NCBI GenBank assembly: GCA_002726515.1 | Contig: PBTE01000077.1 | Location: 1-64,000, forward strand | DNA from: Planctomycetaceae bacterium | GTDB lineage: Bacteria > Planctomycetota > Planctomycetia > Pirellulales > Pirellulaceae | DNA: 64,000 nucleotides | Reading direction: 5' to 3' | In this document: positions 1-64,000 of the stretch, one piece after another | How positions within the stretch are numbered: position 1 is the stretch's first letter | Layout: the number at the start of each line of letters is the position of its first letter | Made by a program: the position numbers and the translations under genes | Notes under the pieces: model-generated | What the model saw: only the letters and a program-made list of their open reading frames with translations | Told to the model about the DNA's origin: nothing | Database searches by the model: none

Positions 1-779
1 CCCTCAATCTGAACGTCTGCTTCCACCCGCTTTAACAATCGCTCGTTCATCCGTTGCAGGAAATCGATTCTTCGCCGTTGGGAAACTGGATCCACTTGCG
101 GGTCATTCAGGTACTTCACCTCCAGAGCCATCTCCTTCGAAGGTGCCTTGAGAGGCATACCTTGATGCGCTGCCGGCAGGAAAGAGGAACCATACGTTCG
201 TCGATCAGCGGGAGGTTGGATCGTGATGAAGCTGGGCAAGTTCTGGTTTTCAGTGCCCAGTCCGTAACTGACCCAGGAACCGATCGAAGGCCGAGCCTCA
301 AGCAGAGAACCCGTATGGAACTGGAGCGTGGCTGGCGAATGGGCTTTGTTGTCGGTATGCATGGCACGCAGGAGGCACAGATCATCCGCAACACCGGCCA
401 GATGCGGCATTAAATCGGAAATCATCACTCCCGAATCACCGCGTGGTCGAACGGGAAGGACCGGCCCCATGGCGAGAAATTTGTCGACTCCCAGCCGAAT
501 CTGCTGGTCATCCACGGGAGCTTCCACGGCTTTTCCGTGATTCTTCGTGATGAGTGGCTTCGGATCGAACAGGTCCATCTGTGAAGGACCACCTCCCATG
601 AACAGGAAAATGACCCTTTTGGCCCGAGGGTTCAGCAGCGGCGCGCGGACGGCCAGTGGCTGGCTGGCAGCGCCGGCAAGGCCTGTCATCATGCTGTGTA
701 ATGCCACGCTGCCAAAACCACAACCGGCGGCTTGTAACATTTGACGACGATTCAATTCAAAGCCTGTAAGTTGATTCAT
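1..779 (-). CDS. DUF1501 protein, Tat-exported (C-terminus cut by window edge)
   Basis: This is the first ~259 residues of a DUF1501 (sulfatase-like fold) protein; the rest lies left of the window. The N-terminus carries a twin-arginine signal: an NRRQMLQ motif at residues 10-16, then a small-residue hydrophobic stretch ending near AGAA. It is followed by the family pattern FLFMGGGPSQMDLFDPKP around residues 56-73. It is therefore probably folded in the cytoplasm and exported by Tat. Its role is unknown. In planctomycetes DUF1501 proteins are commonly encoded next to PSCyt1/DUF1549/DUF1553 proteins, and that is the arrangement here: the gene lies 196 bp downstream of one on the same strand. 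The start is the ATG read leftward from 779. Family assignment is confident, function is not. Confidence 0.9.
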   Translation of the reverse strand, partial: MNQLTGFELNRRQMLQAAGCGFGSVALHSMMTGLAGAASQPLAVRAPLLNPRAKRVIFLFMGGGPSQMDLFDPKPLITKNHGKAVEAPVDDQQIRLGVDKFLAMGPVLPVRPRGDSGVMISDLMPHLAGVADDLCLLRAMHTDNKAHSPATLQFHTGSLLEARPSIGSWVSYGLGTENQNLPSFITIQPPADRRTYGSSFLPAAHQGMPLKAPSKEMALEVKYLNDPQVDPVSQRRRIDFLQRMNERLLKRVEADVQIE

Positions 780-975
780 GAGTGACTCGGCAAATGCAGG
801 TGTTGGAAATCACAAACACCGCTGTTGGTTTGGGAGCTAATCATTTCCGCGTGGGGTAAAACACAAGAGAGCAGGCAACATTATCTGGATTTTTCTCTAC
901 TTTTCATCAACCTTTTATCTCACAATTTCATCACTTCTCGTTACGCCATCTTGAAACTCTCTCAAATTTTCTGCC

Positions 976-3498
976 CTAGAGTCGCATGAGAAAGTCATTG
1001 GAGGCCAGCAGTGCTCCGCACAATTCATACCACCCCTCTTGACTGATCTGACCGCTGTCATCTTTGGTGGTGGCAAAGAACTGCATCACATCCTCGACCT
1101 CCTCGGTGGTAATCGGCCGATTCAGTGTAGACAACCACAGCAATTCAAGTCGTTTGTCGTCGGTTTCCTTTTGTTTTATGACTTTGGCGGCCAGTGCCCT
1201 GGCATGAGACTTTATTTCGGGACTGTTTAACAGGAATAACGCCTGCGTCGGGACGGCGGTCACAGAACGCTGTCCAGACAATTCAGCCGGGTCCGTGAAA
1301 TCAAAGACGTTCCGTAATTCGGCGGGTCCCGGCTGCGCTCCCATACGTAGTACGGGCAGATAAATGGTCCTCTGAAACTCCTGCCCGGGACGCCAGATGG
1401 TGAGCGAAAAAGAAACGGGGTTCGGACTGGTCTCTTCAAAATTATGAACATTCTCTGAATATTCCAAGGGCATCGCGGGTCCGCCGGTCGACGCAATCAA
1501 CTGGCCACTGACATCGAGAAACGCATCTCGCAATGATTCGGCTGACAAGCGTCTACGTCGCATTTGCCAGAGCAGACGATTATCCGGGTCGATGCTGTAG
1601 GCGTAGCGGTCCAAGTTGCTGCTCATCCGATACGTGCGGCTGAGTACCAATTTTCGAACGAACGTCTTGGGAGACCAACCTTGCCGGACAAAGCTTCCCG
1701 CCAGGTAATCGAGCAACTCGGGGTGGGATGGCTTTTCTCCCCGGATACCAAAGTAGTCAACCGAACGGACCAGGCCTTCACCGAACAGTTTCTGCCAAAA
1801 ACGGTTCACAGCGACTCTCGCCGTCAGGACGTTTTCGGAGCTGGCAATCCAGTCCGCCAATTGTCGTCGACCACTTTCGCCAGAGGGAATCTGTGGAACG
1901 GCAGTCGACATCACCCCTAAGAATTTGCGCGGCACCATGTCATCCAAAGCACGTGGATTCCCACGAATAGTGATCCTCATGTCACCGGGATGTTCCGCAT
2001 CCCGAACCCCATACACCCTTGGAATCGACGGTGACATGTATCTCGCATGAGCAACAGCATGCCCCAGCCATCCAATTCGATCTTTGAGTTGGTCTTGTCG
2101 CTGGACAAGTTTCGCCCGCGACTCAACCCTGGCCTCGCTCGTATCATCGGCGCCAGTTTCGATGAATTCGTCCAGAACGCTTTTGTAATTCATCGTAATC
2201 TTGCGCTCATCCTGTAACTTGAGAATGGTTTTTGCGTGCTCAATGGACCGCTTGGCACGCGCCATCTTCTGCGTTTCCGTTTCCGGAATTTCAATGGCAA
2301 GCACATCACTCCACACCCCACGACTCAGTTTGTAGATCGAATCCGTGCTGTAAAAAAAACCACCCAACGCGTAATAATCCAACTGTGAAATCGGGTCAAA
2401 CTTGTGGTCGTGACACCGCGCGCAGCCTGCGGTCATACCGAGAAATGCCTGGCAGGTTTTTACTACCTGCTGGTCGATCAAATCTACATGCAACTTGGCT
2501 TTATCTGCTTCCACGATGTCTATGTGGTGGAGCACAAGAAATCCGGTGGCCGAGAGATTTGTCACGCGTTCCTCAATCGTTTCGTAAGGTAACAAGTCCC
2601 CCGCAACCTGCTCGCGAATGAAGCGATCAAATGGCTTGTCTCCGTTCAGGGCGTCGATGACGTAATCACGATATCGCCAAGCGTGTTCAGCAAACACAGA
2701 ATTGGAAGTTCCGATTTCATCTGCGTAACCAACCAGATCCAACCAATGGCGAGCCCAGTGCTCACCGAACTCGCGCGATTCAAGCAAACGTTCCACCACC
2801 GTCTCGAAGGCGGTTGGTGAATCATCCTCGACAAACGCCCGGATCTCCTCAACCGAAGGAGGTAATCCTGTCAGATCAAAACTGATCCGGCGCAGCCAAG
2901 TGTAGCGATCAGCCTCCGCCACCGGCTTCAAACCTTCACGTTCCAGGCGGTCAAGAACGAACCAGTCGAGATCTGAAAGTGGCCAGGATTTATTTTGCAC
3001 ATCGGGAAGGTCGGGCATCTTCACCGGTTGAAATGCCCAATGATCTTGCCGGCCGACCGACGGGTGATTGGATTCCGCGAGGGACCTGCCCTGCCTGGGA
3101 TCTGGCGCTCCCATCTGCACCCATTGGGCCAGGTCGGCAATCACATGATCAGCCAATTTTTCGTCGGGCGGCATCTCCAGGTCTTCGTAACGAACCGCAT
3201 TCAACAGTAGACTCTCATCAGGTTTTCCGGGAACGATAGCCGGCCCGCTGTCGCCCCCGCGCAACACCGCCTCACGCAGATCCAGACGGAGTCCGCCCTG
3301 CGACTCGTCCGCTTCCTGCGAATGGCACTCGTAACAGTGTTCAATCAACACGGGCCTGATCCGATTTTCGAAAAATTCCATCTGGCCGACGGGGAGCGGA
3401 GAGTCGACAGGCGCCTGCGCCTGTGCTTGCAAAAAGTCAACTGCGAGAAATACCGTTCCAAGTAACAGCCAGCGGGAAATGTTCTTCGTTGATGTCAT
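976..3498 (-). CDS. PSD1-type protein: PSCyt1 cytochrome + DUF1549 + DUF1553
   Basis: The 840-residue product begins with a Sec signal peptide (MTSTKN, hydrophobic core, AQAQA near residue 29). A planctomycete-type cytochrome c domain follows, with a haem-binding CYECH motif near residue 56. The DUF1549 block (roughly 175-390) contains a second CARCH motif just before DHKFDPI. The DUF1553 block occupies the C-terminal third (ADWIASSENVLTARVAVNR region) and ends NDFLMRL. The family is greatly expanded in planctomycetes. It is predicted to be periplasmic and redox-linked, often beside DUF1501 proteins or polysaccharide genes, but no reaction is established. The gene is uninterrupted and is probably cotranscribed with the DUF1501 gene downstream. 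The 254 bp upstream hold no gene. Confidence 0.93.
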   Translation of the reverse strand: MTSTKNISRWLLLGTVFLAVDFLQAQAQAPVDSPLPVGQMEFFENRIRPVLIEHCYECHSQEADESQGGLRLDLREAVLRGGDSGPAIVPGKPDESLLLNAVRYEDLEMPPDEKLADHVIADLAQWVQMGAPDPRQGRSLAESNHPSVGRQDHWAFQPVKMPDLPDVQNKSWPLSDLDWFVLDRLEREGLKPVAEADRYTWLRRISFDLTGLPPSVEEIRAFVEDDSPTAFETVVERLLESREFGEHWARHWLDLVGYADEIGTSNSVFAEHAWRYRDYVIDALNGDKPFDRFIREQVAGDLLPYETIEERVTNLSATGFLVLHHIDIVEADKAKLHVDLIDQQVVKTCQAFLGMTAGCARCHDHKFDPISQLDYYALGGFFYSTDSIYKLSRGVWSDVLAIEIPETETQKMARAKRSIEHAKTILKLQDERKITMNYKSVLDEFIETGADDTSEARVESRAKLVQRQDQLKDRIGWLGHAVAHARYMSPSIPRVYGVRDAEHPGDMRITIRGNPRALDDMVPRKFLGVMSTAVPQIPSGESGRRQLADWIASSENVLTARVAVNRFWQKLFGEGLVRSVDYFGIRGEKPSHPELLDYLAGSFVRQGWSPKTFVRKLVLSRTYRMSSNLDRYAYSIDPDNRLLWQMRRRRLSAESLRDAFLDVSGQLIASTGGPAMPLEYSENVHNFEETSPNPVSFSLTIWRPGQEFQRTIYLPVLRMGAQPGPAELRNVFDFTDPAELSGQRSVTAVPTQALFLLNSPEIKSHARALAAKVIKQKETDDKRLELLWLSTLNRPITTEEVEDVMQFFATTKDDSGQISQEGWYELCGALLASNDFLMRL

Positions 3499-3752
3499 TC
3501 TCGTGTGCCTTGAAGATCGGGGAAGGTCGCTGTCCTGCTGCTGGAAAGCGCAACGCTTGGTGTGGGCAACTTCCGTCTTCCTTCCAGCAAACGTTCCAAG
3601 CCATGCAGACCAACCGCCGCTTTATTATAGCGCCGCACTGGCCATCTCGCAACTGCGAGAATCCGGCGAACGGAGGGGGCAGACCACATCAATCGCCTCA
3701 TCATACAAGCATGTGGCTGCGTGCGTATTAACTCGAATGACCGTGTGGTTGC

Positions 3753-5183
3753 CTACTTTTCGTCACGTGTAAGAAGTGGAAAATTGTCCGTGCGAAAAGG
3801 CGACGCGGGCAGTCCCGTCGAGTTCACCAGATTTGGCTGCGCCGAATCGTAGAAAGCAAATCTGGCGGCGACCGGATTTCCGACGGCCGCACTGCGCACC
3901 AAGACCGTATCACCATCGATCGTCGCATCCGCGGGCAGAAAATGACCGTTCGCTGCAGCGATTGTGAATTCTCGCAAGGGTTGTCCGTCAGCCGAACGCA
4001 AGCCCTTTCTCACATAGTCAAACTTTAAACGTATCGTGTCATCGTCGATCTCCATCGAGCGATAAATCGGACCAGACGGCATGACCTGCTGGCCATACGT
4101 ATCGGCCAGCGCCCAGAGAGCCAGCCGTTTCCCAACATCAGCCTTGTTGGTGGGATGGATATCCTGCAGCATCGTGATGTCCGTCGTAACCACCATGCCG
4201 GTATTACGCACCGTACGGAAGGTCTTCAACTGGCTATCCCATAGCTCGGCGCAGTTCTGGGGATCTTGATTACCATATCGAAAGGGCGCCAACTGGACAA
4301 ACAGGAACGGAAACTCTCCCTGACCCCAACGAGTTCGCCAATCGACAATCATCGTCGGAAATAATTCTGCATACTGCGCGGCGCGACTTACGTTGGATTC
4401 ACCCTGATACCAGATCGCCCCGCGAATCCGAAAGGGGACCACTGGTGCCACACTTGCGTTGAACAACACGGCGCCGCGGTGGGGAGTCGACTGGTCCTGG
4501 TTCGCATCGGTGCGTTCGAGAATCGCTGAAAATTTGTCATTAGCAGCCAGGGCCTCGCGACTTGTCCAGGCCTCACACTGGGTTCCTCCCCAGGAGAGAT
4601 TGACCAGTCCAACCGGTACATCAAGTTTGCGATGGATTTCCCTGCCAAAAAAATATCCTGCCGCAGAAAAATTGGCGACCGTCTCTGGACTGCAGACCAC
4701 CCAGTCGCCACCAGTCAAGTCGTCCTGAGGTTCGGTGCTGGTATGATGCGGTGACTTGATGGTCCGGATCATCGAATAGTCGGCCTCCGCGATCTCTTGC
4801 CGGGCGTTGCTTGAACGTTGCACCGTCCATTCCATGTTTGACTGGCCTGAACAAATCCAGACTTCACCCAGCCAAACATCTTCGACAAGCAGTTCGTTGT
4901 TCCCCAAAACCCGCATTTGATGCGGCCCGCCCGCAGGCAACTTGTCAAGCTGCACTTGCCACCGGCCGTCTGCCCTTGTTCTCGCCTTCGCGCTGGCGTC
5001 GCTCAGCGACACGGTGACGTGCTCCCCGGGATCGGCCCAACCCCAAATTGAAATCGAACGGTCACACTGGAGAACCATATGATCACTCAAAATCCGTGGC
5101 AGCCTAACATTTGCACCGACCTCGCAAACGAAACATCCCACCAACAGGGGAAATAAAAGAATACAGCGAGAAAAGCATGGCAT
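3753..5183 (-). CDS. Secreted sialate O-acetylesterase family protein (SGNH fold)
   Basis: The 476-residue product has a signal peptide (hydrophobic residues about 5-20) and begins its mature part with RLPRILSDHMVLQ, typical of sialate 9-O-acetylesterase-like proteins. The catalytic serine lies in CSGQSNMEW (around residue 113). The conserved glycine/asparagine block appears as IWYQGESN, and the catalytic Asp/His pair is in DIHPTNK. The family removes O-acetyl groups from sialic acids or, in many environmental bacteria, from acetylated plant or algal polysaccharides; the substrate cannot be told from sequence. The start is well supported by CAGGAG six bases upstream. Its neighbours (PSD1 and DUF1501 downstream on the same strand) fit a polymer-degradation locus, but the gaps are large enough that a shared operon is only inferred. 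Confidence 0.92.
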   Translation of the reverse strand: MPCFSRCILLFPLLVGCFVCEVGANVRLPRILSDHMVLQCDRSISIWGWADPGEHVTVSLSDASAKARTRADGRWQVQLDKLPAGGPHQMRVLGNNELLVEDVWLGEVWICSGQSNMEWTVQRSSNARQEIAEADYSMIRTIKSPHHTSTEPQDDLTGGDWVVCSPETVANFSAAGYFFGREIHRKLDVPVGLVNLSWGGTQCEAWTSREALAANDKFSAILERTDANQDQSTPHRGAVLFNASVAPVVPFRIRGAIWYQGESNVSRAAQYAELFPTMIVDWRTRWGQGEFPFLFVQLAPFRYGNQDPQNCAELWDSQLKTFRTVRNTGMVVTTDITMLQDIHPTNKADVGKRLALWALADTYGQQVMPSGPIYRSMEIDDDTIRLKFDYVRKGLRSADGQPLREFTIAAANGHFLPADATIDGDTVLVRSAAVGNPVAARFAFYDSAQPNLVNSTGLPASPFRTDNFPLLTRDEK

Positions 5184-5355
5184 GGTGAAACTCCTGGTTG
5201 TTCAATTCAATCCAAATTCGCGTCAGTTCCCGGCCCCGATCCATCGTACTCAGTCCTTCCGTTGGAGGTCCAGCAGCGGGAGGAAAGAAAAGTTTTTCGT
5301 CTGGTCACCTATGGAGTCAACAACAGGACTTACAAAATCTTAACATCGAGCGAAT

Positions 5356-6363
5356 TTACAGTTCAAACGGCCGCGCGATTGCAGCAACCAGCTCTCCCTG
5401 GGCAGTCAGCGGTATCGCACGGCGCGTAATTATAAAGCCGGCAGTTTCGGCCTGTACGGGCACCGGCGCTCTGGAAATCATTTCCAGGTCATGGATTTGT
5501 CCCAGAACCTGGCCGATTTCCACGTCGTCACCAAGTTCACAAAACGGTTCAAAGATACCACTGACCGGTGACATGATGTAGTCACGCGCGTCATCCGAAG
5601 CAACCACTTGCGGCTCTACCGCAGGAGGGTCGGTCGCTGGTTCCGACAGAATTCCCAGCCAGTGAAGTACGTTGCGGAGCCCGCTTTCGGTGATCTGCAA
5701 CATTCTTACACCAAATTGCGCCCGACCGCCTATTTCGGTTCCCAACGTAACTTTGCCTAACTTTTCGGCGTAGGAAGGCAGCAGTCCCTCCCCGGCCACA
5801 TCGCGATAGATAAAGACCATCGGTGCCCCCCACGCCCTACCCGCTGCCAACATGCGTTTCATCTGATCGTCATCCTCGACGTGGTGCATGTTGACACATG
5901 GCAGGAAGTGATTCGACACTCCACCCGAATGAACATCCACGACCAGGTCAGCCTGAGCGAGAATCTTGGTCGACACGTAATGCGCAATCATTCCCGTGAA
6001 CGAGTCATGACGACTGCCAGGAAAGGCACGGTTCATGTTGGCTCCATCTATCGGCGATAAACGAGTTCCTGCTGTTACCGCCGGACGATTCAACATGGGC
6101 ACCATGATAATCCGCCCGTGGATGGACTGGGGATCAAGTTCCCGCGCCAACTTCATCAATGCCACAGGACCTTCAAATTCGTCACCATGGTTACCGCCAA
6201 ACAACACCGCCGTTGGCCCGTCTCCATTGCGCACATTCACGACGGGTATGAAGTACTGTGCCCAGCCAGACGAATTCGTCGAAACCGGAACTTGAATCCT
6301 CCCAAATTGTTTTCCATCCCGATCGTGATCGACGTCCGTACTGACCAGGCTCTCCTCACTCAT
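5356..6363 (-). CDS. Zinc deacylase of the succinylglutamate desuccinylase/aspartoacylase family (DoeB-like)
   Basis: The 335-residue product belongs to the M14-related aspartoacylase/AstE family. The zinc ligands are visible: His59 and Glu62 in GGNHGDEFEG and His145 in VVDVHSGG. The segment between them (PMLNRPAVTAGTR, then DGANMNRAFPG) resembles N-alpha-acetyl-diaminobutyrate deacetylase DoeB more than AstE. A C-terminal beta-rich part (from about residue 265) resembles a biotinyl/lipoyl-like domain, as is usual in the DoeB group. A soluble amide hydrolase is expected; the substrate is uncertain, and no ectoine-catabolism genes are nearby. The start is supported by GGAG seven bases upstream. 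It is transcribed divergently from the acyl-CoA synthetase gene. Confidence 0.85.
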   Translation of the reverse strand: MSEESLVSTDVDHDRDGKQFGRIQVPVSTNSSGWAQYFIPVVNVRNGDGPTAVLFGGNHGDEFEGPVALMKLARELDPQSIHGRIIMVPMLNRPAVTAGTRLSPIDGANMNRAFPGSRHDSFTGMIAHYVSTKILAQADLVVDVHSGGVSNHFLPCVNMHHVEDDDQMKRMLAAGRAWGAPMVFIYRDVAGEGLLPSYAEKLGKVTLGTEIGGRAQFGVRMLQITESGLRNVLHWLGILSEPATDPPAVEPQVVASDDARDYIMSPVSGIFEPFCELGDDVEIGQVLGQIHDLEMISRAPVPVQAETAGFIITRRAIPLTAQGELVAAIARPFEL

Positions 6364-6692
6364 CTTTGTTCTCCGTGTTCGTCGTCATGGACTTGAACCA
6401 GCAAACTCATCCGTCTCAACGACGGTCGTGCCATCCTAATGACGCCTCGGGCGTCAGGGAAAGACCCCCTGTTGCCGGCCGCTGTACGGCGTCTGATCCG
6501 GGAATGCCGGGAAGTCACTTGAAAAGGACGTTGTCATTCGGGTGTGACTGGCACCGCACACTGAAAACCGTGTTCCCGGAAACTGACAATTCTCTTCCGG
6601 ACCGACTGATCGTCCCCGAACCGCTACCTTTTCTTTTGATGGAACTCGTAACCTGCTATGCTTGGAGGCAGCTTTATGAGAAGGGAAATGAC
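6364..6692. promoter_or_regulatory. Divergent intergenic region between deacylase and acyl-CoA synthetase genes
   Basis: These 329 bp separate two divergently transcribed genes and should hold both promoters, although I could not fix -35/-10 boxes with confidence. The plus-strand frame of the acyl-CoA synthetase stays open through this interval, but the peptide it would encode (Arg/Pro/His-rich, no family pattern) does not resemble the start of that family. I therefore treat it as non-coding. Confidence 0.4.
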
Positions 6693-8258
6693 GTGAACAT
6701 TGGCAGTCTCCTGACATTGTCCGCTCAGAACCAACCCGCCAACCTGGCGGTTGTTCAGGGCACCTACCAACTTAACTACGAGCAGTTCAACGCGCGCGTC
6801 AACCGCCTATGCAACGGGTTACAGCGACGGATTTCCACATCTGGTGGAAACGTGGCAATCCTGATGTATAACTGCCCCGCCATGCTGGAAGCCATGTTTG
6901 CCACCTTCAAGGCGGGTTACGGCGCGGTTCCGATTAACTTTCGCCTGCACCCCAAGGAATTCGCATTTATTATCAACGATTCCGAGGCGAAAATTTTGAT
7001 TGTCTCCTCCGAGTTCAACGAACAGGTGGCTCGTATTCGTGGCCAATTACCGCATGTTCGTGACTTCATCACCGTGGCCGGTAGTCAAGAAGAAGGATGG
7101 CTGAATTACGAATCGGTCCTGGCTTCGGAACCGGATCATTTTGAAGACGTTCCAACCGGAGCCGACGATGTTGCCTGGCTATTTTACACCTCGGGGACTA
7201 CGGGAGTTCCCAAAGGTGCAATGCTCACTCATCGAAACTTGTTTGGCATGACCGAGCGATTCTACAGTGACCTGTGCCACGACTTTGGTCACCAGGAAGT
7301 CATGCTGCACGTCGCCCCGTTGTCACACGGAAGTGGATTGTATGCGCTGCCAAACATCGGGCGCTCCGCATCCCACGTTTTCCCGGAAACTGTGTCTTTT
7401 GATCCGGAGTTGGCACTTCGCTTGATCGACACTCACCACGTCACCAATCTGTTTGCCGCCCCCGCCATGATCCGGCGTCTGATCGAAAGTCCCGCGATAG
7501 ATCGCTGCAACCTTAACAGTCTCAAAGCGTTTGTCTACGGCGGAGCACCCATGATGGTCGAAGATCTGAAAAAATCGATCAGCAAATTCGGCAATTGTCT
7601 GGTCCAGATCTACGGGCTCGGTGAAACTCCGATGACCATCACCTACCTGCCTCAGGAAGATCACCGGCTGCAGGGCAGTTCGTCACAATTGAAACGGCTC
7701 GCATCGGCTGGCGTGGCACGTACCGATGTCGATGTGGCAATTGTCGACGAAAAAGACCGGTTTCTGGAGGCCGGTGAATTGGGCCAGGTGGTCACGCGGT
7801 CCGACGTGATGATGAAAGGCTATTGGAAGAACCCCGAAGCAAGTGCACAGGCGTTGCAGAACGGTTGGTTGCACACGGGAGACGTGGGCTATTTCGATGA
7901 CGACGGATACCTGTTCTTGATGGACCGTTCGAAGGACATGATCATCAGCGGAGGTGAGAACATCTACCCACGTGAAATCGAAGAAATAATCATTCAACAC
8001 CCCGCGATCCGGGAAGTGGCGGTGATTGGAGTTCCCGACGAACAGTGGGGAGAGTCCGTTAAGGCGATTGTGGTTCTTGTGCCCGGACAGGATGTCGACG
8101 AAGACGAATTGATTTCATTTTGTCAAAATCACATCGCCAGTTACAAGAAACCGAAATCGGTCGATTTCGTTGCAGAGTTACCAAAGAACAACTATGGGAA
8201 GATTGTTAAGCGTGAACTGCGCGCACCCTATTGGAAACGCAAACAACGAGAAATCTAA
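6693..8258 (+). CDS. Acyl-CoA synthetase (class I adenylate-forming, FadD-like)
   Basis: The ~521-residue product is an AMP-forming acyl-CoA ligase: carboxylate + ATP + CoA to acyl-CoA + AMP + PPi. Visible core motifs are the P-loop FYTSGTTGVPKGAMLTH, the adenine-binding YGLGETP (in place of the commoner YGxTE), the hinge region GDVGYFDDDGYLFLMDRSKD, then ISGGENIYPREIEE. The catalytic lysine lies in NNYGKIVKREL near the C-terminus. I chose the GTG at 6693 because the protein from there (VNIGSLLTLSAQ) matches usual family starts and a GAAGGG lies just upstream. An ATG far upstream would add 109 unlikely residues. The chain length of the substrate is not evident. It is a single gene, convergent with lpxI. 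Confidence 0.9.
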   Translation: MNIGSLLTLSAQNQPANLAVVQGTYQLNYEQFNARVNRLCNGLQRRISTSGGNVAILMYNCPAMLEAMFATFKAGYGAVPINFRLHPKEFAFIINDSEAKILIVSSEFNEQVARIRGQLPHVRDFITVAGSQEEGWLNYESVLASEPDHFEDVPTGADDVAWLFYTSGTTGVPKGAMLTHRNLFGMTERFYSDLCHDFGHQEVMLHVAPLSHGSGLYALPNIGRSASHVFPETVSFDPELALRLIDTHHVTNLFAAPAMIRRLIESPAIDRCNLNSLKAFVYGGAPMMVEDLKKSISKFGNCLVQIYGLGETPMTITYLPQEDHRLQGSSSQLKRLASAGVARTDVDVAIVDEKDRFLEAGELGQVVTRSDVMMKGYWKNPEASAQALQNGWLHTGDVGYFDDDGYLFLMDRSKDMIISGGENIYPREIEEIIIQHPAIREVAVIGVPDEQWGESVKAIVVLVPGQDVDEDELISFCQNHIASYKKPKSVDFVAELPKNNYGKIVKRELRAPYWKRKQREI

Positions 8259-8530
8259 GGCGCTGACTTCCATCTCAATTGCGACCAGCACCCACGGAGC
8301 AATAAGGACCGGGCTTCAACCGGTAACGAAACCGGCCAGGCATAAGCCGAGCGGCTGGTCATTGAAGTTGCTGCTAACGTCAGTCCTGATACCAGCGACG
8401 CACGATTTTATCTGGCTCCTTAAAGCGGTACGACAGTGCTCCACGCCCTCGCCAGGTGGCGGGAAACACCACGCCGAAAAGAACCCGGAGTCCCATCACT
8501 CGAGCAGCGATGTCACTTTTCAGGAAACGA

Positions 8531-9436
8531 TCAGGCTACGCGGGAATGCTTCAGTCTGACCTGATCGTAATCGTTCCTCGCTACCAGGCTGATCTGGTGT
8601 CGTTGCGCGAAGGTTGAAACTTCCGACTGATCCAACAGAATCGTTTTGTCGGCCTCGATGGCTAGCACGCGACCACCCGCCTGGGCCACGGTTTGCAGGG
8701 TACAAACTCCAATCGTGGGAACGTCAAACCGCATGTCCTGCTGTGGTTTGGAGACCTTCACTACAGTGAACCCGCCTGATGGACATAGTCGTCCGGCACG
8801 ACGAATGCACTCGTCGGTCCCCTCAATCGCCTCGGCAGCAAGTACTGCCTGACCCTGCACCACAACAGTCTGTCCAATGTCAAGACGGCCAAGTTCTTTG
8901 GCCATCTTCCAGGCAAACTCGATATCTCGTTCTTGTCCCGCGCTGAGCCGGGGGCCGGCAAGCAATCCCGAGGTCGCTAGTAACTCCGGAACCAGGTCAG
9001 TCGCCGGTACAATCTCAACGTCATTGCGAGCTGCCAAATCAACCACCGCTGTCAATAACGTGTCATCTTTACGGTCTTTCTTCAATGTATAGAAATGGTG
9101 GTAGAACGTCTTGATGGCAGTCAGGTCGGGGAAGTGTTTTACCCACTCATACCGGCCAATGAGACGCGTCTTGTGAATCTTTCCTGCCAGCGCCACCTGG
9201 CTTATACCATGCCGGCGAAAGTACCGCATATGGCCACCCAACTTCGCCACACCCATCTCACAACTGTGGTCAACAATCTGTCTCAGCGCGGGGTCAGCGT
9301 GGTCTTTGATCGCGACGCAATAAACCTGGTAGCCGAGCTTCTTCAGCGAGTCGGCAAGGACAACCGGATAGCGGCCCCAGCCAGCCACCAGTCCAATTCT
9401 GCCCGCACCTGCAGCACGTTTTTGAAAATTGCTCAT
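8531..9436 (-). CDS. lpxI: UDP-2,3-diacylglucosamine pyrophosphatase LpxI (DUF1009)
   Basis: The ~301-residue product matches the LpxI family, which hydrolyses UDP-2,3-diacylglucosamine to lipid X and UMP in lipid A synthesis and replaces LpxH in many bacteria. The N-terminal LpxI domain starts GRIGLVAGWGRYPVVLA. The C-terminal domain carries KDDTLLTAV, the P-G-LSAGQERDI stretch, and the segment GQAVLAAEAIEGTDECIRR. The ATG at 9436 is preferred because homologues begin close to GRIGLVAG; the frame extends 80 codons further upstream, but that part overlaps lpxD and is not protein-like. It starts 26 bp after the end of lpxD on the same strand, so the two form an operon for consecutive lipid A steps. 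Confidence 0.88.
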   Translation of the reverse strand: MSNFQKRAAGAGRIGLVAGWGRYPVVLADSLKKLGYQVYCVAIKDHADPALRQIVDHSCEMGVAKLGGHMRYFRRHGISQVALAGKIHKTRLIGRYEWVKHFPDLTAIKTFYHHFYTLKKDRKDDTLLTAVVDLAARNDVEIVPATDLVPELLATSGLLAGPRLSAGQERDIEFAWKMAKELGRLDIGQTVVVQGQAVLAAEAIEGTDECIRRAGRLCPSGGFTVVKVSKPQQDMRFDVPTIGVCTLQTVAQAGGRVLAIEADKTILLDQSEVSTFAQRHQISLVARNDYDQVRLKHSRVA

Positions 9437-9462
9437 GGGACGGGAACTCCACCTGTACCTTA

Positions 9463-10518
9463 CTAGGCCGCATCCTGGCGCGGGGCTGTTGACTCCTGCG
9501 CTTTCATTGAAGCCACCGTTTTTTCCAGTCGCCTCAAAGCTTTTCGCATCTCGGGCAACCGCATCAGCGCTGCCATCATTCCGGTTTGTTTCCGAATAGG
9601 AGTTGCTGGAATTCCAACGTAGACCCCCTGATCCGGTATGTCGGCCATGACCCCCGCCTTGGCACCCAGCATGCATTGATGTCCGATGTTCACGTGGTCT
9701 TTCACGCCAACTTGCCCCGCAAACACTGAGTAATCTCCGGTCGTGACAGTTCCCGCAATCCCCACTTGTGAACAGAGAATATTATGCCGGCCAATGCGAC
9801 AATTGTGTGCAATCATCACCTGATTATCGATCTTGGTTCCTGCACCGATGATCGTTGCATCGTACGTCCCCCGGTCAATGGTCGTACAAGCTCCGATGTC
9901 AACATCCGCCTCAATCTCGACAAATCCCAATTGAGGGGACAACTGATGACAACCTTCCACCATCTCGTAACCAAATCCGTATGCGCCTATCACGGCTCCG
10001 GCGTGAATCACAACTCGGGGCCCAACCACCGTGTTTTCATACAGGACAACGTTGGGGAAAAGTGTCACATTCTCTGCCAACTTGCTGCCCGCCATGATGT
10101 GCACGCCTGGATAAATACGCGAACCGCGACCAATTTCCACATCGGCACCGACCGTGACACCCGGGTGAATGTCAACCTCCGGACCTATCTGCGCCGTGGG
10201 GCTGACATGCGCTGAGGGGCTGATGCCCACGGGATCCAGGGTACGCGGTTTTCGAAAATGGGATACGACTTTGGCGAACGCCGCTTGCACGTCGTCCACT
10301 TGGATGCAAGGTTTGTCATCAGGCCGCAAATTGGCGCTGACAATAATGGCAGCGGCTGCCGACTCGTTGCATGCTTGCAAAAACTTCTCGCCATCCATCA
10401 AAGAAATTTCCGCTGATCTGGCGTTGGCAAGGGTCGCAGCACCAGAAATTTGCAGCGACCCGTCCCCGTGAAGTTGGCCATCGACAAGCGTGGCAAGTTC
10501 TTGAAGTGTCGTCTCCAT
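9463..10518 (-). CDS. lpxD: UDP-3-O-acylglucosamine N-acyltransferase LpxD
   Basis: The ~351-residue product is the third enzyme of lipid A synthesis, transferring a 3-hydroxyacyl chain from acyl-ACP to the 2-amino group of UDP-3-O-acylglucosamine. The N-terminal uridine-binding domain (about 1-105) is followed by a left-handed beta helix built of hexapeptide repeats (about 110-310; IGPEVDIHPGVTVGADVEIG is representative). The expected catalytic His lies in the MIAHNCRIGRHN segment, and a C-terminal helix (LPEMRKALRRLEK) completes the usual trimer. Length matches the family. The start METTLQELATLVDG is chosen over an upstream in-frame one because it matches family starts. The presence of lpxD and lpxI supports an LPS-type outer membrane. 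Confidence 0.94.
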   Translation of the reverse strand: METTLQELATLVDGQLHGDGSLQISGAATLANARSAEISLMDGEKFLQACNESAAAAIIVSANLRPDDKPCIQVDDVQAAFAKVVSHFRKPRTLDPVGISPSAHVSPTAQIGPEVDIHPGVTVGADVEIGRGSRIYPGVHIMAGSKLAENVTLFPNVVLYENTVVGPRVVIHAGAVIGAYGFGYEMVEGCHQLSPQLGFVEIEADVDIGACTTIDRGTYDATIIGAGTKIDNQVMIAHNCRIGRHNILCSQVGIAGTVTTGDYSVFAGQVGVKDHVNIGHQCMLGAKAGVMADIPDQGVYVGIPATPIRKQTGMMAALMRLPEMRKALRRLEKTVASMKAQESTAPRQDAA

Positions 10519-10762
10519 CTTGCCGGATTCCTTTCCAGCCAGCAGGTCTGATAGGGAACAGTTGCGCCCACGACGCATTGGCTTGGCAGTGCTGGCGTTT
10601 GCGCCAACCGGAGCCCCTGGGAGCGGCGGTATAGTAACCGGATAGCCCGACAACGACAAGAGGAAGCTGGCAGAAAGACCTGGACACCGCTTGCGGAAAA
10701 ACTCGTTAGCATACGACCTTTTCTTTTCACCGGATGCTGGCTAGCACGTGGATCGTTAGACT

Positions 10763-11416
10763 TCACTCGACTAATTCAAGCGTACCCCACAAGCTGGGGT
10801 CTTCCTGAAATCGAAACTCGCTGCCCAGGCTCAACGTTTGCCAGCCGAGTTCTCGGTCGATGACGGCATAAGTGAAGCCGAGGCGTGGATGGTCCTGCGG
10901 GCTAAACCCCGTCAAAGCCTTCACGGGAATGTGACATTCCAAGAGATACCCGTCGATACGTTTTTCCCGACGTATTTCCAAATCTCCCGGCCGAATCGGC
11001 TTGGCATTTTCCCGCGCGCGATGAATCAAAAGCTGGTCCGCGAAAGGCTCATCCAGCATTCTGCCACCCCCGGCAGGAAGAAACGCAAAGCGATGGCAGA
11101 AGCGACTGGCCCGGTGGATGTTGTGGGTGTCACGAGTGTCGATCCAGAGTTGCAATCCATCGCTGTCGTCCAAGCGCGATTCTCGGCACCAGGCGGGTTG
11201 TTTTTTTCCTTCGACACGTACAGTGAAGTAGAGTCCCTGGGCATTCCAAGCCGCCCGTAAGTCAGCAAACGGAGCGCGGTCCTCCAATTCTCCGAAACAA
11301 GGTAAGCGGTGATTGACACCTAGTTCCAGGCCGCTGGCCGTCCATTTGTGCCGGGTCGCCAGACAGGGGATGGAAAAGCGAAATAGAAAATTGGGAGCAA
11401 GAAGCGGTTCAGACAT
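10763..11416 (-). CDS. CBM9-like/DOMON-like domain protein
   Basis: The ~217-residue product looks like a single carbohydrate-binding module family 9-like beta-sandwich. It has an acidic DGLQLWIDTRDT strand, an aromatic-rich core (AAWNAQGLYFTVRVEG), and a closing GFTYAVIDRELGWQTLSLGSEF. It has no signal peptide, so it would be cytoplasmic, unlike secreted CBM9 modules. It starts 8 bp after the uvrA stop on the same strand, so it is probably cotranscribed with uvrA; any role in repair is unknown. The ATG at 11416 is chosen over an in-frame start inside uvrA because the module begins there. A ~244 bp gap follows before lpxD. Confidence 0.7.
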   Translation of the reverse strand: MSEPLLAPNFLFRFSIPCLATRHKWTASGLELGVNHRLPCFGELEDRAPFADLRAAWNAQGLYFTVRVEGKKQPAWCRESRLDDSDGLQLWIDTRDTHNIHRASRFCHRFAFLPAGGGRMLDEPFADQLLIHRARENAKPIRPGDLEIRREKRIDGYLLECHIPVKALTGFSPQDHPRLGFTYAVIDRELGWQTLSLGSEFRFQEDPSLWGTLELVE

Positions 11417-11424
11417 AACAACAC

Positions 11425-14400
11425 TTACGAGAACTTTGCGGCTTTCTGTACAGAAATGATCGAAAGATGTTCGCTCAAAAATTCGGGTAGATTTCCCTGT
11501 TGCAAATCCTCGAGTGCCTGAAGACGCAGCTTCACTACATCCTTGTCGCGTCCCATCGTATCGAGTTCCCGAGATGCTCCAAGTTCCGCAATGCGTCCCA
11601 AAGTGCAATGCCCCTTTGGCCCTGTAAGGTACAAGTCCACTCCGGATAACTTCTTTGTGAAAATACTTGCCCAAGGCTCCTTCTGACCTTGCACCATCAA
11701 GTGCACCACTTGTTGGTTATTCCAAAGAAATTGTCCTTCGGGAACTGTTTCCCGCAACATCTCACATAATTCTTCCAACAGGTCCAGGTCCCATTGAATT
11801 CGCTTGCCGGGAGGAAATCCTTTCCGTGACCAATGCCAACGCTGTCCTAGTTTTTTCCAAGGCATCATGTCATTCGGATTGCTGGCTGCCCGCTCGGTCA
11901 TTTTTCTAAATCCCGCCTGGGCTCGATCCAGGAAGTGCCAGAACTCCGGCGTATCTATTTCCTTGAACGAATGGGCCTTGATCTGTACTTCCTGCCAGGG
12001 CCCGCGCAGATTTTTGCACTGCACTCGGGGTTCGTTCCCATAGACCGGGATCTCTTCCAGGTCATTGAACGACTTGAGCTTCAGATCTTCCTGTAAATCG
12101 CCACGTCGAAACGTGTTCTTGGCAACACGAAACTTCAATTTCACAAACCACGTCTCCCCCGTGATTGCGTGAATGAACCAGCCATCACTTTTTTTTGAAG
12201 CCGCTATTTCGACCACGCTGCGGGCCTTCCAATCGACCGGGCTGAATTTTCCACTATCCTGGACCCGCTCAACAATTTCACTCAGGATCCTGCCGTCCCA
12301 GCGACATGAAAGACCGTCACGACCAACTCGATCCTGCGTGTGCCAACGCTGGCCGTCCAATTCCCAGGGCATTTTTTGATCCCGCCCTACTTCCGTAATA
12401 TCGAGATCGCCATTTTTCTCACGGGTTTCGGCAACCAGGTCATATGATTCCCGTTTCTCATAAGGTCCCGCAGCCAACACGTCGGCTAAAACGACCCCCG
12501 TGTAGCTAACAATTGATTTGCTGTTAGCCTTCGCCTTCGTGGTTTTCTGATCTCGTCCATTGGTCTTGTTCGTGGTGGATTTTCGTCGTAAAGCAACCCG
12601 ACCATGACGTTTGGTAACCCGAACCAGATCTTCAGGAGTGCCGACCGCGACCACCCGGCCTCCTTGTTCACCCGCCCCGGGACCCATATCAATCACCCAA
12701 TCCGCCGATTTCACAACATCCAGATTATGTTCGATAACGACGACAGTGTTTCCTAAGTCGACCAGCCGGTGCAACACATCAAGTAGTTTCCGCAAATCAT
12801 CAAAATGCAATCCGGTTGTCGGTTCGTCCAGTAGATACAAAGTCCGTCCCGTATCGGGACGAGACAACTCGGCCGCCAGTTTCACGCGCTGGGCTTCTCC
12901 ACCGGAAAGAGTGGGAGCCGGTTGTCCCAACGTCAGGTAATCAAGCCCCACATCACACAGCGTCTGCAAAGTGCGACGAATTTTTGGAATGTTGTCAAAC
13001 AGTTTTAATGCTTCACCACAAGGCAACTTCAGTACATCATCGATGGACTGTCCGTGGTATCCCACGGCCAGTGTTTCCGTGTTGTATCGCCGTCCCCGAC
13101 AGGTATCACATTCAACCCAGACATCCGGAAGAAAATGCATTTCGATGCAAATCTGGCCATTCCCTTCGCACCCTTCACAGCGTCCGCCCGGCACATTAAA
13201 GCTGAAGCGGCGCGGTGTGTAACCACGTAATTTGGCTTCCGGAAGTTGTGAAAACAACTGACGAATCAAATCGAACACACCGGTATACGTGGCAGGATTC
13301 GAATGTGGCGAATTTCCCAGGGACCGCTGATCCACTCGAATCACCTTGTTGATATGCTCGATTCCCAGAATGGTTTCGTGCACACCCGGAGTGGTGTCGG
13401 CGCGGTGAAGCGTCCGCGCAAGGGCATTGTATAACACCGCGTCGACCAGTGAGCTTTTGCCGCTTCCACTGACACCCGTGAATGCTGTCAATGTGCCGAG
13501 AGGTATGCGAACGTCAATGTTTTTGAGATTGTTCTGGCGTGCGCCTCGAATTTCGATCCAATCTGTCCGGGGGTTGGAGTCAAGTTCACTCGGCGGAGAA
13601 CCCCGCTTTGAACTCTTGGCCCCGGGGTTCATCCGGCGGTCGCTCGGGATGGGAATCGCCTTTTTCCCTGACAAATAAGGGCCGGTGACGGAGGCGCGTC
13701 GTTTGGTAACCTGTTCCCTGGTGCCCTTGGCCACCACTTTACCGCCGTGGATTCCCGCACCCGGTCCGAAATCGCAAATTTCGTCCGCATTCCGCAAGAC
13801 CTCGCGGTCATGTTCCACGACAATCAGAGTGTTCCCCAAATCACGCAGTTTATGCAGCGCTGCGAGCAAGCGATGGTTGTCCCGGGCATGCAATCCAATG
13901 GTCGGTTCATCGAGTACATAAAGCACACCACAAAGACCGCTACCCAGCTGGCTTGCCAATCGAATTCGCTGAAATTCCCCGCCTGACAGCGTCGCGGCGG
14001 ATCGACCCAACGAAAGGTACTCCAGTCCGACATCGCAGAGAAACTGAATACGACTCTTGATCTCGCGTACCACCTCACCAGCAATCTTGCGCTCGCGCGA
14101 GTTGAACTTCCACCCGCAGATCGTTCGCTGGACGTCGTGCAACGGCATTCGACACAAATCGGCCACCGTTCGCCCCCGGAATTTCATGGCGGCCGCATCG
14201 TCGCGCAGACGGCTTCCTTCGCATGTCGAACATTCCACCTCGTCCACTAAATGATCGAGCTTTGATCGAAAACCGGGCGAGAGTCGGGACGCCTCCTCCA
14301 AAGCAGGATAGATCCCCTTGAATTGAAAGCGAAACAGTGGCCTGCGACGGGGCTGTTTCTGTGACGGTCGTGAACCCGGCTTGCTCCGTGTCCTCTGTTT

Positions 14401-17400
14401 CAGCGGTTTTTCCGGAAAGACCTCGTACCACTCCTCCTCGGTGCCGTGCATCACCAGTCGACGCTGCCGCATGGTAAGTTGGTCAAAGGGTACATCCAGA
14501 GGGATTCCTGTTTTCGTGGAAAACACCTGCAGCATCCACTGGGAAACTGGCATATCCAAGCGAGGCCAGAGATTGAGTGCACCATCCTGCAAACTCAAAT
14601 GCGGATCGTTGAGTAACGCCGCAGGATTGGCGCCAATCTGTGTTCCCAAGCCCTCACATTCCGGGCACCAGCCTAATTGGCTATTGAACGAAAAATTGTG
14701 AGGCGTCAAATGCTCAAAGCTGCGTCCACAACGATCACATGCCAGATGCTGGCTGTGAGTGACAACGGCCCAGCTAGACTCTTCTGTGTCTTTTTTCTGG
14801 TAGGCCACTCGCAGCAGACCGCGCCCCAGAGCCAATGAACCTTCAATACTTTCTGCAACCCGCGATCTCGATTGATCGTTGATCACGACCCGGTCGACGA
14901 CAATCTCGACTTCATGCTTTCGCCGCCGATCAATGGCCGGAGGATCGTCAAGCGAATGCGTGATACCGTCCACACGAACACGCACGTACCCAGCGGCGCG
15001 GCATTCCTCCCAAAATGTTTCGTACCGTTGCCCTACTTCAATCTCAACAGGGGCCATCAAATAGAGCTTGGTTCCCACCGGTTCTGACAGGACCTTCTCG
15101 ATTATTTCATCGGTTGTCTGAGTCCCGATTGGAAGATCGCAGTCCGGACAAAAGTATTTCCCCAAACGAGCCATGAGGATGCGCAGATAATCATAAATTT
15201 CGGTGACCGTCCCCACCGTGGAACGAGGGGTGTGCCCCAAATGCCGCTGTTCGATTGCAATAGCCGGTGACAATCCCTCGATGCGGTCCAACTGCGGCTT
15301 TTGCATTTGCGAAACGAATTGCCGGGCGTACGAACTCAAACTTTCCACATAGCGGCGCTGTCCCTCGGCATAAATCGTGTCCATTGCCAAAGATGTTTTT
15401 CCCGACCCGCTGGGACCGCAGAATACCGTCATCTTGTCTCGGGGAATCGTTACGTCCACATGTTTCAAATTGTGCTGCCGGGCACCCTGCACTGTAATTT
15501 GTTTAGTGACAGACAACTTTGTTTTTTCGCGGCTTGTGGATTTTTTTCCGTTCCCGGGCAACTGGGGTGATTGCAACTCTCCCCGTACGTGCCTGCTGAG
15601 CGCCAGCGAAGTGTACGTTGGAAGCTGCCGGCTTGGTCCAGCCGGGGCGGATTTTTCCGACTCCCCATTCGGCTGAACAAGCTTTATCAGATCTTCAGGA
15701 GTCCCTGTCGCCACAACCTGACCCCCTGCAGATCCACCTTCAGGGCCCAGGTCAATGACCCAGTCAGCTGTTTTAACGACATCCAAATTGTGTTCCACAA
15801 TCACTACGGTGTTGCCCGCTTCCACAAATCCTTGCAGCACCTTTAACAACAGCTTGATATCCGCAAAGTGCAGACCAGTCGTCGGTTCATCCAGGAGATA
15901 CATTGTGCGGCCCGTACTGCGCTTCACTAGTTCGCGAGCCAGCTTAATCCGTTGCGCTTCTCCGCCGGACAAAGTGGGTGAAGGCTGACCCAGTTTGAGA
16001 TAGTCGAGGCCGACGTCGTGAAGCGTCTGCAATTTTTTCTGAATTTTGGGAACATTCTCAAACAGCTCGAGTGCCTGTTGAACATCCAGTTCAAGCACAT
16101 CGGCAATGGTCTTTCCTTTAAAACGGACCTGCAGAGTTTCACGGCTGAATCGATGCCCTTCACAGACCGGACATTTGACCCATACATCGGCCAGAAAATC
16201 CATCTCCAGTCGAGTGGCCCCATTTCCTTCACAGGCTTCGCAACGGCCGCCTTTTACGTTGAAGCTGAATCGCCCTGGTTTGTATCCTCGACGTTTGGAG
16301 TCAGGGAGCTGGGAATAGAGGCTGCGGATCTCATCAAAAACTTTGATGTAAGTCCCTGGATTGGAGCGCGGAGTACGACCAATAGGGGACTGGTCGATGG
16401 CAATCAATTTGTCGAGATGTTCCAGTCCTTCAATGCGGTCATGACGACCAGGCTCACCCTGCCCTCCGTTCAGGTCACGGCGCAACGCTTCACCGACGAT
16501 TCGATTTACCAGTGAACTTTTCCCCGAACCGGACACTCCGGTAAAACAGACGAGTCTACCTAAGGGAATTTCAACATCGATGTTTTTCAGATTGTTCTCG
16601 GCCGCCCCCAGAATGCGCAGACATTCATTGTCTTCCGATCTCCTTGAAGAGGGCACTTCAATCGCTTGTTTTCCCGAAAGGTACTGAGCGGTGATGCTTT
16701 TACGAGAAGCCAGAATTTTGTCCACAGATCCACTCGCCACAACATGGCCACCGCGAACCCCCGGGCCAGGTCCGAAATCGATCAGATGATCTGCGCTGCG
16801 CATCGTCTCCTCATCGTGCTCGACGACAACCACCGTATTGCCCATGTCGCGAAGTTGCGTCAGGGTCTGCAATAACCGTTCGTTGTCACGTGGATGAAGG
16901 CCAATGGAGGGTTCGTCCAGAATGTACAAGACGCCGACCAGCCCGCAACCAATCTGGCCTGCCAGGCGAATACGCTGGGTCTCCCCTCCCGAAAGCGTGG
17001 GCGCGGTGCGCTCGAGGGTGAGGTAGTCGAGTCCGACATTCGTCAAGAAACCAAGCCGTCCGCGGATCTCCTTGAGCGCTTCGCTAGCAATCAGGGAACG
17101 CGTCGCATCGAGCTCCAGATCGCTGAAGAACAGGGCTGCATCGGAAACCGCTAAAGCACAGACTTCCGGTAGCGACCGGCTAGGATTGTCAGCAAAGTGA
17201 GGATGATTGCTGTGAAGACGAACAGACCGAGCTTGGGAAACAAGCCGCTCGCCATGGCAATCGGGACAAACAATCGTACTCATGTACTTTTCCAATTTCC
17301 GCAAATGGATCTTGCCTTCCGTATTGCGATACTTGGACAACAAAGTCGGTATGATGCCTTCCCAGGTACCTCCATACTTCTGAGGCCGCTCACCACCGCG

Positions 17401-18609
17401 CCAAGTGAAAGTGATGTGAGTATCGTCGGAACCCCACAACCAGATGTCCTGCAAAGAATCCGGTAATTCGCACCAGGGAGTTTCGAGCATCTTTCCCGGA
17501 GCGATCCCTTGCAACCGCTCAATTGAATCCGCGACTCCTTGATAGATGTGTCGCTTCCACCGACCCAGTTCAGACCAGCGCCCCAAAATCTCAAAACATC
17601 CCTGCTGAAAAGAACGCCCGGAATCCGGGATCATCAGATCAGGATCAAAGGTAAACATCTGTCCCAGGCCATCGCATTCGTAACACATTCCCTGAGGACT
17701 ATTGAAGCTGAACAGTTGGGGAGAGGGTGGTTCAAAACTCAGACCGCAACTTGCACACGCATAATTCGCCGAAAGGGTAAAGTCCCCGGGCCGGCTTCGA
17801 CGGCGTCTCGAACGAGTTCGTCGCCTGTGCGCAGTCGCCTCCGTGGGGGTTCCATCCAGTGGATCCTGAGGAGCAGCTGGAGATAGGCCTTGAACGACAT
17901 GGACAATGAGATTCCCCTGTCCCAACTTCAGAGCCAGTTCAACCGCTTCGGCCACTCGGGGACGAATTCCCTTCTTGATCGAAAAACGGTCTACGACAAC
18001 TTCAATGTCGTGGCGCATCTGTCGATCCAGATTTAAATCTTCCGACAAAGCGACGATTTCTCCATCGACACGGGCCCGCACATATCCCTGTTTCAACAAA
18101 TCATCAAACAGATCTCGATACTCGCCTTTCTGACCGCGAATGATGGGAGCCAAAATCAATAACTTGGCTTCGGCTTTCGATTGAAGAATGCGTTCGACAA
18201 TCTCTTCGCGCGTCTGTGCAGCGATCTCTTGGTTGCACTGGGGGCAGTAACCGGTACCGACCCGGGCGTAGAGGACTCGCAGGTAGTCGTAGATTTCAGT
18301 GATTGTCCCCACGGTGGAACGTGGATTGTTGCCTGCCGTTTTTTGAGAAATCGAAATCGAAGGACTGAGCCCCCCAATAAAATCCACATCGGGCTTGGGC
18401 ATCTGACCCAGGAATTGGCGGGCAAAACTCGACAGGCTTTCAACATATCGACGCTGCCCTTCAGCATACAATGTGTCAAATGCCAACGAACTCTTGCCCG
18501 ATCCGCTGACCCCAGTCAGGCAAATCAGCTGGTTGCGAGGCAGGACAACATTCACATTTTGAAGATTGTGCTCGCGAGCACCCCGTATGACGATATCTGC
18601 AGCAGGCAT
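11425..18609 (-). CDS. uvrA: Tandem-fused excinuclease ABC subunit A with duplicated C-terminal extension
   Basis: The 2394-residue product contains two complete UvrA copies in one chain (about 1-1000 and 1035-2010); ordinary UvrA is about 940 residues. UvrA recognises DNA damage and loads UvrB in nucleotide excision repair. Walker A motifs GxSGSGK(S/T)S are intact at about 33-41, 690, 1070 and 1715, each followed by an LSGGExQR signature. Each copy has two zinc modules of paired CxxC motifs (about 286, 790, 1290, 1810). Copy 1 keeps RGQKGEYRDLFDDLLKQG in the UvrB-interaction region, while copy 2 is diverged there. Residues 2080-2394 form an extension of two related modules starting MPWELDGQRWH and MPWKKLGQRWH. 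The downstream CBM9-like gene follows within 8 bp. The reading frame is continuous, so the length is not an assembly of separate genes. Confidence 0.95.
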   Translation of the reverse strand: MPAADIVIRGAREHNLQNVNVVLPRNQLICLTGVSGSGKSSLAFDTLYAEGQRRYVESLSSFARQFLGQMPKPDVDFIGGLSPSISISQKTAGNNPRSTVGTITEIYDYLRVLYARVGTGYCPQCNQEIAAQTREEIVERILQSKAEAKLLILAPIIRGQKGEYRDLFDDLLKQGYVRARVDGEIVALSEDLNLDRQMRHDIEVVVDRFSIKKGIRPRVAEAVELALKLGQGNLIVHVVQGLSPAAPQDPLDGTPTEATAHRRRTRSRRRRSRPGDFTLSANYACASCGLSFEPPSPQLFSFNSPQGMCYECDGLGQMFTFDPDLMIPDSGRSFQQGCFEILGRWSELGRWKRHIYQGVADSIERLQGIAPGKMLETPWCELPDSLQDIWLWGSDDTHITFTWRGGERPQKYGGTWEGIIPTLLSKYRNTEGKIHLRKLEKYMSTIVCPDCHGERLVSQARSVRLHSNHPHFADNPSRSLPEVCALAVSDAALFFSDLELDATRSLIASEALKEIRGRLGFLTNVGLDYLTLERTAPTLSGGETQRIRLAGQIGCGLVGVLYILDEPSIGLHPRDNERLLQTLTQLRDMGNTVVVVEHDEETMRSADHLIDFGPGPGVRGGHVVASGSVDKILASRKSITAQYLSGKQAIEVPSSRRSEDNECLRILGAAENNLKNIDVEIPLGRLVCFTGVSGSGKSSLVNRIVGEALRRDLNGGQGEPGRHDRIEGLEHLDKLIAIDQSPIGRTPRSNPGTYIKVFDEIRSLYSQLPDSKRRGYKPGRFSFNVKGGRCEACEGNGATRLEMDFLADVWVKCPVCEGHRFSRETLQVRFKGKTIADVLELDVQQALELFENVPKIQKKLQTLHDVGLDYLKLGQPSPTLSGGEAQRIKLARELVKRSTGRTMYLLDEPTTGLHFADIKLLLKVLQGFVEAGNTVVIVEHNLDVVKTADWVIDLGPEGGSAGGQVVATGTPEDLIKLVQPNGESEKSAPAGPSRQLPTYTSLALSRHVRGELQSPQLPGNGKKSTSREKTKLSVTKQITVQGARQHNLKHVDVTIPRDKMTVFCGPSGSGKTSLAMDTIYAEGQRRYVESLSSYARQFVSQMQKPQLDRIEGLSPAIAIEQRHLGHTPRSTVGTVTEIYDYLRILMARLGKYFCPDCDLPIGTQTTDEIIEKVLSEPVGTKLYLMAPVEIEVGQRYETFWEECRAAGYVRVRVDGITHSLDDPPAIDRRRKHEVEIVVDRVVINDQSRSRVAESIEGSLALGRGLLRVAYQKKDTEESSWAVVTHSQHLACDRCGRSFEHLTPHNFSFNSQLGWCPECEGLGTQIGANPAALLNDPHLSLQDGALNLWPRLDMPVSQWMLQVFSTKTGIPLDVPFDQLTMRQRRLVMHGTEEEWYEVFPEKPLKQRTRSKPGSRPSQKQPRRRPLFRFQFKGIYPALEEASRLSPGFRSKLDHLVDEVECSTCEGSRLRDDAAAMKFRGRTVADLCRMPLHDVQRTICGWKFNSRERKIAGEVVREIKSRIQFLCDVGLEYLSLGRSAATLSGGEFQRIRLASQLGSGLCGVLYVLDEPTIGLHARDNHRLLAALHKLRDLGNTLIVVEHDREVLRNADEICDFGPGAGIHGGKVVAKGTREQVTKRRASVTGPYLSGKKAIPIPSDRRMNPGAKSSKRGSPPSELDSNPRTDWIEIRGARQNNLKNIDVRIPLGTLTAFTGVSGSGKSSLVDAVLYNALARTLHRADTTPGVHETILGIEHINKVIRVDQRSLGNSPHSNPATYTGVFDLIRQLFSQLPEAKLRGYTPRRFSFNVPGGRCEGCEGNGQICIEMHFLPDVWVECDTCRGRRYNTETLAVGYHGQSIDDVLKLPCGEALKLFDNIPKIRRTLQTLCDVGLDYLTLGQPAPTLSGGEAQRVKLAAELSRPDTGRTLYLLDEPTTGLHFDDLRKLLDVLHRLVDLGNTVVVIEHNLDVVKSADWVIDMGPGAGEQGGRVVAVGTPEDLVRVTKRHGRVALRRKSTTNKTNGRDQKTTKAKANSKSIVSYTGVVLADVLAAGPYEKRESYDLVAETREKNGDLDITEVGRDQKMPWELDGQRWHTQDRVGRDGLSCRWDGRILSEIVERVQDSGKFSPVDWKARSVVEIAASKKSDGWFIHAITGETWFVKLKFRVAKNTFRRGDLQEDLKLKSFNDLEEIPVYGNEPRVQCKNLRGPWQEVQIKAHSFKEIDTPEFWHFLDRAQAGFRKMTERAASNPNDMMPWKKLGQRWHWSRKGFPPGKRIQWDLDLLEELCEMLRETVPEGQFLWNNQQVVHLMVQGQKEPWASIFTKKLSGVDLYLTGPKGHCTLGRIAELGASRELDTMGRDKDVVKLRLQALEDLQQGNLPEFLSEHLSIISVQKAAKFS

Positions 18610-19283
18610 GAACTGGATCTTGGAAATTGGCGCGGGGGGTTCGTGGAAAAACCATGTATTTTAGACCAGCCGCCCCTCAAGCAACAGGGAGATCAAGACC
18701 CTACGATGATCTGGCCGGGATGATCTGGCCGGGAAAAGCCTTGACATCGACTGCTCGAAACTCTATCCGGCCGGCGTTCTCTTGTGTTTTTTCGCACGGT
18801 TTGGACTCCATGGGTGCCGGAAACGGACCAAAGATCGGGTCATGCTGATTCGAACCCACCAGAGAGCGGCGTACTTTCAGACGAAAATCCCAAATTCCCC
18901 ATCCGGCTTCATCATGATGACAGGTAATCCGGCAATTGTTAAAACCTCCTCTCAAATGGAATTGTCAAGACACGAGTTCGATCAAGATGAGTGCATGGCA
19001 TTTGCCGACCCGACATGATCTTCAGCTGCCAGACTGTGGCAACACTTCGCCATGACATCCTGGTGTTGCATGGCGGAACGTTGTGGAAGCTGTCAACACC
19101 GCGCCTGGTTCAAAACCTGGTGACGGCGTTCATGGCGCCATCACACGCGATTGCTGCAACTTCCAGAACAGGCGCACACCCGAACAAAATCCAAACGAAC
19201 CCGGAGAGAAGATTACTTGTTGTTACCGCCTCGTAGTAGTACAATCAAAAACTCGGTTTTTCCATTCAGATGGAGTAACTCTT
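18610..19283. other. Divergent intergenic region between uvrA and gap
   Basis: These 674 bp carry no convincing gene. They should contain the promoters of uvrA (leftward) and gap (rightward), but I could not assign -35/-10 boxes. A 14-bp direct repeat lies at 18706-18733, and a weak AAAAAC/GTTTTT inverted repeat lies just upstream of the gap ribosome binding site. I looked for a tRNA and a LexA-like operator and found neither. Confidence 0.5.
18706..18733. repeat. 14-bp tandem direct repeat (two copies)
   Basis: The unit ATGATCTGGCCGGG occurs twice head to tail about 100 bp upstream of the uvrA start. It could be a small duplication or a paired regulator site for uvrA; nothing else supports either. 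Confidence 0.6.
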
Positions 19284-20309
19284 ATGTCAATTCGCGTTGC
19301 GGTTAACGGTTTTGGACGCATTGGACGACTCACTTTTCGTAACCTGATGGCGCGAACTGATGAATTCGAAGTGGTCGCCGTCAACGACATCACCGACAAC
19401 AAGACGCTTGCCACCCTGCTCAAATACGATAGTACCCACCGACGCTACCCGGGGAAGGTCGATTTTGATGAAGAGCACTTAATCGTTGATGGTAAGAAAA
19501 TTCGTGCTTTGGACGAACGCAATCCGGCTGAGTTGCCATGGGGCGAATTGCAGGTGGACGTGGTGGTGGAAAGTACTGGCATTTTCACCGCGCGCGGAAG
19601 TAACGGAAAACCCGGATACGCCACCCATCTCGATGCAGGAGCCAAAAAAGTTGTACTCAGCGCTCCGGCAAAGGACGATCCTGACCTGACCTGCGTGCTA
19701 GGAGTTAACGACGATCAACTCACCGCTCAGATGCGCTGCGTATCCAATGCCAGCTGTACCACGAACTGTCTGGCGCCCGTTGCAAAAGTACTCAACGATC
19801 AATTCGGTATCGACTCGGGATTGATGACCACCGTGCATGCCTACACCAACGACCAGCGCGTCCAGGACATGCCACACTCCGACCCCTACCGGGGTCGTTC
19901 AGCAGCCCAGAACATCATTCCGTCCTCCACCGGTGCCGCCAAGGCGGTCGGGTTGGTGATTCCGGACTTGCAAGGAAAACTGACCGGCATGGCCTTGCGC
20001 GTACCCGTGGCGACAGGAAGTGTTGTCGATCTGACCGCCAACCTGTCATCAGCGGTCACCACAAGCGATGTCAATTCGGCCGTTCAAGCAGCCGCGCAAG
20101 GACCTCTGCAAGGTATTCTCTGCTATTGTGAAGATCCCATTGTTTCGACCGATATCATTGGGGATCCACACAGTTCCATCTTTGCGGCCGACTACACACA
20201 CGTGCTGGGTGACAAAGGTAAACTTGTCAAGGTGATAAGCTGGTACGACAACGAATGGGGCTACAGTTGCCGAACCGTCGATCTGGTCGCTCGCCTGGGA
20301 AGCTTGTAA
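19284..20309 (+). CDS. gap: Glyceraldehyde-3-phosphate dehydrogenase, type I
   Basis: The 341-residue product catalyses the NAD(P)-dependent phosphorylating oxidation of glyceraldehyde 3-phosphate in glycolysis and gluconeogenesis. The Rossmann motif NGFGRIGR is at residues 8-15, the nucleotide-binding acidic residue Asp35 is in VNDITD, and the catalytic Cys158 is in [12 protein letters not shown]. The catalytic His lies in [10 protein letters not shown], and WYDNEWGYS is at the C-terminus. Length is normal. The start [14 protein letters not shown] has ATGGAG upstream as a plausible ribosome binding site; the longer open frame upstream (67 codons) is not family-like. It is transcribed alone and converges on the large minus-strand secreted protein gene. 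A perfect CCGGGATCCCGG palindrome follows the stop. Confidence 0.96.
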
Positions 20310-20399
20310 TCCGGGATCCCGGGAAATCTCTCACCAACCGCGCGTGTTGCCAGTCGCTCAGAAGTCCCTGCCGCCCCGGGGACGTTAGCCAGTGGCCAC

Positions 20400-23369
20400 T
20401 TACTCAAAAAACAACAATCCAAACCCTGCCGGGATCACTTCCACATCGGCTGGTGAATTCCAAGCCTGGAAACCGACTCCGGGTACCACTCTTTGGATCC
20501 CCATGGCCCAAACCGCGCGAGACGAGGGAACCGCTCGAACCAACTCTTGAAGAGGGATGGCTGCTTCGATGGTCCACTGCGTTCGATCCCGGTCGGCTGC
20601 CACATACCAACTCGGGTTCCAGGCAACATCGCCAAAACATTCCTCCCTTGTCCACCCGCGATAGTCGACTGTCAAACGATAGAAGGACGTATAGTCACGA
20701 TCAACGTCCAGCAAGAGTTGCAGGCGGTCGTTAGCATCGAGTTCAGCATCGCGCGAGCGGGGCCCGGATCCAGTTTCCGAGTAAGAGGCAGCAGCTTCCC
20801 AGGGGCAGATTGCGGCAAAATAGAGAAATTCCCGGTCCCTGGCCAACATGAACTTTGCAGTACTGCGTAAACTTTCGCTCCGTACGCCGTTGAGTTCCAA
20901 ACGTTGAGCATTCTTCCAGATCGCTTCCTGAAGTTGACCATCCAAGCGAGGCCGTTCGTTCGACAGCGTGCACACCGCGTGGAGTTTGGGCGGCAATCCA
21001 CGACCATGTCCCAACCATTGTTCGGTTCGGGCACACAGGTTCCAGGCGCTACCCAAACGAACCGACGCCATCTGGTTGTAGATCTTTTCCGCTTCGCGGT
21101 CCAAACCTTGCTCCCGATAGGCGGTTATCAATGGAAATCGCCAGGCGGGCTGAGCCAACAACAACGCGTAGCGCTGCTCAGCCTGCTTGGCAAGTGCGAG
21201 GGCTCGACTCCAGTGACTTTCCGCGTCTTGCCGCAGGTCTTTGGCATGGCTTCCTTGCATTCGTTGCATCGCTTCACTACTGCAGTAATACTGCAGTAGC
21301 CACAGCATCGATTTTTCGGCCAGCACATGTTGAGGATGTCGATCGATCAGGACCTGATAAACTTCGGCCGCCATCTCCTGACGGCCGAGCCTCGAGTAGC
21401 GTTGTGCCAGATGAAACATGATCTCTCCGGCACTCGTTGGGTCCAAACCTCGCGTGAGTTCTGTAATTTGTCCGAACCAGCCACCTCCCTGCTGCTCCGC
21501 CCGTTCTGACTGTAGCAGTAGTTGTTGGATGTTACGCCGTTTACGCCCCATCAGCCGCAAAGCGGCAAAGTCCTTAATCGTTGGCGACCGGCGCGGACGA
21601 CGGGCCTCACCTCCGGGGGAGAGAGAAATGCCACTGAAAAAATCGCGGCGCGCAAGCTCCTGATTCATCACGGAAGACAGCAGCCGAAAACCGATGACAT
21701 GAGGCCCCGGAGCATAACGCTGATCAACCAGTCCTCGTGCGATTGCTGCCTGTTGGCCGTAAGATTTCCCCAACCTCGTCGCAAGGTGAGACGTATCGAC
21801 ATGCAGGGAGCCTGTCTGCTCGTTCGGCAGCTGACTAAAAACCTTCTTCACCTGCCAAGGACTCAATCGGGCCACCGTCAACTGATCCGAATAGCTCGTG
21901 GCATCCGCTGATTTCTTCACAGCAGCCAGCACAATCTGGTTCATTAAATGCGAGCTGGGAAAATGACCCGCGGGACTGGCAGCTGAAGTAACAACGACGT
22001 CAGGTCGCCATTGTCGAATGCTGCGCACAACGTGTTCTTCAAGCCTGTCAGCGCCGCGACCATCATTTGCTCGGTCCCACGTGGCCAGAATCGCGTCGGC
22101 GGGCAAACGAAGCGCTGGTGAAGCGAGAGGGAAATTTCCCGAAGAGGAAACAGAACTCCCGCCCACACGAAGGACTGCTTCGCGCAGGCGATCGGTCGAC
22201 CGGAGGTTGGTGTTCCGCCCCGCAGCAGTTTGGCGACGACCGAAAGTTTCGACGACACCCAGGTATCCCTCGTCTGCTGACACACGAGCGAACAACTCCA
22301 GAGGGACATGCTCCACTTCGGAATAGTAACCCACGATCGCGGCGCGCGTTCCGCCACTCTGCTGCCTTGTCCAATTCTGGCCCCCGTCAGCTGTTACCAG
22401 AATGGTTCCGAAATCGCCAACGGCACATCCGTGACGTGAATCGACAAAACATAAATCTCGAATTGGCAGGTTTTGGCCTGTCGCAAGCCGGTTCCAACTT
22501 CGGCCCGCATCCGTGGTTTGAAACACGACGGTCCCGGGAGAACCGGCGATCCAGCAATGCTCTGAATGAACTGCCAGGGCCTGGAAGTTGAAGTTCTCGG
22601 AAATCTCCGCGGGAAGTGAATCGACAAGAACCCATGTCAGACCACCGTCCCGGGTGACCATGACACGTCCCTCTTCGCCCACCAGCCAGCCCATGACTTT
22701 GTTAGAAAACTTGAGGGCGTGAAACCGGGTAGCTCCCAATTCCGGAGTTCGAGTCTTTTGAAAACCGTTTCTCCGCACAATGGAAATTTGGCCACCAGTT
22801 CCCACCGCAATGCCATATCGGGAATCGATGAAGTCGCCGGCGAGCCAGGCTTGATCTGTCTGGCCAGGAATCGTCGACCAGCTTCGTCCTCCATCTTCCG
22901 TATAGAAAACCCCTGCGGCATACATTGCCGACCCGTCAGCCAATGCCCAGCCCTTGTGCCTGTCGAGCATTCTGATGCGAATGAAACGGGGGAGCAACTC
23001 GCTACGGATCCGGGTCCAAGTCCGGCCTCCATCACTAGTTCTCAGAACGACACCTTCTGTCTCGTGCATGTAGGGTCGGTGTGTACCACCCACCGCCCAG
23101 CCGTGAGCATCGTCGAAAAATTCAACGTCCTCTAAACGAGAAGTCGTCGGAGTCGGTTGCCGCTGCCAATGGCGCCCTCCGTCTCGCGTATGCAAGATGA
23201 CGCCCCGATCACCAACCACCCAACCGAGTTCGGAATTGACAAAATGAACACTGTTCAGTTGAGCATCACCGGCATCCTCCATTCCCTTGGAAGACTGTGC
23301 CTGAGCGAGAGAAACGTTGCTGGCAACACAAGCCAGCCCCACACAAAATATTTGATGCCACCTATTCAT
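20400..23369 (-). CDS. Large secreted multidomain protein: Ycf48/BNR-like repeats, PIG-L-like domain, TPR-like region, CBM9-like domain
   Basis: The ~989-residue product begins with a signal peptide (MNRWHQIFCVGLACVASNVS). Residues about 30-330 carry repeated GWVVGDRGVILHTRDGGRHW-type blades, as in Ycf48/Hcf136 and sialidase BNR repeats (at least six GW-VG/GG--W units). About 345-560 resembles a PIG-L/LmbE deacetylase, with RPDVVVTSAASPAGHFPSSH, but the usual HPDDE metal motif appears as SADEGY, so it is probably non-hydrolytic. About 620-800 is helical and TPR-like (LAQRYSRLGRQEMAAEVYQ). About 810-985 is a CBM9-like module (RLDGQLQEAIW, then NDRLQLLLDVDRDY). It is probably exported and surface- or periplasm-located; function unknown. 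The start ATG overlaps the stop of an upstream small lipoprotein frame (ATGA), suggesting coupling. Confidence 0.82.
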   Translation of the reverse strand: MNRWHQIFCVGLACVASNVSLAQAQSSKGMEDAGDAQLNSVHFVNSELGWVVGDRGVILHTRDGGRHWQRQPTPTTSRLEDVEFFDDAHGWAVGGTHRPYMHETEGVVLRTSDGGRTWTRIRSELLPRFIRIRMLDRHKGWALADGSAMYAAGVFYTEDGGRSWSTIPGQTDQAWLAGDFIDSRYGIAVGTGGQISIVRRNGFQKTRTPELGATRFHALKFSNKVMGWLVGEEGRVMVTRDGGLTWVLVDSLPAEISENFNFQALAVHSEHCWIAGSPGTVVFQTTDAGRSWNRLATGQNLPIRDLCFVDSRHGCAVGDFGTILVTADGGQNWTRQQSGGTRAAIVGYYSEVEHVPLELFARVSADEGYLGVVETFGRRQTAAGRNTNLRSTDRLREAVLRVGGSSVSSSGNFPLASPALRLPADAILATWDRANDGRGADRLEEHVVRSIRQWRPDVVVTSAASPAGHFPSSHLMNQIVLAAVKKSADATSYSDQLTVARLSPWQVKKVFSQLPNEQTGSLHVDTSHLATRLGKSYGQQAAIARGLVDQRYAPGPHVIGFRLLSSVMNQELARRDFFSGISLSPGGEARRPRRSPTIKDFAALRLMGRKRRNIQQLLLQSERAEQQGGGWFGQITELTRGLDPTSAGEIMFHLAQRYSRLGRQEMAAEVYQVLIDRHPQHVLAEKSMLWLLQYYCSSEAMQRMQGSHAKDLRQDAESHWSRALALAKQAEQRYALLLAQPAWRFPLITAYREQGLDREAEKIYNQMASVRLGSAWNLCARTEQWLGHGRGLPPKLHAVCTLSNERPRLDGQLQEAIWKNAQRLELNGVRSESLRSTAKFMLARDREFLYFAAICPWEAAASYSETGSGPRSRDAELDANDRLQLLLDVDRDYTSFYRLTVDYRGWTREECFGDVAWNPSWYVAADRDRTQWTIEAAIPLQELVRAVPSSRAVWAMGIQRVVPGVGFQAWNSPADVEVIPAGFGLLFFE

Positions 23370-23710
23370 GCGTCCTGTGCACACCCAGCAAACCGCGAGT
23401 TTAGCGTCCGTCCCGACTGGCTGGGAAGTCTAACGAAAGCGGCCATCAGGAACCAGAGCAGCGTCCAGTGCACATGGAGGCAGTGTCCGCACAAAACCGG
23501 TGCCTGCGTGAGAGCCCGGCTATGACCAACAGAGTACCGCCTCGTACCGTGATCAAAGCATTCTCCGGCGACTGCCGATCGAGGTTCTGTAACCCCCTTC
23601 CCGTTTGAATCAAAACCATCTTTGGTACGTGTCACTGCGGAATGAGTGCAACCCAACAACAACAAGGCCCCAACTACAACCAAGTGTAGCGGGACCTTGT
23701 AAGGTAACAA
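23366..23710 (-). CDS. Putative small lipoprotein
   Basis: This 114-residue frame starts at a TTG with GAAGGG just upstream. It carries a hydrophobic stretch (residues about 8-20) ending in LLLGC, a fair lipobox with Cys21 as the lipidation site. Its stop codon overlaps the ATG of the large Ycf48-like gene (ATGA), an arrangement typical of translational coupling. Against it: the start is non-ATG, and the C-terminal half (CGHCLHVHWTLLWFLMAAF) has no recognisable pattern, so it may be a leader or a chance frame. I do not recognise a family. Confidence 0.45.
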   Translation of the reverse strand: MLPYKVPLHLVVVGALLLLGCTHSAVTRTKDGFDSNGKGVTEPRSAVAGECFDHGTRRYSVGHSRALTQAPVLCGHCLHVHWTLLWFLMAAFVRLPSQSGRTLNSRFAGCAQDA

Positions 23711-23745
23711 ACCCTTCTCAAGTCCTCAGAGAATGAGGCGATTCA

Positions 23746-24633
23746 TTAACGCACGGCCTCATTCAGCATCCGAATGTTGGGAACACTGTGACGATTGAGT
23801 AATCCTTCCTCATCGGTTTCGATGATGGTGGCCACTGGACCCACATCTCGAATGGTCCCCTCAAAACCGGCAATGTTAACACGATCGCCAGCGTGCATTC
23901 GCTGTCTCACGTAGTAACCCGCCAGGATACCCGACATAACATCGCGACCACCCAGACCAAATGCCAAACCGAATCCCAGTGCGACGGCAGCAAACCCTAT
24001 CAGAATGGCATAGCTGAGCAACTCGAATTTGATCTCCAGTTGCTCAAAGGCTGCGATGAATACCATCAGTCCCAAGATATAATAGCAAGCCGCGGCCAAC
24101 TGCTGAGCGTAAGAGATACCTAACCGGTCGGTGCTGGTAGCAATCACCCCTCGCAGGAAAGTCGCCAACAACAGGCCCACCACCACGATCACGGCCGCAA
24201 CAAATAACTTGGGAATGTAAGCCACCAGACTCTGCATCGTATCGCTGACAGCCTCCAGTCCCAGAATCTCGCAACCGGCCATTAAGAACACACACATCAA
24301 AAGCCAGAAAACGATCAAACCGATAATTTGCGGCACGGTACGCTCAATTCCAACCTGCTTCATGGAATCGATCCAGCCACCTCGCTCTGCGGCAATTTGA
24401 AGCCCCAGCTTTTCGCAAACAGCTGTGATCGCGCGGCCCGCCAAACGTGCCACAAGGTAGCCCACCACCAAGACAACCAACATGGCAATCACGTTGGGAG
24501 CCCACTGTAAAATCGGACCGGTAACGAGCTCGTAACTTTGCTTCAGCGCGTCGCCTGTTTGGTCCACTTGATTCAACAACGGATTCACCGCACTGGTAGT
24601 AGCCTCCGAAACTACTTGTGATTCATTACTCAT
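23746..24633 (-). CDS. Small-conductance mechanosensitive channel (MscS/CmpX-like)
   Basis: The 295-residue product is a multi-span inner-membrane protein. Predicted membrane helices lie at about 44-66 (VIAMLVVLVVGYLVARLAG), 100-122, 136-160, 185-200 and 208-230. It closes with a short MscS-type cytosolic beta domain (GDRVNIAGFEGTIRDVGPVAT, then NRHSVPN). The glycine/alanine-rich pore-like helix GFAAVALGFGLAFGLGGRD matches MscS TM3. The conserved TM-helix repeat architecture resembles CmpX-type channels more than E. coli MscS. It presumably opens on membrane tension. It is the last gene of an overlapping cassette: its start overlaps the preceding small membrane protein gene by 8 bp, behind an ECF sigma factor, which suggests stress-linked expression. 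Confidence 0.88.
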   Translation of the reverse strand: MSNESQVVSEATTSAVNPLLNQVDQTGDALKQSYELVTGPILQWAPNVIAMLVVLVVGYLVARLAGRAITAVCEKLGLQIAAERGGWIDSMKQVGIERTVPQIIGLIVFWLLMCVFLMAGCEILGLEAVSDTMQSLVAYIPKLFVAAVIVVVGLLLATFLRGVIATSTDRLGISYAQQLAAACYYILGLMVFIAAFEQLEIKFELLSYAILIGFAAVALGFGLAFGLGGRDVMSGILAGYYVRQRMHAGDRVNIAGFEGTIRDVGPVATIIETDEEGLLNRHSVPNIRMLNEAVR

Positions 24634-24856
24634 GACATTTTCCTTTCTGCTTGGTCAAATCGTATTGACCAGTCAAAGTGAAGGTGAACACTGCCACCAA
24701 CGCGACAAACAGGTGTGTTACCGCGAGGGGCATGACCCTCATTCCAAATTCAATAAAGTGGGAAATAAAAAGCACGCGGTTCAATTGCAGATGGACCTGC
24801 AAATCGATGTCCTCCGGCGGAGGAGGAACTTCAACATTCTTCAATCGTTCTAACAT
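24626..24856 (-). CDS. Small single-span membrane protein between sigma factor and MscS
   Basis: This 76-residue protein has an acidic, proline-containing N-terminus (VEVPPPPEDIDLQVH) and one or two hydrophobic segments (about 28-40 and 44-63). The second one ends FTFTLTGQYDL, with a basic C-tail. It overlaps the sigma factor gene by 7 bp and the MscS gene by 8 bp. That tight packing is the main evidence it is real, together with a composition unlike random frames. I do not recognise a family. Position and topology fit a membrane-anchored sigma-factor partner or a channel accessory subunit, but no ZAS zinc motif is present. Confidence 0.75.
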   Translation of the reverse strand: MLERLKNVEVPPPPEDIDLQVHLQLNRVLFISHFIEFGMRVMPLAVTHLFVALVAVFTFTLTGQYDLTKQKGKCHE

Positions 24857-25470
24857 GACGCTTCTGGATATCGTTGTTTCAGTTTGTCCCTGGCCCGACT
24901 CACCCTCATCTTGCAGGCGCTAATCGAAAGCCCAAACGTTTCTGCGAGTTCCTCGTAACTTTGTTCTTCTGCATACTTGAGAATCAACAGTGCGCGATCG
25001 GTTTCGTCCAACGTGTCAAGCATCTGCATCAAATCAACCGCCAATTCTGACGACCTTTGCGCGGAGGTTGTTGTGTCAGGTGACGATTTGTCAGACAGGG
25101 CCGATTCGCGACGAATTCGGCGGCCACGACTACGGCGCAAAGTCAAACAGGTATTGACCGCAATGCCATGAACCCAAGTCGAGTATTTGCTCCGTCCTTG
25201 AAAACGATCTCGGTGTAAGAACATCCGGAGGAGGACTTCCTGGGCTGCATCACTAGCATCTTCTGCGTTGCCCATCAGTCGGAAACAGACCCGCCACACT
25301 CGCTCGCGAAAACGGTCCACAAGCGCTACAAACGCGGGGCCGTCAGATCGCTCGCTCAACGTTTGTGAGGCGAGTTGCTCATCCGTAAGTTCGCCGGTTT
25401 CTTCCAACGTCATCACCATGGTTGCCAACCCTGGGGAAGGCTCAATTCTGTTTCGCTCTCCTTGCGTCAC
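24850..25470 (-). CDS. ECF-family RNA polymerase sigma factor
   Basis: The ~206-residue product has both ECF sigma regions. Region 2 is at about 45-115 (FVALVDRFRERVWRVCFRL, then AEDASDAAQEVLLRMF). Region 4 is at about 145-200, with the helix-turn-helix SYEELAETFGLSISACKMRVSRARDKL. It would direct RNA polymerase to a small stress regulon. The longest frame starts with GTG at 25470; an ATG at 25419 (17 residues shorter) is an equally reasonable start, since neither has a clear ribosome binding site. Its stop overlaps the start of the small membrane protein gene, which in turn overlaps mscS, so the three are translationally linked. No typical zinc-binding anti-sigma gene is adjacent. Confidence 0.93.
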   Translation of the reverse strand: MTQGERNRIEPSPGLATMVMTLEETGELTDEQLASQTLSERSDGPAFVALVDRFRERVWRVCFRLMGNAEDASDAAQEVLLRMFLHRDRFQGRSKYSTWVHGIAVNTCLTLRRSRGRRIRRESALSDKSSPDTTTSAQRSSELAVDLMQMLDTLDETDRALLILKYAEEQSYEELAETFGLSISACKMRVSRARDKLKQRYPEASC

Positions 25471-25627
25471 ATAACGTTAGTTGCCGTCCGTGCAGCGCCG
25501 AGTCACTTCAAGTAAGAAAAATTCCGATGATTCCCAGTAAACCCAAACTATTAATCGAGTTGAGTTAATAACAGGCTGTTACATACAACCCAATCGAATG
25601 ATCGGCCCAGGATATTTCAAGACAGAC

Positions 25628-26338
25628 TCAAATCTTTGAAATCGAGCGTCGAACCTGCAAAATAACGCTTTCTGCATCTGTACCGGGCATCGGATAGCTG
25701 ACAAGGCGTCTCAATTCGAGTTCGCGGAACAATCCCCGATGACGTGCTTCGGCGCGCTCTTCGACCCAACGGGGACCTTTGACCAACAACAAACGTTGTA
25801 ACGAATGCCAGCATGGTTCCAGCCAGCCCAAAACTTTGGCCAGGGACCCGACGGCACGGGCAATCACAGTATCGAAACGAAAGTCGCCAATCAACTTCTC
25901 CGCCCGGGCGTGATAAACCGGGACCGGAAGTGTCAAATCCTGGACCATTTTATCCACCACCTTGGCTTTCTTGGCCACCGAGTCACAAAGGGACACCTCT
26001 AGATCCGGACGCAGAATGGCCAAGATGATTCCCGGTACACCGCCACCGGTACCCAAATCGAGAATCCCTTCATTCGGCTCCAGCAGGTCTGCCAAGCGCA
26101 TGCTATCGATCAAGTCTCGTGACACAAAACGATCGTAGTCCGTGTGGCGGGTCAGATTAATTTGCTCATTCCACTTCCACAACAACTGGCAGTAACTTTC
26201 AATCTGGTTCGCCTGGCTTGTCGTGAGCGAAAGATCGTAACGTTCGAGGGCAGAGGCAAGTGTCATCGGGAACAAGCCGGCAAGCGGCACCATACCGGGT
26301 GTAAAATAATTCAATCCTGATGGATGTTCAGAGTTCAT
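25628..26338 (-). CDS. rsmG: 16S rRNA (guanine527-N7)-methyltransferase RsmG
   Basis: The ~236-residue product is the SAM-dependent methyltransferase that modifies G527 of 16S rRNA (GidB family). The substrate-recognition start (KWNEQINLTRHTD) and the SAM motif LDLGTGGGVPGI (around residues 94-104) are clear. FDTVIARAVGSLAKVL, later VKGPRWVEE, and the C-terminal strand ESVILQVRRS follow as expected. I chose the ATG at 26338 because CGGAG lies about ten bases upstream. A shorter start at 26266 (MTLASALERYDLSLT) fits family length even better, and the frame also runs further upstream without family similarity. It is a single-copy housekeeping gene, not linked here to gidA or parAB as in many other bacteria. 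Confidence 0.93.
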   Translation of the reverse strand: MNSEHPSGLNYFTPGMVPLAGLFPMTLASALERYDLSLTTSQANQIESYCQLLWKWNEQINLTRHTDYDRFVSRDLIDSMRLADLLEPNEGILDLGTGGGVPGIILAILRPDLEVSLCDSVAKKAKVVDKMVQDLTLPVPVYHARAEKLIGDFRFDTVIARAVGSLAKVLGWLEPCWHSLQRLLLVKGPRWVEERAEARHRGLFRELELRRLVSYPMPGTDAESVILQVRRSISKI

Positions 26339-26527
26339 AACGGTTGAACTCCGAATTTTCAACCCCGAACCGGCCCCTTTGACATTCTTCCAGCAGATCC
26401 AACCCGGCCTGATCTTGAAATCACTACGCCAGCCTTGCAAAGCTGTTGAAATCACGCCTTGCGCAATGACCCGGAGAGAGCGGTCATCCTAGAAATTCGC
26501 TTGTGAACGGTTGATGTGTCTGGCGAC

Positions 26528-27952
26528 CTAGTCCCACCACCACTGGCCGTCTTCCAAGCCTTCCAAAGACACGGTCGCGCGTCTCGCTTTCAGCTCGCCG
26601 TTGTCATCAGCCAACTGATTTCCATCAGTCAACGCTTTCAAAGGCTGAATGAGAACCCCACCACCGATGGGAGTCAACAGGCGGCCACCTTTCCAAATGG
26701 CATTGACGGCCGTCTCAACTTGTCGGGGCGCGGTATAATTCTCCACGGGAAACTCTTGCTCGCTGGAGAAGAGTTCCATGGTCCAGTCCGCCTGCCCGTA
26801 ATAATCCTGGCGCTGAATGAACGCTGCCACCAGGGACAAGTCAATCAAATTTCGTAGTTCGGAAAAAACCGGACTGCGCGAGGCCAATTCGGGATATCTC
26901 TTGGTGAACGTCGTGGTAAATATCTGGCTGGCACGATCGACTTGACTGGAAGCGATCCGCCCACCATCGGCGGTGACCATCTCGTCGGAGCTGACCAAAC
27001 GCACACTCTCTCCCACCAGTTCAAATGCCAGATCATCTTCGCTCACCCGTACGGATTCGTAATCCGGAATGAAATACCAACGTTGCAAAGCGTTCCGTGC
27101 GATCGAGGACGACTTTGCCCTGCTGACCCAGCTGGGTATGTTGACCGGTGGACGTTCCAACCCGATTCCGATCAACTTCATGCGATAGTCGGCCTCTACC
27201 AGTACCTGCGCGAAGTGGGACTTGGCGGAAACACCTTTGATCGTGACGGTTTGACGTCCCAAACTGTCACCGAGTGCGTCCACAATGGACTGCGTCTGTG
27301 CCGAGTTAGGTCGGGGGCCGAGTTGTCGACGCCCGATCTGAATCCACGTTTCCCGCATGCGTTTCAGACCCTCCGGAGTTGGATCGATGGAGACCCCGAT
27401 GATCTGCGTGGGAGCACGACCCGGGGGAAAAGCACGTAAAGCCACCACAAGGTCTTCCAAACGTAAAACAGGACGACCGGAGGTGAACCCCACCATCCGA
27501 CCTACAGGATTCTCAAAAAATCCTCCGGCGGGTCCGGCAATCACGATGTCGCCCGATTCAGGATAGAAGAACACGTAGTCAATCCGAGTCATGCCGGCCA
27601 GGTAGTGCATTTCATCCGTAACGCCGCCGCCACTTGCAAACTGCTCGAAAATCTCCGCTTCAAGTCGATTCAGCGACACCTTGCGCATCTTGCTCGGACT
27701 TGCCAGGTCGCGATTCAAGGTGGCCCGGGCCTGCGCTAACCGTTGTCGTTGTAACTGACCGCTCGGATCACGGACTAAGCGTGTGTGCAGCACCCCTTCA
27801 GCGTCTACAACGATCCCCGCCGCGCCCGGGCCCGCGCCGCCCTGAGCTGCGACTTGTCCCGCATAGAGCATGCTGATCAGCAAGCAGATCGCAACATTCG
27901 TGCGACCCTGCGTATGTAAAAGTGACCAAGGTGTCATCATCGAGCTTGCCAT
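26528..27952 (-). CDS. Secreted DUF1598 protein
   Basis: The 474-residue product has an N-terminal signal (residues about 20-37: AICLLISMLYAGQVAAQ), then a Gly/Ala-rich linker. The long domain that follows I recognise as planctomycete DUF1598: YLAGMTRIDYVFFYPESGDIVIAGPA in the middle, GVSIDPTPEGLKRM, then HFAQVLVEADYRMKLIGIGLE, and it ends GQWWWD. Proteins of this type are nearly confined to planctomycetes and have no known function; repeated paralogues per genome are common. It is expected to be periplasmic. It lies 72 bp upstream of the rsmG long frame on the same strand, but an operon with rsmG is uncertain. Confidence 0.82.
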   Translation of the reverse strand: MASSMMTPWSLLHTQGRTNVAICLLISMLYAGQVAAQGGAGPGAAGIVVDAEGVLHTRLVRDPSGQLQRQRLAQARATLNRDLASPSKMRKVSLNRLEAEIFEQFASGGGVTDEMHYLAGMTRIDYVFFYPESGDIVIAGPAGGFFENPVGRMVGFTSGRPVLRLEDLVVALRAFPPGRAPTQIIGVSIDPTPEGLKRMRETWIQIGRRQLGPRPNSAQTQSIVDALGDSLGRQTVTIKGVSAKSHFAQVLVEADYRMKLIGIGLERPPVNIPSWVSRAKSSSIARNALQRWYFIPDYESVRVSEDDLAFELVGESVRLVSSDEMVTADGGRIASSQVDRASQIFTTTFTKRYPELASRSPVFSELRNLIDLSLVAAFIQRQDYYGQADWTMELFSSEQEFPVENYTAPRQVETAVNAIWKGGRLLTPIGGGVLIQPLKALTDGNQLADDNGELKARRATVSLEGLEDGQWWWD

Positions 27953-28069
27953 TTTTTACCTCTCGGGTTCTGTTCTCTGCTGAGGATCTCTGTGCGGCAG
28001 AATGGGTTTCCAGGGCATCCTGCATCGATCTTTCCCGGTCCCTGGAGTCTCGCTGCCAGCGCCTCGAGG

Positions 28070-28092
28070 GCCTCGTGAGCGAGTGACGAGGC
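28070..28092. repeat. Inverted repeat, possible rightward terminator-like hairpin
   Basis: GCCTCGT and ACGAGGC form a perfect 7-bp stem with a 9-base loop, followed on the plus strand by a T-rich run (ATTTTTTAT at about 28102-28110). The flanking genes are on the minus strand, so it would not terminate the deaminase/PIG-L transcript in the usual way. The 290 bp from 27953 to 28242 hold no gene. Confidence 0.4.
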
Positions 28093-28242
28093 CAGCCTCC
28101 TATTTTTTATCTTAATCGGACCGTACGCCAAAACAAGAATTGTCCTGACCTTGCACGGCTTTTTGGCAGGAAGAATCCGGCTCCTGCGGGCCAATTTTCG
28201 CAGACGGACCCGGTCCGGAAAGCAAATTGACCGGAATAACCG

Positions 28243-30213
28243 CTACACGTGCACCTGCGAGCGGCTGTCGATCGTGGGTCGTGATTCCCCGTCGACTTCC
28301 GTCCCGCGGACGAATCCTTCGATCGCCTCGTACTCAGCGAGTCCAAGTGCATCATAAAGCCGGGCCGTTTCGGCGTTGCGGGATTCAGCTCGCTGCCAAA
28401 ATTCGCGGACATCGGGTCCTGGAAACATGGCCCGGTCCTTCTGCGATTCATGTTTGAAAATTGCATTCCGCTTCCGCACCACCTCTTGCGGACTGAGTGG
28501 AACCGCTACATCGATTTCATGAGGTTCCCACTCTTGCCAGGCACCTCGATACAACCAGATTTCACACTGTTCAAACCAATCTTCCTGCTGGCAGTCACGA
28601 CACGCGTTGAGAACTGCTGTCAGACACGTCCGATGGGTGCCGTGTGGATCGGACAAGTCCCCTGCGGCATAGATCTGGTGCGGCCGAATGGTCCGCAACA
28701 AGTCGAAAACAATCTTCACGTCTCTGACAGACAACGGACTCTTTTTAACTCGACCTGTTTCGTAAAATGGCATATCAAGAAAATAGAGATGGTCTCCTTT
28801 GATTCCACAACAACTCGCAGCGGCACGTGCCTCGCTACGGCGTATCAAAGTTTTGATTTGCCGTACCTCCTCGGCATCTATTTCGCCAACTCGCTTACTC
28901 GCCAGCGACTGTTCCACCAAATTTTCCAACCGTCCGACGAGTTTCGGATCCAACTCGAAACTATGGCTCAACTCAGCGACAAACTGCATGTAGCGTTCGG
29001 CATCATCGTCAAAGACCGCGATGTTGCCGGATGTCTGGTAAGCAACGTGCACTTCGTGACCCTGATCAACCAACCGAGTCAAAGTCCCGCCCATCGAGAT
29101 GACATCATCATCGGGGTGAGGTGAGAAGACCAAGATCTGTTTCGGAAAAATATCATCAAAGGGACGGCTCAAATCTCCCGGCTGCTTGGCATGCCGAGGT
29201 TTCCCACCCGGCCAACCATTAATCGTCGCCTGCAGGTGACGAAACACGCTCAGGTTGATGTCATAGGCAGGGCCGTGCTCCGCCAATAAATCCTGAAGCC
29301 CCTCTTCGTTGTAATCCTGTTCGGTCAGTTTGAGAATCGGTTTGTTCAGCTTCCGAGCCAGCCAGATAATAGCTTGACGAATCCGCTTTTCATCCCAGGC
29401 CACGGTACCCAAGATCCACGGAGAACGCATTCGAGTCAGGTCGGCACCCGCAGCATGATCCAGATAAATCTGGGCATTGCGATGCTCCTGCAGGAAACTG
29501 GCTGCCACGGCGGGGGATACCTCGTCCTCGACGGCCCGGGCAATCACCTGCGCCTTGTGTTCACCAAAGGCAAGCAGCACTATTTGGCGAGCCTCGAGAA
29601 TCGTTCCAATGCCCATCGTCACGGCATGTCGCGGTACATTCTCTTCTCCGAAAAAGTCACTGGCCGCATCCACCCGGGTAAACTGATCCAAAGTGATCAA
29701 GCGCGTACGACTCATCCTGGAGGAACCCGGCTCATTGAACCCGATGTGACTGGTTCTGCCAATTCCCAGAACTTGCAGGTCGATACCACCCACCGACAAA
29801 ATCTTTTCCTCATAAGCACGACACAAATCGGGGACAGTCTCCCGGTCGAGGCTGCCATCGGGGATGTTCACGTTCTCCGGGGGTATGTCGACGTGGTCAA
29901 ACAAGTGTTCCCGCATGAAGCGCGCGTAACTCTGCAGTTCAAAAGGCTGCATCGGGAAGTACTCGTCCAGATTGAACGTCACCACGTTAGCAAACGAAAG
30001 TCCCTCTTCACGATGCATGCGGACCAGTTCGTTATAAACTCCCACCGGCGTCGAGCCGGTGGCCAGCCCCAGAACACAACTCCTGCCCTCGCTGGCTCGC
30101 GTGCGAATCAATGTTGCAATCTGTTGAGCCAGTGCCTGGGCCGCATCGCGGGCCTCTGGAAAGATGAAACAGGGAACACGCTCTCTGGCAGCAAAATGAA
30201 GCTGGGAATCCAT
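28243..30213 (-). CDS. Glucosamine-6-phosphate deaminase-like/PIG-L deacetylase fusion
   Basis: The 656-residue product fuses a NagB-type isomerase/deaminase domain (about 15-275) to a PIG-L/LmbE-type N-acetyl-sugar deacetylase (about 375-600). The deaminase half has LGLATGSTPVGVYNELVR, the catalytic-base Asp in FNLDEYFP, and GIGRTSHIGFNEPGSS. E. coli NagB has Asp141 two residues before its catalytic His143; here that position is Thr. The deacetylase half has an intact metal motif SPHPDDDVISMGG and a second one, SDPHGTHR. The fusion could in principle act on an N-acetylamino sugar in two steps, but the substrate is unproven. No signal peptide is present, so it should be cytoplasmic. It starts 28 bp after dnaE. 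Similar fusions are known in Bacteroidetes and planctomycetes. Confidence 0.9.
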   Translation of the reverse strand: MDSQLHFAARERVPCFIFPEARDAAQALAQQIATLIRTRASEGRSCVLGLATGSTPVGVYNELVRMHREEGLSFANVVTFNLDEYFPMQPFELQSYARFMREHLFDHVDIPPENVNIPDGSLDRETVPDLCRAYEEKILSVGGIDLQVLGIGRTSHIGFNEPGSSRMSRTRLITLDQFTRVDAASDFFGEENVPRHAVTMGIGTILEARQIVLLAFGEHKAQVIARAVEDEVSPAVAASFLQEHRNAQIYLDHAAGADLTRMRSPWILGTVAWDEKRIRQAIIWLARKLNKPILKLTEQDYNEEGLQDLLAEHGPAYDINLSVFRHLQATINGWPGGKPRHAKQPGDLSRPFDDIFPKQILVFSPHPDDDVISMGGTLTRLVDQGHEVHVAYQTSGNIAVFDDDAERYMQFVAELSHSFELDPKLVGRLENLVEQSLASKRVGEIDAEEVRQIKTLIRRSEARAAASCCGIKGDHLYFLDMPFYETGRVKKSPLSVRDVKIVFDLLRTIRPHQIYAAGDLSDPHGTHRTCLTAVLNACRDCQQEDWFEQCEIWLYRGAWQEWEPHEIDVAVPLSPQEVVRKRNAIFKHESQKDRAMFPGPDVREFWQRAESRNAETARLYDALGLAEYEAIEGFVRGTEVDGESRPTIDSRSQVHV

Positions 30214-30241
30214 TGGTCAAATCATTTTTCGGTAAGGTTGA

Positions 30242-33200
30242 TTATTTGGCCATCACAGTGCCACGCTGTCCAGCATTTCGTTGACCGGCAGATCTCGCGC
30301 CTGAATGCCCGTTCCCGTTTCCACTGGTTCTGGGAGCGGCAGTAATGATTTTGAGATTCCCCGGGCCGAGCAGTTGATCGACTCGGTCACGCAGCTCCGC
30401 TGTCACATCCACACGCATCTTTTGAGATTCCAGCACGACGCCCACACCGTCTTCCAGGGCCAGGTACAACTGCAACGACACGCTACCCGGGTAAGCCCGT
30501 AAAACCTCGTGCAAACTGCGCAGCGTAGCCGCTGGATGAACATTCTCTTGCACACGAACCATGATCCCCTGCGTGTATCGAGAGGCCAATTGTTCCAGTG
30601 GAATCAATTCTTCAACAATGAGGTTTGCCTCTTCCCCTCCTCGGCGATCGATGGTTCCGCGCACAAATAGAATCGCGTCCGGTTGAATCATCTCCCCGAA
30701 TTCTTCAAACTGCCTGGGCCAGGCGATGCAACGAATGGTACCCTTCACATCCTCGAGGTCAAAATTTGCATACTTGTCACCCTTTCGAGTTCTTATGAGC
30801 TTGATGGCGGAAAGCATTCCGCCCAAGGTCACTTCCGCACCTTCCCGCAACTCAGAAATGTCTGAGGTGGTGTGCGAACAATAACTGGAAAGAGTCTGCT
30901 GGTATTCCAACAGCGGGTGACTCGAGAGATAGAACCCGAGTACTTCCTTTTCCAGGAGTAGTTTTTCGCGATCTTCAAATTCTGAAATCTCTGGCAGCGC
31001 CACCTGCTGAGGCTCCCCCGACTCTTCTTCTTCCAGTCCGCCGAATAGATTCTTCTGGCCTGAACGACGATCAGCAGCCGCAGACGCACCGGACTGCAGG
31101 GCCCGGTCCAAAATCGCCATCAACTGTGAACGATGAGCGCCAAAGGAATCCATGGCACCCCCTTTGATAAGTGTTTCAATCGTGGCGCGGTTACATCTCT
31201 GTTGCTCGATTCGCTCACAAAAATCAAACAGGTCAACAAAATCCCCGTCTCGCTCGCGGCAGGTCTGAATCACCTCTGCAGCCGACCCACCGCAACTCTT
31301 GATCGCACTCAGTCCAAAATAAATCTTCTCATTTGCCACTGCAAAATCGACGTGCGAACTGTTTACGTCGGGCGGAATCACTTCGATCCCCATGCGTTGG
31401 CAATCTTCCAAATGCTCGACAAGTGAATCTTTGCGTTTGAAATTGCGGCCCGGAATATCACCCGACAGCAGGGCTGCCATAAATCCTACCGGGTAATGGG
31501 CTTTTAAATACGCGGTCTGGTAGGCGATCAGGGCATAAGCCGTACTATGTGACTTATTGAATCCATAGCCGGCAAACTTGATGATCATCATCCAGAATTC
31601 TTCTGCCTCCTTGTGCGTCAAGCCGTGATCCACCGCGCCTTGAATGAATTGTTCGTGGTTCTTGTTTATGATTTCTTCTTTTTTCTTACTGATGGCTTTA
31701 ATGCACGTATACGCGTTGCCTAATTCAATGCCACCCAGTCGGTTAAGGATTCGCATCACCTGCTCCTGGTAAACCATGACTCCATTCGTCTCTTCCAGGA
31801 TCTCTTTCAAGATGGGATGCTTGTACTCGGCTTTTTTCCGCTGGTGCTTCACGGCAACATAGTCGTCCACCATGCCACCTTCCAGCGGACCGGGACGATA
31901 GAGCGCGTTCGTTGCAATGATGTCGTGGAACTGATCCGGCTTCATGCGTTGCAGCAAGTCACGGATACCTCCACTTTCAAGTTGAAAGATTCCCTTGGTC
32001 TCACCACGGCACAGTAAGGCAAAAGTTTCCTGGTCGTCCAAGGGAATATTTTGAAGGTCAAGTTTCTGACCTGTCATCTGCTCGATCAGTCCGACGGCTT
32101 TGGACAGAATTGTCAGGTTGCGCAGACCCAACATGTCCATTTTCAGAAGCCCCGCCGCTTCGACATCATTCATTGACCATTGAGTGATGATATCGGTCTT
32201 ACCAGTGACGCGCCCCAGAGGTACGCATTCGGTCAATGGTTGATCTGCAATCACCACCGCTGCTGCGTGAGTCCCTACGTTTCGAGCCAAGCCTTCGATT
32301 TTCCTGGCCAGATCCAACAGTTCTCGAATCTCTGGGTCATTTTCGTAGGCATCCCTCAAGTCGCCGCTTTTTTCCAATGCAGCGGCGAGGCTGATGCCCA
32401 GTTCATCCGGGACAAAACTTGTGATCTGAGTGACCCTTGCCAGAGGTATCCCCAACGTTCGGCCAACATCTTTGATGGCAGCCCGTGCCGCCAGGGTACC
32501 AAAAGTCCCGATTTGTGCTACATTTTTTTCGCCATATTTTTCTTTCACGTAACGGATAATCTCACCCCGACGCTCCTTACAGAAATCGATGTCGATATCC
32601 GGAGCTTCCTTGCGGTTTTCGTCTAAAAACCGCTCGAACAACAAATCGTAGTCGATGGGGCAAACATGACTGAGATACAGCGCGTAACAGACGATCGCTC
32701 CCACACCACTTCCCCGGGCCATCGCCGGAATGTCCAGGTCACGCGCGTGGTTCACAAAATCCCAACAGATCAGAAAATAGTTTGAAAAATCAAGTTTGCT
32801 GATGACTGCCAGTTCGCGATTCAAACGATCGATTACCACCGGAGCTAACTCGCCGTCTGCACACTTCCGCTCGTTACCGGCATAACGCTCCTGCAATCCC
32901 TGCACACACAAGTGCCGCAAGTATTCATCTACTGATCTTTCCTGGGGAAGCTGGTACTTCGGAAAGTGGCGTCGTCCAAGCTCCAGGTCGATATCGACCT
33001 TGTCTGCAATCTCCTGTGACCGTCGGACAGCTTCTGCCTGTTGGGGAAAGGCCGCATACATGTCTTCCGGGCTACGTAGATAGAATTCCCGACCTTCCAT
33101 TTTCATCCGGCTCGTGTCGGTCCGGAATTTGCCGGTATTGATACACAGCATGACGTCCTGCGCTTCAGAATCTTCCGGGTCGACATAGTGGCAATCACTG

Positions 33201-33832
33201 GTAGCAACCAATGGCAACCCCATACGCTGAGCCAGTTGAACGGCACCTTCCATCTGCTGCGACTGTATCGCCAACCCGTTATTCATAATTTCAACGAAGT
33301 AACGGTCACCGAAAGTCTTCTGAAACCAGCCGGCAATTTTTTCAGATTCGGCCCAATCTCTTTCCTCTCCAGTGCCACGTAAAAGGCTTTGACTAAGCTC
33401 GCTGGAAACACAACCGCTTAAACAAATGATGCCTTCCTGGTGGGCGGCCAACACTTCCTTGTCAATTCGCGGTTTAAAGTAGAAACCTTCAAGATAAGCA
33501 ATCGAAGCAAGCTTGACTAAATTTTTGAAACCTGTCTGATTCTGAGCCAGTAAGGTCAGGTGGTAACTTGCTTCCCTAAGACTTCCATCCGCCTTCCGAA
33601 GTCGGCTGCCAGGCGCGATATAGGCTTCATAGCCAATGATGGGATTGAGATCCGCCTCTTTCAATTTCCGGTAGAACTCAAGTGCTCCGTGCAGGTTACC
33701 GTGGTCCGTCAATGCCAGCGCATTCATCCCTTGCGATTTGGCTCGTTTGATCAGCCGGTCAATCGAACTGGCACCATCCAGCAAACTATAGTGGCTGTGG
33801 CAGTGTAAATGGACGAAAGGTCGTTCGCTCAT
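30242..33832 (-). CDS. dnaE: DNA polymerase III alpha subunit DnaE
   Basis: The ~1196-residue product is the replicative polymerase catalytic subunit. The N-terminal PHP domain opens HLHCHSHYSLLDGASS (residues 8-23). The palm carries the catalytic aspartates in PDIDIDFCKERRGEII (about 408-424). The fingers and helix-hairpin-helix region includes GYGFNKSHSTAYALIAYQTA, and an OB-fold is near the C-terminus (EVTLGGMLSAIKLIRTRKG). It ends with a low-complexity Gly/Asn/Ser/Arg tail (GNGNGHSGARSAGQRNAGQR). Size and domain order are those of DnaE1. I use the ATG at 33832 (MSERPFVHLHCH); a TTG one codon upstream is possible. The deaminase/PIG-L gene follows within 28 bp and is probably cotranscribed, without an evident functional link. 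Confidence 0.97.
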   Translation of the reverse strand: MSERPFVHLHCHSHYSLLDGASSIDRLIKRAKSQGMNALALTDHGNLHGALEFYRKLKEADLNPIIGYEAYIAPGSRLRKADGSLREASYHLTLLAQNQTGFKNLVKLASIAYLEGFYFKPRIDKEVLAAHQEGIICLSGCVSSELSQSLLRGTGEERDWAESEKIAGWFQKTFGDRYFVEIMNNGLAIQSQQMEGAVQLAQRMGLPLVATSDCHYVDPEDSEAQDVMLCINTGKFRTDTSRMKMEGREFYLRSPEDMYAAFPQQAEAVRRSQEIADKVDIDLELGRRHFPKYQLPQERSVDEYLRHLCVQGLQERYAGNERKCADGELAPVVIDRLNRELAVISKLDFSNYFLICWDFVNHARDLDIPAMARGSGVGAIVCYALYLSHVCPIDYDLLFERFLDENRKEAPDIDIDFCKERRGEIIRYVKEKYGEKNVAQIGTFGTLAARAAIKDVGRTLGIPLARVTQITSFVPDELGISLAAALEKSGDLRDAYENDPEIRELLDLARKIEGLARNVGTHAAAVVIADQPLTECVPLGRVTGKTDIITQWSMNDVEAAGLLKMDMLGLRNLTILSKAVGLIEQMTGQKLDLQNIPLDDQETFALLCRGETKGIFQLESGGIRDLLQRMKPDQFHDIIATNALYRPGPLEGGMVDDYVAVKHQRKKAEYKHPILKEILEETNGVMVYQEQVMRILNRLGGIELGNAYTCIKAISKKKEEIINKNHEQFIQGAVDHGLTHKEAEEFWMMIIKFAGYGFNKSHSTAYALIAYQTAYLKAHYPVGFMAALLSGDIPGRNFKRKDSLVEHLEDCQRMGIEVIPPDVNSSHVDFAVANEKIYFGLSAIKSCGGSAAEVIQTCRERDGDFVDLFDFCERIEQQRCNRATIETLIKGGAMDSFGAHRSQLMAILDRALQSGASAAADRRSGQKNLFGGLEEEESGEPQQVALPEISEFEDREKLLLEKEVLGFYLSSHPLLEYQQTLSSYCSHTTSDISELREGAEVTLGGMLSAIKLIRTRKGDKYANFDLEDVKGTIRCIAWPRQFEEFGEMIQPDAILFVRGTIDRRGGEEANLIVEELIPLEQLASRYTQGIMVRVQENVHPAATLRSLHEVLRAYPGSVSLQLYLALEDGVGVVLESQKMRVDVTAELRDRVDQLLGPGNLKIITAAPRTSGNGNGHSGARSAGQRNAGQRGTVMAK

Positions 33833-34288
33833 CAAATCCCTCGAGCCAAATGCGGTCCTTCGAAAACAACGTCGGCGGCCTACTCTGAACCCGCTTATTT
33901 TATCGAAGCTCCCAAGTCACGGCCAGTGGCCCGGTAAAGCAGCATTTCCAGTTAAAACCGGATGTCATGAGTCCGGCGAGTTGATCGTTCAAAATACGTG
34001 GCTGTCGATGGGCTTGCTGACCTCACTCCGTCCGCCTCTGACTGTTTCTGTGGGCGTCTGCTACGCCCCTCCATTTCCGGCTCCGTCCAACTCCGGCCTC
34101 CGGGATGCACGCGTGCGGAAGACCGTCAGGTGCAGGATTTTAATCAAATTGGCTGACTTGACCTAACGTGTCACGTTCGGTGTCGAAGCAAAAACTGGCC
34201 CGTCCGCGCCCTGAGCACAACTTTGACGAGCCAGAAGTTGACTTCGTTCACAGCATTTCCAAAACCAGCCACTGGAGGAGTTCAAATC
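33833..34288. other. Divergent intergenic region between dnaE and a small orphan gene
   Basis: These ~456 bp separate dnaE (leftward) from a small plus-strand gene. They must contain both promoters. I found no family-like frame, tRNA-like fold or notable repeat. Only the strong GGAGGAG at 34274-34280 stands out, which serves the rightward gene. Confidence 0.45.
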
Positions 34289-34681
34289 ATGCAATTGATT
34301 CAGAAATTTACGCAACGCAGTTATGGTTCCACTCGCCTTCGTGACCTCAAGGCTTATGGAATACAAAGTTCTTCGACAGGACGTGTCATGATAACGGGGA
34401 TCGAAATTGATGGCCAATTGTCTGTACCTTCGCCTTGCTTCTGGAAATCACTGTTGAATCAGTTTCGTGTGTCTAAATCAACACTCCGGTTCTTTGGCAC
34501 TAACGAAATATTAGAACGTCTAAAACAGTGGTCCCCCAACACCGTGATACGCTACCGTATCGAACGAGATGCGTTCGATGACACCACTATCATGGCTGTC
34601 TGCAACCGTGCAACGCCCAAAAAACGTTTCGATCACAGGGCATGCCACAGGACTTGCGACGGGCAACAATCAACACCATAG
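34289..34681 (+). CDS. Small hypothetical protein
   Basis: The 130-residue product begins MQLIQKFTQRSYGSTRLRD, with an excellent ribosome binding site (GGAGGAG, eight bases before the ATG), the clearest in the window. It has no signal or membrane segment. The middle (PCFWKSLLNQFRVSKSTLRFFG) is followed by an EILERLKQW segment and RYRIERDAFDDTTIMAVCN. That pattern recalls a piece of a nucleic-acid or plasmid-type protein (DUF932-like), but I cannot make a firm assignment. It ends with a basic His/Cys tail. The next gene, a WYL regulator, starts 102 bp later on the same strand. Confidence 0.65.
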   Translation: MQLIQKFTQRSYGSTRLRDLKAYGIQSSSTGRVMITGIEIDGQLSVPSPCFWKSLLNQFRVSKSTLRFFGTNEILERLKQWSPNTVIRYRIERDAFDDTTIMAVCNRATPKKRFDHRACHRTCDGQQSTP

Positions 34682-34783
34682 CCTGCCTCTTGAAAAAGGA
34701 GACCGTCTACTTACGATCCTGCCGAATGTGGTCTAGATTGACCTGCATTTGTAGCTTGTCATGGCAATCTGAGGACTATTTCA

Positions 34784-35800
34784 ATGGCGCGAAACGAGCA
34801 ACTCATTCGCCAACATAAGCTCCTGCAAATCCTCGAACGATCTCGGTTCGGGAGGACATTGAACGAAATACGCGGAGATCTCGTTGATGAACTGGGGTTA
34901 ACATCGTTACACACACGAAGTGTCCGACGTGACCTGGAAGCCTTACAAACCGCCGGGATCGACGTCGATTCGCACGATACGGGACGTGGTAAAGTCTGGA
35001 AACTCGGTCCTACCTTCCGTGGCACTCAGCGAATCACCGCTTCGGTTACTGAACTGCTGGCCCTGTCCCTGGGACGTGACCTCCTTTACCCCCTTTCAGG
35101 AACTCCTTTCTGGATAGGAATTGAGAGTTTCTGGTCCAAGATACGAGAAAGTATGCCCGAAGCTGTTTGGCAACATTATGAAAAGCTGCGCCAAATCTTG
35201 TACGTGCGGGGAACCCCCGCCAAAACCTATCGGAAACAGGAAGGGGTGATTAAAACGATCAATCGAGCGATCCAGCAACATCGCGTCGTTCGAGCAGAAT
35301 ATCAGCGTCCCGGAGAACCCGGTCCTCGCCAGCGAAAAATCGAACCCTACGGGGTGGTCGTCCATCAGTCGAGTCTGTACATCGTCGCCGCGGCCTGTGA
35401 AATCGATGACCGACCGGAACGAGTTCGCCAATTCAAATTGGATCGATTTCGAAAGGCTGAAGCATTGGATGAATATTTCAAGCTTCCAGGGGATTTCGAC
35501 CTGCATCAGTACCTGGGAGAAAGCATTGGCGTTTTCAGCGGAGGCAAGCCCAAAAACTTCCGGATACGAATCAGTGGCTATGCGGCCACGTGGGTGCAGG
35601 AAGACCCCTGGCACCCCGAACAAGAGGTCGAAGTCCACCAAGATGGTAGCGTGACACTAAAAGTCCGGGCCGCACACGACCTGGAGATTCTCCCGCGCGT
35701 GCTGGCTCTTGGCCCCGAAGCGGAACTTCTGGCGCCAAAATCATCTCGGGAATCGATCATCAGAACAATTGCTGAACTATCCAGGAAATATCAAGATTGA
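34784..35800 (+). CDS. Transcriptional regulator with N-terminal HTH and WYL domain
   Basis: The 338-residue product has a winged helix-turn-helix at about 1-75 (ILERSRFGRTLNEIRGDL, then RSVRRDLEALQTAGIDVDSH). A WYL ligand-sensing domain follows at about 155-235 (YQRPGEPGPRQRKIEPYGVV, then SSLYIVAAACE, in which the Trp-Tyr-Leu core is replaced by Leu-Tyr-Ile). A WCX-type C-terminal domain occupies about 255-330. WYL regulators bind nucleotide or RNA-like ligands and often control defence or stress genes; no defence genes are seen beside this one. The start has GAGGA about nine bases upstream. It may be cotranscribed with the small protein before it. Confidence 0.9.
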   Translation: MARNEQLIRQHKLLQILERSRFGRTLNEIRGDLVDELGLTSLHTRSVRRDLEALQTAGIDVDSHDTGRGKVWKLGPTFRGTQRITASVTELLALSLGRDLLYPLSGTPFWIGIESFWSKIRESMPEAVWQHYEKLRQILYVRGTPAKTYRKQEGVIKTINRAIQQHRVVRAEYQRPGEPGPRQRKIEPYGVVVHQSSLYIVAAACEIDDRPERVRQFKLDRFRKAEALDEYFKLPGDFDLHQYLGESIGVFSGGKPKNFRIRISGYAATWVQEDPWHPEQEVEVHQDGSVTLKVRAAHDLEILPRVLALGPEAELLAPKSSRESIIRTIAELSRKYQD

Positions 35801-36461
35801 GCGAAAATACCCATGTCTCCTCGTCGCAAAATCGGATTGCGTAGCGGTCGGCTTCTTTCATCAGGATTCGATACCGAATCGGCTTGCCGGCACTGGGACT
35901 GACTTCGCCGACCGGAGAACAGTAAGTGGGTCTGTTCACATTGCACCGCCGGCACGCAGCGCGGGGAGGGAAACGAATTCACGCGAGGAGACTCAGCCGA
36001 ATTCAACGCCCCCGAATCATCACCCTGCGTATCCCTGACGCGACACGAAAGAAGTCATTTCGACACCAGAGCTGCCAGTGACGATTGGCAGAATCGATCA
36101 GAATCGATCAGAATCGATCATGGTGTAGAAAATTTTTCAACAGGCACCGCCAGCATTGATGCGACTGACCCGGATCCATGGAAAAACCGTAACCCATTTA
36201 ATAATAGATAGTTACACCTCCTTCTCCGGATACCGATCGCAACGCTTATGCGACTAATAGGGCACTTAGGCATGGTTGTTGCAGTTAAACGGTAGTGCAA
36301 TTGAGGCTGCCAGTTACAGGCATTTCTGCTTTGGTTCGCAACTCGCCGCGCGTCATCGGCATCACGAGAAGAATGGATGGCCGAACGACGGGAGATTCGA
36401 GGCCCAATTTTCTAAGCGTTTAGGAACATTAACGAACTCTCGCCGCATCGAACACGTAACT
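35801..36461. other. Gene-free region upstream of ECF sigma factor
   Basis: These 661 bp show no credible gene on either strand. The notable element is a 10-bp triplicate repeat at 36091-36120. The frame of the downstream sigma factor stays open upstream of its chosen start for 62 codons, without sigma-like sequence. Confidence 0.45.
36091..36120. repeat. Three perfect tandem copies of a 10-bp unit
   Basis: The unit GAATCGATCA is repeated three times without a mismatch. One full helical turn per unit puts each ATCGAT core on the same face of the DNA, as in cooperative regulator binding. It lies about 340 bp upstream of the sigma factor start. A replication-slippage repeat is the simple alternative. 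Confidence 0.75.
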
Positions 36462-37115
36462 ATGAATATAACCGCGAAATCAAAAAAAATTGCCTCGGAT
36501 CGGCAAACTCGTCTCCCCCGGATGAACGACGAAATGCTACTGCGTTCCTATCGCCGCACGGGTGACGGGAAAGCGTTTGCACAGTTGGTTCACCGGTATG
36601 AAAATGAAATCTACAACTACCTCCGTCGTTACACGGGCCATGCCGAAATGGCGGAGGACGCATTTCAGACGACATTTTTACAAGTCCACCTTAAGTGCAA
36701 CCAATTCGACGACGGTCGCAAGTTGCGACCCTGGCTATATGCGATCGCCACCAATCAAGCCATCGATTTGCAACGCAGAAACCGTCGTCATCAGGCCACG
36801 AGCCTGAATCGGGCCACCGGAAACGAGACACTTGATCAAGCCGGTCAACTGATTGACCTCCTGGAGACAGACGAAGCCGGACCATTGACCAAATTGCACG
36901 TGGCAGAACGCCGGAGATGGGTGCAGAACGAGTTGCAGAAACTCCCGGAACACCTGTACACCGTAGTACGCCTGATCTATTACCAAGGGCTCAAATACAG
37001 GGAAGCAGCAGACGTGTTAGCAATCCCCGTGGGGACGGTGAAGAGCCGTCTGCACTCGGCGATTCTCAAACTGAGTGAAGCATGGCAATCTGCGATCCTC
37101 AAAACAGAAGAGTAA
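36462..37115 (+). CDS. ECF-family RNA polymerase sigma factor
   Basis: The ~217-residue product has sigma region 2 (FAQLVHRYENEIYNYLRR, then AEMAEDAFQTTFLQVHL) and region 4, with the helix-turn-helix KYREAADVLAIPVGTVKSRLHSAI. The start used is the ATG of MNITAKSKKIASD at 36462; an ATG at 36522 (MNDEMLLRSYRR) would also give a normal-length protein. Neither has a clear ribosome binding site. The region 2-region 4 linker is long (about residues 110-150). The next gene begins 8 bp after the stop and encodes a membrane-spanning putative anti-sigma factor, so the pair is probably an operon in which the second protein holds this one inactive. Confidence 0.93.
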   Translation: MNITAKSKKIASDRQTRLPRMNDEMLLRSYRRTGDGKAFAQLVHRYENEIYNYLRRYTGHAEMAEDAFQTTFLQVHLKCNQFDDGRKLRPWLYAIATNQAIDLQRRNRRHQATSLNRATGNETLDQAGQLIDLLETDEAGPLTKLHVAERRRWVQNELQKLPEHLYTVVRLIYYQGLKYREAADVLAIPVGTVKSRLHSAILKLSEAWQSAILKTEE

Positions 37116-37123
37116 TCTATTCA

Positions 37124-37933
37124 ATGCGAGAACTGTTGCTCGGATATTTGCTTGGTGCACTGAACAAAACCGAACAGGCAAGTGTCGAAGAACGGGTCAA
37201 ACGGGATCCCCAGTTCCGTGAAGAACTGAAGTGTCTGGCTGTCAGTCTTCGACCCTCGCAGGTGGAGCGAGGGATGTTCCCTGCCCCCGAAGGCCTGGCT
37301 CAGCAAACCATCGAGTTGGTTACCAAGTACATTGATCAAGAAAAAACCAACTCGGTTCGCAGGCGGATCAGTACCCGTCGGCAAGGCCGTGCTCGCACAC
37401 ACTGCTGGTCCCTGCCCGACGTGATGATGGCGGGTGGAGTTGCGGTAGCCGCGGCGCTTCTGTTTTTCCCCACAATCGCCAATAGCCGTTTTCAATCAGG
37501 GATTACCGGAGTTCAGAATCACAAGCGGATGCTGTACCTGCCAGTGAGGAATGATGACAATGCGAGTCACGGACATCTGTCACAACCGGTCGTCCAAAAA
37601 CAGCAGGCATTTGTGGGCGCTGACGCACCCATCCACCAGCAAGATCCAGCGTGGTTTCTGCACCCTCGGTCGACTTCCGCCGAATCGTTAAAATTGTCAA
37701 CAGCAGAACAATCACAGTCCGGCAGCGGACCGGTGTTAAGGCTCGTGCAAGAAACTCTGCCTGATCGATACGGCTACACGCTGGGCTACAATCTGATTGA
37801 CCGCTATCAGCCAACCAGGCAGCAGCCCCGTTCTCATTCTGACATCATATCTGCTGCGGCAAGTAGCTCGGCCCGGGGTCGCCACAGTACGAACCGTGGC
37901 GATTGGCAACAGAACGTGCTCCTGGATGATTGA
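37124..37933 (+). CDS. Putative membrane-anchored anti-sigma factor
   Basis: The 269-residue product has a helical N-terminal domain (ELLLGYLLGALNKTEQASVEERV) similar in layout to anti-sigma domains. It lacks a clear HxxxCxxC zinc motif. A basic stretch leads to one membrane helix (about 99-118), and then ~150 residues lie on the outside, rich in Gln, Ser, His and Pro. The N-terminus would sit in the cytoplasm. It starts 8 bp downstream of the ECF sigma factor. Function is assigned from context and topology rather than a family match. The start is the ATG at 37124, since earlier in-frame codons overlap the sigma gene. Confidence 0.72.
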   Translation: MRELLLGYLLGALNKTEQASVEERVKRDPQFREELKCLAVSLRPSQVERGMFPAPEGLAQQTIELVTKYIDQEKTNSVRRRISTRRQGRARTHCWSLPDVMMAGGVAVAAALLFFPTIANSRFQSGITGVQNHKRMLYLPVRNDDNASHGHLSQPVVQKQQAFVGADAPIHQQDPAWFLHPRSTSAESLKLSTAEQSQSGSGPVLRLVQETLPDRYGYTLGYNLIDRYQPTRQQPRSHSDIISAAASSSARGRHSTNRGDWQQNVLLDD

Positions 37934-38282
37934 CGCTTGCAATCCTACCACAATCCCAGTGACACCGTCTTTCTTCATGAGGGTCACGCGATGACCCTGA
38001 TCCTGCTGCCTTAGACATGCTCGCCCTGCGGGGTTCTCGATGATTCTCAAAGGAGTGGACCGAGTTTTCTCAGCACACCTGTCTTCGAACACCTCCAGCA
38101 GAGAAGTCGATTTTTTGCCACCTAGACGCATTAAAAAAACCACATTGTGACCAAATTCCAGATCCTCACCACGCAGAAATTGGGTCGGTAAACCCATCAC
38201 CAGAAAATGCTTAGCTGCTGAAGCGGGCCGCCCGCCAGGCTTCGGACCGGTTTGGCACCCGAATTGCATTTCTTCTGACTGA
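37934..38282. other. Gap after the putative anti-sigma gene; minus-strand frame open throughout
   Basis: No plus-strand gene fills these 349 bp. The minus strand, however, has one frame open from 38431 to 37736, which includes a protein-like stretch starting MGLPTQFLRGEDLEFG (ATG at 38196). It would overlap the anti-sigma gene by about 200 bp at its 3' end, so I do not call it a gene. Confidence 0.35.
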
Positions 38283-39269
38283 ATGGCGGCCGTCACAGAG
38301 CCTGTGTCCCCTCGGACTCCGGCGGATCCAGGTTGTTCGTCGATCTCATCTCCACTCAAGATCAGAGCCATGCGGGCCCCAGAACAAATCGAGTTAGCAG
38401 GCCTCCTGGCAACACACGGGGCCACACTCATTCGTTGCCAGGCCCGTCTGTCAAATCAAAGTCTCAACAGCTACTGGACCGGTTCACGGTTCCGACTGGA
38501 ACGTTGGTCGGAAGCCATTCACAACTACCAGCAACTTCGTGAAAACCGTCTCGTACCTCCAGAAGCGGATGACGAAGAATGGCTGCAAATGCGGGTTCAA
38601 TTGGAAGAGATCATCGTCTCGGAAGTATTGACTCGAGTCTGGCTAGGCATCACGCGTGGAATTGATTGCCAGAGAAAGACGGTCGAACTGGAGCCTCCGG
38701 CCAGAAGCGTAATGCTCGGACATATGGAAGCTCGCCAGAGAGCTCTCGGCCTGCTCGTCGATCCCCGTATTGTAGACTCGGGTGAAGCGGAATGGCTTCA
38801 CCGGCTGCAGCAAAGATCTGAACGATGGAACGATTTGTTGATTGGTCGCCTTGTGGCTCAAAACCTGGGCGACCTCAGTCAGGCGGCAAGTTACCCTGAT
38901 CGCGCATTGGAGTTCGCTGAAGACCTGCGGCGAGATCACCAACTGGTGGGTGACGAAATGGCGTGGTCGCTCCTCATTACTTCCATGCAGACAGTGTTCG
39001 CACCTTGTTTAGATATTCCCAGTCCCAATACCGAACTCAACAAAATGATTGCCGTGTCGATCCTTGCTTGCTTTCCTCCCGACATGTTTGATTCCATAGG
39101 TCTGGCAAAGTCTCTATGGCAAGTCCGTCTCGACAACATCACCAGCGACGCCCAGGGTCTTCTGCACGAATTCATGGAATTGGAGAGTTCGCTGCCACCT
39201 TCTTCGGCCAGAGAATCACGGGCTGGCCAAGGGAACAATTATCTGGATAACGGGAATCGCGGATTCTAA
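38283..39269 (+). CDS. Conserved-looking hypothetical protein
   Basis: The 328-residue product is soluble and largely alpha-helical, with no signal peptide, membrane segment or recognised motif. A distinctive stretch is GSRFRLERWSEAIHNYQQLRE, then LEEIIVSEVLTRVW. The N-terminal 29 residues are Pro/Ser-rich and may not be translated: an internal ATG at 38370 (MRAPEQIELAGLLATHG) gives a better-looking start, but neither has a clear ribosome binding site. The length and codon regularity argue for a real gene. It follows the sigma/anti-sigma pair on the same strand after about 350 bp, so it could be a target or an unrelated gene. Confidence 0.68.
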   Translation: MAAVTEPVSPRTPADPGCSSISSPLKIRAMRAPEQIELAGLLATHGATLIRCQARLSNQSLNSYWTGSRFRLERWSEAIHNYQQLRENRLVPPEADDEEWLQMRVQLEEIIVSEVLTRVWLGITRGIDCQRKTVELEPPARSVMLGHMEARQRALGLLVDPRIVDSGEAEWLHRLQQRSERWNDLLIGRLVAQNLGDLSQAASYPDRALEFAEDLRRDHQLVGDEMAWSLLITSMQTVFAPCLDIPSPNTELNKMIAVSILACFPPDMFDSIGLAKSLWQVRLDNITSDAQGLLHEFMELESSLPPSSARESRAGQGNNYLDNGNRGF

Positions 39270-39544
39270 TCCGGGTGACGCCCCCGTTTTCTGAACCTTA
39301 CACCTTCTGACAAAGGTCAGTTCAACGGCGATAGATCATGTTCGTTGGGGCGTGAAGAACATTCATGATGGTCCCACTATGACATTCCATCCGTAGACCA
39401 AGATGTTTTTTCGAAACTCTCACGGATTGAGACTCAAAAACCGCCGTATTTTTTGTCGGCAGAGCGGTCGAGAAAAACGTCGGTCTCCGGAGTATTTTAC
39501 AACAGGAACGGACCGCGTCTTGCTAATTGTAGGGACACAGTCAG

Positions 39545-39811
39545 TCAAGCCGCCCGTTCCCCGCTGCCTGACTTGTTTGAGGTCGCGGATATCGTTTTTA
39601 CTACAGAGCCTTTGAAATCGTAAAACTTGATTTCATTTTCCTCCACGAACCACACCGCGGATCGATCCTCGTGAGAATACCGCCGACCACAAAAATGTCC
39701 GTCCCGAATCAAAATCGTTTCCAGCATTGACTGCTGAGAGTCGGCACCAAGTTTTCGAAATGTTTTTCGAATGATATCGCGAACCGAATCAGCGGTTGGC
39801 AGGGTCGACAT
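39545..39811 (-). CDS. Small conserved-looking protein (88 residues)
   Basis: The product begins MSTLPTADSVRDIIRKTFRK and contains ETILIRDGHFCGRRYSHED, then VWFVEENEIKFYDFKGSVV. It has alternating strands and conserved-looking Gly, Arg and Trp positions, compatible with a compact alpha/beta domain. It has no signal, membrane helix or metal-site pattern. AAGGCGAG lies about a dozen bases upstream of the ATG and may be a ribosome binding site. I think similar short proteins occur across planctomycetes, but I cannot name a family or function. It stands alone between two gene-poor stretches. Confidence 0.68.
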   Translation of the reverse strand: MSTLPTADSVRDIIRKTFRKLGADSQQSMLETILIRDGHFCGRRYSHEDRSAVWFVEENEIKFYDFKGSVVKTISATSNKSGSGERAA

Positions 39812-40166
39812 GCAAAAATCTCGCCTTTTACGCGTGAAGAACTCGCTCGTGAAAGCTGGAACATCGGGTTATCTAAAACTGCTCCAACTTCAAAGTGGCT
39901 CACCCGGAAACCGGCAGCCTTCCGAGTCATGCCTACGCCTACTACCATCGGTCACCGTCGGACACGAATTTCGTCAGTTGACTTCAATCGCGCAACTCTG
40001 CGCATTTTGACGGTGGAAAACCGTTTGGCTGCTGTGTCCTTCCAACAATCTGCCACCACCTCAACCGACTGTTTTTCGGGCGTGTATTGCTAGCAGCGGA
40101 TGGCCCTTCATAAGCCACCGCATCAGAAATCACCCTGCCGCGCTCAAAAACCTTCTGATAACGGCC
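39812..40166. other. Gene-free gap
   Basis: These 355 bp lie between two minus-strand genes. I see only short frames without protein-like sequence and no repeat or RNA-like structure. The promoter of the 88-residue protein gene should be here. Confidence 0.4.
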
Positions 40167-41237
40167 TCAATCAGGAGAAGATTCCTTCGAATACGTGAAA
40201 TAGGCCGTCGTTGCAGAGAGTGAAACATCGCGTTGGCAAATCTTTTCCAGCCAATCCATGGCTCCGTCGATTTCCGGGGCATGTCGCCGGCGTGACGCTT
40301 GCAGACTGGCTCGACGGGATTCAGGCGTGTAGGAAACCTGTGCGTTTTTCGAATAGGAGCGAAGCAACGGGCTGTGCAGGGTGACTTGGCGGATCTGCTC
40401 ATAGTTGGACGGTAAATCCAGAAAACCACTGATTTTTGAAATCGTGATAGTTGGCTCAGCGAGAAAATTGTCGAAGCTTAACCACAGGGTGTTCAAGGTT
40501 TCATCCCCATGAGCTTCCAGCAACTCCCTCATTTGAATCAACCAAATCATCGCTGAGCACTTGGCATCGTCCAATCTGTCCAGATCGGGAAGATTTCCGA
40601 CCAAACGCTTGAGCCCTTCTTCCCGCCATTGGAAGGCTTCTCGATTTTCTCCGCGATGGTGTTCCTGCAACATGGTGGCCAGGTACGATTCCAAATCCAC
40701 GCTGATCAGGACACCACGACTGAATTTTTTCCATTGCAAGAAGTAACGCAAAAGAACGTTAGCATGGCTTGCGGGTTTGATTAAAGCACAGTCTTCCTGA
40801 CGGTAAGTTCTCGCTAATAACGCCATCACTACGTCCGAAATGTGCTCCCAATGTGGCACTCCCTGAGGCGCAGAACGGGCCAACGCCATCAAGACCGGTG
40901 GCTCACGTAGAGCGAAGCAACCGGGCAATTCACCCAACATACGAGAAATCAGCGTCGAGCCGCAGTGACCCACGTGAAACAGAAAATTCAATGGTGGTTG
41001 AGTCATCTTTGTTTGCACTGCCGTTGGCCATAGCTCTTTCAAGTGGATTACCTTTTCCTCCGAAAGCACACGGTCCAGGCGGTTGTCCAGAAATGCCGCT
41101 TCTCGATAGCCCCTTTCGTCCGTTTCCACAAATGAAGCCAAGCCTCGACGGAAATCCACACTCTTGATCAGCCAGTTCGGCGTCTCCCACAACTGGGATT
41201 GGAATTCGGCGGACGACTTGCCCGACAGAAAAGACAT
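40167..41237 (-). CDS. Sulfotransferase family protein
   Basis: The ~356-residue product has the 5'-phosphosulfate-binding loop of PAPS-dependent sulfotransferases: LFHVGHCGSTLISRMLGELP (about residues 86-105), followed by REPPVL. Farther on are SFDNFLAEPTITISKISGFL and, near the C-terminus, a VSYTPESRRASLQ segment, as is common in bacterial sulfotransferase-like proteins with a fused N-terminal region (about 1-80 here, unassigned). The Gly-His-Cys-Gly-Ser-Thr loop is a variant of the common GxxRSGTT. No acceptor can be inferred; planctomycetes carry many such genes. The start MSFLSGKSSAEF is preferred over an ATG 32 codons upstream. Confidence 0.82.
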   Translation of the reverse strand: MSFLSGKSSAEFQSQLWETPNWLIKSVDFRRGLASFVETDERGYREAAFLDNRLDRVLSEEKVIHLKELWPTAVQTKMTQPPLNFLFHVGHCGSTLISRMLGELPGCFALREPPVLMALARSAPQGVPHWEHISDVVMALLARTYRQEDCALIKPASHANVLLRYFLQWKKFSRGVLISVDLESYLATMLQEHHRGENREAFQWREEGLKRLVGNLPDLDRLDDAKCSAMIWLIQMRELLEAHGDETLNTLWLSFDNFLAEPTITISKISGFLDLPSNYEQIRQVTLHSPLLRSYSKNAQVSYTPESRRASLQASRRRHAPEIDGAMDWLEKICQRDVSLSATTAYFTYSKESSPD

Positions 41238-42053
41238 CGCAGATCCGATCACACTATGTAAAAGAATTATCTGTTTTCGAAAGCAAATGATCGTCGAAAA
41301 GCGGAAATCATCGAACTTCTCCGCTGCGTTCACAGTCGCATCATAAAGACCTTTTGAAGTTGGACATCTACCGTGTCAGAGCGAACAAGGCGTTCCAATT
41401 TATTTTCCGTGAATCGAAGCCACTCTGTCGGATTTGTTCACCAATTGAGCATGGGTCCTATTTCATTGTCGTGGAAAACATGACATCCGCACATTCTAGC
41501 TGCTTGATTTTGAATGGCTTTTTTGTTCCTGCAGACCGCAACCCAAGCGAGCCACGTGCTTAACAAGTGGCTTGACCCGTGGCAGACTCAGCCAGCACAC
41601 CAAGATGACCGTTCTCCCTCGCTGGAACGGTCGTCTCCTGACAATGCCTGCTCTGACGACCTTCCGAGCCATCGCAAACCGTTTTAAGTGTGTCAACCAA
41701 AAAACCGTCGACAGACACTGGTCATCACAAGCCCGAAAAACAGAAAACCGAAATCGAGAATACCACGCCCCACAATAGGTTGTAAGACGCTCATTCAAAT
41801 CCCCGTTTCCACCAATGCCTGTTCCTATCAGCCCAGGACGCCCATGTTCACCTTAAGCCCTGCTTTGCAATAGTGTTGTGACATCTGATTTGGCTGATTA
41901 ATTTCCAGTCTGGCTGTGCGATTTCAGCGCGCAGCGGCAACCTGTGCCAGATTGACTGCCCGCTTTTGGGCGATTACGCTAACATGTTCGATTTTAATCT
42001 TATCTTCTCTTGATATCGCATTTCGTGATTTCATCTGATTCCGATCGGAACCG
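41238..42053. other. Long gene-free region between sulfotransferase and LysR regulator
   Basis: At 816 bp this is the longest stretch without a supported gene. Only small frames without family character occur on both strands, and base composition looks more AT-rich toward the LysR gene (41,860-42,050). It holds the divergent promoters. I found no tRNA-like fold, transposon end or clear remnant of a gene. Confidence 0.45.
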
Positions 42054-43043
42054 ATGCATCTCAAGTCGCTAAAAATTTTTTGTGACGTGGTCAGTCGTCG
42101 CAGTTTTTCACGCGCTGCCGACGAAAATGGCATCTCCCAATCGGGAGTCAGTCAAATCGTACATCAATTGGAAGAAAATCTGGAGGTAAAGCTCTTTGAC
42201 CGGTCCAAGCGGCCCTTTGTGCTTACTCCCGAAGGAGAGGCTTATTACGACGGTTGCCGCAAGTTGGTGAAGCGATTTGCCGCGCTTGAAGAAGAGGTCC
42301 GTACCCTGCAACAGGAAGTTGCAGGCCGAGTCAGTGTTGCTTCGATTTACTCGGTAGGGCTCAGCCACATGAAACATTACATCCAGGAATTTTTAAAACA
42401 ATATCCAAAATCTGAGGTGGGCATCGAGTATCAACAGCCGGACCGAGTGTACGAGTTGGTTGACCAGGGTCAGGTCGACTTGGGATTAGTGAGCTTTCCC
42501 AAGTCATCGCGTTCCATTGAATCATTGGCTTGGCGAGAGGAACGAATGGTACTGGCATGTGCTACAACTCATCGTTTCGCCTCGCGACAAAACATCAGTC
42601 TGAGGGAGTTACAGGGTGAAACGATGGTGGGTTTCGTCACCCCTCTTCGAATTCGGCGTGAGATTGATCGCACGTTGGGACAACATGATGTGGAAGTCAA
42701 GCTGGCGCTGGAATTCGACAACCTTGAAACCATCAAACGCGCTGTAGAAATCAACACGGGGATCAGTTTGTTACCGGAACCCACTTTGCAGCGCGAAGTG
42801 GCTGTTGGAAGCTTGCGATCGATTCCACTGCAAAACGAACCTTTGATCCGACCTTTGGGAATTATCCACCGGCGGGGAAACATACTGGGTGCCACAGCGC
42901 GGCGCTTCATCCAATTCCTACAGGTAAAAGGCAAGGAATCCAGCAGTAACGGCAGCCACTCGACGTCCACGCATTCCAACGGGAATGGCGAAAACGAGGG
43001 AACTTCGAAGAGAAATTCACACCCAACTACAAACTCACAATAA
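42054..43043 (+). CDS. LysR-family transcriptional regulator
   Basis: The 329-residue product has a winged helix-turn-helix at residues 1-60 (LKIFCDVVSRRSFSRAADEN, then SGVSQIVHQLEENLEVKLFD) and a LysR substrate-binding domain at about 90-290 (VASIYSVGLSHMKHYIQEFL, then ELQGETMVGF). The last ~38 residues are a Ser/Asn/Thr/His-rich low-complexity tail, unusual for the family. It lies 133 bp upstream of gltB on the same strand, so it is a candidate regulator of glutamate synthase, as GltC is in Bacillus (there divergent). This link is inferred from position only. Confidence 0.93.
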   Translation: MHLKSLKIFCDVVSRRSFSRAADENGISQSGVSQIVHQLEENLEVKLFDRSKRPFVLTPEGEAYYDGCRKLVKRFAALEEEVRTLQQEVAGRVSVASIYSVGLSHMKHYIQEFLKQYPKSEVGIEYQQPDRVYELVDQGQVDLGLVSFPKSSRSIESLAWREERMVLACATTHRFASRQNISLRELQGETMVGFVTPLRIRREIDRTLGQHDVEVKLALEFDNLETIKRAVEINTGISLLPEPTLQREVAVGSLRSIPLQNEPLIRPLGIIHRRGNILGATARRFIQFLQVKGKESSSNGSHSTSTHSNGNGENEGTSKRNSHPTTNSQ

Positions 43044-43176
43044 GGAACTTACCATCAACTGCTTCTTCCAATTCCTACCTCTCCGTAATGCATTTCCTCA
43101 CTGGCGCAAGGAAACAGCGTCAAAGTAGCTCGTCGGTAGTTTTCCAGGAAGATCAGCCTGTTTGCAGGTGTTACCC

Positions 43177-46100
43177 ATGTCCCATCGCCCAATCTGGAAA
43201 TTGCCTCCCAAGCAAGGACTTTACGATCCCGCCTTTGAGCATGACAGTTGCGGTATCGGCTTTGTGGCCCAGGTGAAGGGCCAGCGCAGCCATCAGATCG
43301 TGTTGGATGCTGACCGCATGTTGCAAAACATGGATCACCGTGGTGCTTGTGGGTGTGAAGCCAACACTGGAGATGGTGCCGGGATCCTCACTGCACTCCC
43401 GTATGAATTTCTGCAAAAGGTTGCCCGCGATGACTTGCAGGCGGAGTTGCCCGAGCCAGGCACTTTCGCGGCCGGTCTGGTCTTCCTGCCCCAGAAGAAG
43501 ATCGAACGTGAACATTGTAAGCGAACGCTTGAAAAGATCATCGCCGAGCAGGGTCAACGCCTCGTCGGCTGGAGAAGGGTTCCCGTCGATCCGGAAAAGG
43601 CGGATATCGGATCGACTGCCCGGCAAAGTGCTCCGGAAATCGAGCAACTCTTCATTGCGGCGGGTGAAGGGTTAAAAGGTGACGCGTTTGAACGTCAAAT
43701 TTACCTGATCAGGAAACGAGCCAGTCATCTCATACGGAGTGATGAAAATCTGGAACAGGCGAAAATGTTCTACATTTGCAGTCTCTCTTCAAAGGTCATC
43801 ATTTACAAAGGAATGCTGGCCTCCTTCCAATTGTTGAAATACTTCCCCGACCTCACGGACCCCGAATTCACCACACATCTGGCCATGGTGCATTCTCGCT
43901 TCAGCACCAATACCTTCCCCTCCTGGGACCGTGCCCAACCCTGCCGTTTCATGAGCCACAACGGCGAGATCAACACATTGCGCGGCAACGTGAATTGGAT
44001 GCGAGCCCGTGAAGGCGTCATGCACAGCGACCTGTTCGGCAATGAGTTACCCAAGTTGTTTCCCATCATCGAACCCGACTGTTCCGATTCGGGTACTTTT
44101 GACAACACTCTCGAGTTTCTGCTCATGACAGGGCGGACGTTGCAGGAAGCCGTGATGATGATGATTCCCGAAGCGTGGCAAAATCACGACACCATGCCTG
44201 AAGACAGGCGCACCTTCTACGAGTTTGACTCGTGCATGATGGAGCCGTGGGATGGGCCGGCCTCAATCGCGTTCACCGACGGCCACTACATCGGGGCGGT
44301 CCTGGACCGAAATGGATTGCGTCCCAGTCGTTATTACCTGACGCACGATGACCGGGTCATCATGGCATCAGAAGTTGGCGCAATGCCTGTTGACCCGGCA
44401 ATCGTAAAAGAAAAGGGTCGTTTGCAACCCGGACGGATTTTCCTGATCGACTTCCAACAGGGAAGACTGATTCCGGACGAAGAACTGAAGTCCGAATGGG
44501 CCAAGCAGCGACCCTACTCCCGCTGGCTGCAGAACCAGCGGATTTGCTTGAAGGATCTGCCCACGGAAGCAGAAGCTCATGGGTTTTCCCCGGAAACTCT
44601 GGTCCAGCGCATGAGAGCTTTTGGCTATACCGTGGAAACCATGCAATTCATGTTGCTGCCGCTCGTCACGGAACTGCGCGACCCTGTAGGATCGATGGGC
44701 AACGATTCGGCGTTGGCCTGTCTGTCGGATCAGCCACGCATGCTTTACGACTATTTCAAACAACTCTTCGCGCAGGTGACGAATCCCGCTATCGATTCGA
44801 TTCGGGAGGAGGTCATCATGTCGTTGGAATGCTACATCGGCCCCGAAGGAAATTTGTTGCAAACCACCGAGCAGCATGCCCACCGTCTGTTGATCCCGCA
44901 CCCCATCCTGACAAACGAGGAGCTTGCCTCACTCAAGCACCTCAACCACCGAGGTTGGCGGGCCAAGACGATCCACATGACGTGGCCCAAATCCGAAGGG
45001 AAAGCGGGATTGCTGAAAACACTCGACCACATGTGTGCCGAAGCTGAACAAGCGATCGATGATGGTTACAGTCTGGTGGTACTATCTGATCGCAACCTCG
45101 CGGCGGACCAGGTACCCGTGAGCGCCCTGCTGGCTTGTGGCGCAGTGCACCATCACTTGGTCAGGAAAGCCAAACGAACACGGATTGGCATCGTCCTGGA
45201 AACGGGCGAGGCGAGAGAAGTGCACCACCACTGCCTACTGGTCGGATACGGAGCTGATGCCATCAATCCCTACCTTGCTTTTGAAGCCATCTGGCAGGCC
45301 CGACGTGAAGGCCTGTTGCCGGATAAGTTCAACGACGAGAAGATTGTTGCCAGCTATCGCAAGGGAGTCGCCAAAGGCATGCTCAAGGTGATGGCCAAAA
45401 TGGGCATTTCGACCCTGCAGTCCTACAAAGGCGCACAAATCTTCGAGGCTGTGGGGCTTCGTGACGAAGTCATTGAGCGGTGTTTTGCTGGCACAGCAAG
45501 TCGTTTGCAAGGAGTAAATTTCGACGTGCTGGCTGAAGAACTCCTACGTCGTCACGCCATGGGTTACCCATCCAATGAATCCAATGGACAAACCGATCTG
45601 TCAAATCCGGGTGAGTTTCATTGGCGGGCCGAAGGGGAACGTCATATGTGGGATCCCCGTTCCATTGCCGACATCCAAGTCGCCGCCCGTTCCAATGACC
45701 AAGAAGCGTATTGGCGATTCGCGCGACATGCGAACGAAGATGCGCACACCAGATGCGCACTACGCGGACTGCTGCAAATTCAGAAAAAACCTGCTGCGGA
45801 GCAGCTTCCGCTGGACGACGTGCAACCTGCCAGTGAAATCGTGAAGCGTTTCTGTACCGGTGCCATGAGTTTCGGTTCGATCTCATCGGAAGCTCATGAA
45901 ACACTGGCGCTTGCCATGAATCGCTTGGGAGGAAAAAGCAACACTGGTGAAGGCGGTGAAGACCCGGAACGATTTCAACCATTCCCCAATGGCGACTCCA
46001 AGAGATCCGCAATCAAGCAGGTGGCGTCCGGTCGCTTTGGAGTGACAATCTGGTATCTCGCGAACGCGGATGAGTTGCAAATCAAGATCTCGCAGGGCGC

Positions 46101-47742
46101 CAAACCGGGAGAAGGGGGGGAGTTACCCGGCCCAAAGGTGGATCAAAATATTGCCCGCATACGTTACTCAACACCCGGTGTGGGACTGATCAGTCCGCCT
46201 CCGCATCACGATATTTACTCAATCGAAGACCTGAAGCAGTTGATTCATGACTTGAAGAACGCAAACCCAAGTGCCCGGATCAGTGTGAAATTGGTGTCCG
46301 AAATCGGAGTAGGCACGGTCGCGGCGGGCGTTGCGAAAGGCTTCGCTGACCACATCCTGATCTCAGGAGACAGTGGTGGAACGGGTGCCTCGCCTTTAAC
46401 CAGCATCAAGCATGCAGGGCTGCCCTGGGAATTGGGAATCGCCGAAACCCACCAGACACTCGTTATGAATGATCTCCGTTCGCGCGTCGTCCTGCAAACA
46501 GACGGCCAGTTGAAGACAGGCCGGGACGTGGTGATCGCAGCCATTCTGGGTGCCGAGGAATTTGGATTTTCAACAGCGCCTCTGATTACTCTTGGTTGCA
46601 TCATGATGCGCAAATGTCACTTGAACACTTGCCCAGTCGGAATTGCTACTCAGGATCCGGTCTTACGCGACAAATTTAAAGGAAAACCGGAACACGTCAT
46701 CAACTATTTGTTCATGGTTGCCGAAGAAGCTCGACAAATCATGGCCGGACTGGGAATTGGCTCAATCAATGAACTCATCGGCCGAGTCGATTGTTTGCAG
46801 GTAGACAAGGCAATCAAACACTGGAAAGCGGATGGTATTGACCTGACACCCATTCTGGCCCCGGCGACGAGTCCACATCCGGAGGTGGGAGTTTATTGTC
46901 AAAGGGAACAGGATCACGGGTTGGATAAAGCGCTCGACCATCAGTTGCTCGAACTAGCACAACCGGCCTTGGAACGGGGCGAACAGGTGAGTTTCGAACT
47001 GCCTATCGTCAACACGAACCGCACCGTGGGAACCATTCTAAGTCATGAACTGGCGAAAAAATGGGGTCAACAATGCCTGCCGGATGACACCATACGAGTT
47101 AAGTTCACTGGTTCAGCGGGCCAAAGTTTCGGCGCATTCCTGGCCCGGGGTATTACCCTGGAACTCGAAGGGGATGCCAACGACTATGTCGGAAAAGGAC
47201 TCTCAAGTGGCCGGTTGATTGTTTATCCACCCCGAGAAAGCACCTTTTCTCCCTCAGAAAACATCCTGGTCGGAAATGTCTGTCTCTATGGTGCAACAGG
47301 GGGCGAAGCGTATTTCTGCGGCCAAGCTGCGGAAAGATTTTGCGTGCGTAACTCGGGTGCCCGCGCCGTGATTGAAGGTGTGGGTGACCACGGTTGCGAA
47401 TACATGACAGGTGGCCGAATCGTGATTCTCGGACCTACCGGGAGAAACTTCGCTGCAGGCATGAGTGGCGGAATCGCCTACGTCTGGGCGGCTGATCGCG
47501 ACGCATTCCGGGCAAGTTGCAATTTGGGTATGGTGGCACTCCAAGATTTAGTTGCCCCCGAAGACGTCTTTGAAGTCCGTGAACTGATTGCTGCGCATGC
47601 CAAATATACGGGGTCCGAACTGGCCCTGGACGTGTTAGATCGCTGGGAGCATGTACAAGAACAATTTGTAAAAGTGATGCCCACCGATTACGAACGGGTA
47701 CTTCAGGAAATGAAACGTACGCAGGCAGACGCACCCCATTAG
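43177..47742 (+). CDS. gltB: Glutamate synthase (NADPH) large subunit
   Basis: The ~1521-residue product uses glutamine-derived ammonia to aminate 2-oxoglutarate. From the ATG at 43177 there is a 24-residue propeptide, then Cys25 in DSCGIGFVAQVKG, the expected N-terminal nucleophile after processing. The glutaminase domain spans about 25-420, the central domain about 470-770, and the FMN synthase domain about 830-1200. The 3Fe-4S cysteines are Cys1141, Cys1147 and Cys1152 (CIMMRKCHLNTC). The C-terminal GxGxG beta-helix region is at about 1260-1500 (GATGGEAYFCGQAAERF). A TTG-started extension of five residues exists upstream but is not needed. It is followed after 160 bp by gltD. Confidence 0.97.
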   Translation: MSHRPIWKLPPKQGLYDPAFEHDSCGIGFVAQVKGQRSHQIVLDADRMLQNMDHRGACGCEANTGDGAGILTALPYEFLQKVARDDLQAELPEPGTFAAGLVFLPQKKIEREHCKRTLEKIIAEQGQRLVGWRRVPVDPEKADIGSTARQSAPEIEQLFIAAGEGLKGDAFERQIYLIRKRASHLIRSDENLEQAKMFYICSLSSKVIIYKGMLASFQLLKYFPDLTDPEFTTHLAMVHSRFSTNTFPSWDRAQPCRFMSHNGEINTLRGNVNWMRAREGVMHSDLFGNELPKLFPIIEPDCSDSGTFDNTLEFLLMTGRTLQEAVMMMIPEAWQNHDTMPEDRRTFYEFDSCMMEPWDGPASIAFTDGHYIGAVLDRNGLRPSRYYLTHDDRVIMASEVGAMPVDPAIVKEKGRLQPGRIFLIDFQQGRLIPDEELKSEWAKQRPYSRWLQNQRICLKDLPTEAEAHGFSPETLVQRMRAFGYTVETMQFMLLPLVTELRDPVGSMGNDSALACLSDQPRMLYDYFKQLFAQVTNPAIDSIREEVIMSLECYIGPEGNLLQTTEQHAHRLLIPHPILTNEELASLKHLNHRGWRAKTIHMTWPKSEGKAGLLKTLDHMCAEAEQAIDDGYSLVVLSDRNLAADQVPVSALLACGAVHHHLVRKAKRTRIGIVLETGEAREVHHHCLLVGYGADAINPYLAFEAIWQARREGLLPDKFNDEKIVASYRKGVAKGMLKVMAKMGISTLQSYKGAQIFEAVGLRDEVIERCFAGTASRLQGVNFDVLAEELLRRHAMGYPSNESNGQTDLSNPGEFHWRAEGERHMWDPRSIADIQVAARSNDQEAYWRFARHANEDAHTRCALRGLLQIQKKPAAEQLPLDDVQPASEIVKRFCTGAMSFGSISSEAHETLALAMNRLGGKSNTGEGGEDPERFQPFPNGDSKRSAIKQVASGRFGVTIWYLANADELQIKISQGAKPGEGGELPGPKVDQNIARIRYSTPGVGLISPPPHHDIYSIEDLKQLIHDLKNANPSARISVKLVSEIGVGTVAAGVAKGFADHILISGDSGGTGASPLTSIKHAGLPWELGIAETHQTLVMNDLRSRVVLQTDGQLKTGRDVVIAAILGAEEFGFSTAPLITLGCIMMRKCHLNTCPVGIATQDPVLRDKFKGKPEHVINYLFMVAEEARQIMAGLGIGSINELIGRVDCLQVDKAIKHWKADGIDLTPILAPATSPHPEVGVYCQREQDHGLDKALDHQLLELAQPALERGEQVSFELPIVNTNRTVGTILSHELAKKWGQQCLPDDTIRVKFTGSAGQSFGAFLARGITLELEGDANDYVGKGLSSGRLIVYPPRESTFSPSENILVGNVCLYGATGGEAYFCGQAAERFCVRNSGARAVIEGVGDHGCEYMTGGRIVILGPTGRNFAAGMSGGIAYVWAADRDAFRASCNLGMVALQDLVAPEDVFEVRELIAAHAKYTGSELALDVLDRWEHVQEQFVKVMPTDYERVLQEMKRTQADAPH

Positions 47743-47753
47743 GGTGGTTGCCC

Positions 47754-47884
47754 GGGTCAGGGAAAATTCCCTTGACCCTGGCATAGCAGGCATCCCGCCG
47801 GGAAACGGGGTCCTGCCTTGCGACGTGGTCTTTCCAGAACAGTTCGCCAGCGGGGAGTACGAGAGGGTCGGCCTTGAGGCCGGC
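47754..47884 (+). promoter_or_regulatory. Three consecutive hairpins in the gltB-gltD intercistronic region
   Basis: Read on the plus strand, three inverted repeats lie between the gltB stop and the gltD ribosome binding site. The first is 47754-47778 (GGGTCA-GGGAA paired with TTCCC-TTGACCC, one bulge). The second is 47786-47816 (GCAGG...CCTGC with an inner CCCG/CGGG). The third is 47867-47884 (GTCGGCC, TTGA loop, GGCCGGC). None has a T-run, so they are not classical terminators. They may stabilise the gltB mRNA 3' end, tune the gltB:gltD ratio, or be processing sites. GGAG at 47892-47895 is the gltD ribosome binding site, just past hairpin 3. Confidence 0.6.
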
Positions 47885-47902
47885 TCGAAGCGGAGATATT
47901 GA

Positions 47903-49456
47903 ATGGGTAAACCAACCGGATTTCAGGAATTTGATCGGCAGGTCGTCCCCTACCGTGAACCACTGGTCCGCATTCAGGATTTCGGGGAAATCTACACAAC
48001 TCCACTGGAAGAACACCTGCACACTCAAGGTGCCCGCTGCATGGATTGCGGTGTGCCGTTCTGTCAGTCCAGCAACGGCTGCCCGATTGACAATTTGATT
48101 CCGGAGTGGAACGACCTGATCTACAGGGGTCGTTGGCAAGATGCTCTGAATCGGCTTCACAAAACAAACAATTTTCCAGAATTCACAGGACGCACCTGCC
48201 CCGCTCCCTGCGAAGGGGCCTGTGTGCTGGGCATCAATGAGCCGCCGGTGACAATCAAGAACATCGAAAATGCCATTATCGATCGTGGTTTCAGCGAAGG
48301 TTGGGTACTACCTCATCCTCCTGCAACCAGAACGGGAAAACAGGTGGCCATCGTGGGTTCCGGACCGGCAGGTCTGGCCGCGGCCGCTCAACTCAACAGC
48401 GTGGGACACAATGTAACAGTCTATGAACGGGCCGATCGCATTGGCGGGCTGTTGATGTATGGTATCCCCAACATGAAACTCGACAAGAGCATCGTTCAAC
48501 GGCGTGTCAATCTACTCGCAGAGGAAGGCGTCAAATTTGTGACGTGTACTCATGTGGGAAAATCCGAGGAATTTCCAGAGGGACACATGACCTCCGTCAT
48601 GACTGAACGCGGCTGTCAGATTGAGTTCATCGATCCACGTCAGTTGCTGGATCAAAACGATGCCCTCCTGTTGACCACCGGCGCCACTCGTCCCTTCGAC
48701 CCCGTGGCCAATTGTCCCGGCCGTGACCTGAAGGGCATCTACTTTGCAATGGATTTCCTGACGCGGAATACCAAAAGTCTTCTCGATTCGAATCTCGAAG
48801 ATCAAGCATACACTTCCGCTTCCGGAAAACACGTGGTCGTCATCGGAGGAGGGGACACGGGAGCCGACTGCATCGGAACCTCCCTGCGGCACGGTTGTAA
48901 CAGTATGGTGAACTTCGAATTACTGGTCCAACCCCCGGCTCAACGTGCTGCCAACAATCCGTGGCCGACCTGGCCTCGCATTTTCCGGGTTGACTATTCA
49001 CATGCTGAAACCAAGGCACAATTCAACAAGGATCCGCGGGCCTTCTGTGTCATGACCAAAGAATTCCTTGGCAATGGCACCGATCGGGTCCGGGCAGTAA
49101 AAACGGTAGAGGTTGACTGGACCAAATCTACTGACAAATCACCTTTCAGCGAGGTCCCCGATAGCGAACGGGAATGGCCAGCTGATCTGATTCTGTTAGC
49201 GACGGGATTTGTAGGTCCCGAAAAAGGTGTGGGAGAAATGCTGGGGCTAGAAATGCAAAATCCTCGCGGCAACTGGGAAACATTCCAGGCAAACCATGGC
49301 CCTTTTGCAACCAACATCGAAGGTGTTTTTGCCGCGGGCGACTGCCGGAGAGGCCAATCACTCGTTGTCTGGGCTATTAACGAAGGTCGTGGTGCCGCCC
49401 GGTCCGTGGATGAGTACCTGATGAATGTCAGCTCGCTTCCCGTGCAGGGCCCATAG
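47903..49456 (+). CDS. gltD: Glutamate synthase small subunit
   Basis: The 517-residue product passes electrons from NAD(P)H through FAD and iron-sulphur clusters to GltB. Cluster-ligand cysteines are visible at 46, 49, 54 and 60 ([15 protein letters not shown]) and at 99, 103 and 107 (CPAPCEGAC). The FAD-binding loop [17 protein letters not shown] is at about 148-164, and the NAD(P)-binding loop is [17 protein letters not shown], then [20 protein letters not shown] closes the FAD domain. Length is normal. The ribosome binding site GGAG is seven bases before the ATG. It forms an operon with gltB. Confidence 0.97.
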
Positions 49457-49699
49457 AGACAGGGGTATTTCAAGCTCCTGCGAAATATTTTCATCAACGC
49501 GGCTTGCATCCTCCCATCGGTTGCGAAGAATAATTCCTCAAAGTGGTTTCCAATTGCCTCGTGACGACCTTCACCCCTCTTTTGGCAAGGGGCCTCTCGG
49601 AGTGCAACCCGCCCAGTTAGAATTTGGAGCGAGCTTGGAAATCCCCAGCGATCGCTGCCGCCTCACCTCGACAGGTTCACCTGCTCCTGGCTTGCGGCA

Positions 49700-51361
49700 A
49701 TGCCTGCCAGGAAAGCCTACAAAGTGAAGAAATCTGACGCGACCCGATTGGCGACGATTATGCGTGAAGAGGTGCAGCGCGCCGTGACACAAATTCGTTT
49801 TTCCGGACACCCCAAACCTTTTTACATTTCCTTCCTGGTGCGAGATGAAAACGTCCGACAAATCAAGGCTTCTTATGGCAGCCTGTCGGCTGATTCCGAG
49901 GAACGAAAACGAACTGGCTACTGCGATGTGCACGTTGGTTCCTATCGTCATGACCAAGTTCAGGATGGGGGACTTTACGACAATTCACAAGACGACGACT
50001 CGTATTCCTACATTGATCTCCCCTTCGGCCAGCGCGACTCGGGAATTCGTCATGGGTTGTGGCGCCAAGCCGAAGTGCGCTATCGAGAGGCAGTCGAGGC
50101 TTACGCAGCCAAGAAGTCTTATGAGTTGACTTACGTGGACCGTAATCGAAATTTTTTTTCCTTTGAAAAGACACCTGCTATTGAAGATGTTCGCTGGAAA
50201 AAGTCACCTGGTGTCGACTCAGCTTACTGGTCTCGTTTCGTCGAAATGACTTCCTTGATAGTACGTGATTTTCCTGAAGTCAAAGAATCACATGTTCTCT
50301 TCAAGGCACATAATCGTGTTCATGTCTTCGTAAATTCGGAAGGCCGTTTGATTGTCCAGTGTTTGCCCCTGTGGTCTGTTTCGTGTTTTCTCTGGCTGTT
50401 ACCTCCCTCGGGAGATGCACTTTCGTGGACGATCAGCCACTTCACCACTCGTCCGGATGAACTGCCTGATGTGCGTGCTTTTCGACGGGAGATTCGTGAG
50501 ACTGTGGAGAAATTGAAATCCCTTGCCCGGGCCCCGGCGCTCCGATCTTATTCCGGCCCCGTCTTGCTGGATCCCATACCGGCAGGCCTGCTGGTACATG
50601 AAGCCCTGGGACATCGGCTCGAAGGAAACCGAATGCTTTGCACTGGTGAAGGGCAAACATTTCGCGACAGTGTGAATCAAAACATCCTCCCGCCCTATTT
50701 ATCCATCGAAGACGATCCCGGGTTGAAAGATTTTCAAGGCCGTTCCCTCGTGGGTCACTATCGTTACGATGACGAAGGCGTCGCCGGAGAAAAAACGAAA
50801 CTTGTGGAACATGGAGTCTTGAAAACTTTCCTCACGTCGCGCGCCGGAATCTCCAGTCGCCATCGTTCCAATGGACACGGTCGCAATGAACGCCACGAGC
50901 GAACCATCAGTCGCATGGCGGTAACGCGCGTCATCAGTGAGAATGGGAAAAGCGATGCTGAAATGAAACAAGCCCTGATCGAAGAAGTCCAGCGGCAGAA
51001 CCTCCCCTATGGTATTCGCATTCTCTCGGCCACGGGTGGTGAAACGGCCACCGAATCCTACAACTTCCAGGCATTTCTGGGAGAAATCAATATGGCTGCT
51101 CGAGTCTTTCCCGACGGACGCGAGGAACTGGTGCGAGGAGTCGACTTTGTTGGCACACCATTGAACGCTACACGCACCGTCGCAGCAGCAGGTAATCGCT
51201 ACGAAGTTGACAATGCTTACTGTGGAGCCGAGTCGGGCTGGGTGCCGGTCAGCACGATCAGTCCCTCGTTGCTCATTACCCACCTCGAGCTACAGGCAAA
51301 ATCAGATCCGCCTTACAGCCAACCCTGCTATCCAATCCCCTGGGAAGTACAATCTCAGTAG
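49700..51361 (+). CDS. TldD/PmbA-family metalloprotease (TldD-like)
   Basis: The 553-residue product is a TldD-type zinc protease. The C-terminal half carries the metal motif HEALGH with the following RLEGNRM (His near residue 300), a third ligand region farther on, and a C-terminal beta sandwich ending near SGWVPVSTISPSLLITHLEL. The N-terminal ~200 residues form the usual alpha/beta substrate-clamp domain (SFLVRDENVRQIKASYGSLS). TldD with TldE unfolds and cleaves unstructured peptides, for example in maturation of peptide natural products. No tldE/pmbA partner lies in this window. The start has no clear ribosome binding site. Confidence 0.9.
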   Translation: MPARKAYKVKKSDATRLATIMREEVQRAVTQIRFSGHPKPFYISFLVRDENVRQIKASYGSLSADSEERKRTGYCDVHVGSYRHDQVQDGGLYDNSQDDDSYSYIDLPFGQRDSGIRHGLWRQAEVRYREAVEAYAAKKSYELTYVDRNRNFFSFEKTPAIEDVRWKKSPGVDSAYWSRFVEMTSLIVRDFPEVKESHVLFKAHNRVHVFVNSEGRLIVQCLPLWSVSCFLWLLPPSGDALSWTISHFTTRPDELPDVRAFRREIRETVEKLKSLARAPALRSYSGPVLLDPIPAGLLVHEALGHRLEGNRMLCTGEGQTFRDSVNQNILPPYLSIEDDPGLKDFQGRSLVGHYRYDDEGVAGEKTKLVEHGVLKTFLTSRAGISSRHRSNGHGRNERHERTISRMAVTRVISENGKSDAEMKQALIEEVQRQNLPYGIRILSATGGETATESYNFQAFLGEINMAARVFPDGREELVRGVDFVGTPLNATRTVAAAGNRYEVDNAYCGAESGWVPVSTISPSLLITHLELQAKSDPPYSQPCYPIPWEVQSQ

Positions 51362-51594
51362 TTTTTCTAGAACCAGACGCTCGCGGCCCAAGCGGGTCCA
51401 GGAGTCCAAAACCCTGAATGCCAGGTACGTCATTTATTGATCCTGCATCATCCCACAAGTAAACTAAGATTGAGGAAACCGGTCCGTAAGCATCGCAACT
51501 GGAGCGACTACCTCCCGGAGTGCCGCCGTTTCCTGATTGAACACAAGTTGCTCGTTTCGATAACTGATCTCGGGTAGTCGTCTGGATTGATCGC

Positions 51595-52710
51595 ATGCCA
51601 CGCGTTTTTTTTCTGACGTTTCTGACAGGACTGGCTTGCAACCATGCCTTACGGGCACCAGAGCCAACCGTGCAATTGATCGACAATTCAGTTGGCTTCA
51701 CTCAAGTTATCGATTTGAATGAAAGTGGAAACGTACTGGGCACTCGAGAGGTAACTGTTGAACCGTCGGGGTTGGCGGCGGAATCGTACTATTGGCAAAA
51801 CAATCGACAGCTCAAGATTAAATTGCTGGCTGGCTATACGAACATCGAACCACAGGCGCTAAGTGACACGGGTCTCGTTGTTGGTTACGCAACACGTTTT
51901 GTTGGAAACCCCGCAGGTAACATGCAGGCTTTCTTGTGGGATGTAACAACGGATGAACCCCTGGGCCTGGAAACATTGGTCGGCTATCGAACTTCCCATG
52001 CGTGCGCTGTTAACAAGAACGGCACAGTCATTTCCGGATACGTGGTCGGTTCGGACCCTCCACGGATGGTGCCTTGTGTCTGGAAAAGGATCGACGGTAA
52101 CTGGAAGAACATCGTGTTACCCACAACGGATCAATATAATCCGTCTCTACACAGCAGCCGGGTTCTGGTCAGTCCAGATGGAAACCAAATCGCAGCCTGC
52201 ATAACTTCGAATAGCCCGACAGGACAACTTACGTCCTCTCATAGGTCGCTTTGCGTCTGGAGGGTTCAGGCTGATGGGTCCTGGGAGCCTTCAGAGGTCT
52301 ACCAAGCCACACTGAGACTGTCGGCCATCAATGATCTGGGAATGATTGTTGGTTCTCGCACCGTGAAAACAGTTCGACAGGCCTTTGTATGGGATCCGGC
52401 ACACGGCTTTCAGATGCTCGGTTTGTTAGAGGGAGATGAAAGTGCCGAGGCACTCGATGTGAACAACAAAGGCCTTGTCGTCGGTTACAGCGACGATCCA
52501 CACGGTCCCTCAGGAGGTCCTCAAGCCTTCATCTGGAAAGATGGAAAACTGCTCGCACTCGAATTCCCTCTCCCAACTCTTTATAGCTCGGCCACGACTG
52601 TGACGGATTCTGGTATGATTGGAGGGTTTCTACAAACATCACCGGACAATGAAAGCGAAGCCAGTAAAACTTTGTCCTTTGTTTTTTCCATGCCAAAGCA
52701 TCTGCGGTGA
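51595..52710 (+). CDS. HAF-repeat-like beta-propeller-type protein
   Basis: The 371-residue product has an N-terminal signal-like segment (VFFLTFLTGLACNHALRA) and at least five repeats of the HAF type. Each has an N-x-x-G-x-V-x-G core followed by an aromatic FxW strand: LNESGNVLG, SDTGLVVGYA, NKNGTVISGYV, NDLGMIVGSR, NNKGLVVGYSD, DSGMIGGF. The paired strands read AFLW, AFVW or AFIW. Such proteins are secreted and of unknown function. The gene ends 22 bp before the E1 dehydrogenase start, so the two could share a transcript although no functional link is evident. Confidence 0.75.
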   Translation: MPRVFFLTFLTGLACNHALRAPEPTVQLIDNSVGFTQVIDLNESGNVLGTREVTVEPSGLAAESYYWQNNRQLKIKLLAGYTNIEPQALSDTGLVVGYATRFVGNPAGNMQAFLWDVTTDEPLGLETLVGYRTSHACAVNKNGTVISGYVVGSDPPRMVPCVWKRIDGNWKNIVLPTTDQYNPSLHSSRVLVSPDGNQIAACITSNSPTGQLTSSHRSLCVWRVQADGSWEPSEVYQATLRLSAINDLGMIVGSRTVKTVRQAFVWDPAHGFQMLGLLEGDESAEALDVNNKGLVVGYSDDPHGPSGGPQAFIWKDGKLLALEFPLPTLYSSATTVTDSGMIGGFLQTSPDNESEASKTLSFVFSMPKHLR

Positions 52711-52732
52711 AACTTAGATTCGAGTCACACTC

Positions 52733-54952
52733 ATGACAAACCACAATCAAGTGTCCAACACGGATTTCTTCACTGGAAACGATTACCCCAATATCACAAA
52801 GATCCAGAGCGACAGCGCCTACTGGGAAAACCAGGGTGCGGACCAACTAGTGTGGGGTTATTTCTGCCTGGAATTGATTCGCCAGTTTGAGCAGAAATTG
52901 TTGGAAAGAGACATCGAACGGATTGTTCATGGACCAATCCATAGTAGCGTCGGACAGGAGGCCGTGGCGGTTGGTACGGCGATGGCACTCAGCAGTGAAG
53001 ACAAAATCACATCCACCCATCGTGCTCACCATCACTTTCTCGCCAAAGCGGTCGCCCATTACGGACCACCCAGCAAAGATATTCTTTCTTTGGCGGACAG
53101 CGAGATCTTGAAAGAATGTGTTCGTCGCACGATGGCCGAAATCATGGGACTGAATGCTGGTTGGGTAGCGGGTCGTGGGGGATCGATGCACCTGTTCGAC
53201 GACGCCTCCGGCAACATTGGAACTCAAGCCATCGTAGCAGGAAATGTTCCTTACGCCTCGGGAATTGCGTTCGCTGAAAAATTTCGCGGCACGGGAAATG
53301 TTGCGCTGGCATTCTTTGGCGACGGAGCCGTTTCGATTGGACCTTATCACGAGGGAATTTGTATTTCTAAGGTCTATCAATTGCCCACCATTTTCTTCAT
53401 CGAAAACAATCTTTACGGAGTCTCGACCAATGTACGTGAAGCCACATCATTAGGTGATCTGGCAATTCGTGCTGCCGGTTACAACATCCCTGGTTTGATC
53501 GTCGACGGTATGAACCCCTTGGCCGTCAAACGAGCCGTGGAACTAGCGAAAGCACATGCGGTCGCTGGAAACGGCCCGGTCATGATCGAGGCTAAAACTT
53601 ACCGCTACTTCCACCAGTCGGGTGGCATGCCAGGCAGTGCCTTTGGCTACCGTACGAAGAAGGAAGAGGAGGCTTGGGCCGCGCGCGACCCCTTGAACAC
53701 CGCTCCGCGCGCCCTCGTTCGACATGGTCTGTTAGGACAGCACGATGTCGACGCAATTCACAAGATGGCGTCCGACCTGGTCGCCGATGCGGTTGAATTT
53801 TGCACCGAAATGGACGAGAACGAAAAACGTCAGGCTCGTCCAGACCTGGTACCCGACCCATCGATTGCGTCGACGTGCCTCTGGAGCGACGGTTACGAAT
53901 TCGAGGGAATTTCTTTTCGAGATCACTCGCATTTCACCGAGACTCGCAACGTCAAAGTGGTCACGGCAAAATCAAAAGTGATCGCCCGCTGGATGGAAAC
54001 TGATCCGGAGACGTTTGTTGCAGGTGAAGACGTAGCCAACTTGAAAGGTGGTCCCTACGGAGCCACCCGAGACGCTGTCAAGCAATTTCCAGACCGAGTG
54101 CTGAACGCACCCATTGCTGAAGGCGGCTTCGTCGGTTTGGGCCATGGGGCAGCCGTGTCGGGTATGCGACCGATCATAGAGATCATGTTTTGCGACTTTG
54201 CACTGATTGCCGCCGACGAACTGTTCAACCAGGTCGCCACCTGCCGTTACATGTATAACGGACGAGTTGATGTCCCGCTGGTCGTTCGCTCACGATGTTC
54301 CGCCGGACGCGGTTACGGAGCTCAACACAGCGGCGACACGGTCGGACTGTTTGCCCTTTTTCCAGGCTGGAGGATCGTGGCTCCCACAACTCCTTTCGAC
54401 TACATTGGCCTGTTCAACAGCGCCATGCGGAGCCTGGATCCTGTCTTGGTGATGGAACATCACGAAGTGGATCTCATCGAAGGTCCAGTTCCGGTGGACG
54501 ATCTGGATTATTGTATTCCACTGGGATCTGCGGCAATTCCCCGTTCAGGGACCGACCTGACAATCGTAGCTTATTTGAGCATGGTTCCGCGTGTCCTGCG
54601 AATCGCCGAGGAATTGGCGTCTGAAGAAGGAATTGACATCGAAGTCATCGATCTCCGCAGCTTGGACCACGACAGTCTCGACTTCGATACAGTCCTGTCA
54701 AGCGTCAAGAAAACCGGCCAAGTGCTGATCGTTGAACAGGCAATGGAAACCCAAAGTCTGGGTCCTTTCATCGCAACACAAATTCACGAGCGGGCTCAGG
54801 ACCAGCTCAAGCAGCCCGTGCGGAGACTGCACAGCCTGTCGGTACCGATTCCCGTCTCGCTGGTTCAAGAAAGAACTGTGTTGATAAGTGATGAAAAGAT
54901 TCGTGAAGGAATTTTGCAAACCGTCAAGCGGACCGCTTCGATTTCCACTTAG
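52733..54952 (+). CDS. Fused E1 alpha-beta thiamine-diphosphate dehydrogenase (2-oxoacid/acetoin type)
   Basis: The 739-residue product joins both E1 subunits of a 2-oxoacid dehydrogenase complex: alpha at about 35-375 and beta at about 405-735. The alpha half has the thiamine-diphosphate motif FFGDGAVSIGPYHEGIC, with the closing Asn pair in IENNLYG (GDG near 196-198). HRAHHHFLAKAV and GRGGSMH match E1 alpha. The beta half has VAGEDVANLKGGPYGATR, GFVGLGHGAAVSGMRPIIEI and PLVVRSRCSAGRGYGAQHS. It decarboxylates a 2-oxoacid or cleaves acetoin and passes the acyl group to a lipoyl E2; the substrate cannot be read from the sequence. No E2 or E3 gene lies in the window, so it must borrow them from elsewhere. 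It is the second possible member of the HAF-repeat transcript. Confidence 0.88.
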   Translation: MTNHNQVSNTDFFTGNDYPNITKIQSDSAYWENQGADQLVWGYFCLELIRQFEQKLLERDIERIVHGPIHSSVGQEAVAVGTAMALSSEDKITSTHRAHHHFLAKAVAHYGPPSKDILSLADSEILKECVRRTMAEIMGLNAGWVAGRGGSMHLFDDASGNIGTQAIVAGNVPYASGIAFAEKFRGTGNVALAFFGDGAVSIGPYHEGICISKVYQLPTIFFIENNLYGVSTNVREATSLGDLAIRAAGYNIPGLIVDGMNPLAVKRAVELAKAHAVAGNGPVMIEAKTYRYFHQSGGMPGSAFGYRTKKEEEAWAARDPLNTAPRALVRHGLLGQHDVDAIHKMASDLVADAVEFCTEMDENEKRQARPDLVPDPSIASTCLWSDGYEFEGISFRDHSHFTETRNVKVVTAKSKVIARWMETDPETFVAGEDVANLKGGPYGATRDAVKQFPDRVLNAPIAEGGFVGLGHGAAVSGMRPIIEIMFCDFALIAADELFNQVATCRYMYNGRVDVPLVVRSRCSAGRGYGAQHSGDTVGLFALFPGWRIVAPTTPFDYIGLFNSAMRSLDPVLVMEHHEVDLIEGPVPVDDLDYCIPLGSAAIPRSGTDLTIVAYLSMVPRVLRIAEELASEEGIDIEVIDLRSLDHDSLDFDTVLSSVKKTGQVLIVEQAMETQSLGPFIATQIHERAQDQLKQPVRRLHSLSVPIPVSLVQERTVLISDEKIREGILQTVKRTASIST

Positions 54953-55353
54953 GAACGATCCCGCAAAGTCGTACCGATATCAGAAGCTGCCCAGCTGCGG
55001 CCGATGGAAAAACCGGGAATAATCGTTGACCTCGTGCTCCAATTTCACCTCCGCTACACCGCACCGCCCGAAGGGCCACTGGCGGGCATCAAAGCGGCAG
55101 GCAAATAGAAAACGCCCGCTTTTCAGGTGGAAAACAGAGTTGGCTGACATCCGTGGCTGGATGAGAGATCCTAAATGCTTTTTCCAAGTAGGCGGTCAGC
55201 CCTGGCTGAAAAATGGTCACATCGACAACATTTGTCGTGAGACGAGACTGGCTACTTCGTGAGCGCGACATGTTCCGTAGCCAAATCTTGAAATAATAAA
55301 GTCGGTAGGATATCTTGACTGACTACCACTTCTCCGTACCAAGGAGTTCCGAG
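54953..55353. other. Gene-free gap between E1 and PhyH-family genes
   Basis: These 401 bp contain only short frames with no recognisable protein character. The promoter of the PhyH-family gene should lie here; AAGGAG at 55341-55346 is its ribosome binding site. No strong terminator for the E1 gene was found. Confidence 0.4.
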
Positions 55354-56235
55354 ATGACTCAAGCCCAAGTACCATCCATCGCTCCCGAAGAAGAAATCGG
55401 CTTCATGAACGTCGACCCGACCGATTTTTCGTCGTTCAGCCGCGCCCAACAAATCCGCCACCTGGAGGTCGAAGGATACGTCGCCTTTCCATCAATTTTG
55501 CCTCCTGAGATCATTTCAAGGCTCAAGGAGGAAATGGCGGATGCTGAGATGTCCCACACCAGCTACAGCGAGTACCAGACCAGATCGGTCAAACAACCCC
55601 AATGGCACAGTGCGGCGGTTGCCGAATTGATCGCCTATCCACCCATCATCGATTTTCTTAAGGATGTCGTCGGCCCCGATCTCATGTTCACGCGCGGGTT
55701 TTTTCAACGAACCTTGCCTGGTTCACCCGGCATTTCAATACACACCGACGGCCAGCCTCACGGCTCCGATCTGTTTGGTTACGAGGGAAGCTGCCCCCGC
55801 CTGTTGCGTGTGCTTTACTATCTGGATGAATTGACACCCGAACGGGCCCCTTTTCGCCTTATTGCTCGCTCACACCTCTCGTTCCATTCCCAATCCAGTC
55901 CCTACGTAAGATATAAATCGCATCCAGAAGAAATTTCGCTGCTGGTGCCAGCTGGATCGGCTGTGATTATACCGTCCATGTTGCTTCACGGCAGTCACCC
56001 GAACAAAGATCCCCAGCCGCGGGAACTCGTCCATTTCGGGTATCGACCCACCTGGGCAGGACCGATTCAACCCGTGGAAGAGTGGGATCCCGAATTGGTC
56101 GCCACCGTACCCGAGGTTGCCAAACCACTATTTAAAAGTCTGAACACAACCGGAAAGTGCTGGGAGCAGCCGCACAAACCCACAGGCATGACTACTGAAG
56201 CTCCTGGAATCAGCCCCGGTCGCTGGGAAGCTTGA
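55354..56235 (+). CDS. Phytanoyl-CoA dioxygenase (PhyH) family protein
   Basis: The 293-residue product belongs to the Fe(II)/2-oxoglutarate PhyH family. The facial triad is visible: His130 and Asp132 in SIHTDGQPHG and distal His212 (with His215 near) in SMLLHGSHPN, followed by a candidate 2-oxoglutarate-binding Arg223. The N-terminal part has the family start QQIRHLEVEGYVAFPSILPPE. PhyH-family members hydroxylate diverse small molecules; the substrate is unknown. The ATG at 55354 is supported by AAGGAG; a frame 13 codons longer has no such site. It is convergent with the Gfo/Idh gene and may act with it on small molecules, but no pathway is evident. Confidence 0.85.
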   Translation: MTQAQVPSIAPEEEIGFMNVDPTDFSSFSRAQQIRHLEVEGYVAFPSILPPEIISRLKEEMADAEMSHTSYSEYQTRSVKQPQWHSAAVAELIAYPPIIDFLKDVVGPDLMFTRGFFQRTLPGSPGISIHTDGQPHGSDLFGYEGSCPRLLRVLYYLDELTPERAPFRLIARSHLSFHSQSSPYVRYKSHPEEISLLVPAGSAVIIPSMLLHGSHPNKDPQPRELVHFGYRPTWAGPIQPVEEWDPELVATVPEVAKPLFKSLNTTGKCWEQPHKPTGMTTEAPGISPGRWEA

Positions 56236-56309
56236 ACAGACTGGCAGAGGCGGCTGGCAGATCTCTCGGAACGCCAAGGTCCAAAGACAAACTGGCCACA
56301 GGCCTGGAT

Positions 56310-57395
56310 TCACATCCACCTGCCAACTCGTGTCGTTTTTCCGTTTTTCTGCGACGATCTTTGGCAAGCGTCCAGCAAAGCCTGTATTTGCGCACCGCGT
56401 GGCACGTCGGGGTGGTCTTGCCGTCTCGTTTTAATCGACCGGATAAATCGTTGATAGATACTTGGTGTCGTGCGGATCGTTCGCGTCGACCAGCGACCCA
56501 TGGCTTTGTTCCTGCCACGGCATAACTGCAGTTTGTCTTTGCCCTGGTCCAAGTCAATCCGCAAAGCTCCTTCGGTACCATGAACCGCCAAAAAAATACT
56601 GTTCATGTGCCCGGTCGCCCACCGTGTGGCATGACAGACCCCCACGGCTCCATTTGCAAACTTCAGTTGGATCGCTGCCGTGTCGTTTGCATCCAGCCGC
56701 GCCGTGCCCAGCGCGGTACGTTGCCTGCCTTTCCGATCGATCTTGGGAAATGTCGTTAGCCGACTCTCAACGGTGGCCACATCACCTGCCACTGCTGTCA
56801 CCAAGTCCAGCAAGTGACAACCCAAGTCTCCCAGCACACCCGTCGACCCCTGAGCTGTCTGCAAACGCCACAGCCAGTTCGGATCCTGCCAATATCCCCA
56901 ACTCGTGGTACCCGTCAGCCACGACTGAAGATAGTGTCCGTGAACGTGCCGAATTTCTCCCAATTCGCCCCGCGCCGCAATTTTCATCGCCTCTTGAACG
57001 GCCGAACTGTCACGATACGACAAATTGATCATGTGAATTGTGCCATGTTGCTGCGCTGCCTGAATCGCCCGTCGAGCAACACGACGGGCATCCTTGAGCG
57101 TCGTGGCAAGTGGTTTTTCACAGAGTAGATGCTTCCCCGCTTCCAGAATCCGGAGACTGAGAGGTGCGTGAAACGCATCGGGAGTCACCACACTTGTCGC
57201 ATCACAAACCTCGATGACCTCTTCCAATGAGGCCGCGACATGCTCTATCTTGTGCTGGAGCGCAAAGGCGGATGCTCGCTTGGTATCGGTGTCGTAACAC
57301 GAACGCAAGTCGACACCCCGCATCTCGCGGTAACGACGTGCATGTGTGTTTGCCATACTGCCTGTGCCAATGATCCCTACTTTGATGTTTGCCAT
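56310..57395 (-). CDS. Gfo/Idh/MocA-family oxidoreductase
   Basis: The ~361-residue product has an N-terminal Rossmann fold (VGIIGTGSMANTHARRY, residues 6-22) and the family lysine in CEKPLATTLKDA (Lys94). The Gfo/Idh C-terminal domain carries the conserved Asp190 and His194 in GDLGCHLLD. Such enzymes oxidise or reduce sugar or cyclitol hydroxyls using NAD(P). No signal or Tat peptide is present, so it is cytoplasmic, unlike many secreted planctomycete paralogues. The start at 57395 (MANIKVGIIG) is preferred over a longer frame. It is divergent from the ribokinase gene across 225 bp, consistent with shared sugar metabolism. Confidence 0.92.
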   Translation of the reverse strand: MANIKVGIIGTGSMANTHARRYREMRGVDLRSCYDTDTKRASAFALQHKIEHVAASLEEVIEVCDATSVVTPDAFHAPLSLRILEAGKHLLCEKPLATTLKDARRVARRAIQAAQQHGTIHMINLSYRDSSAVQEAMKIAARGELGEIRHVHGHYLQSWLTGTTSWGYWQDPNWLWRLQTAQGSTGVLGDLGCHLLDLVTAVAGDVATVESRLTTFPKIDRKGRQRTALGTARLDANDTAAIQLKFANGAVGVCHATRWATGHMNSIFLAVHGTEGALRIDLDQGKDKLQLCRGRNKAMGRWSTRTIRTTPSIYQRFIRSIKTRRQDHPDVPRGAQIQALLDACQRSSQKNGKTTRVGRWM

Positions 57396-57620
57396 GCCAC
57401 GTGACTCCAGCGTCGCCTGTTTGCCGCTGCCTGTTTGCCGCTGATGGTACAAGCTCTACAAAAGGGTGCAAGGGATGTAAAACACGGCGGGTAGAAGAAA
57501 GTCCCACGGAAAATATGGCCGCAGTTGCTCGCAACTTCCCATGGGGGGTGTTTCGGACGCAATTTGGGAGACTCAGCCGACCAGGGATTGCTACCGCCAC
57601 GTGAAGATATAACATCACGC

Positions 57621-58577
57621 ATGAAGAAACAAAACACTGCCCCGCATGCCAACCAACCGCGAGTGGTCGTGGCGGGGTCCATCAACATGGACCTTGTGGC
57701 TCGCTGCCAACGGCTGCCGCAGGCTGGAGAAACGGTTTCTGCCGAGAATCTCGTTCAACTTCCCGGAGGCAAAGGGGCTAACCAGGCAGTTGCTGCAGCG
57801 CAACTGGGCGCTCGCTGCCACTTGATCGGTCGCGTAGGAAACGACGCTTTCGGCCAGCAACTCACAGAGAGACTCGCCGACTACAAGGTACAAACCGACG
57901 CCGTGATGATCACCCCGGAAATCAGCAGTGGGGTGGCACTGATCGGCGTGGAAAATTCGGGTCAAAACGCAATTACCATCGTCGCCGGTTCCAACGGACA
58001 ATTGTCAACTGCCGACATCAAACATCACCGGTCTTTGATCGAATCTGCCGACGCTGTCATCGTTCAGCTTGAAATCCCCTTGGAGACCGTGATAGCCACT
58101 GTGACCATTGCTAAATCGCACGGAATCTTGACGGTCCTGGACCCCGCACCTACTCCAAGCGAGGCCTTACCACAAGAGCTTTACGAGGTAGACGTCATGA
58201 CACCGAACGAAACGGAAACAAAATCACTGACTGGAATTTCCGTCGAAGACATCGAGTCCGCCATTGAAGCAGGGGCCGTCTTACGTCAACGGGGTGTTAA
58301 AATTCCGGTCATCACCCTTGGCAGCCAAGGAGCTGTGTGGATTGACGAGTCGTCTGGCAGAGGATTACACGCCCCCGCCTGCGACGCCAACGTGGTGGAT
58401 ACAACAGCGGCTGGCGACGCGTTTACTGCCGCGTTGGCATATCGCCTAGCTCAGGGGCACGCTTCCACGGTCGCAATCCCCTTTGCCTGTGCTGCTGGTG
58501 CTGCCGCAACAACAGCTCTGGGAGCCCAGAATTCCATGCCGACTTATGACAAGGTACTCGAATTTGTTTGTCATTAG
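57621..58577 (+). CDS. rbsK: Ribokinase-like carbohydrate kinase
   Basis: The 318-residue product is a PfkB-family kinase of ribokinase type. The N-terminal motif VVVAGSINMDLVARC, the substrate loop LPGGKGANQAVAAAQLG (residues 47-63) and the C-terminal signature DTTAAGDAFTAALAYRL are clear, with the catalytic base at Asp266. PNETETKSLTG lies between them, as in the family. It would phosphorylate ribose or another pentose or deoxyribose. The frame extends 32 codons upstream but without family similarity; I used the ATG at 57621. It is followed 31 bp later by a 6-phosphofructokinase gene, so the two may form an operon in sugar phosphate metabolism. Confidence 0.9.
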   Translation: MKKQNTAPHANQPRVVVAGSINMDLVARCQRLPQAGETVSAENLVQLPGGKGANQAVAAAQLGARCHLIGRVGNDAFGQQLTERLADYKVQTDAVMITPEISSGVALIGVENSGQNAITIVAGSNGQLSTADIKHHRSLIESADAVIVQLEIPLETVIATVTIAKSHGILTVLDPAPTPSEALPQELYEVDVMTPNETETKSLTGISVEDIESAIEAGAVLRQRGVKIPVITLGSQGAVWIDESSGRGLHAPACDANVVDTTAAGDAFTAALAYRLAQGHASTVAIPFACAAGAAATTALGAQNSMPTYDKVLEFVCH

Positions 58578-58608
58578 CCTGTCCTGAGGATTTCTATCAT
58601 GTTGGGAA

Positions 58609-60006
58609 ATGAAGCAGGCTATTCCCCTTTTCGCTCAACTGACGTTTCATGAACAAGCCACCATCATGGGTTCATCACGAATACCGGAACTGACACAGGG
58701 CGACTTGACGATTCCCAGGCTGGGAACCAGCAAGATTCAATCGCCTTTAAATCTTTCCAATACCAGGGGAGACGGACGAGGAGACTTCGTGCCGGCGAAC
58801 TCTCGAATTCGTTATCAGATCCACACACTACCTGGCACTGCTCATCAGGATCTGGAGTTGGAACAGGCGGGACCTCGGGAGCGGATATTCTTCCATCCTG
58901 AAAACACCACCGCCGCCATCGTCACCTGTGGAGGCCTTTGCCCCGGTCTGAACAATGTTGTTCGCTCAATTTTTCATGAGCTGAAACACAACTATCGTGT
59001 CCCGCGCATTCTGGGAATCCACAACGGCTATGCGGGATTGAACCCTGAACAAGGTCGCCCTCCCTCACAACTGACGGACGACGACGTTGTTGAAATACAT
59101 AAACTCGGAGGTGTAATTCTGGGCACCTCACGTGGACCCCAGGACGCAGCAGTCATAGTGAAATTTCTGCAGCGCGAAAAAATTGATATCCTGTTTTGTG
59201 TCGGTGGCGACGGAACACTACGCGGGGCCCACGCAGTCTCCCAAGAAATTGCCCGTCGGGACCTGAAGATTTCCGTAGCAGGTATACCGAAAACGATTGA
59301 TAACGACATCCCGTTCGTTTACCGTACATTTGGTTTTTCAACCGCATTGGAAGAGGCACAGCAAGCGTTGCGTTGTGCACACGCTGAGGCCAACTCCGCT
59401 GTCAACGGAGTTGGGCTGGTCAAATTGATGGGCAGGCACGCAGGTTTCATCACGGCCTACGCCGCACTAGCAAGTCAGGATGCAAATTTTGTATTGGTCC
59501 CTGAAATTGATTTCCCCCTGGAAGGCCCTGATGGATTACTCGTCTCTTTACAGCAGCGTTTGGAAAGACGCAACCACGCCGTGATCGCTGTCGCCGAGGG
59601 AGCTGGCCAGCACTTGTTCGATTCCGACCTTGATCACTTTGATGCTTCGGGGAATCCGAAGTTTCGTGACATCGGTCCTTTTCTCAAGCTACGGATTGAG
59701 CGCCACTTCCAGCAACAGAAAATTCCGATCAGTGTCAAGTACATCGATCCCAGCTATCTGATTCGCAGTGTTCCAGCGAATGCACAGGACCGGTTGCTGA
59801 GCAATCAGATGGCCCGGTTTGCGGTCCACGCAGCGATGGCTGGAAACACGGATGTTCTGATTGGTCATTGGAATAACTGTTTCGTACACGTGCCGATCGG
59901 AACGGCAGTACGCACCAGCAAATGCATGGAAGTCGAAGGGGATCTTTGGACCAGTGTCCTGCTCTCTACTGGGCAGCCACGTTGGCCGGCTACCCCGAAA
60001 TCATGA
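58609..60006 (+). CDS. 6-phosphofructokinase, plant/trypanosome-like group
   Basis: The 465-residue product phosphorylates fructose 6-phosphate. The ~95-residue N-terminal extension and the core TCGGLCPGLNNVVR, GTSRGPQ and MGRHAGFI mark the long-form PFK group also found in plants and trypanosomes. The phosphate-donor site has GGDGT (199-203), with Gly at the position that favours ATP, but GIPKTIDND (225-233), with Lys instead of the usual Gly of E. coli ATP-PFK. The T. brucei ATP-enzyme shows the same mixture, so ATP dependence is likely but not certain. The first in-frame ATG is used; one 19 codons later is possible. It is close behind ribokinase. Confidence 0.9.
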   Translation: MKQAIPLFAQLTFHEQATIMGSSRIPELTQGDLTIPRLGTSKIQSPLNLSNTRGDGRGDFVPANSRIRYQIHTLPGTAHQDLELEQAGPRERIFFHPENTTAAIVTCGGLCPGLNNVVRSIFHELKHNYRVPRILGIHNGYAGLNPEQGRPPSQLTDDDVVEIHKLGGVILGTSRGPQDAAVIVKFLQREKIDILFCVGGDGTLRGAHAVSQEIARRDLKISVAGIPKTIDNDIPFVYRTFGFSTALEEAQQALRCAHAEANSAVNGVGLVKLMGRHAGFITAYAALASQDANFVLVPEIDFPLEGPDGLLVSLQQRLERRNHAVIAVAEGAGQHLFDSDLDHFDASGNPKFRDIGPFLKLRIERHFQQQKIPISVKYIDPSYLIRSVPANAQDRLLSNQMARFAVHAAMAGNTDVLIGHWNNCFVHVPIGTAVRTSKCMEVEGDLWTSVLLSTGQPRWPATPKS

Positions 60007-60101
60007 CCCTTATCACGGAATCATTTACGAGAACAAAACCGCCTCCACACGTTACGGTCGGGATGCGAAATGGATCGACCTTTTCAAAAAAGTTAATCCC
60101 G

Positions 60102-62837
60102 CTAGGGCGAAGAGATCGACAGTTTGGCGTCGATCACTTTTCGAATGCGCGTGGCAGATTCCTTCAAGTGGGCACGGCTGTAACTATCTAGCGTGACGTT
60201 GCTATTGAGCAGCTTTTCCATCCTGTCCGCCAATTCAGAGATCTGCACATAGGCGATTGTCTGGCAATCTTCAGGGGTATCGGTCCGTCCCAGCGCGATG
60301 TTGGACAACTTCCGTAAGCAGATGCGTTGCAGATTCCGACGAAGGCTGGTAATGGCAGGCTTGCGGTTGGTATATTCCCCCCCTTCCAAATTGTCGACTT
60401 CTGAAAAAATAGAATGGGTCAGTCGCTCGAGCAACTCTGCCGTCGACATGGCATCCTGATCCGCGGGAATTTTTGCCTCGTTGTCATGAATGCGGTGGAG
60501 CGTCTGGGACGTGATGAGCCGACTGAGAATGGAACTTTGCCAATAGGCGATCCCTTCGTGGAGCGGATAATCCGGTCGATCGGTCCTGACGGTGCCCCAG
60601 TGGGACCAACGGGACGAAAGCATCAAACCGTACATTTCCGGAGGAAATTGATAGGCATTGACGCCGAAAACTTCCTCTTCAACCAAGCTCAAAGCTTCGC
60701 GTTGTTTTTCCGGATCGATAGGATCGATCGGTTGTGGTGCATCCTTGTCGCCTTTGTGGCTCCGGCTGACACGAATCCCCCCCACATATCGGGCCACATG
60801 AAAGGTGGCGATGTTGTGCTGGAACAGGAGAGAATTGAATGCACGCCGAGACTGTGCATAGCTCTCACCATCGGTGGTCATCCGATCAACCAATCCCGGC
60901 ATGGCTTCTTTCACTATTCGTAGACGCGCTTTGGCAAAGGCGATGCCGTCATCTCCCAAGTCCATGATACCTGAGTCCGGATCGGGTTGGGTGTGGCGTG
61001 TATCTTCGTCAGTTGCATATGCGAAACCCGGCTCGGCACTGCGAGCTGCAATTTTCTGCAATTCCGACTGCTCGCCACCAGTCCCTCCCGAAAGTGGTTG
61101 ATAACCGTATAGGATGGCCCACTCATCATAGATTCCGATGGTTGGGGTGAAGAAGTAGCCCTGCTTTTCTCCTGCGGGTGCGAGGTTGGCGGGATCGTAA
61201 TCCATCACCGACGCGATCATACCCGTCTCCTCCATCTTGTCCGACTGCTTCATGTCTTCCAGAGAAAGATGGCTACTCCCTTTAAAATTGTGACGCAGGC
61301 CCAGCGTGTGGCCCACTTCATGCATGACGGTTGCCTTCAGGCCCTGTCGGATGAGTTCCTCAATGGATTCCGCTCGTTCGCTGCCATCTTTCTGGACTCC
61401 CAGTACCGATCTCCCAAACGCCAGCTCGCGTGAGAGGGTCGACGAGCGGTGACATTGCCAACGGTAGGACCGCCGATCATGCAGTCCGGCATTTTGTTTT
61501 TGATCCTGGTTCCAGAAGAAGATTCCGTCACCCGCGCTCAGGGACACCTCAGGAATCATCGTTTCGTATTGGTATCTGTAAAAGTCGAAACTGCTCGAAT
61601 TCAACAGGATGTCTGCATCCAGAATCTGTCCGGTGTACGGATTGACCCGCGAGGGACCAAATCCTGAAAAAGGAGGATTCGGTGTAGCCGTCATCCAACG
61701 GATGGTGTTGTAATTAATGTCCTCGGGATGCCACTCGGCATCCTCCGGTTGTTGACGAACCTCAATGGCGTTAACGAACCCGGCTTTGTCGAACGCTTTG
61801 TTCCATTCCAGAACTGCATCACGAATCGTTTTGCGGTATTTGAATGGAACGGCTTTTTCAACCCAGAAAATGACGGGCTCTTTGGGCGGTGACTGTTTCA
61901 GTTTTGTATCGGCCTTGCGCAAATCCCATCGATTGATGTGACGAATGAATTGGTCCTTGTCGCCGGGTTTTGAGTAATCCTTGATGACCGTCAGGAAATA
62001 GCCGATTCGGTCATCAGCCAAGCGAGGTTGGTAACCCGTACTGGGAAGCTTGCTGATAGAGTAGTGGACGTTGACCGTCACTCCACGTGAGTCCGCAACG
62101 GAAGTGATGAACTCGCGACCACTGGATGCATAGGTGGCAGCTACTTCCAGTTCGAGATTGTCCTTGAACCCTTTGATAGAACCCCAGACACTTTTGGTGG
62201 AAGAAAAACTGTAACCGCGCAGGACTTGGGATATTTGCGGCAAATCGCTCATGAAGACACTGGTCAGATCAACAAGGTCGCCACCGCTGGGGCCTTTGGT
62301 GACGATCGGCAAGCTAAACAGTACACTGTCATTGTATGCGTGCTTGACGGCGGATTCTTCCGGGCTCCCCTTCTTTGCACGAAAACGAACGTTCTTGCGG
62401 ACAACATGAACACGCTTGTCAATTTTGCGGAAGCTCCACACCCAGTCGTCATTCCAACTCATGCCCCCGATTAGCCAACCTTCGCCAATTCCTCGAGCAA
62501 TCGAAATCAGCACGATGTATTCGTTTCCGTAGTCGCTGCCACTGAATTCGCCGTAAAGTTTGTTTTCTTTCTGGTAGAGCGTAAGCATGCCCGAAATCTT
62601 CTTGGCATCCTCCAGGATCTTTTTGTGTTTCGGATCTGCGGATTTCTTCTCGGATTCGCCCGGGCCGCTCTTCTTGGAGTCGGAAGACAGTGACCCTACG
62701 CTAATTGCTTCACGGTCAGGATCCGCACTCTTCGTGCCAGTTTCGACAGGTTCATCGGCTGTAGCAAACGCTGTGGTCAGGGCGATAGCTAAAAGCAAAG
62801 TGAGGCCCAAAAAAGACTTCAACAGAGAACGGGACAT
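60102..62837 (-). CDS. Secreted zinc-dependent metalloprotease (DUF5117 type)
   Basis: The 911-residue product starts with a signal peptide (about residues 5-27: SFLGLTLLLAIALTTAFA) and a charged low-complexity linker (Lys/Ser/Asp/Pro). The long DUF5118/DUF5117-like region follows, then the catalytic HEVGHTLGLRHNFKGSS (first His near 505), a metzincin-type HExxHxxGxxH. A further helical C-terminal region (about 700-905) ends SISSP. The family is widespread in Bacteroidetes and planctomycetes, probably periplasmic or extracellular, with unknown substrates. The protein appears complete; no downstream partner is obvious. It is divergent from the phosphotransferase gene across 266 bp and convergent with PFK, whose stop lies 96 bp away. 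Confidence 0.88.
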   Translation of the reverse strand: MSRSLLKSFLGLTLLLAIALTTAFATADEPVETGTKSADPDREAISVGSLSSDSKKSGPGESEKKSADPKHKKILEDAKKISGMLTLYQKENKLYGEFSGSDYGNEYIVLISIARGIGEGWLIGGMSWNDDWVWSFRKIDKRVHVVRKNVRFRAKKGSPEESAVKHAYNDSVLFSLPIVTKGPSGGDLVDLTSVFMSDLPQISQVLRGYSFSSTKSVWGSIKGFKDNLELEVAATYASSGREFITSVADSRGVTVNVHYSISKLPSTGYQPRLADDRIGYFLTVIKDYSKPGDKDQFIRHINRWDLRKADTKLKQSPPKEPVIFWVEKAVPFKYRKTIRDAVLEWNKAFDKAGFVNAIEVRQQPEDAEWHPEDINYNTIRWMTATPNPPFSGFGPSRVNPYTGQILDADILLNSSSFDFYRYQYETMIPEVSLSAGDGIFFWNQDQKQNAGLHDRRSYRWQCHRSSTLSRELAFGRSVLGVQKDGSERAESIEELIRQGLKATVMHEVGHTLGLRHNFKGSSHLSLEDMKQSDKMEETGMIASVMDYDPANLAPAGEKQGYFFTPTIGIYDEWAILYGYQPLSGGTGGEQSELQKIAARSAEPGFAYATDEDTRHTQPDPDSGIMDLGDDGIAFAKARLRIVKEAMPGLVDRMTTDGESYAQSRRAFNSLLFQHNIATFHVARYVGGIRVSRSHKGDKDAPQPIDPIDPEKQREALSLVEEEVFGVNAYQFPPEMYGLMLSSRWSHWGTVRTDRPDYPLHEGIAYWQSSILSRLITSQTLHRIHDNEAKIPADQDAMSTAELLERLTHSIFSEVDNLEGGEYTNRKPAITSLRRNLQRICLRKLSNIALGRTDTPEDCQTIAYVQISELADRMEKLLNSNVTLDSYSRAHLKESATRIRKVIDAKLSISSP

Positions 62838-63103
62838 GGCCTTAGTCTTTCATCGGAGGCTGGGAGTTGTGATCGCTCGGGGAGAGTGACCAGGGGGGGA
62901 AACGAGCCGTCCTTTAAGTGCAGAATACAACAACTCGCCTATAAATATACCCCAATTTAGCCACTTGACGCAGCTGTCGGACGAAAACTAAGTACTCCAT
63001 GTTACAGTGCGGCTATTGAAATCGATACAAACGATACGTTTATCCGCCCGGCAACCCGGAATACGTACGGGGTTCGAACGGTTCTAACTCCTTGAATGAT
63101 CGG

Positions 63104-64000
63104 ATGGACCAGATGCCCGAAGAATCCGTCTTATCGAAAGTCCTGAACGCCTATCCCCTGGCCTACCAGCCTACTCGTAGCACACATCTTGGATCGGCAG
63201 GAGGGTATAGTGGGGCCAGATTCTGGAAACTGGTCACAAATCGCGGCCCGATGTGCCTGCGGCGTTGGCCTCCTCCGCACCCGGACAAACAACAGCTGAC
63301 GTGGATTCACAACGTCATTACGCACGTCGCAACATCCGGATTCAGGCTAATTCCCAGCCCCGTCAGAACCAACACCGGGGAGACGTTTTGCTGCTTCGAG
63401 CAGTACCTGTGGGAACTTACGCCATGGCTACCCGGGAAAGCGAATTTCTGGGACCAGCCTGGCTCGCAAAAACTCCAAGCTGCCCTTTCCGCATTGGCCG
63501 GATTTCACCAGGCCGCCCAACTCCACCTTTGCCAAGACGTTTCTCCGGGTATTCTGCAGCGTTGCAAACAGTTGCAAGGACTGATAGGGGGAGAGCTCGA
63601 CGAACTGGATCTTTCTATCAGACGCCACCATGGTCGTTGGGTCAGGCTGGCCGATCAGGGACAGCAGCTGGTTGAATTGGTTCGTAGCGTGGCGAGCACA
63701 ACGCTGGTCTCGTTGCAAGCATGCGGGGCGTTTCGAGTTCCCCTCCAACCTTGTCTCCGCGATGTCTGGCATGATCACATTCTTTTTATGGGCGAAGAAG
63801 TGAGCGGAATGATCGACCTGGGCGCCATGCGGATGGAAACCGTTGCAGTAGACATCGCACGCCTGCTGGGAAGTTTGATCGCCGATGACCAAGAGGCCTG
63901 GAAGAACGGTCTCGAGGCTTACCAGGCAGTCCGTCCGCTGACGGAAGCTGAACAGATCATGGTCGCTGCATTCGATCGTAGTACGGTCACGTTGGGTGGT
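63104..64000 (+). CDS. Phosphotransferase (APH/choline-kinase-like), partial at window edge
   Basis: The visible ~299 residues belong to the aminoglycoside-phosphotransferase/homoserine-kinase-II-like fold. They include a lipid- or sugar-kinase type segment (TPWLPGKANF, AGFHQAAQLH) and, late, CLRDVWHDHILFMGEEVSGM followed by IDLGAMRMETVAVDIARLLG. This matches the family HxDxxxxN...D(F/L)G core, but the usual HGD is written as Arg-Asp (LRDVWHDH), a variant I have seen in planctomycete-type members. Two in-frame ATGs (63104, 63113) are possible. The C-terminus lies beyond 64000. The acceptor is unknown. Its promoter should lie in the 266 bp divergent gap shared with the protease. Confidence 0.8.
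   Translation, partial: MDQMPEESVLSKVLNAYPLAYQPTRSTHLGSAGGYSGARFWKLVTNRGPMCLRRWPPPHPDKQQLTWIHNVITHVATSGFRLIPSPVRTNTGETFCCFEQYLWELTPWLPGKANFWDQPGSQKLQAALSALAGFHQAAQLHLCQDVSPGILQRCKQLQGLIGGELDELDLSIRRHHGRWVRLADQGQQLVELVRSVASTTLVSLQACGAFRVPLQPCLRDVWHDHILFMGEEVSGMIDLGAMRMETVAVDIARLLGSLIADDQEAWKNGLEAYQAVRPLTEAEQIMVAAFDRSTVTLGG

Follow-up and report, generated by a model that had tools for sequence, protein, structure and literature searches.

What could hold an ECF sigma factor gene, a very small gene and the gene of an MscS-family channel together in a planctomycete genome, and how might such a sigma factor be controlled? The locus that raises this question lies in a stretch of 64,000 nucleotides from a Planctomycetaceae bacterium (contig PBTE01000077.1 of assembly GCA_002726515.1, positions 1 to 64,000), hereafter called the window. 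A preliminary description, made from the sequence alone, had pointed to three overlapping genes. We verified all three frames at the coordinates listed below, all of them on the minus strand, together with the overlaps of 7 bp between the sigma and the small gene (24850-24856) and of 8 bp between the small and the channel gene (24626-24633). A predicted promoter in front of the sigma gene completes the list.

24850..25470, minus strand: ECF sigma factor, SigX-like; 206 aa, GTG start as annotated; Pfam regions 2 and 4.
24626..24856, minus strand: small membrane-associated protein; 76 aa; conserved family upstream of the channel.
23746..24633, minus strand: CmpX-like MscS-family channel; 295 aa; PF05552 and PF00924.
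25477..25508, minus strand: predicted self-recognised promoter of the sigma gene; AAGTGAC-N15-CGG-CAACTAA.

Elsewhere, the window encodes the planctomycete-specific domains PSCyt1, PSCyt2 and PSD1, which bear out the planctomycete origin assumed in the preliminary description, and a frame of 2394 aa (11425-18609, minus strand) that holds two UvrA-like proteins in tandem plus an extra C-terminal part.

The three genes were found to stay together far beyond the window. When the small protein was used as query, relatives were detected in 16 of 60 related genomes, all of them within the same sigma-small-channel arrangement. A search with the channel then covered 197 genomes of the order and gave an orthologue in 60 of them, mostly at 45-66% identity, with a clear gap separating these orthologues from everything else; adding genome G024 from the small-protein search makes 61 trio genomes. 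The small gene lies directly upstream of the channel gene in every one of these (61/61, profile scores of 33-123 bits), and the sigma gene lies upstream on the same strand in 58, the remaining three loci stopping at a contig end. The trio is spread over 13 families of the order and, across the phylum, strong channel orthologues were found only in this order. Plasmid records contained no relative of the small protein and only distant channels without the trio, while no SigX relative was found on viral contigs. Among the loci examined, the trio had no other universal neighbour. Directly downstream of it, the window encodes a YCF48-like BNR propeller and TPR protein (20400-23384, minus strand), a relative of which occupies the same place in three other large loci (four including the window). 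The conservation in planctomycetes that the preliminary description had proposed to look for is thus present, in 61 genomes of one order. Its argument that overlapping genes would keep stoichiometry fared differently: among 57 loci, sigma and small genes overlap in only 6 and small and channel genes in only 4, with median gaps of 53 bp and 105 bp, respectively. Overlap as a conserved stoichiometry device was therefore rejected; it is the linkage, and not the overlap, that is the conserved trait.

A known arrangement with similar components is SigX-CfrX-CmpX of Pseudomonas, which belongs to ECF102 and has been placed in a "mechanosensing complex" class (PMC8999054, PMC7641640). Our comparisons with Pseudomonas rest on DNA of Pseudomonas loci, among them that of P. 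protegens FD6 (L069/G060), or on library models. The sigma factor of the window carries Pfam regions Sigma70_r2 (5.5e-16) and r4_2 (1e-13), and its best NCBIfam model is SigX (NF007222), with a score of 109.6 bits that stays under the 194-bit cut-off, so that formally it falls outside the SigX equivalog NF007222/ECF102. A profile of the planctomycete sigma factors nevertheless had SigX as its top match in the genome of P. protegens (130 bits vs 76 for the next), and the SigX model ranked the window's sigma factor first in its own genome (109 bits vs 86), showing that the two are reciprocal best matches among the ECF factors of both genomes. In a tree with the other ECF factors of both genomes, few in number, as outgroups, planctomycete sigma factors and gammaproteobacterial SigX fell into one clade with a support of 93/97. 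The window contains another ECF sigma gene, followed by an overlapping 283-aa frame without a Pfam match (36276-37933, plus strand), which is possibly a regulator of that second sigma factor.

The kinship extends to the channel. Pfam detected MS_channel_1st_1 (PF05552; 3e-17, 62.6 bits) and the beta-domain MS_channel_2nd (PF00924; 4e-5, 24.0 bits against a cut-off of 20.2), corresponding to about five candidate transmembrane segments followed by the beta-domain. The protein ends three residues past the beta-domain match, and the third MscS domain, the C-terminal alpha/beta vestibule, was absent according to Pfam. The channel thereby resembles MscS-family channels in its transmembrane-helix repeats (PF05552), its beta-domain (PF00924) and a Gly/Ala-rich pore helix, but it differs from MscS in having no C-terminal vestibule, and solved MscS structures were matched weakly (best E 4e-6). 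In contrast, a comparison of profiles using hhalign aligned it with Pseudomonas CmpX at E 3e-37 and 35% identity over 254 aa, and CmpX has the same Pfam architecture, likewise ending at the beta-domain. From a shallow alignment, AF2 modelled the channel poorly (mean pLDDT 66). A distant CmpX-like channel was also seen in another planctomycete family (L197/L218 of genome G766, at L218:8030-8921), where a CfrX-like small ORF (ARREVGVRDLLTFCLARIWTVL) lies just upstream and no sigma gene lies beside.

The 76-aa frame between sigma factor and channel had no match in Pfam or NCBIfam. It is considered a real gene because related proteins precede the channel in about 60 genomes. The preliminary description had made its reading depend on conserved residues in the small frame of relatives, and the family alignment contains several: L5, V10, P11, P14, N26, L29 and G63. 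The family shares an N-terminal segment, (M..D)LLEQLAExxVPPxPxxFDxxVHxRLN, after which comes a hydrophobic stretch ending in T.(T/S)G; the window's protein reads VPPPPxxIDxxVHxxLN N-terminally, is hydrophobic at residues ~27-66 and closes with a short tail. Its hydrophobic segment scored 2.21 on the KD scale and +9.6 on the octanol scale, values that speak for a membrane segment, and the transmembrane character of many relatives is moderate, with a KD value of at least 1.6 in 36 of 61 (~60%). AF2 run on the single sequence predicted one helix at residues 16-74 (mean pLDDT 79). The HxxxCxxC zinc motif (ZAS) was absent from the family alignment and no known anti-sigma domain was detected with Pfam or NCBIfam, in agreement with the preliminary statement that the place of a classical anti-sigma factor is taken by a small membrane protein.

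CnrY, which works with CnrH, is a short membrane-anchored anti-sigma factor. By analogy, the window's protein may be compared to it, as both would place a short segment in the cytoplasm ahead of a single membrane helix and both are encoded beside an ECF sigma gene; the small protein differs from CnrY in that it gave no sequence match in Pfam or NCBIfam and in that its partner is a channel instead of a periplasmic sensor. We regard the small protein as a candidate anti-sigma factor. When it was aligned with the CfrX family by hhalign (61 vs 14 diverse sequences), the same region was matched at borderline E values of 0.015-0.043, and among shuffles of the columns 0/60, 5/150 and 9/150 scored at least as high as the real alignment. 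We thus call the small protein a positional counterpart of CfrX, homology to CfrX not being established. In both systems the protein is small, 76-85 aa long, and contains a hydrophobic stretch. No function has been demonstrated for CfrX in Pseudomonas, and it was described as "soluble" (PMC8999054); relevant to this description, the products of the small genes that precede cmpX in Gammaproteobacteria other than Pseudomonas contain a clearly hydrophobic segment.

In front of the planctomycete sigma genes, we found a two-block element, TTGTGAC-N14/15-CGGCAACTNA, whose second block reads CGG-CAACTNA. The core TGAC-N14-CGGC was present in 26 of 53 loci, compared to at most 7 in shuffles, and 42 of the 53 trio loci had the element at a PWM score of at least 12 before their sigma gene, a count that is descriptive given that the PWM was built from 38 of these 42. 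In the window, the predicted promoter GTGAC-N15-CGGCAACTAA has its -35 box GTGAC at 25506-25502 and its -10-like box CAACTAA at 25483-25477, and it is the best site of the whole 64 kb (24.0 bits vs 10.7 for the next). The annotated GTG start at 25470 is doubtful because this promoter ends only 6 nt before it; the true start is probably located downstream, at an in-frame ATG at 25419 or at 25413. In one family of the order (f8; L178 and L182-L188), the trio is present, but most of its sigma genes are preceded by an altered element or by none, which suggests an altered specificity of the sigma factor there.

As of 2020, the SigX promoter consensus was said to lack a precise definition, and the cfrX transcription unit of P. 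aeruginosa is SigX-dependent (PMC7641640). Gammaproteobacterial cfrX genes turned out to be preceded, 48-113 bp upstream, by (T)GTGAC-N16-18-CGTC (L109-L112 and L235-L244); among the loci listed, this pattern was absent only at L113 and at the sigma-less planctomycete locus L197. We propose TGTGAC-N16-18-CGTC as a candidate SigX promoter consensus. In P. protegens, its spacing predicts a leader of ~13 nt for cfrX, the same length as the P. aeruginosa cfrX leader obtained by start-site mapping, as far as quoted in PMC7641640. Measured from the -35 box, CAACTNA in planctomycetes and CGTCTAA in Gammaproteobacteria occupy about the same position, and one planctomycete locus (L158) even reads TGTGAC-N17-CGTCTAC. 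Since the two motifs align in this way, the two groups of sigma factors appear to have a common -35 specificity and spacing, and TGTGAC-N17-C..CT.A may be the SigX-type promoter that both share.

Altogether, the planctomycete trio and SigX-CfrX-CmpX share a SigX-like sigma factor, a CmpX-type channel that ends after the beta-domain, membrane or lipid targets, and a promoter in which about 17 bp separate a TGTGAC -35 box from the C..CT.A -10 box that follows. The -10 boxes differ, being mostly CGG-CAACTNA in planctomycetes and CGTC on the SigX side. The gene order differs as well, with sigma, small and channel genes forming one unit in planctomycetes, whereas Pseudomonas has cfrX-cmpX followed downstream by sigX and oprF. 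Beside its sigma factor scoring under the SigX equivalog cut-off, the planctomycete trio also departs from the SigX system in having no oprF neighbour: next to the window's trio there is none, the YCF48-like protein being found downstream instead. The trio is a real and conserved variant of the SigX-CfrX-CmpX kind. Neither this Pseudomonas counterpart nor the promoter and its regulon had been noticed in the preliminary description.

Candidate targets of the sigma factor were found with the pattern TGTGACN{14,15}CGGCAACNNA, which gave 46 matches in 42 trio genomes compared to 3 for the same pattern read backwards. About half of the 46 are the sigma promoters themselves. In four genomes (G053, G630, G639 and G663), a second copy lies between the small gene and the channel gene (for example at G053:C223:17985-18014). 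The pattern also precedes the gene of a PlsC-type acyltransferase (PF01553) in three genomes and, in a slightly relaxed form, in the window's genome. In eight genomes, including the window's own, it stands before a gene for a multi-transmembrane protein of ~430 aa:

G000:C178:35530-36816 (L279/L293), minus strand: multi-transmembrane protein of the window's genome; no Pfam match; site at 37028-37057.

This gene was present in all 75 genomes of the order tested, with and without the trio among them, which allowed a comparison using a PWM for which sigma promoters alone had served as training set. Of the 38 trio genomes, 18 had a strong site (16-29 bits, at most 500 bp upstream) before the multi-transmembrane gene, and of the 36 non-trio genomes none had one (Fisher p 4.6e-7, an optimistic value given that these genomes are not phylogenetically independent). 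The best score in the 36 non-trio genomes was 6.6, and within the window's own family the strong site was found in 2 of 4 trio genomes vs 0 of 28 non-trio genomes. The absence of a strong site from 36/36 non-trio genomes is what is expected of sigma-specific promoters. About half of the trio genomes (20/38) have no strong site at this gene. Sigma gene and target promoter thus co-occur in the order.

From these data, the trio very probably encodes a self-activating SigX-like sigma factor that controls membrane genes. The sigma factor would recognise TTGTGAC-N17/18-CAACTNA promoters and activate its own operon, and hence the genes of the small protein and of the channel; in some genomes, it would also fire a second promoter located just before the channel gene. 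The multi-transmembrane protein of ~430 aa and the PlsC-type acyltransferase would be further targets. The membrane-tension or membrane-stress role put forward in the preliminary description fits both the SigX/CmpX kinship and these predicted targets (acyltransferase, channel and multi-transmembrane protein). SigX of P. aeruginosa reacts to cold and to stiffening of the membrane, and cfrX-cmpX is under its control (PMC7641640); SigX is also required when osmolarity is low, and it affects both lipid synthesis and fluidity (PMC3875570).

How the sigma factor is held back and released is a matter of a more cautious proposal. We lean slightly towards a membrane-homeostasis module with the small protein as the holder of the sigma factor and the channel as the part that sets it free, because of the strict linkage, of the lack of any other regulator nearby and of the shape of the small protein. 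In the resting state, the sigma factor would be bound by the short N-terminal segment that the membrane-anchored small protein exposes to the cytoplasm. The CmpX-like channel would then feel bilayer tension or lipid packing and govern the release of the sigma factor, while both the channel and the lipid enzyme would in turn relieve the disturbance, which would make the circuit a feedback loop. We consider it likely that the small protein sequesters the sigma factor, that the channel is the sensor and that the stimulus is of this nature. On the Pseudomonas side, sigX has been called an orphan without an adjacent anti-sigma factor (PMC3875570, PMC3832394), and overexpression of cmpX did not clearly activate SigX (PMC10965496).

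Another hypothesis is that the channel is only an effector. Control of the sigma factor would then act on its transcription or come from an unlinked regulator, its role would simply be to have the channel and lipid enzymes made when the envelope is under stress, and the small protein would assist the channel as a minor partner. Consistent with this hypothesis, sigX mRNA itself rises under membrane stress in P. aeruginosa (PMC7641640), SigX is active in ordinary growth and was described without an adjacent anti-sigma factor (PMC3832394), and the channel has its own promoter copy in some genomes. One would however not expect an ordinary effector, rarely so linked to its sigma gene, to be accompanied by the small gene and never to be found apart from the sigma gene in the order, nor a distinct and conserved small gene to stand always between sigma factor and channel in planctomycetes. 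We therefore regard this hypothesis as rather unlikely.

Less probable still is that the small protein is an accessory subunit needed for assembly or gating of the channel, whose cytoplasmic face would itself bind and release the sigma factor. The small gene does adjoin the channel gene in both lineages, including at L197 and L111 (the latter on a short contig), where no sigma gene was seen nearby, and a channel without the usual C-terminal vestibule has its cytoplasmic face left open. L197 and L111, however, rest on short ORFs with weak similarity, and channel assembly alone does not explain the conserved hydrophilic segment VPPxPxxFDxxVHxRLN. Finally, that unrelated genes simply share one transcript with no joint function is hardly credible: bacterial genes often overlap, and the overlap seen here is not conserved, but the three-gene linkage is strict across 13 families, with channels 45-66% identical, and a parallel arrangement with shared promoter elements exists in Gammaproteobacteria.

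Returning to the small protein as holder and the channel as releaser of the sigma factor, we suggest, as a tentative generalization, that a family of tiny membrane-anchored anti-sigma factors, seen in this one order of planctomycetes and with CfrX as a distant or convergent counterpart, may couple an ECF sigma factor directly to an MscS channel, which in two phyla would then do the sensing for a transcriptional regulon of membrane repair. "Mechanosensing" control of ECF sigma factors has had one studied case, SigX of P. aeruginosa (PMC8999054). The planctomycete trio would be a second version of it, compact and contained in a single operon, in another phylum and with a defined promoter and candidate targets. 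This promoter motif and these targets make the idea of a channel-gated sigma factor directly testable, and the multi-transmembrane protein found in all 75 genomes gains a first lead to its function.
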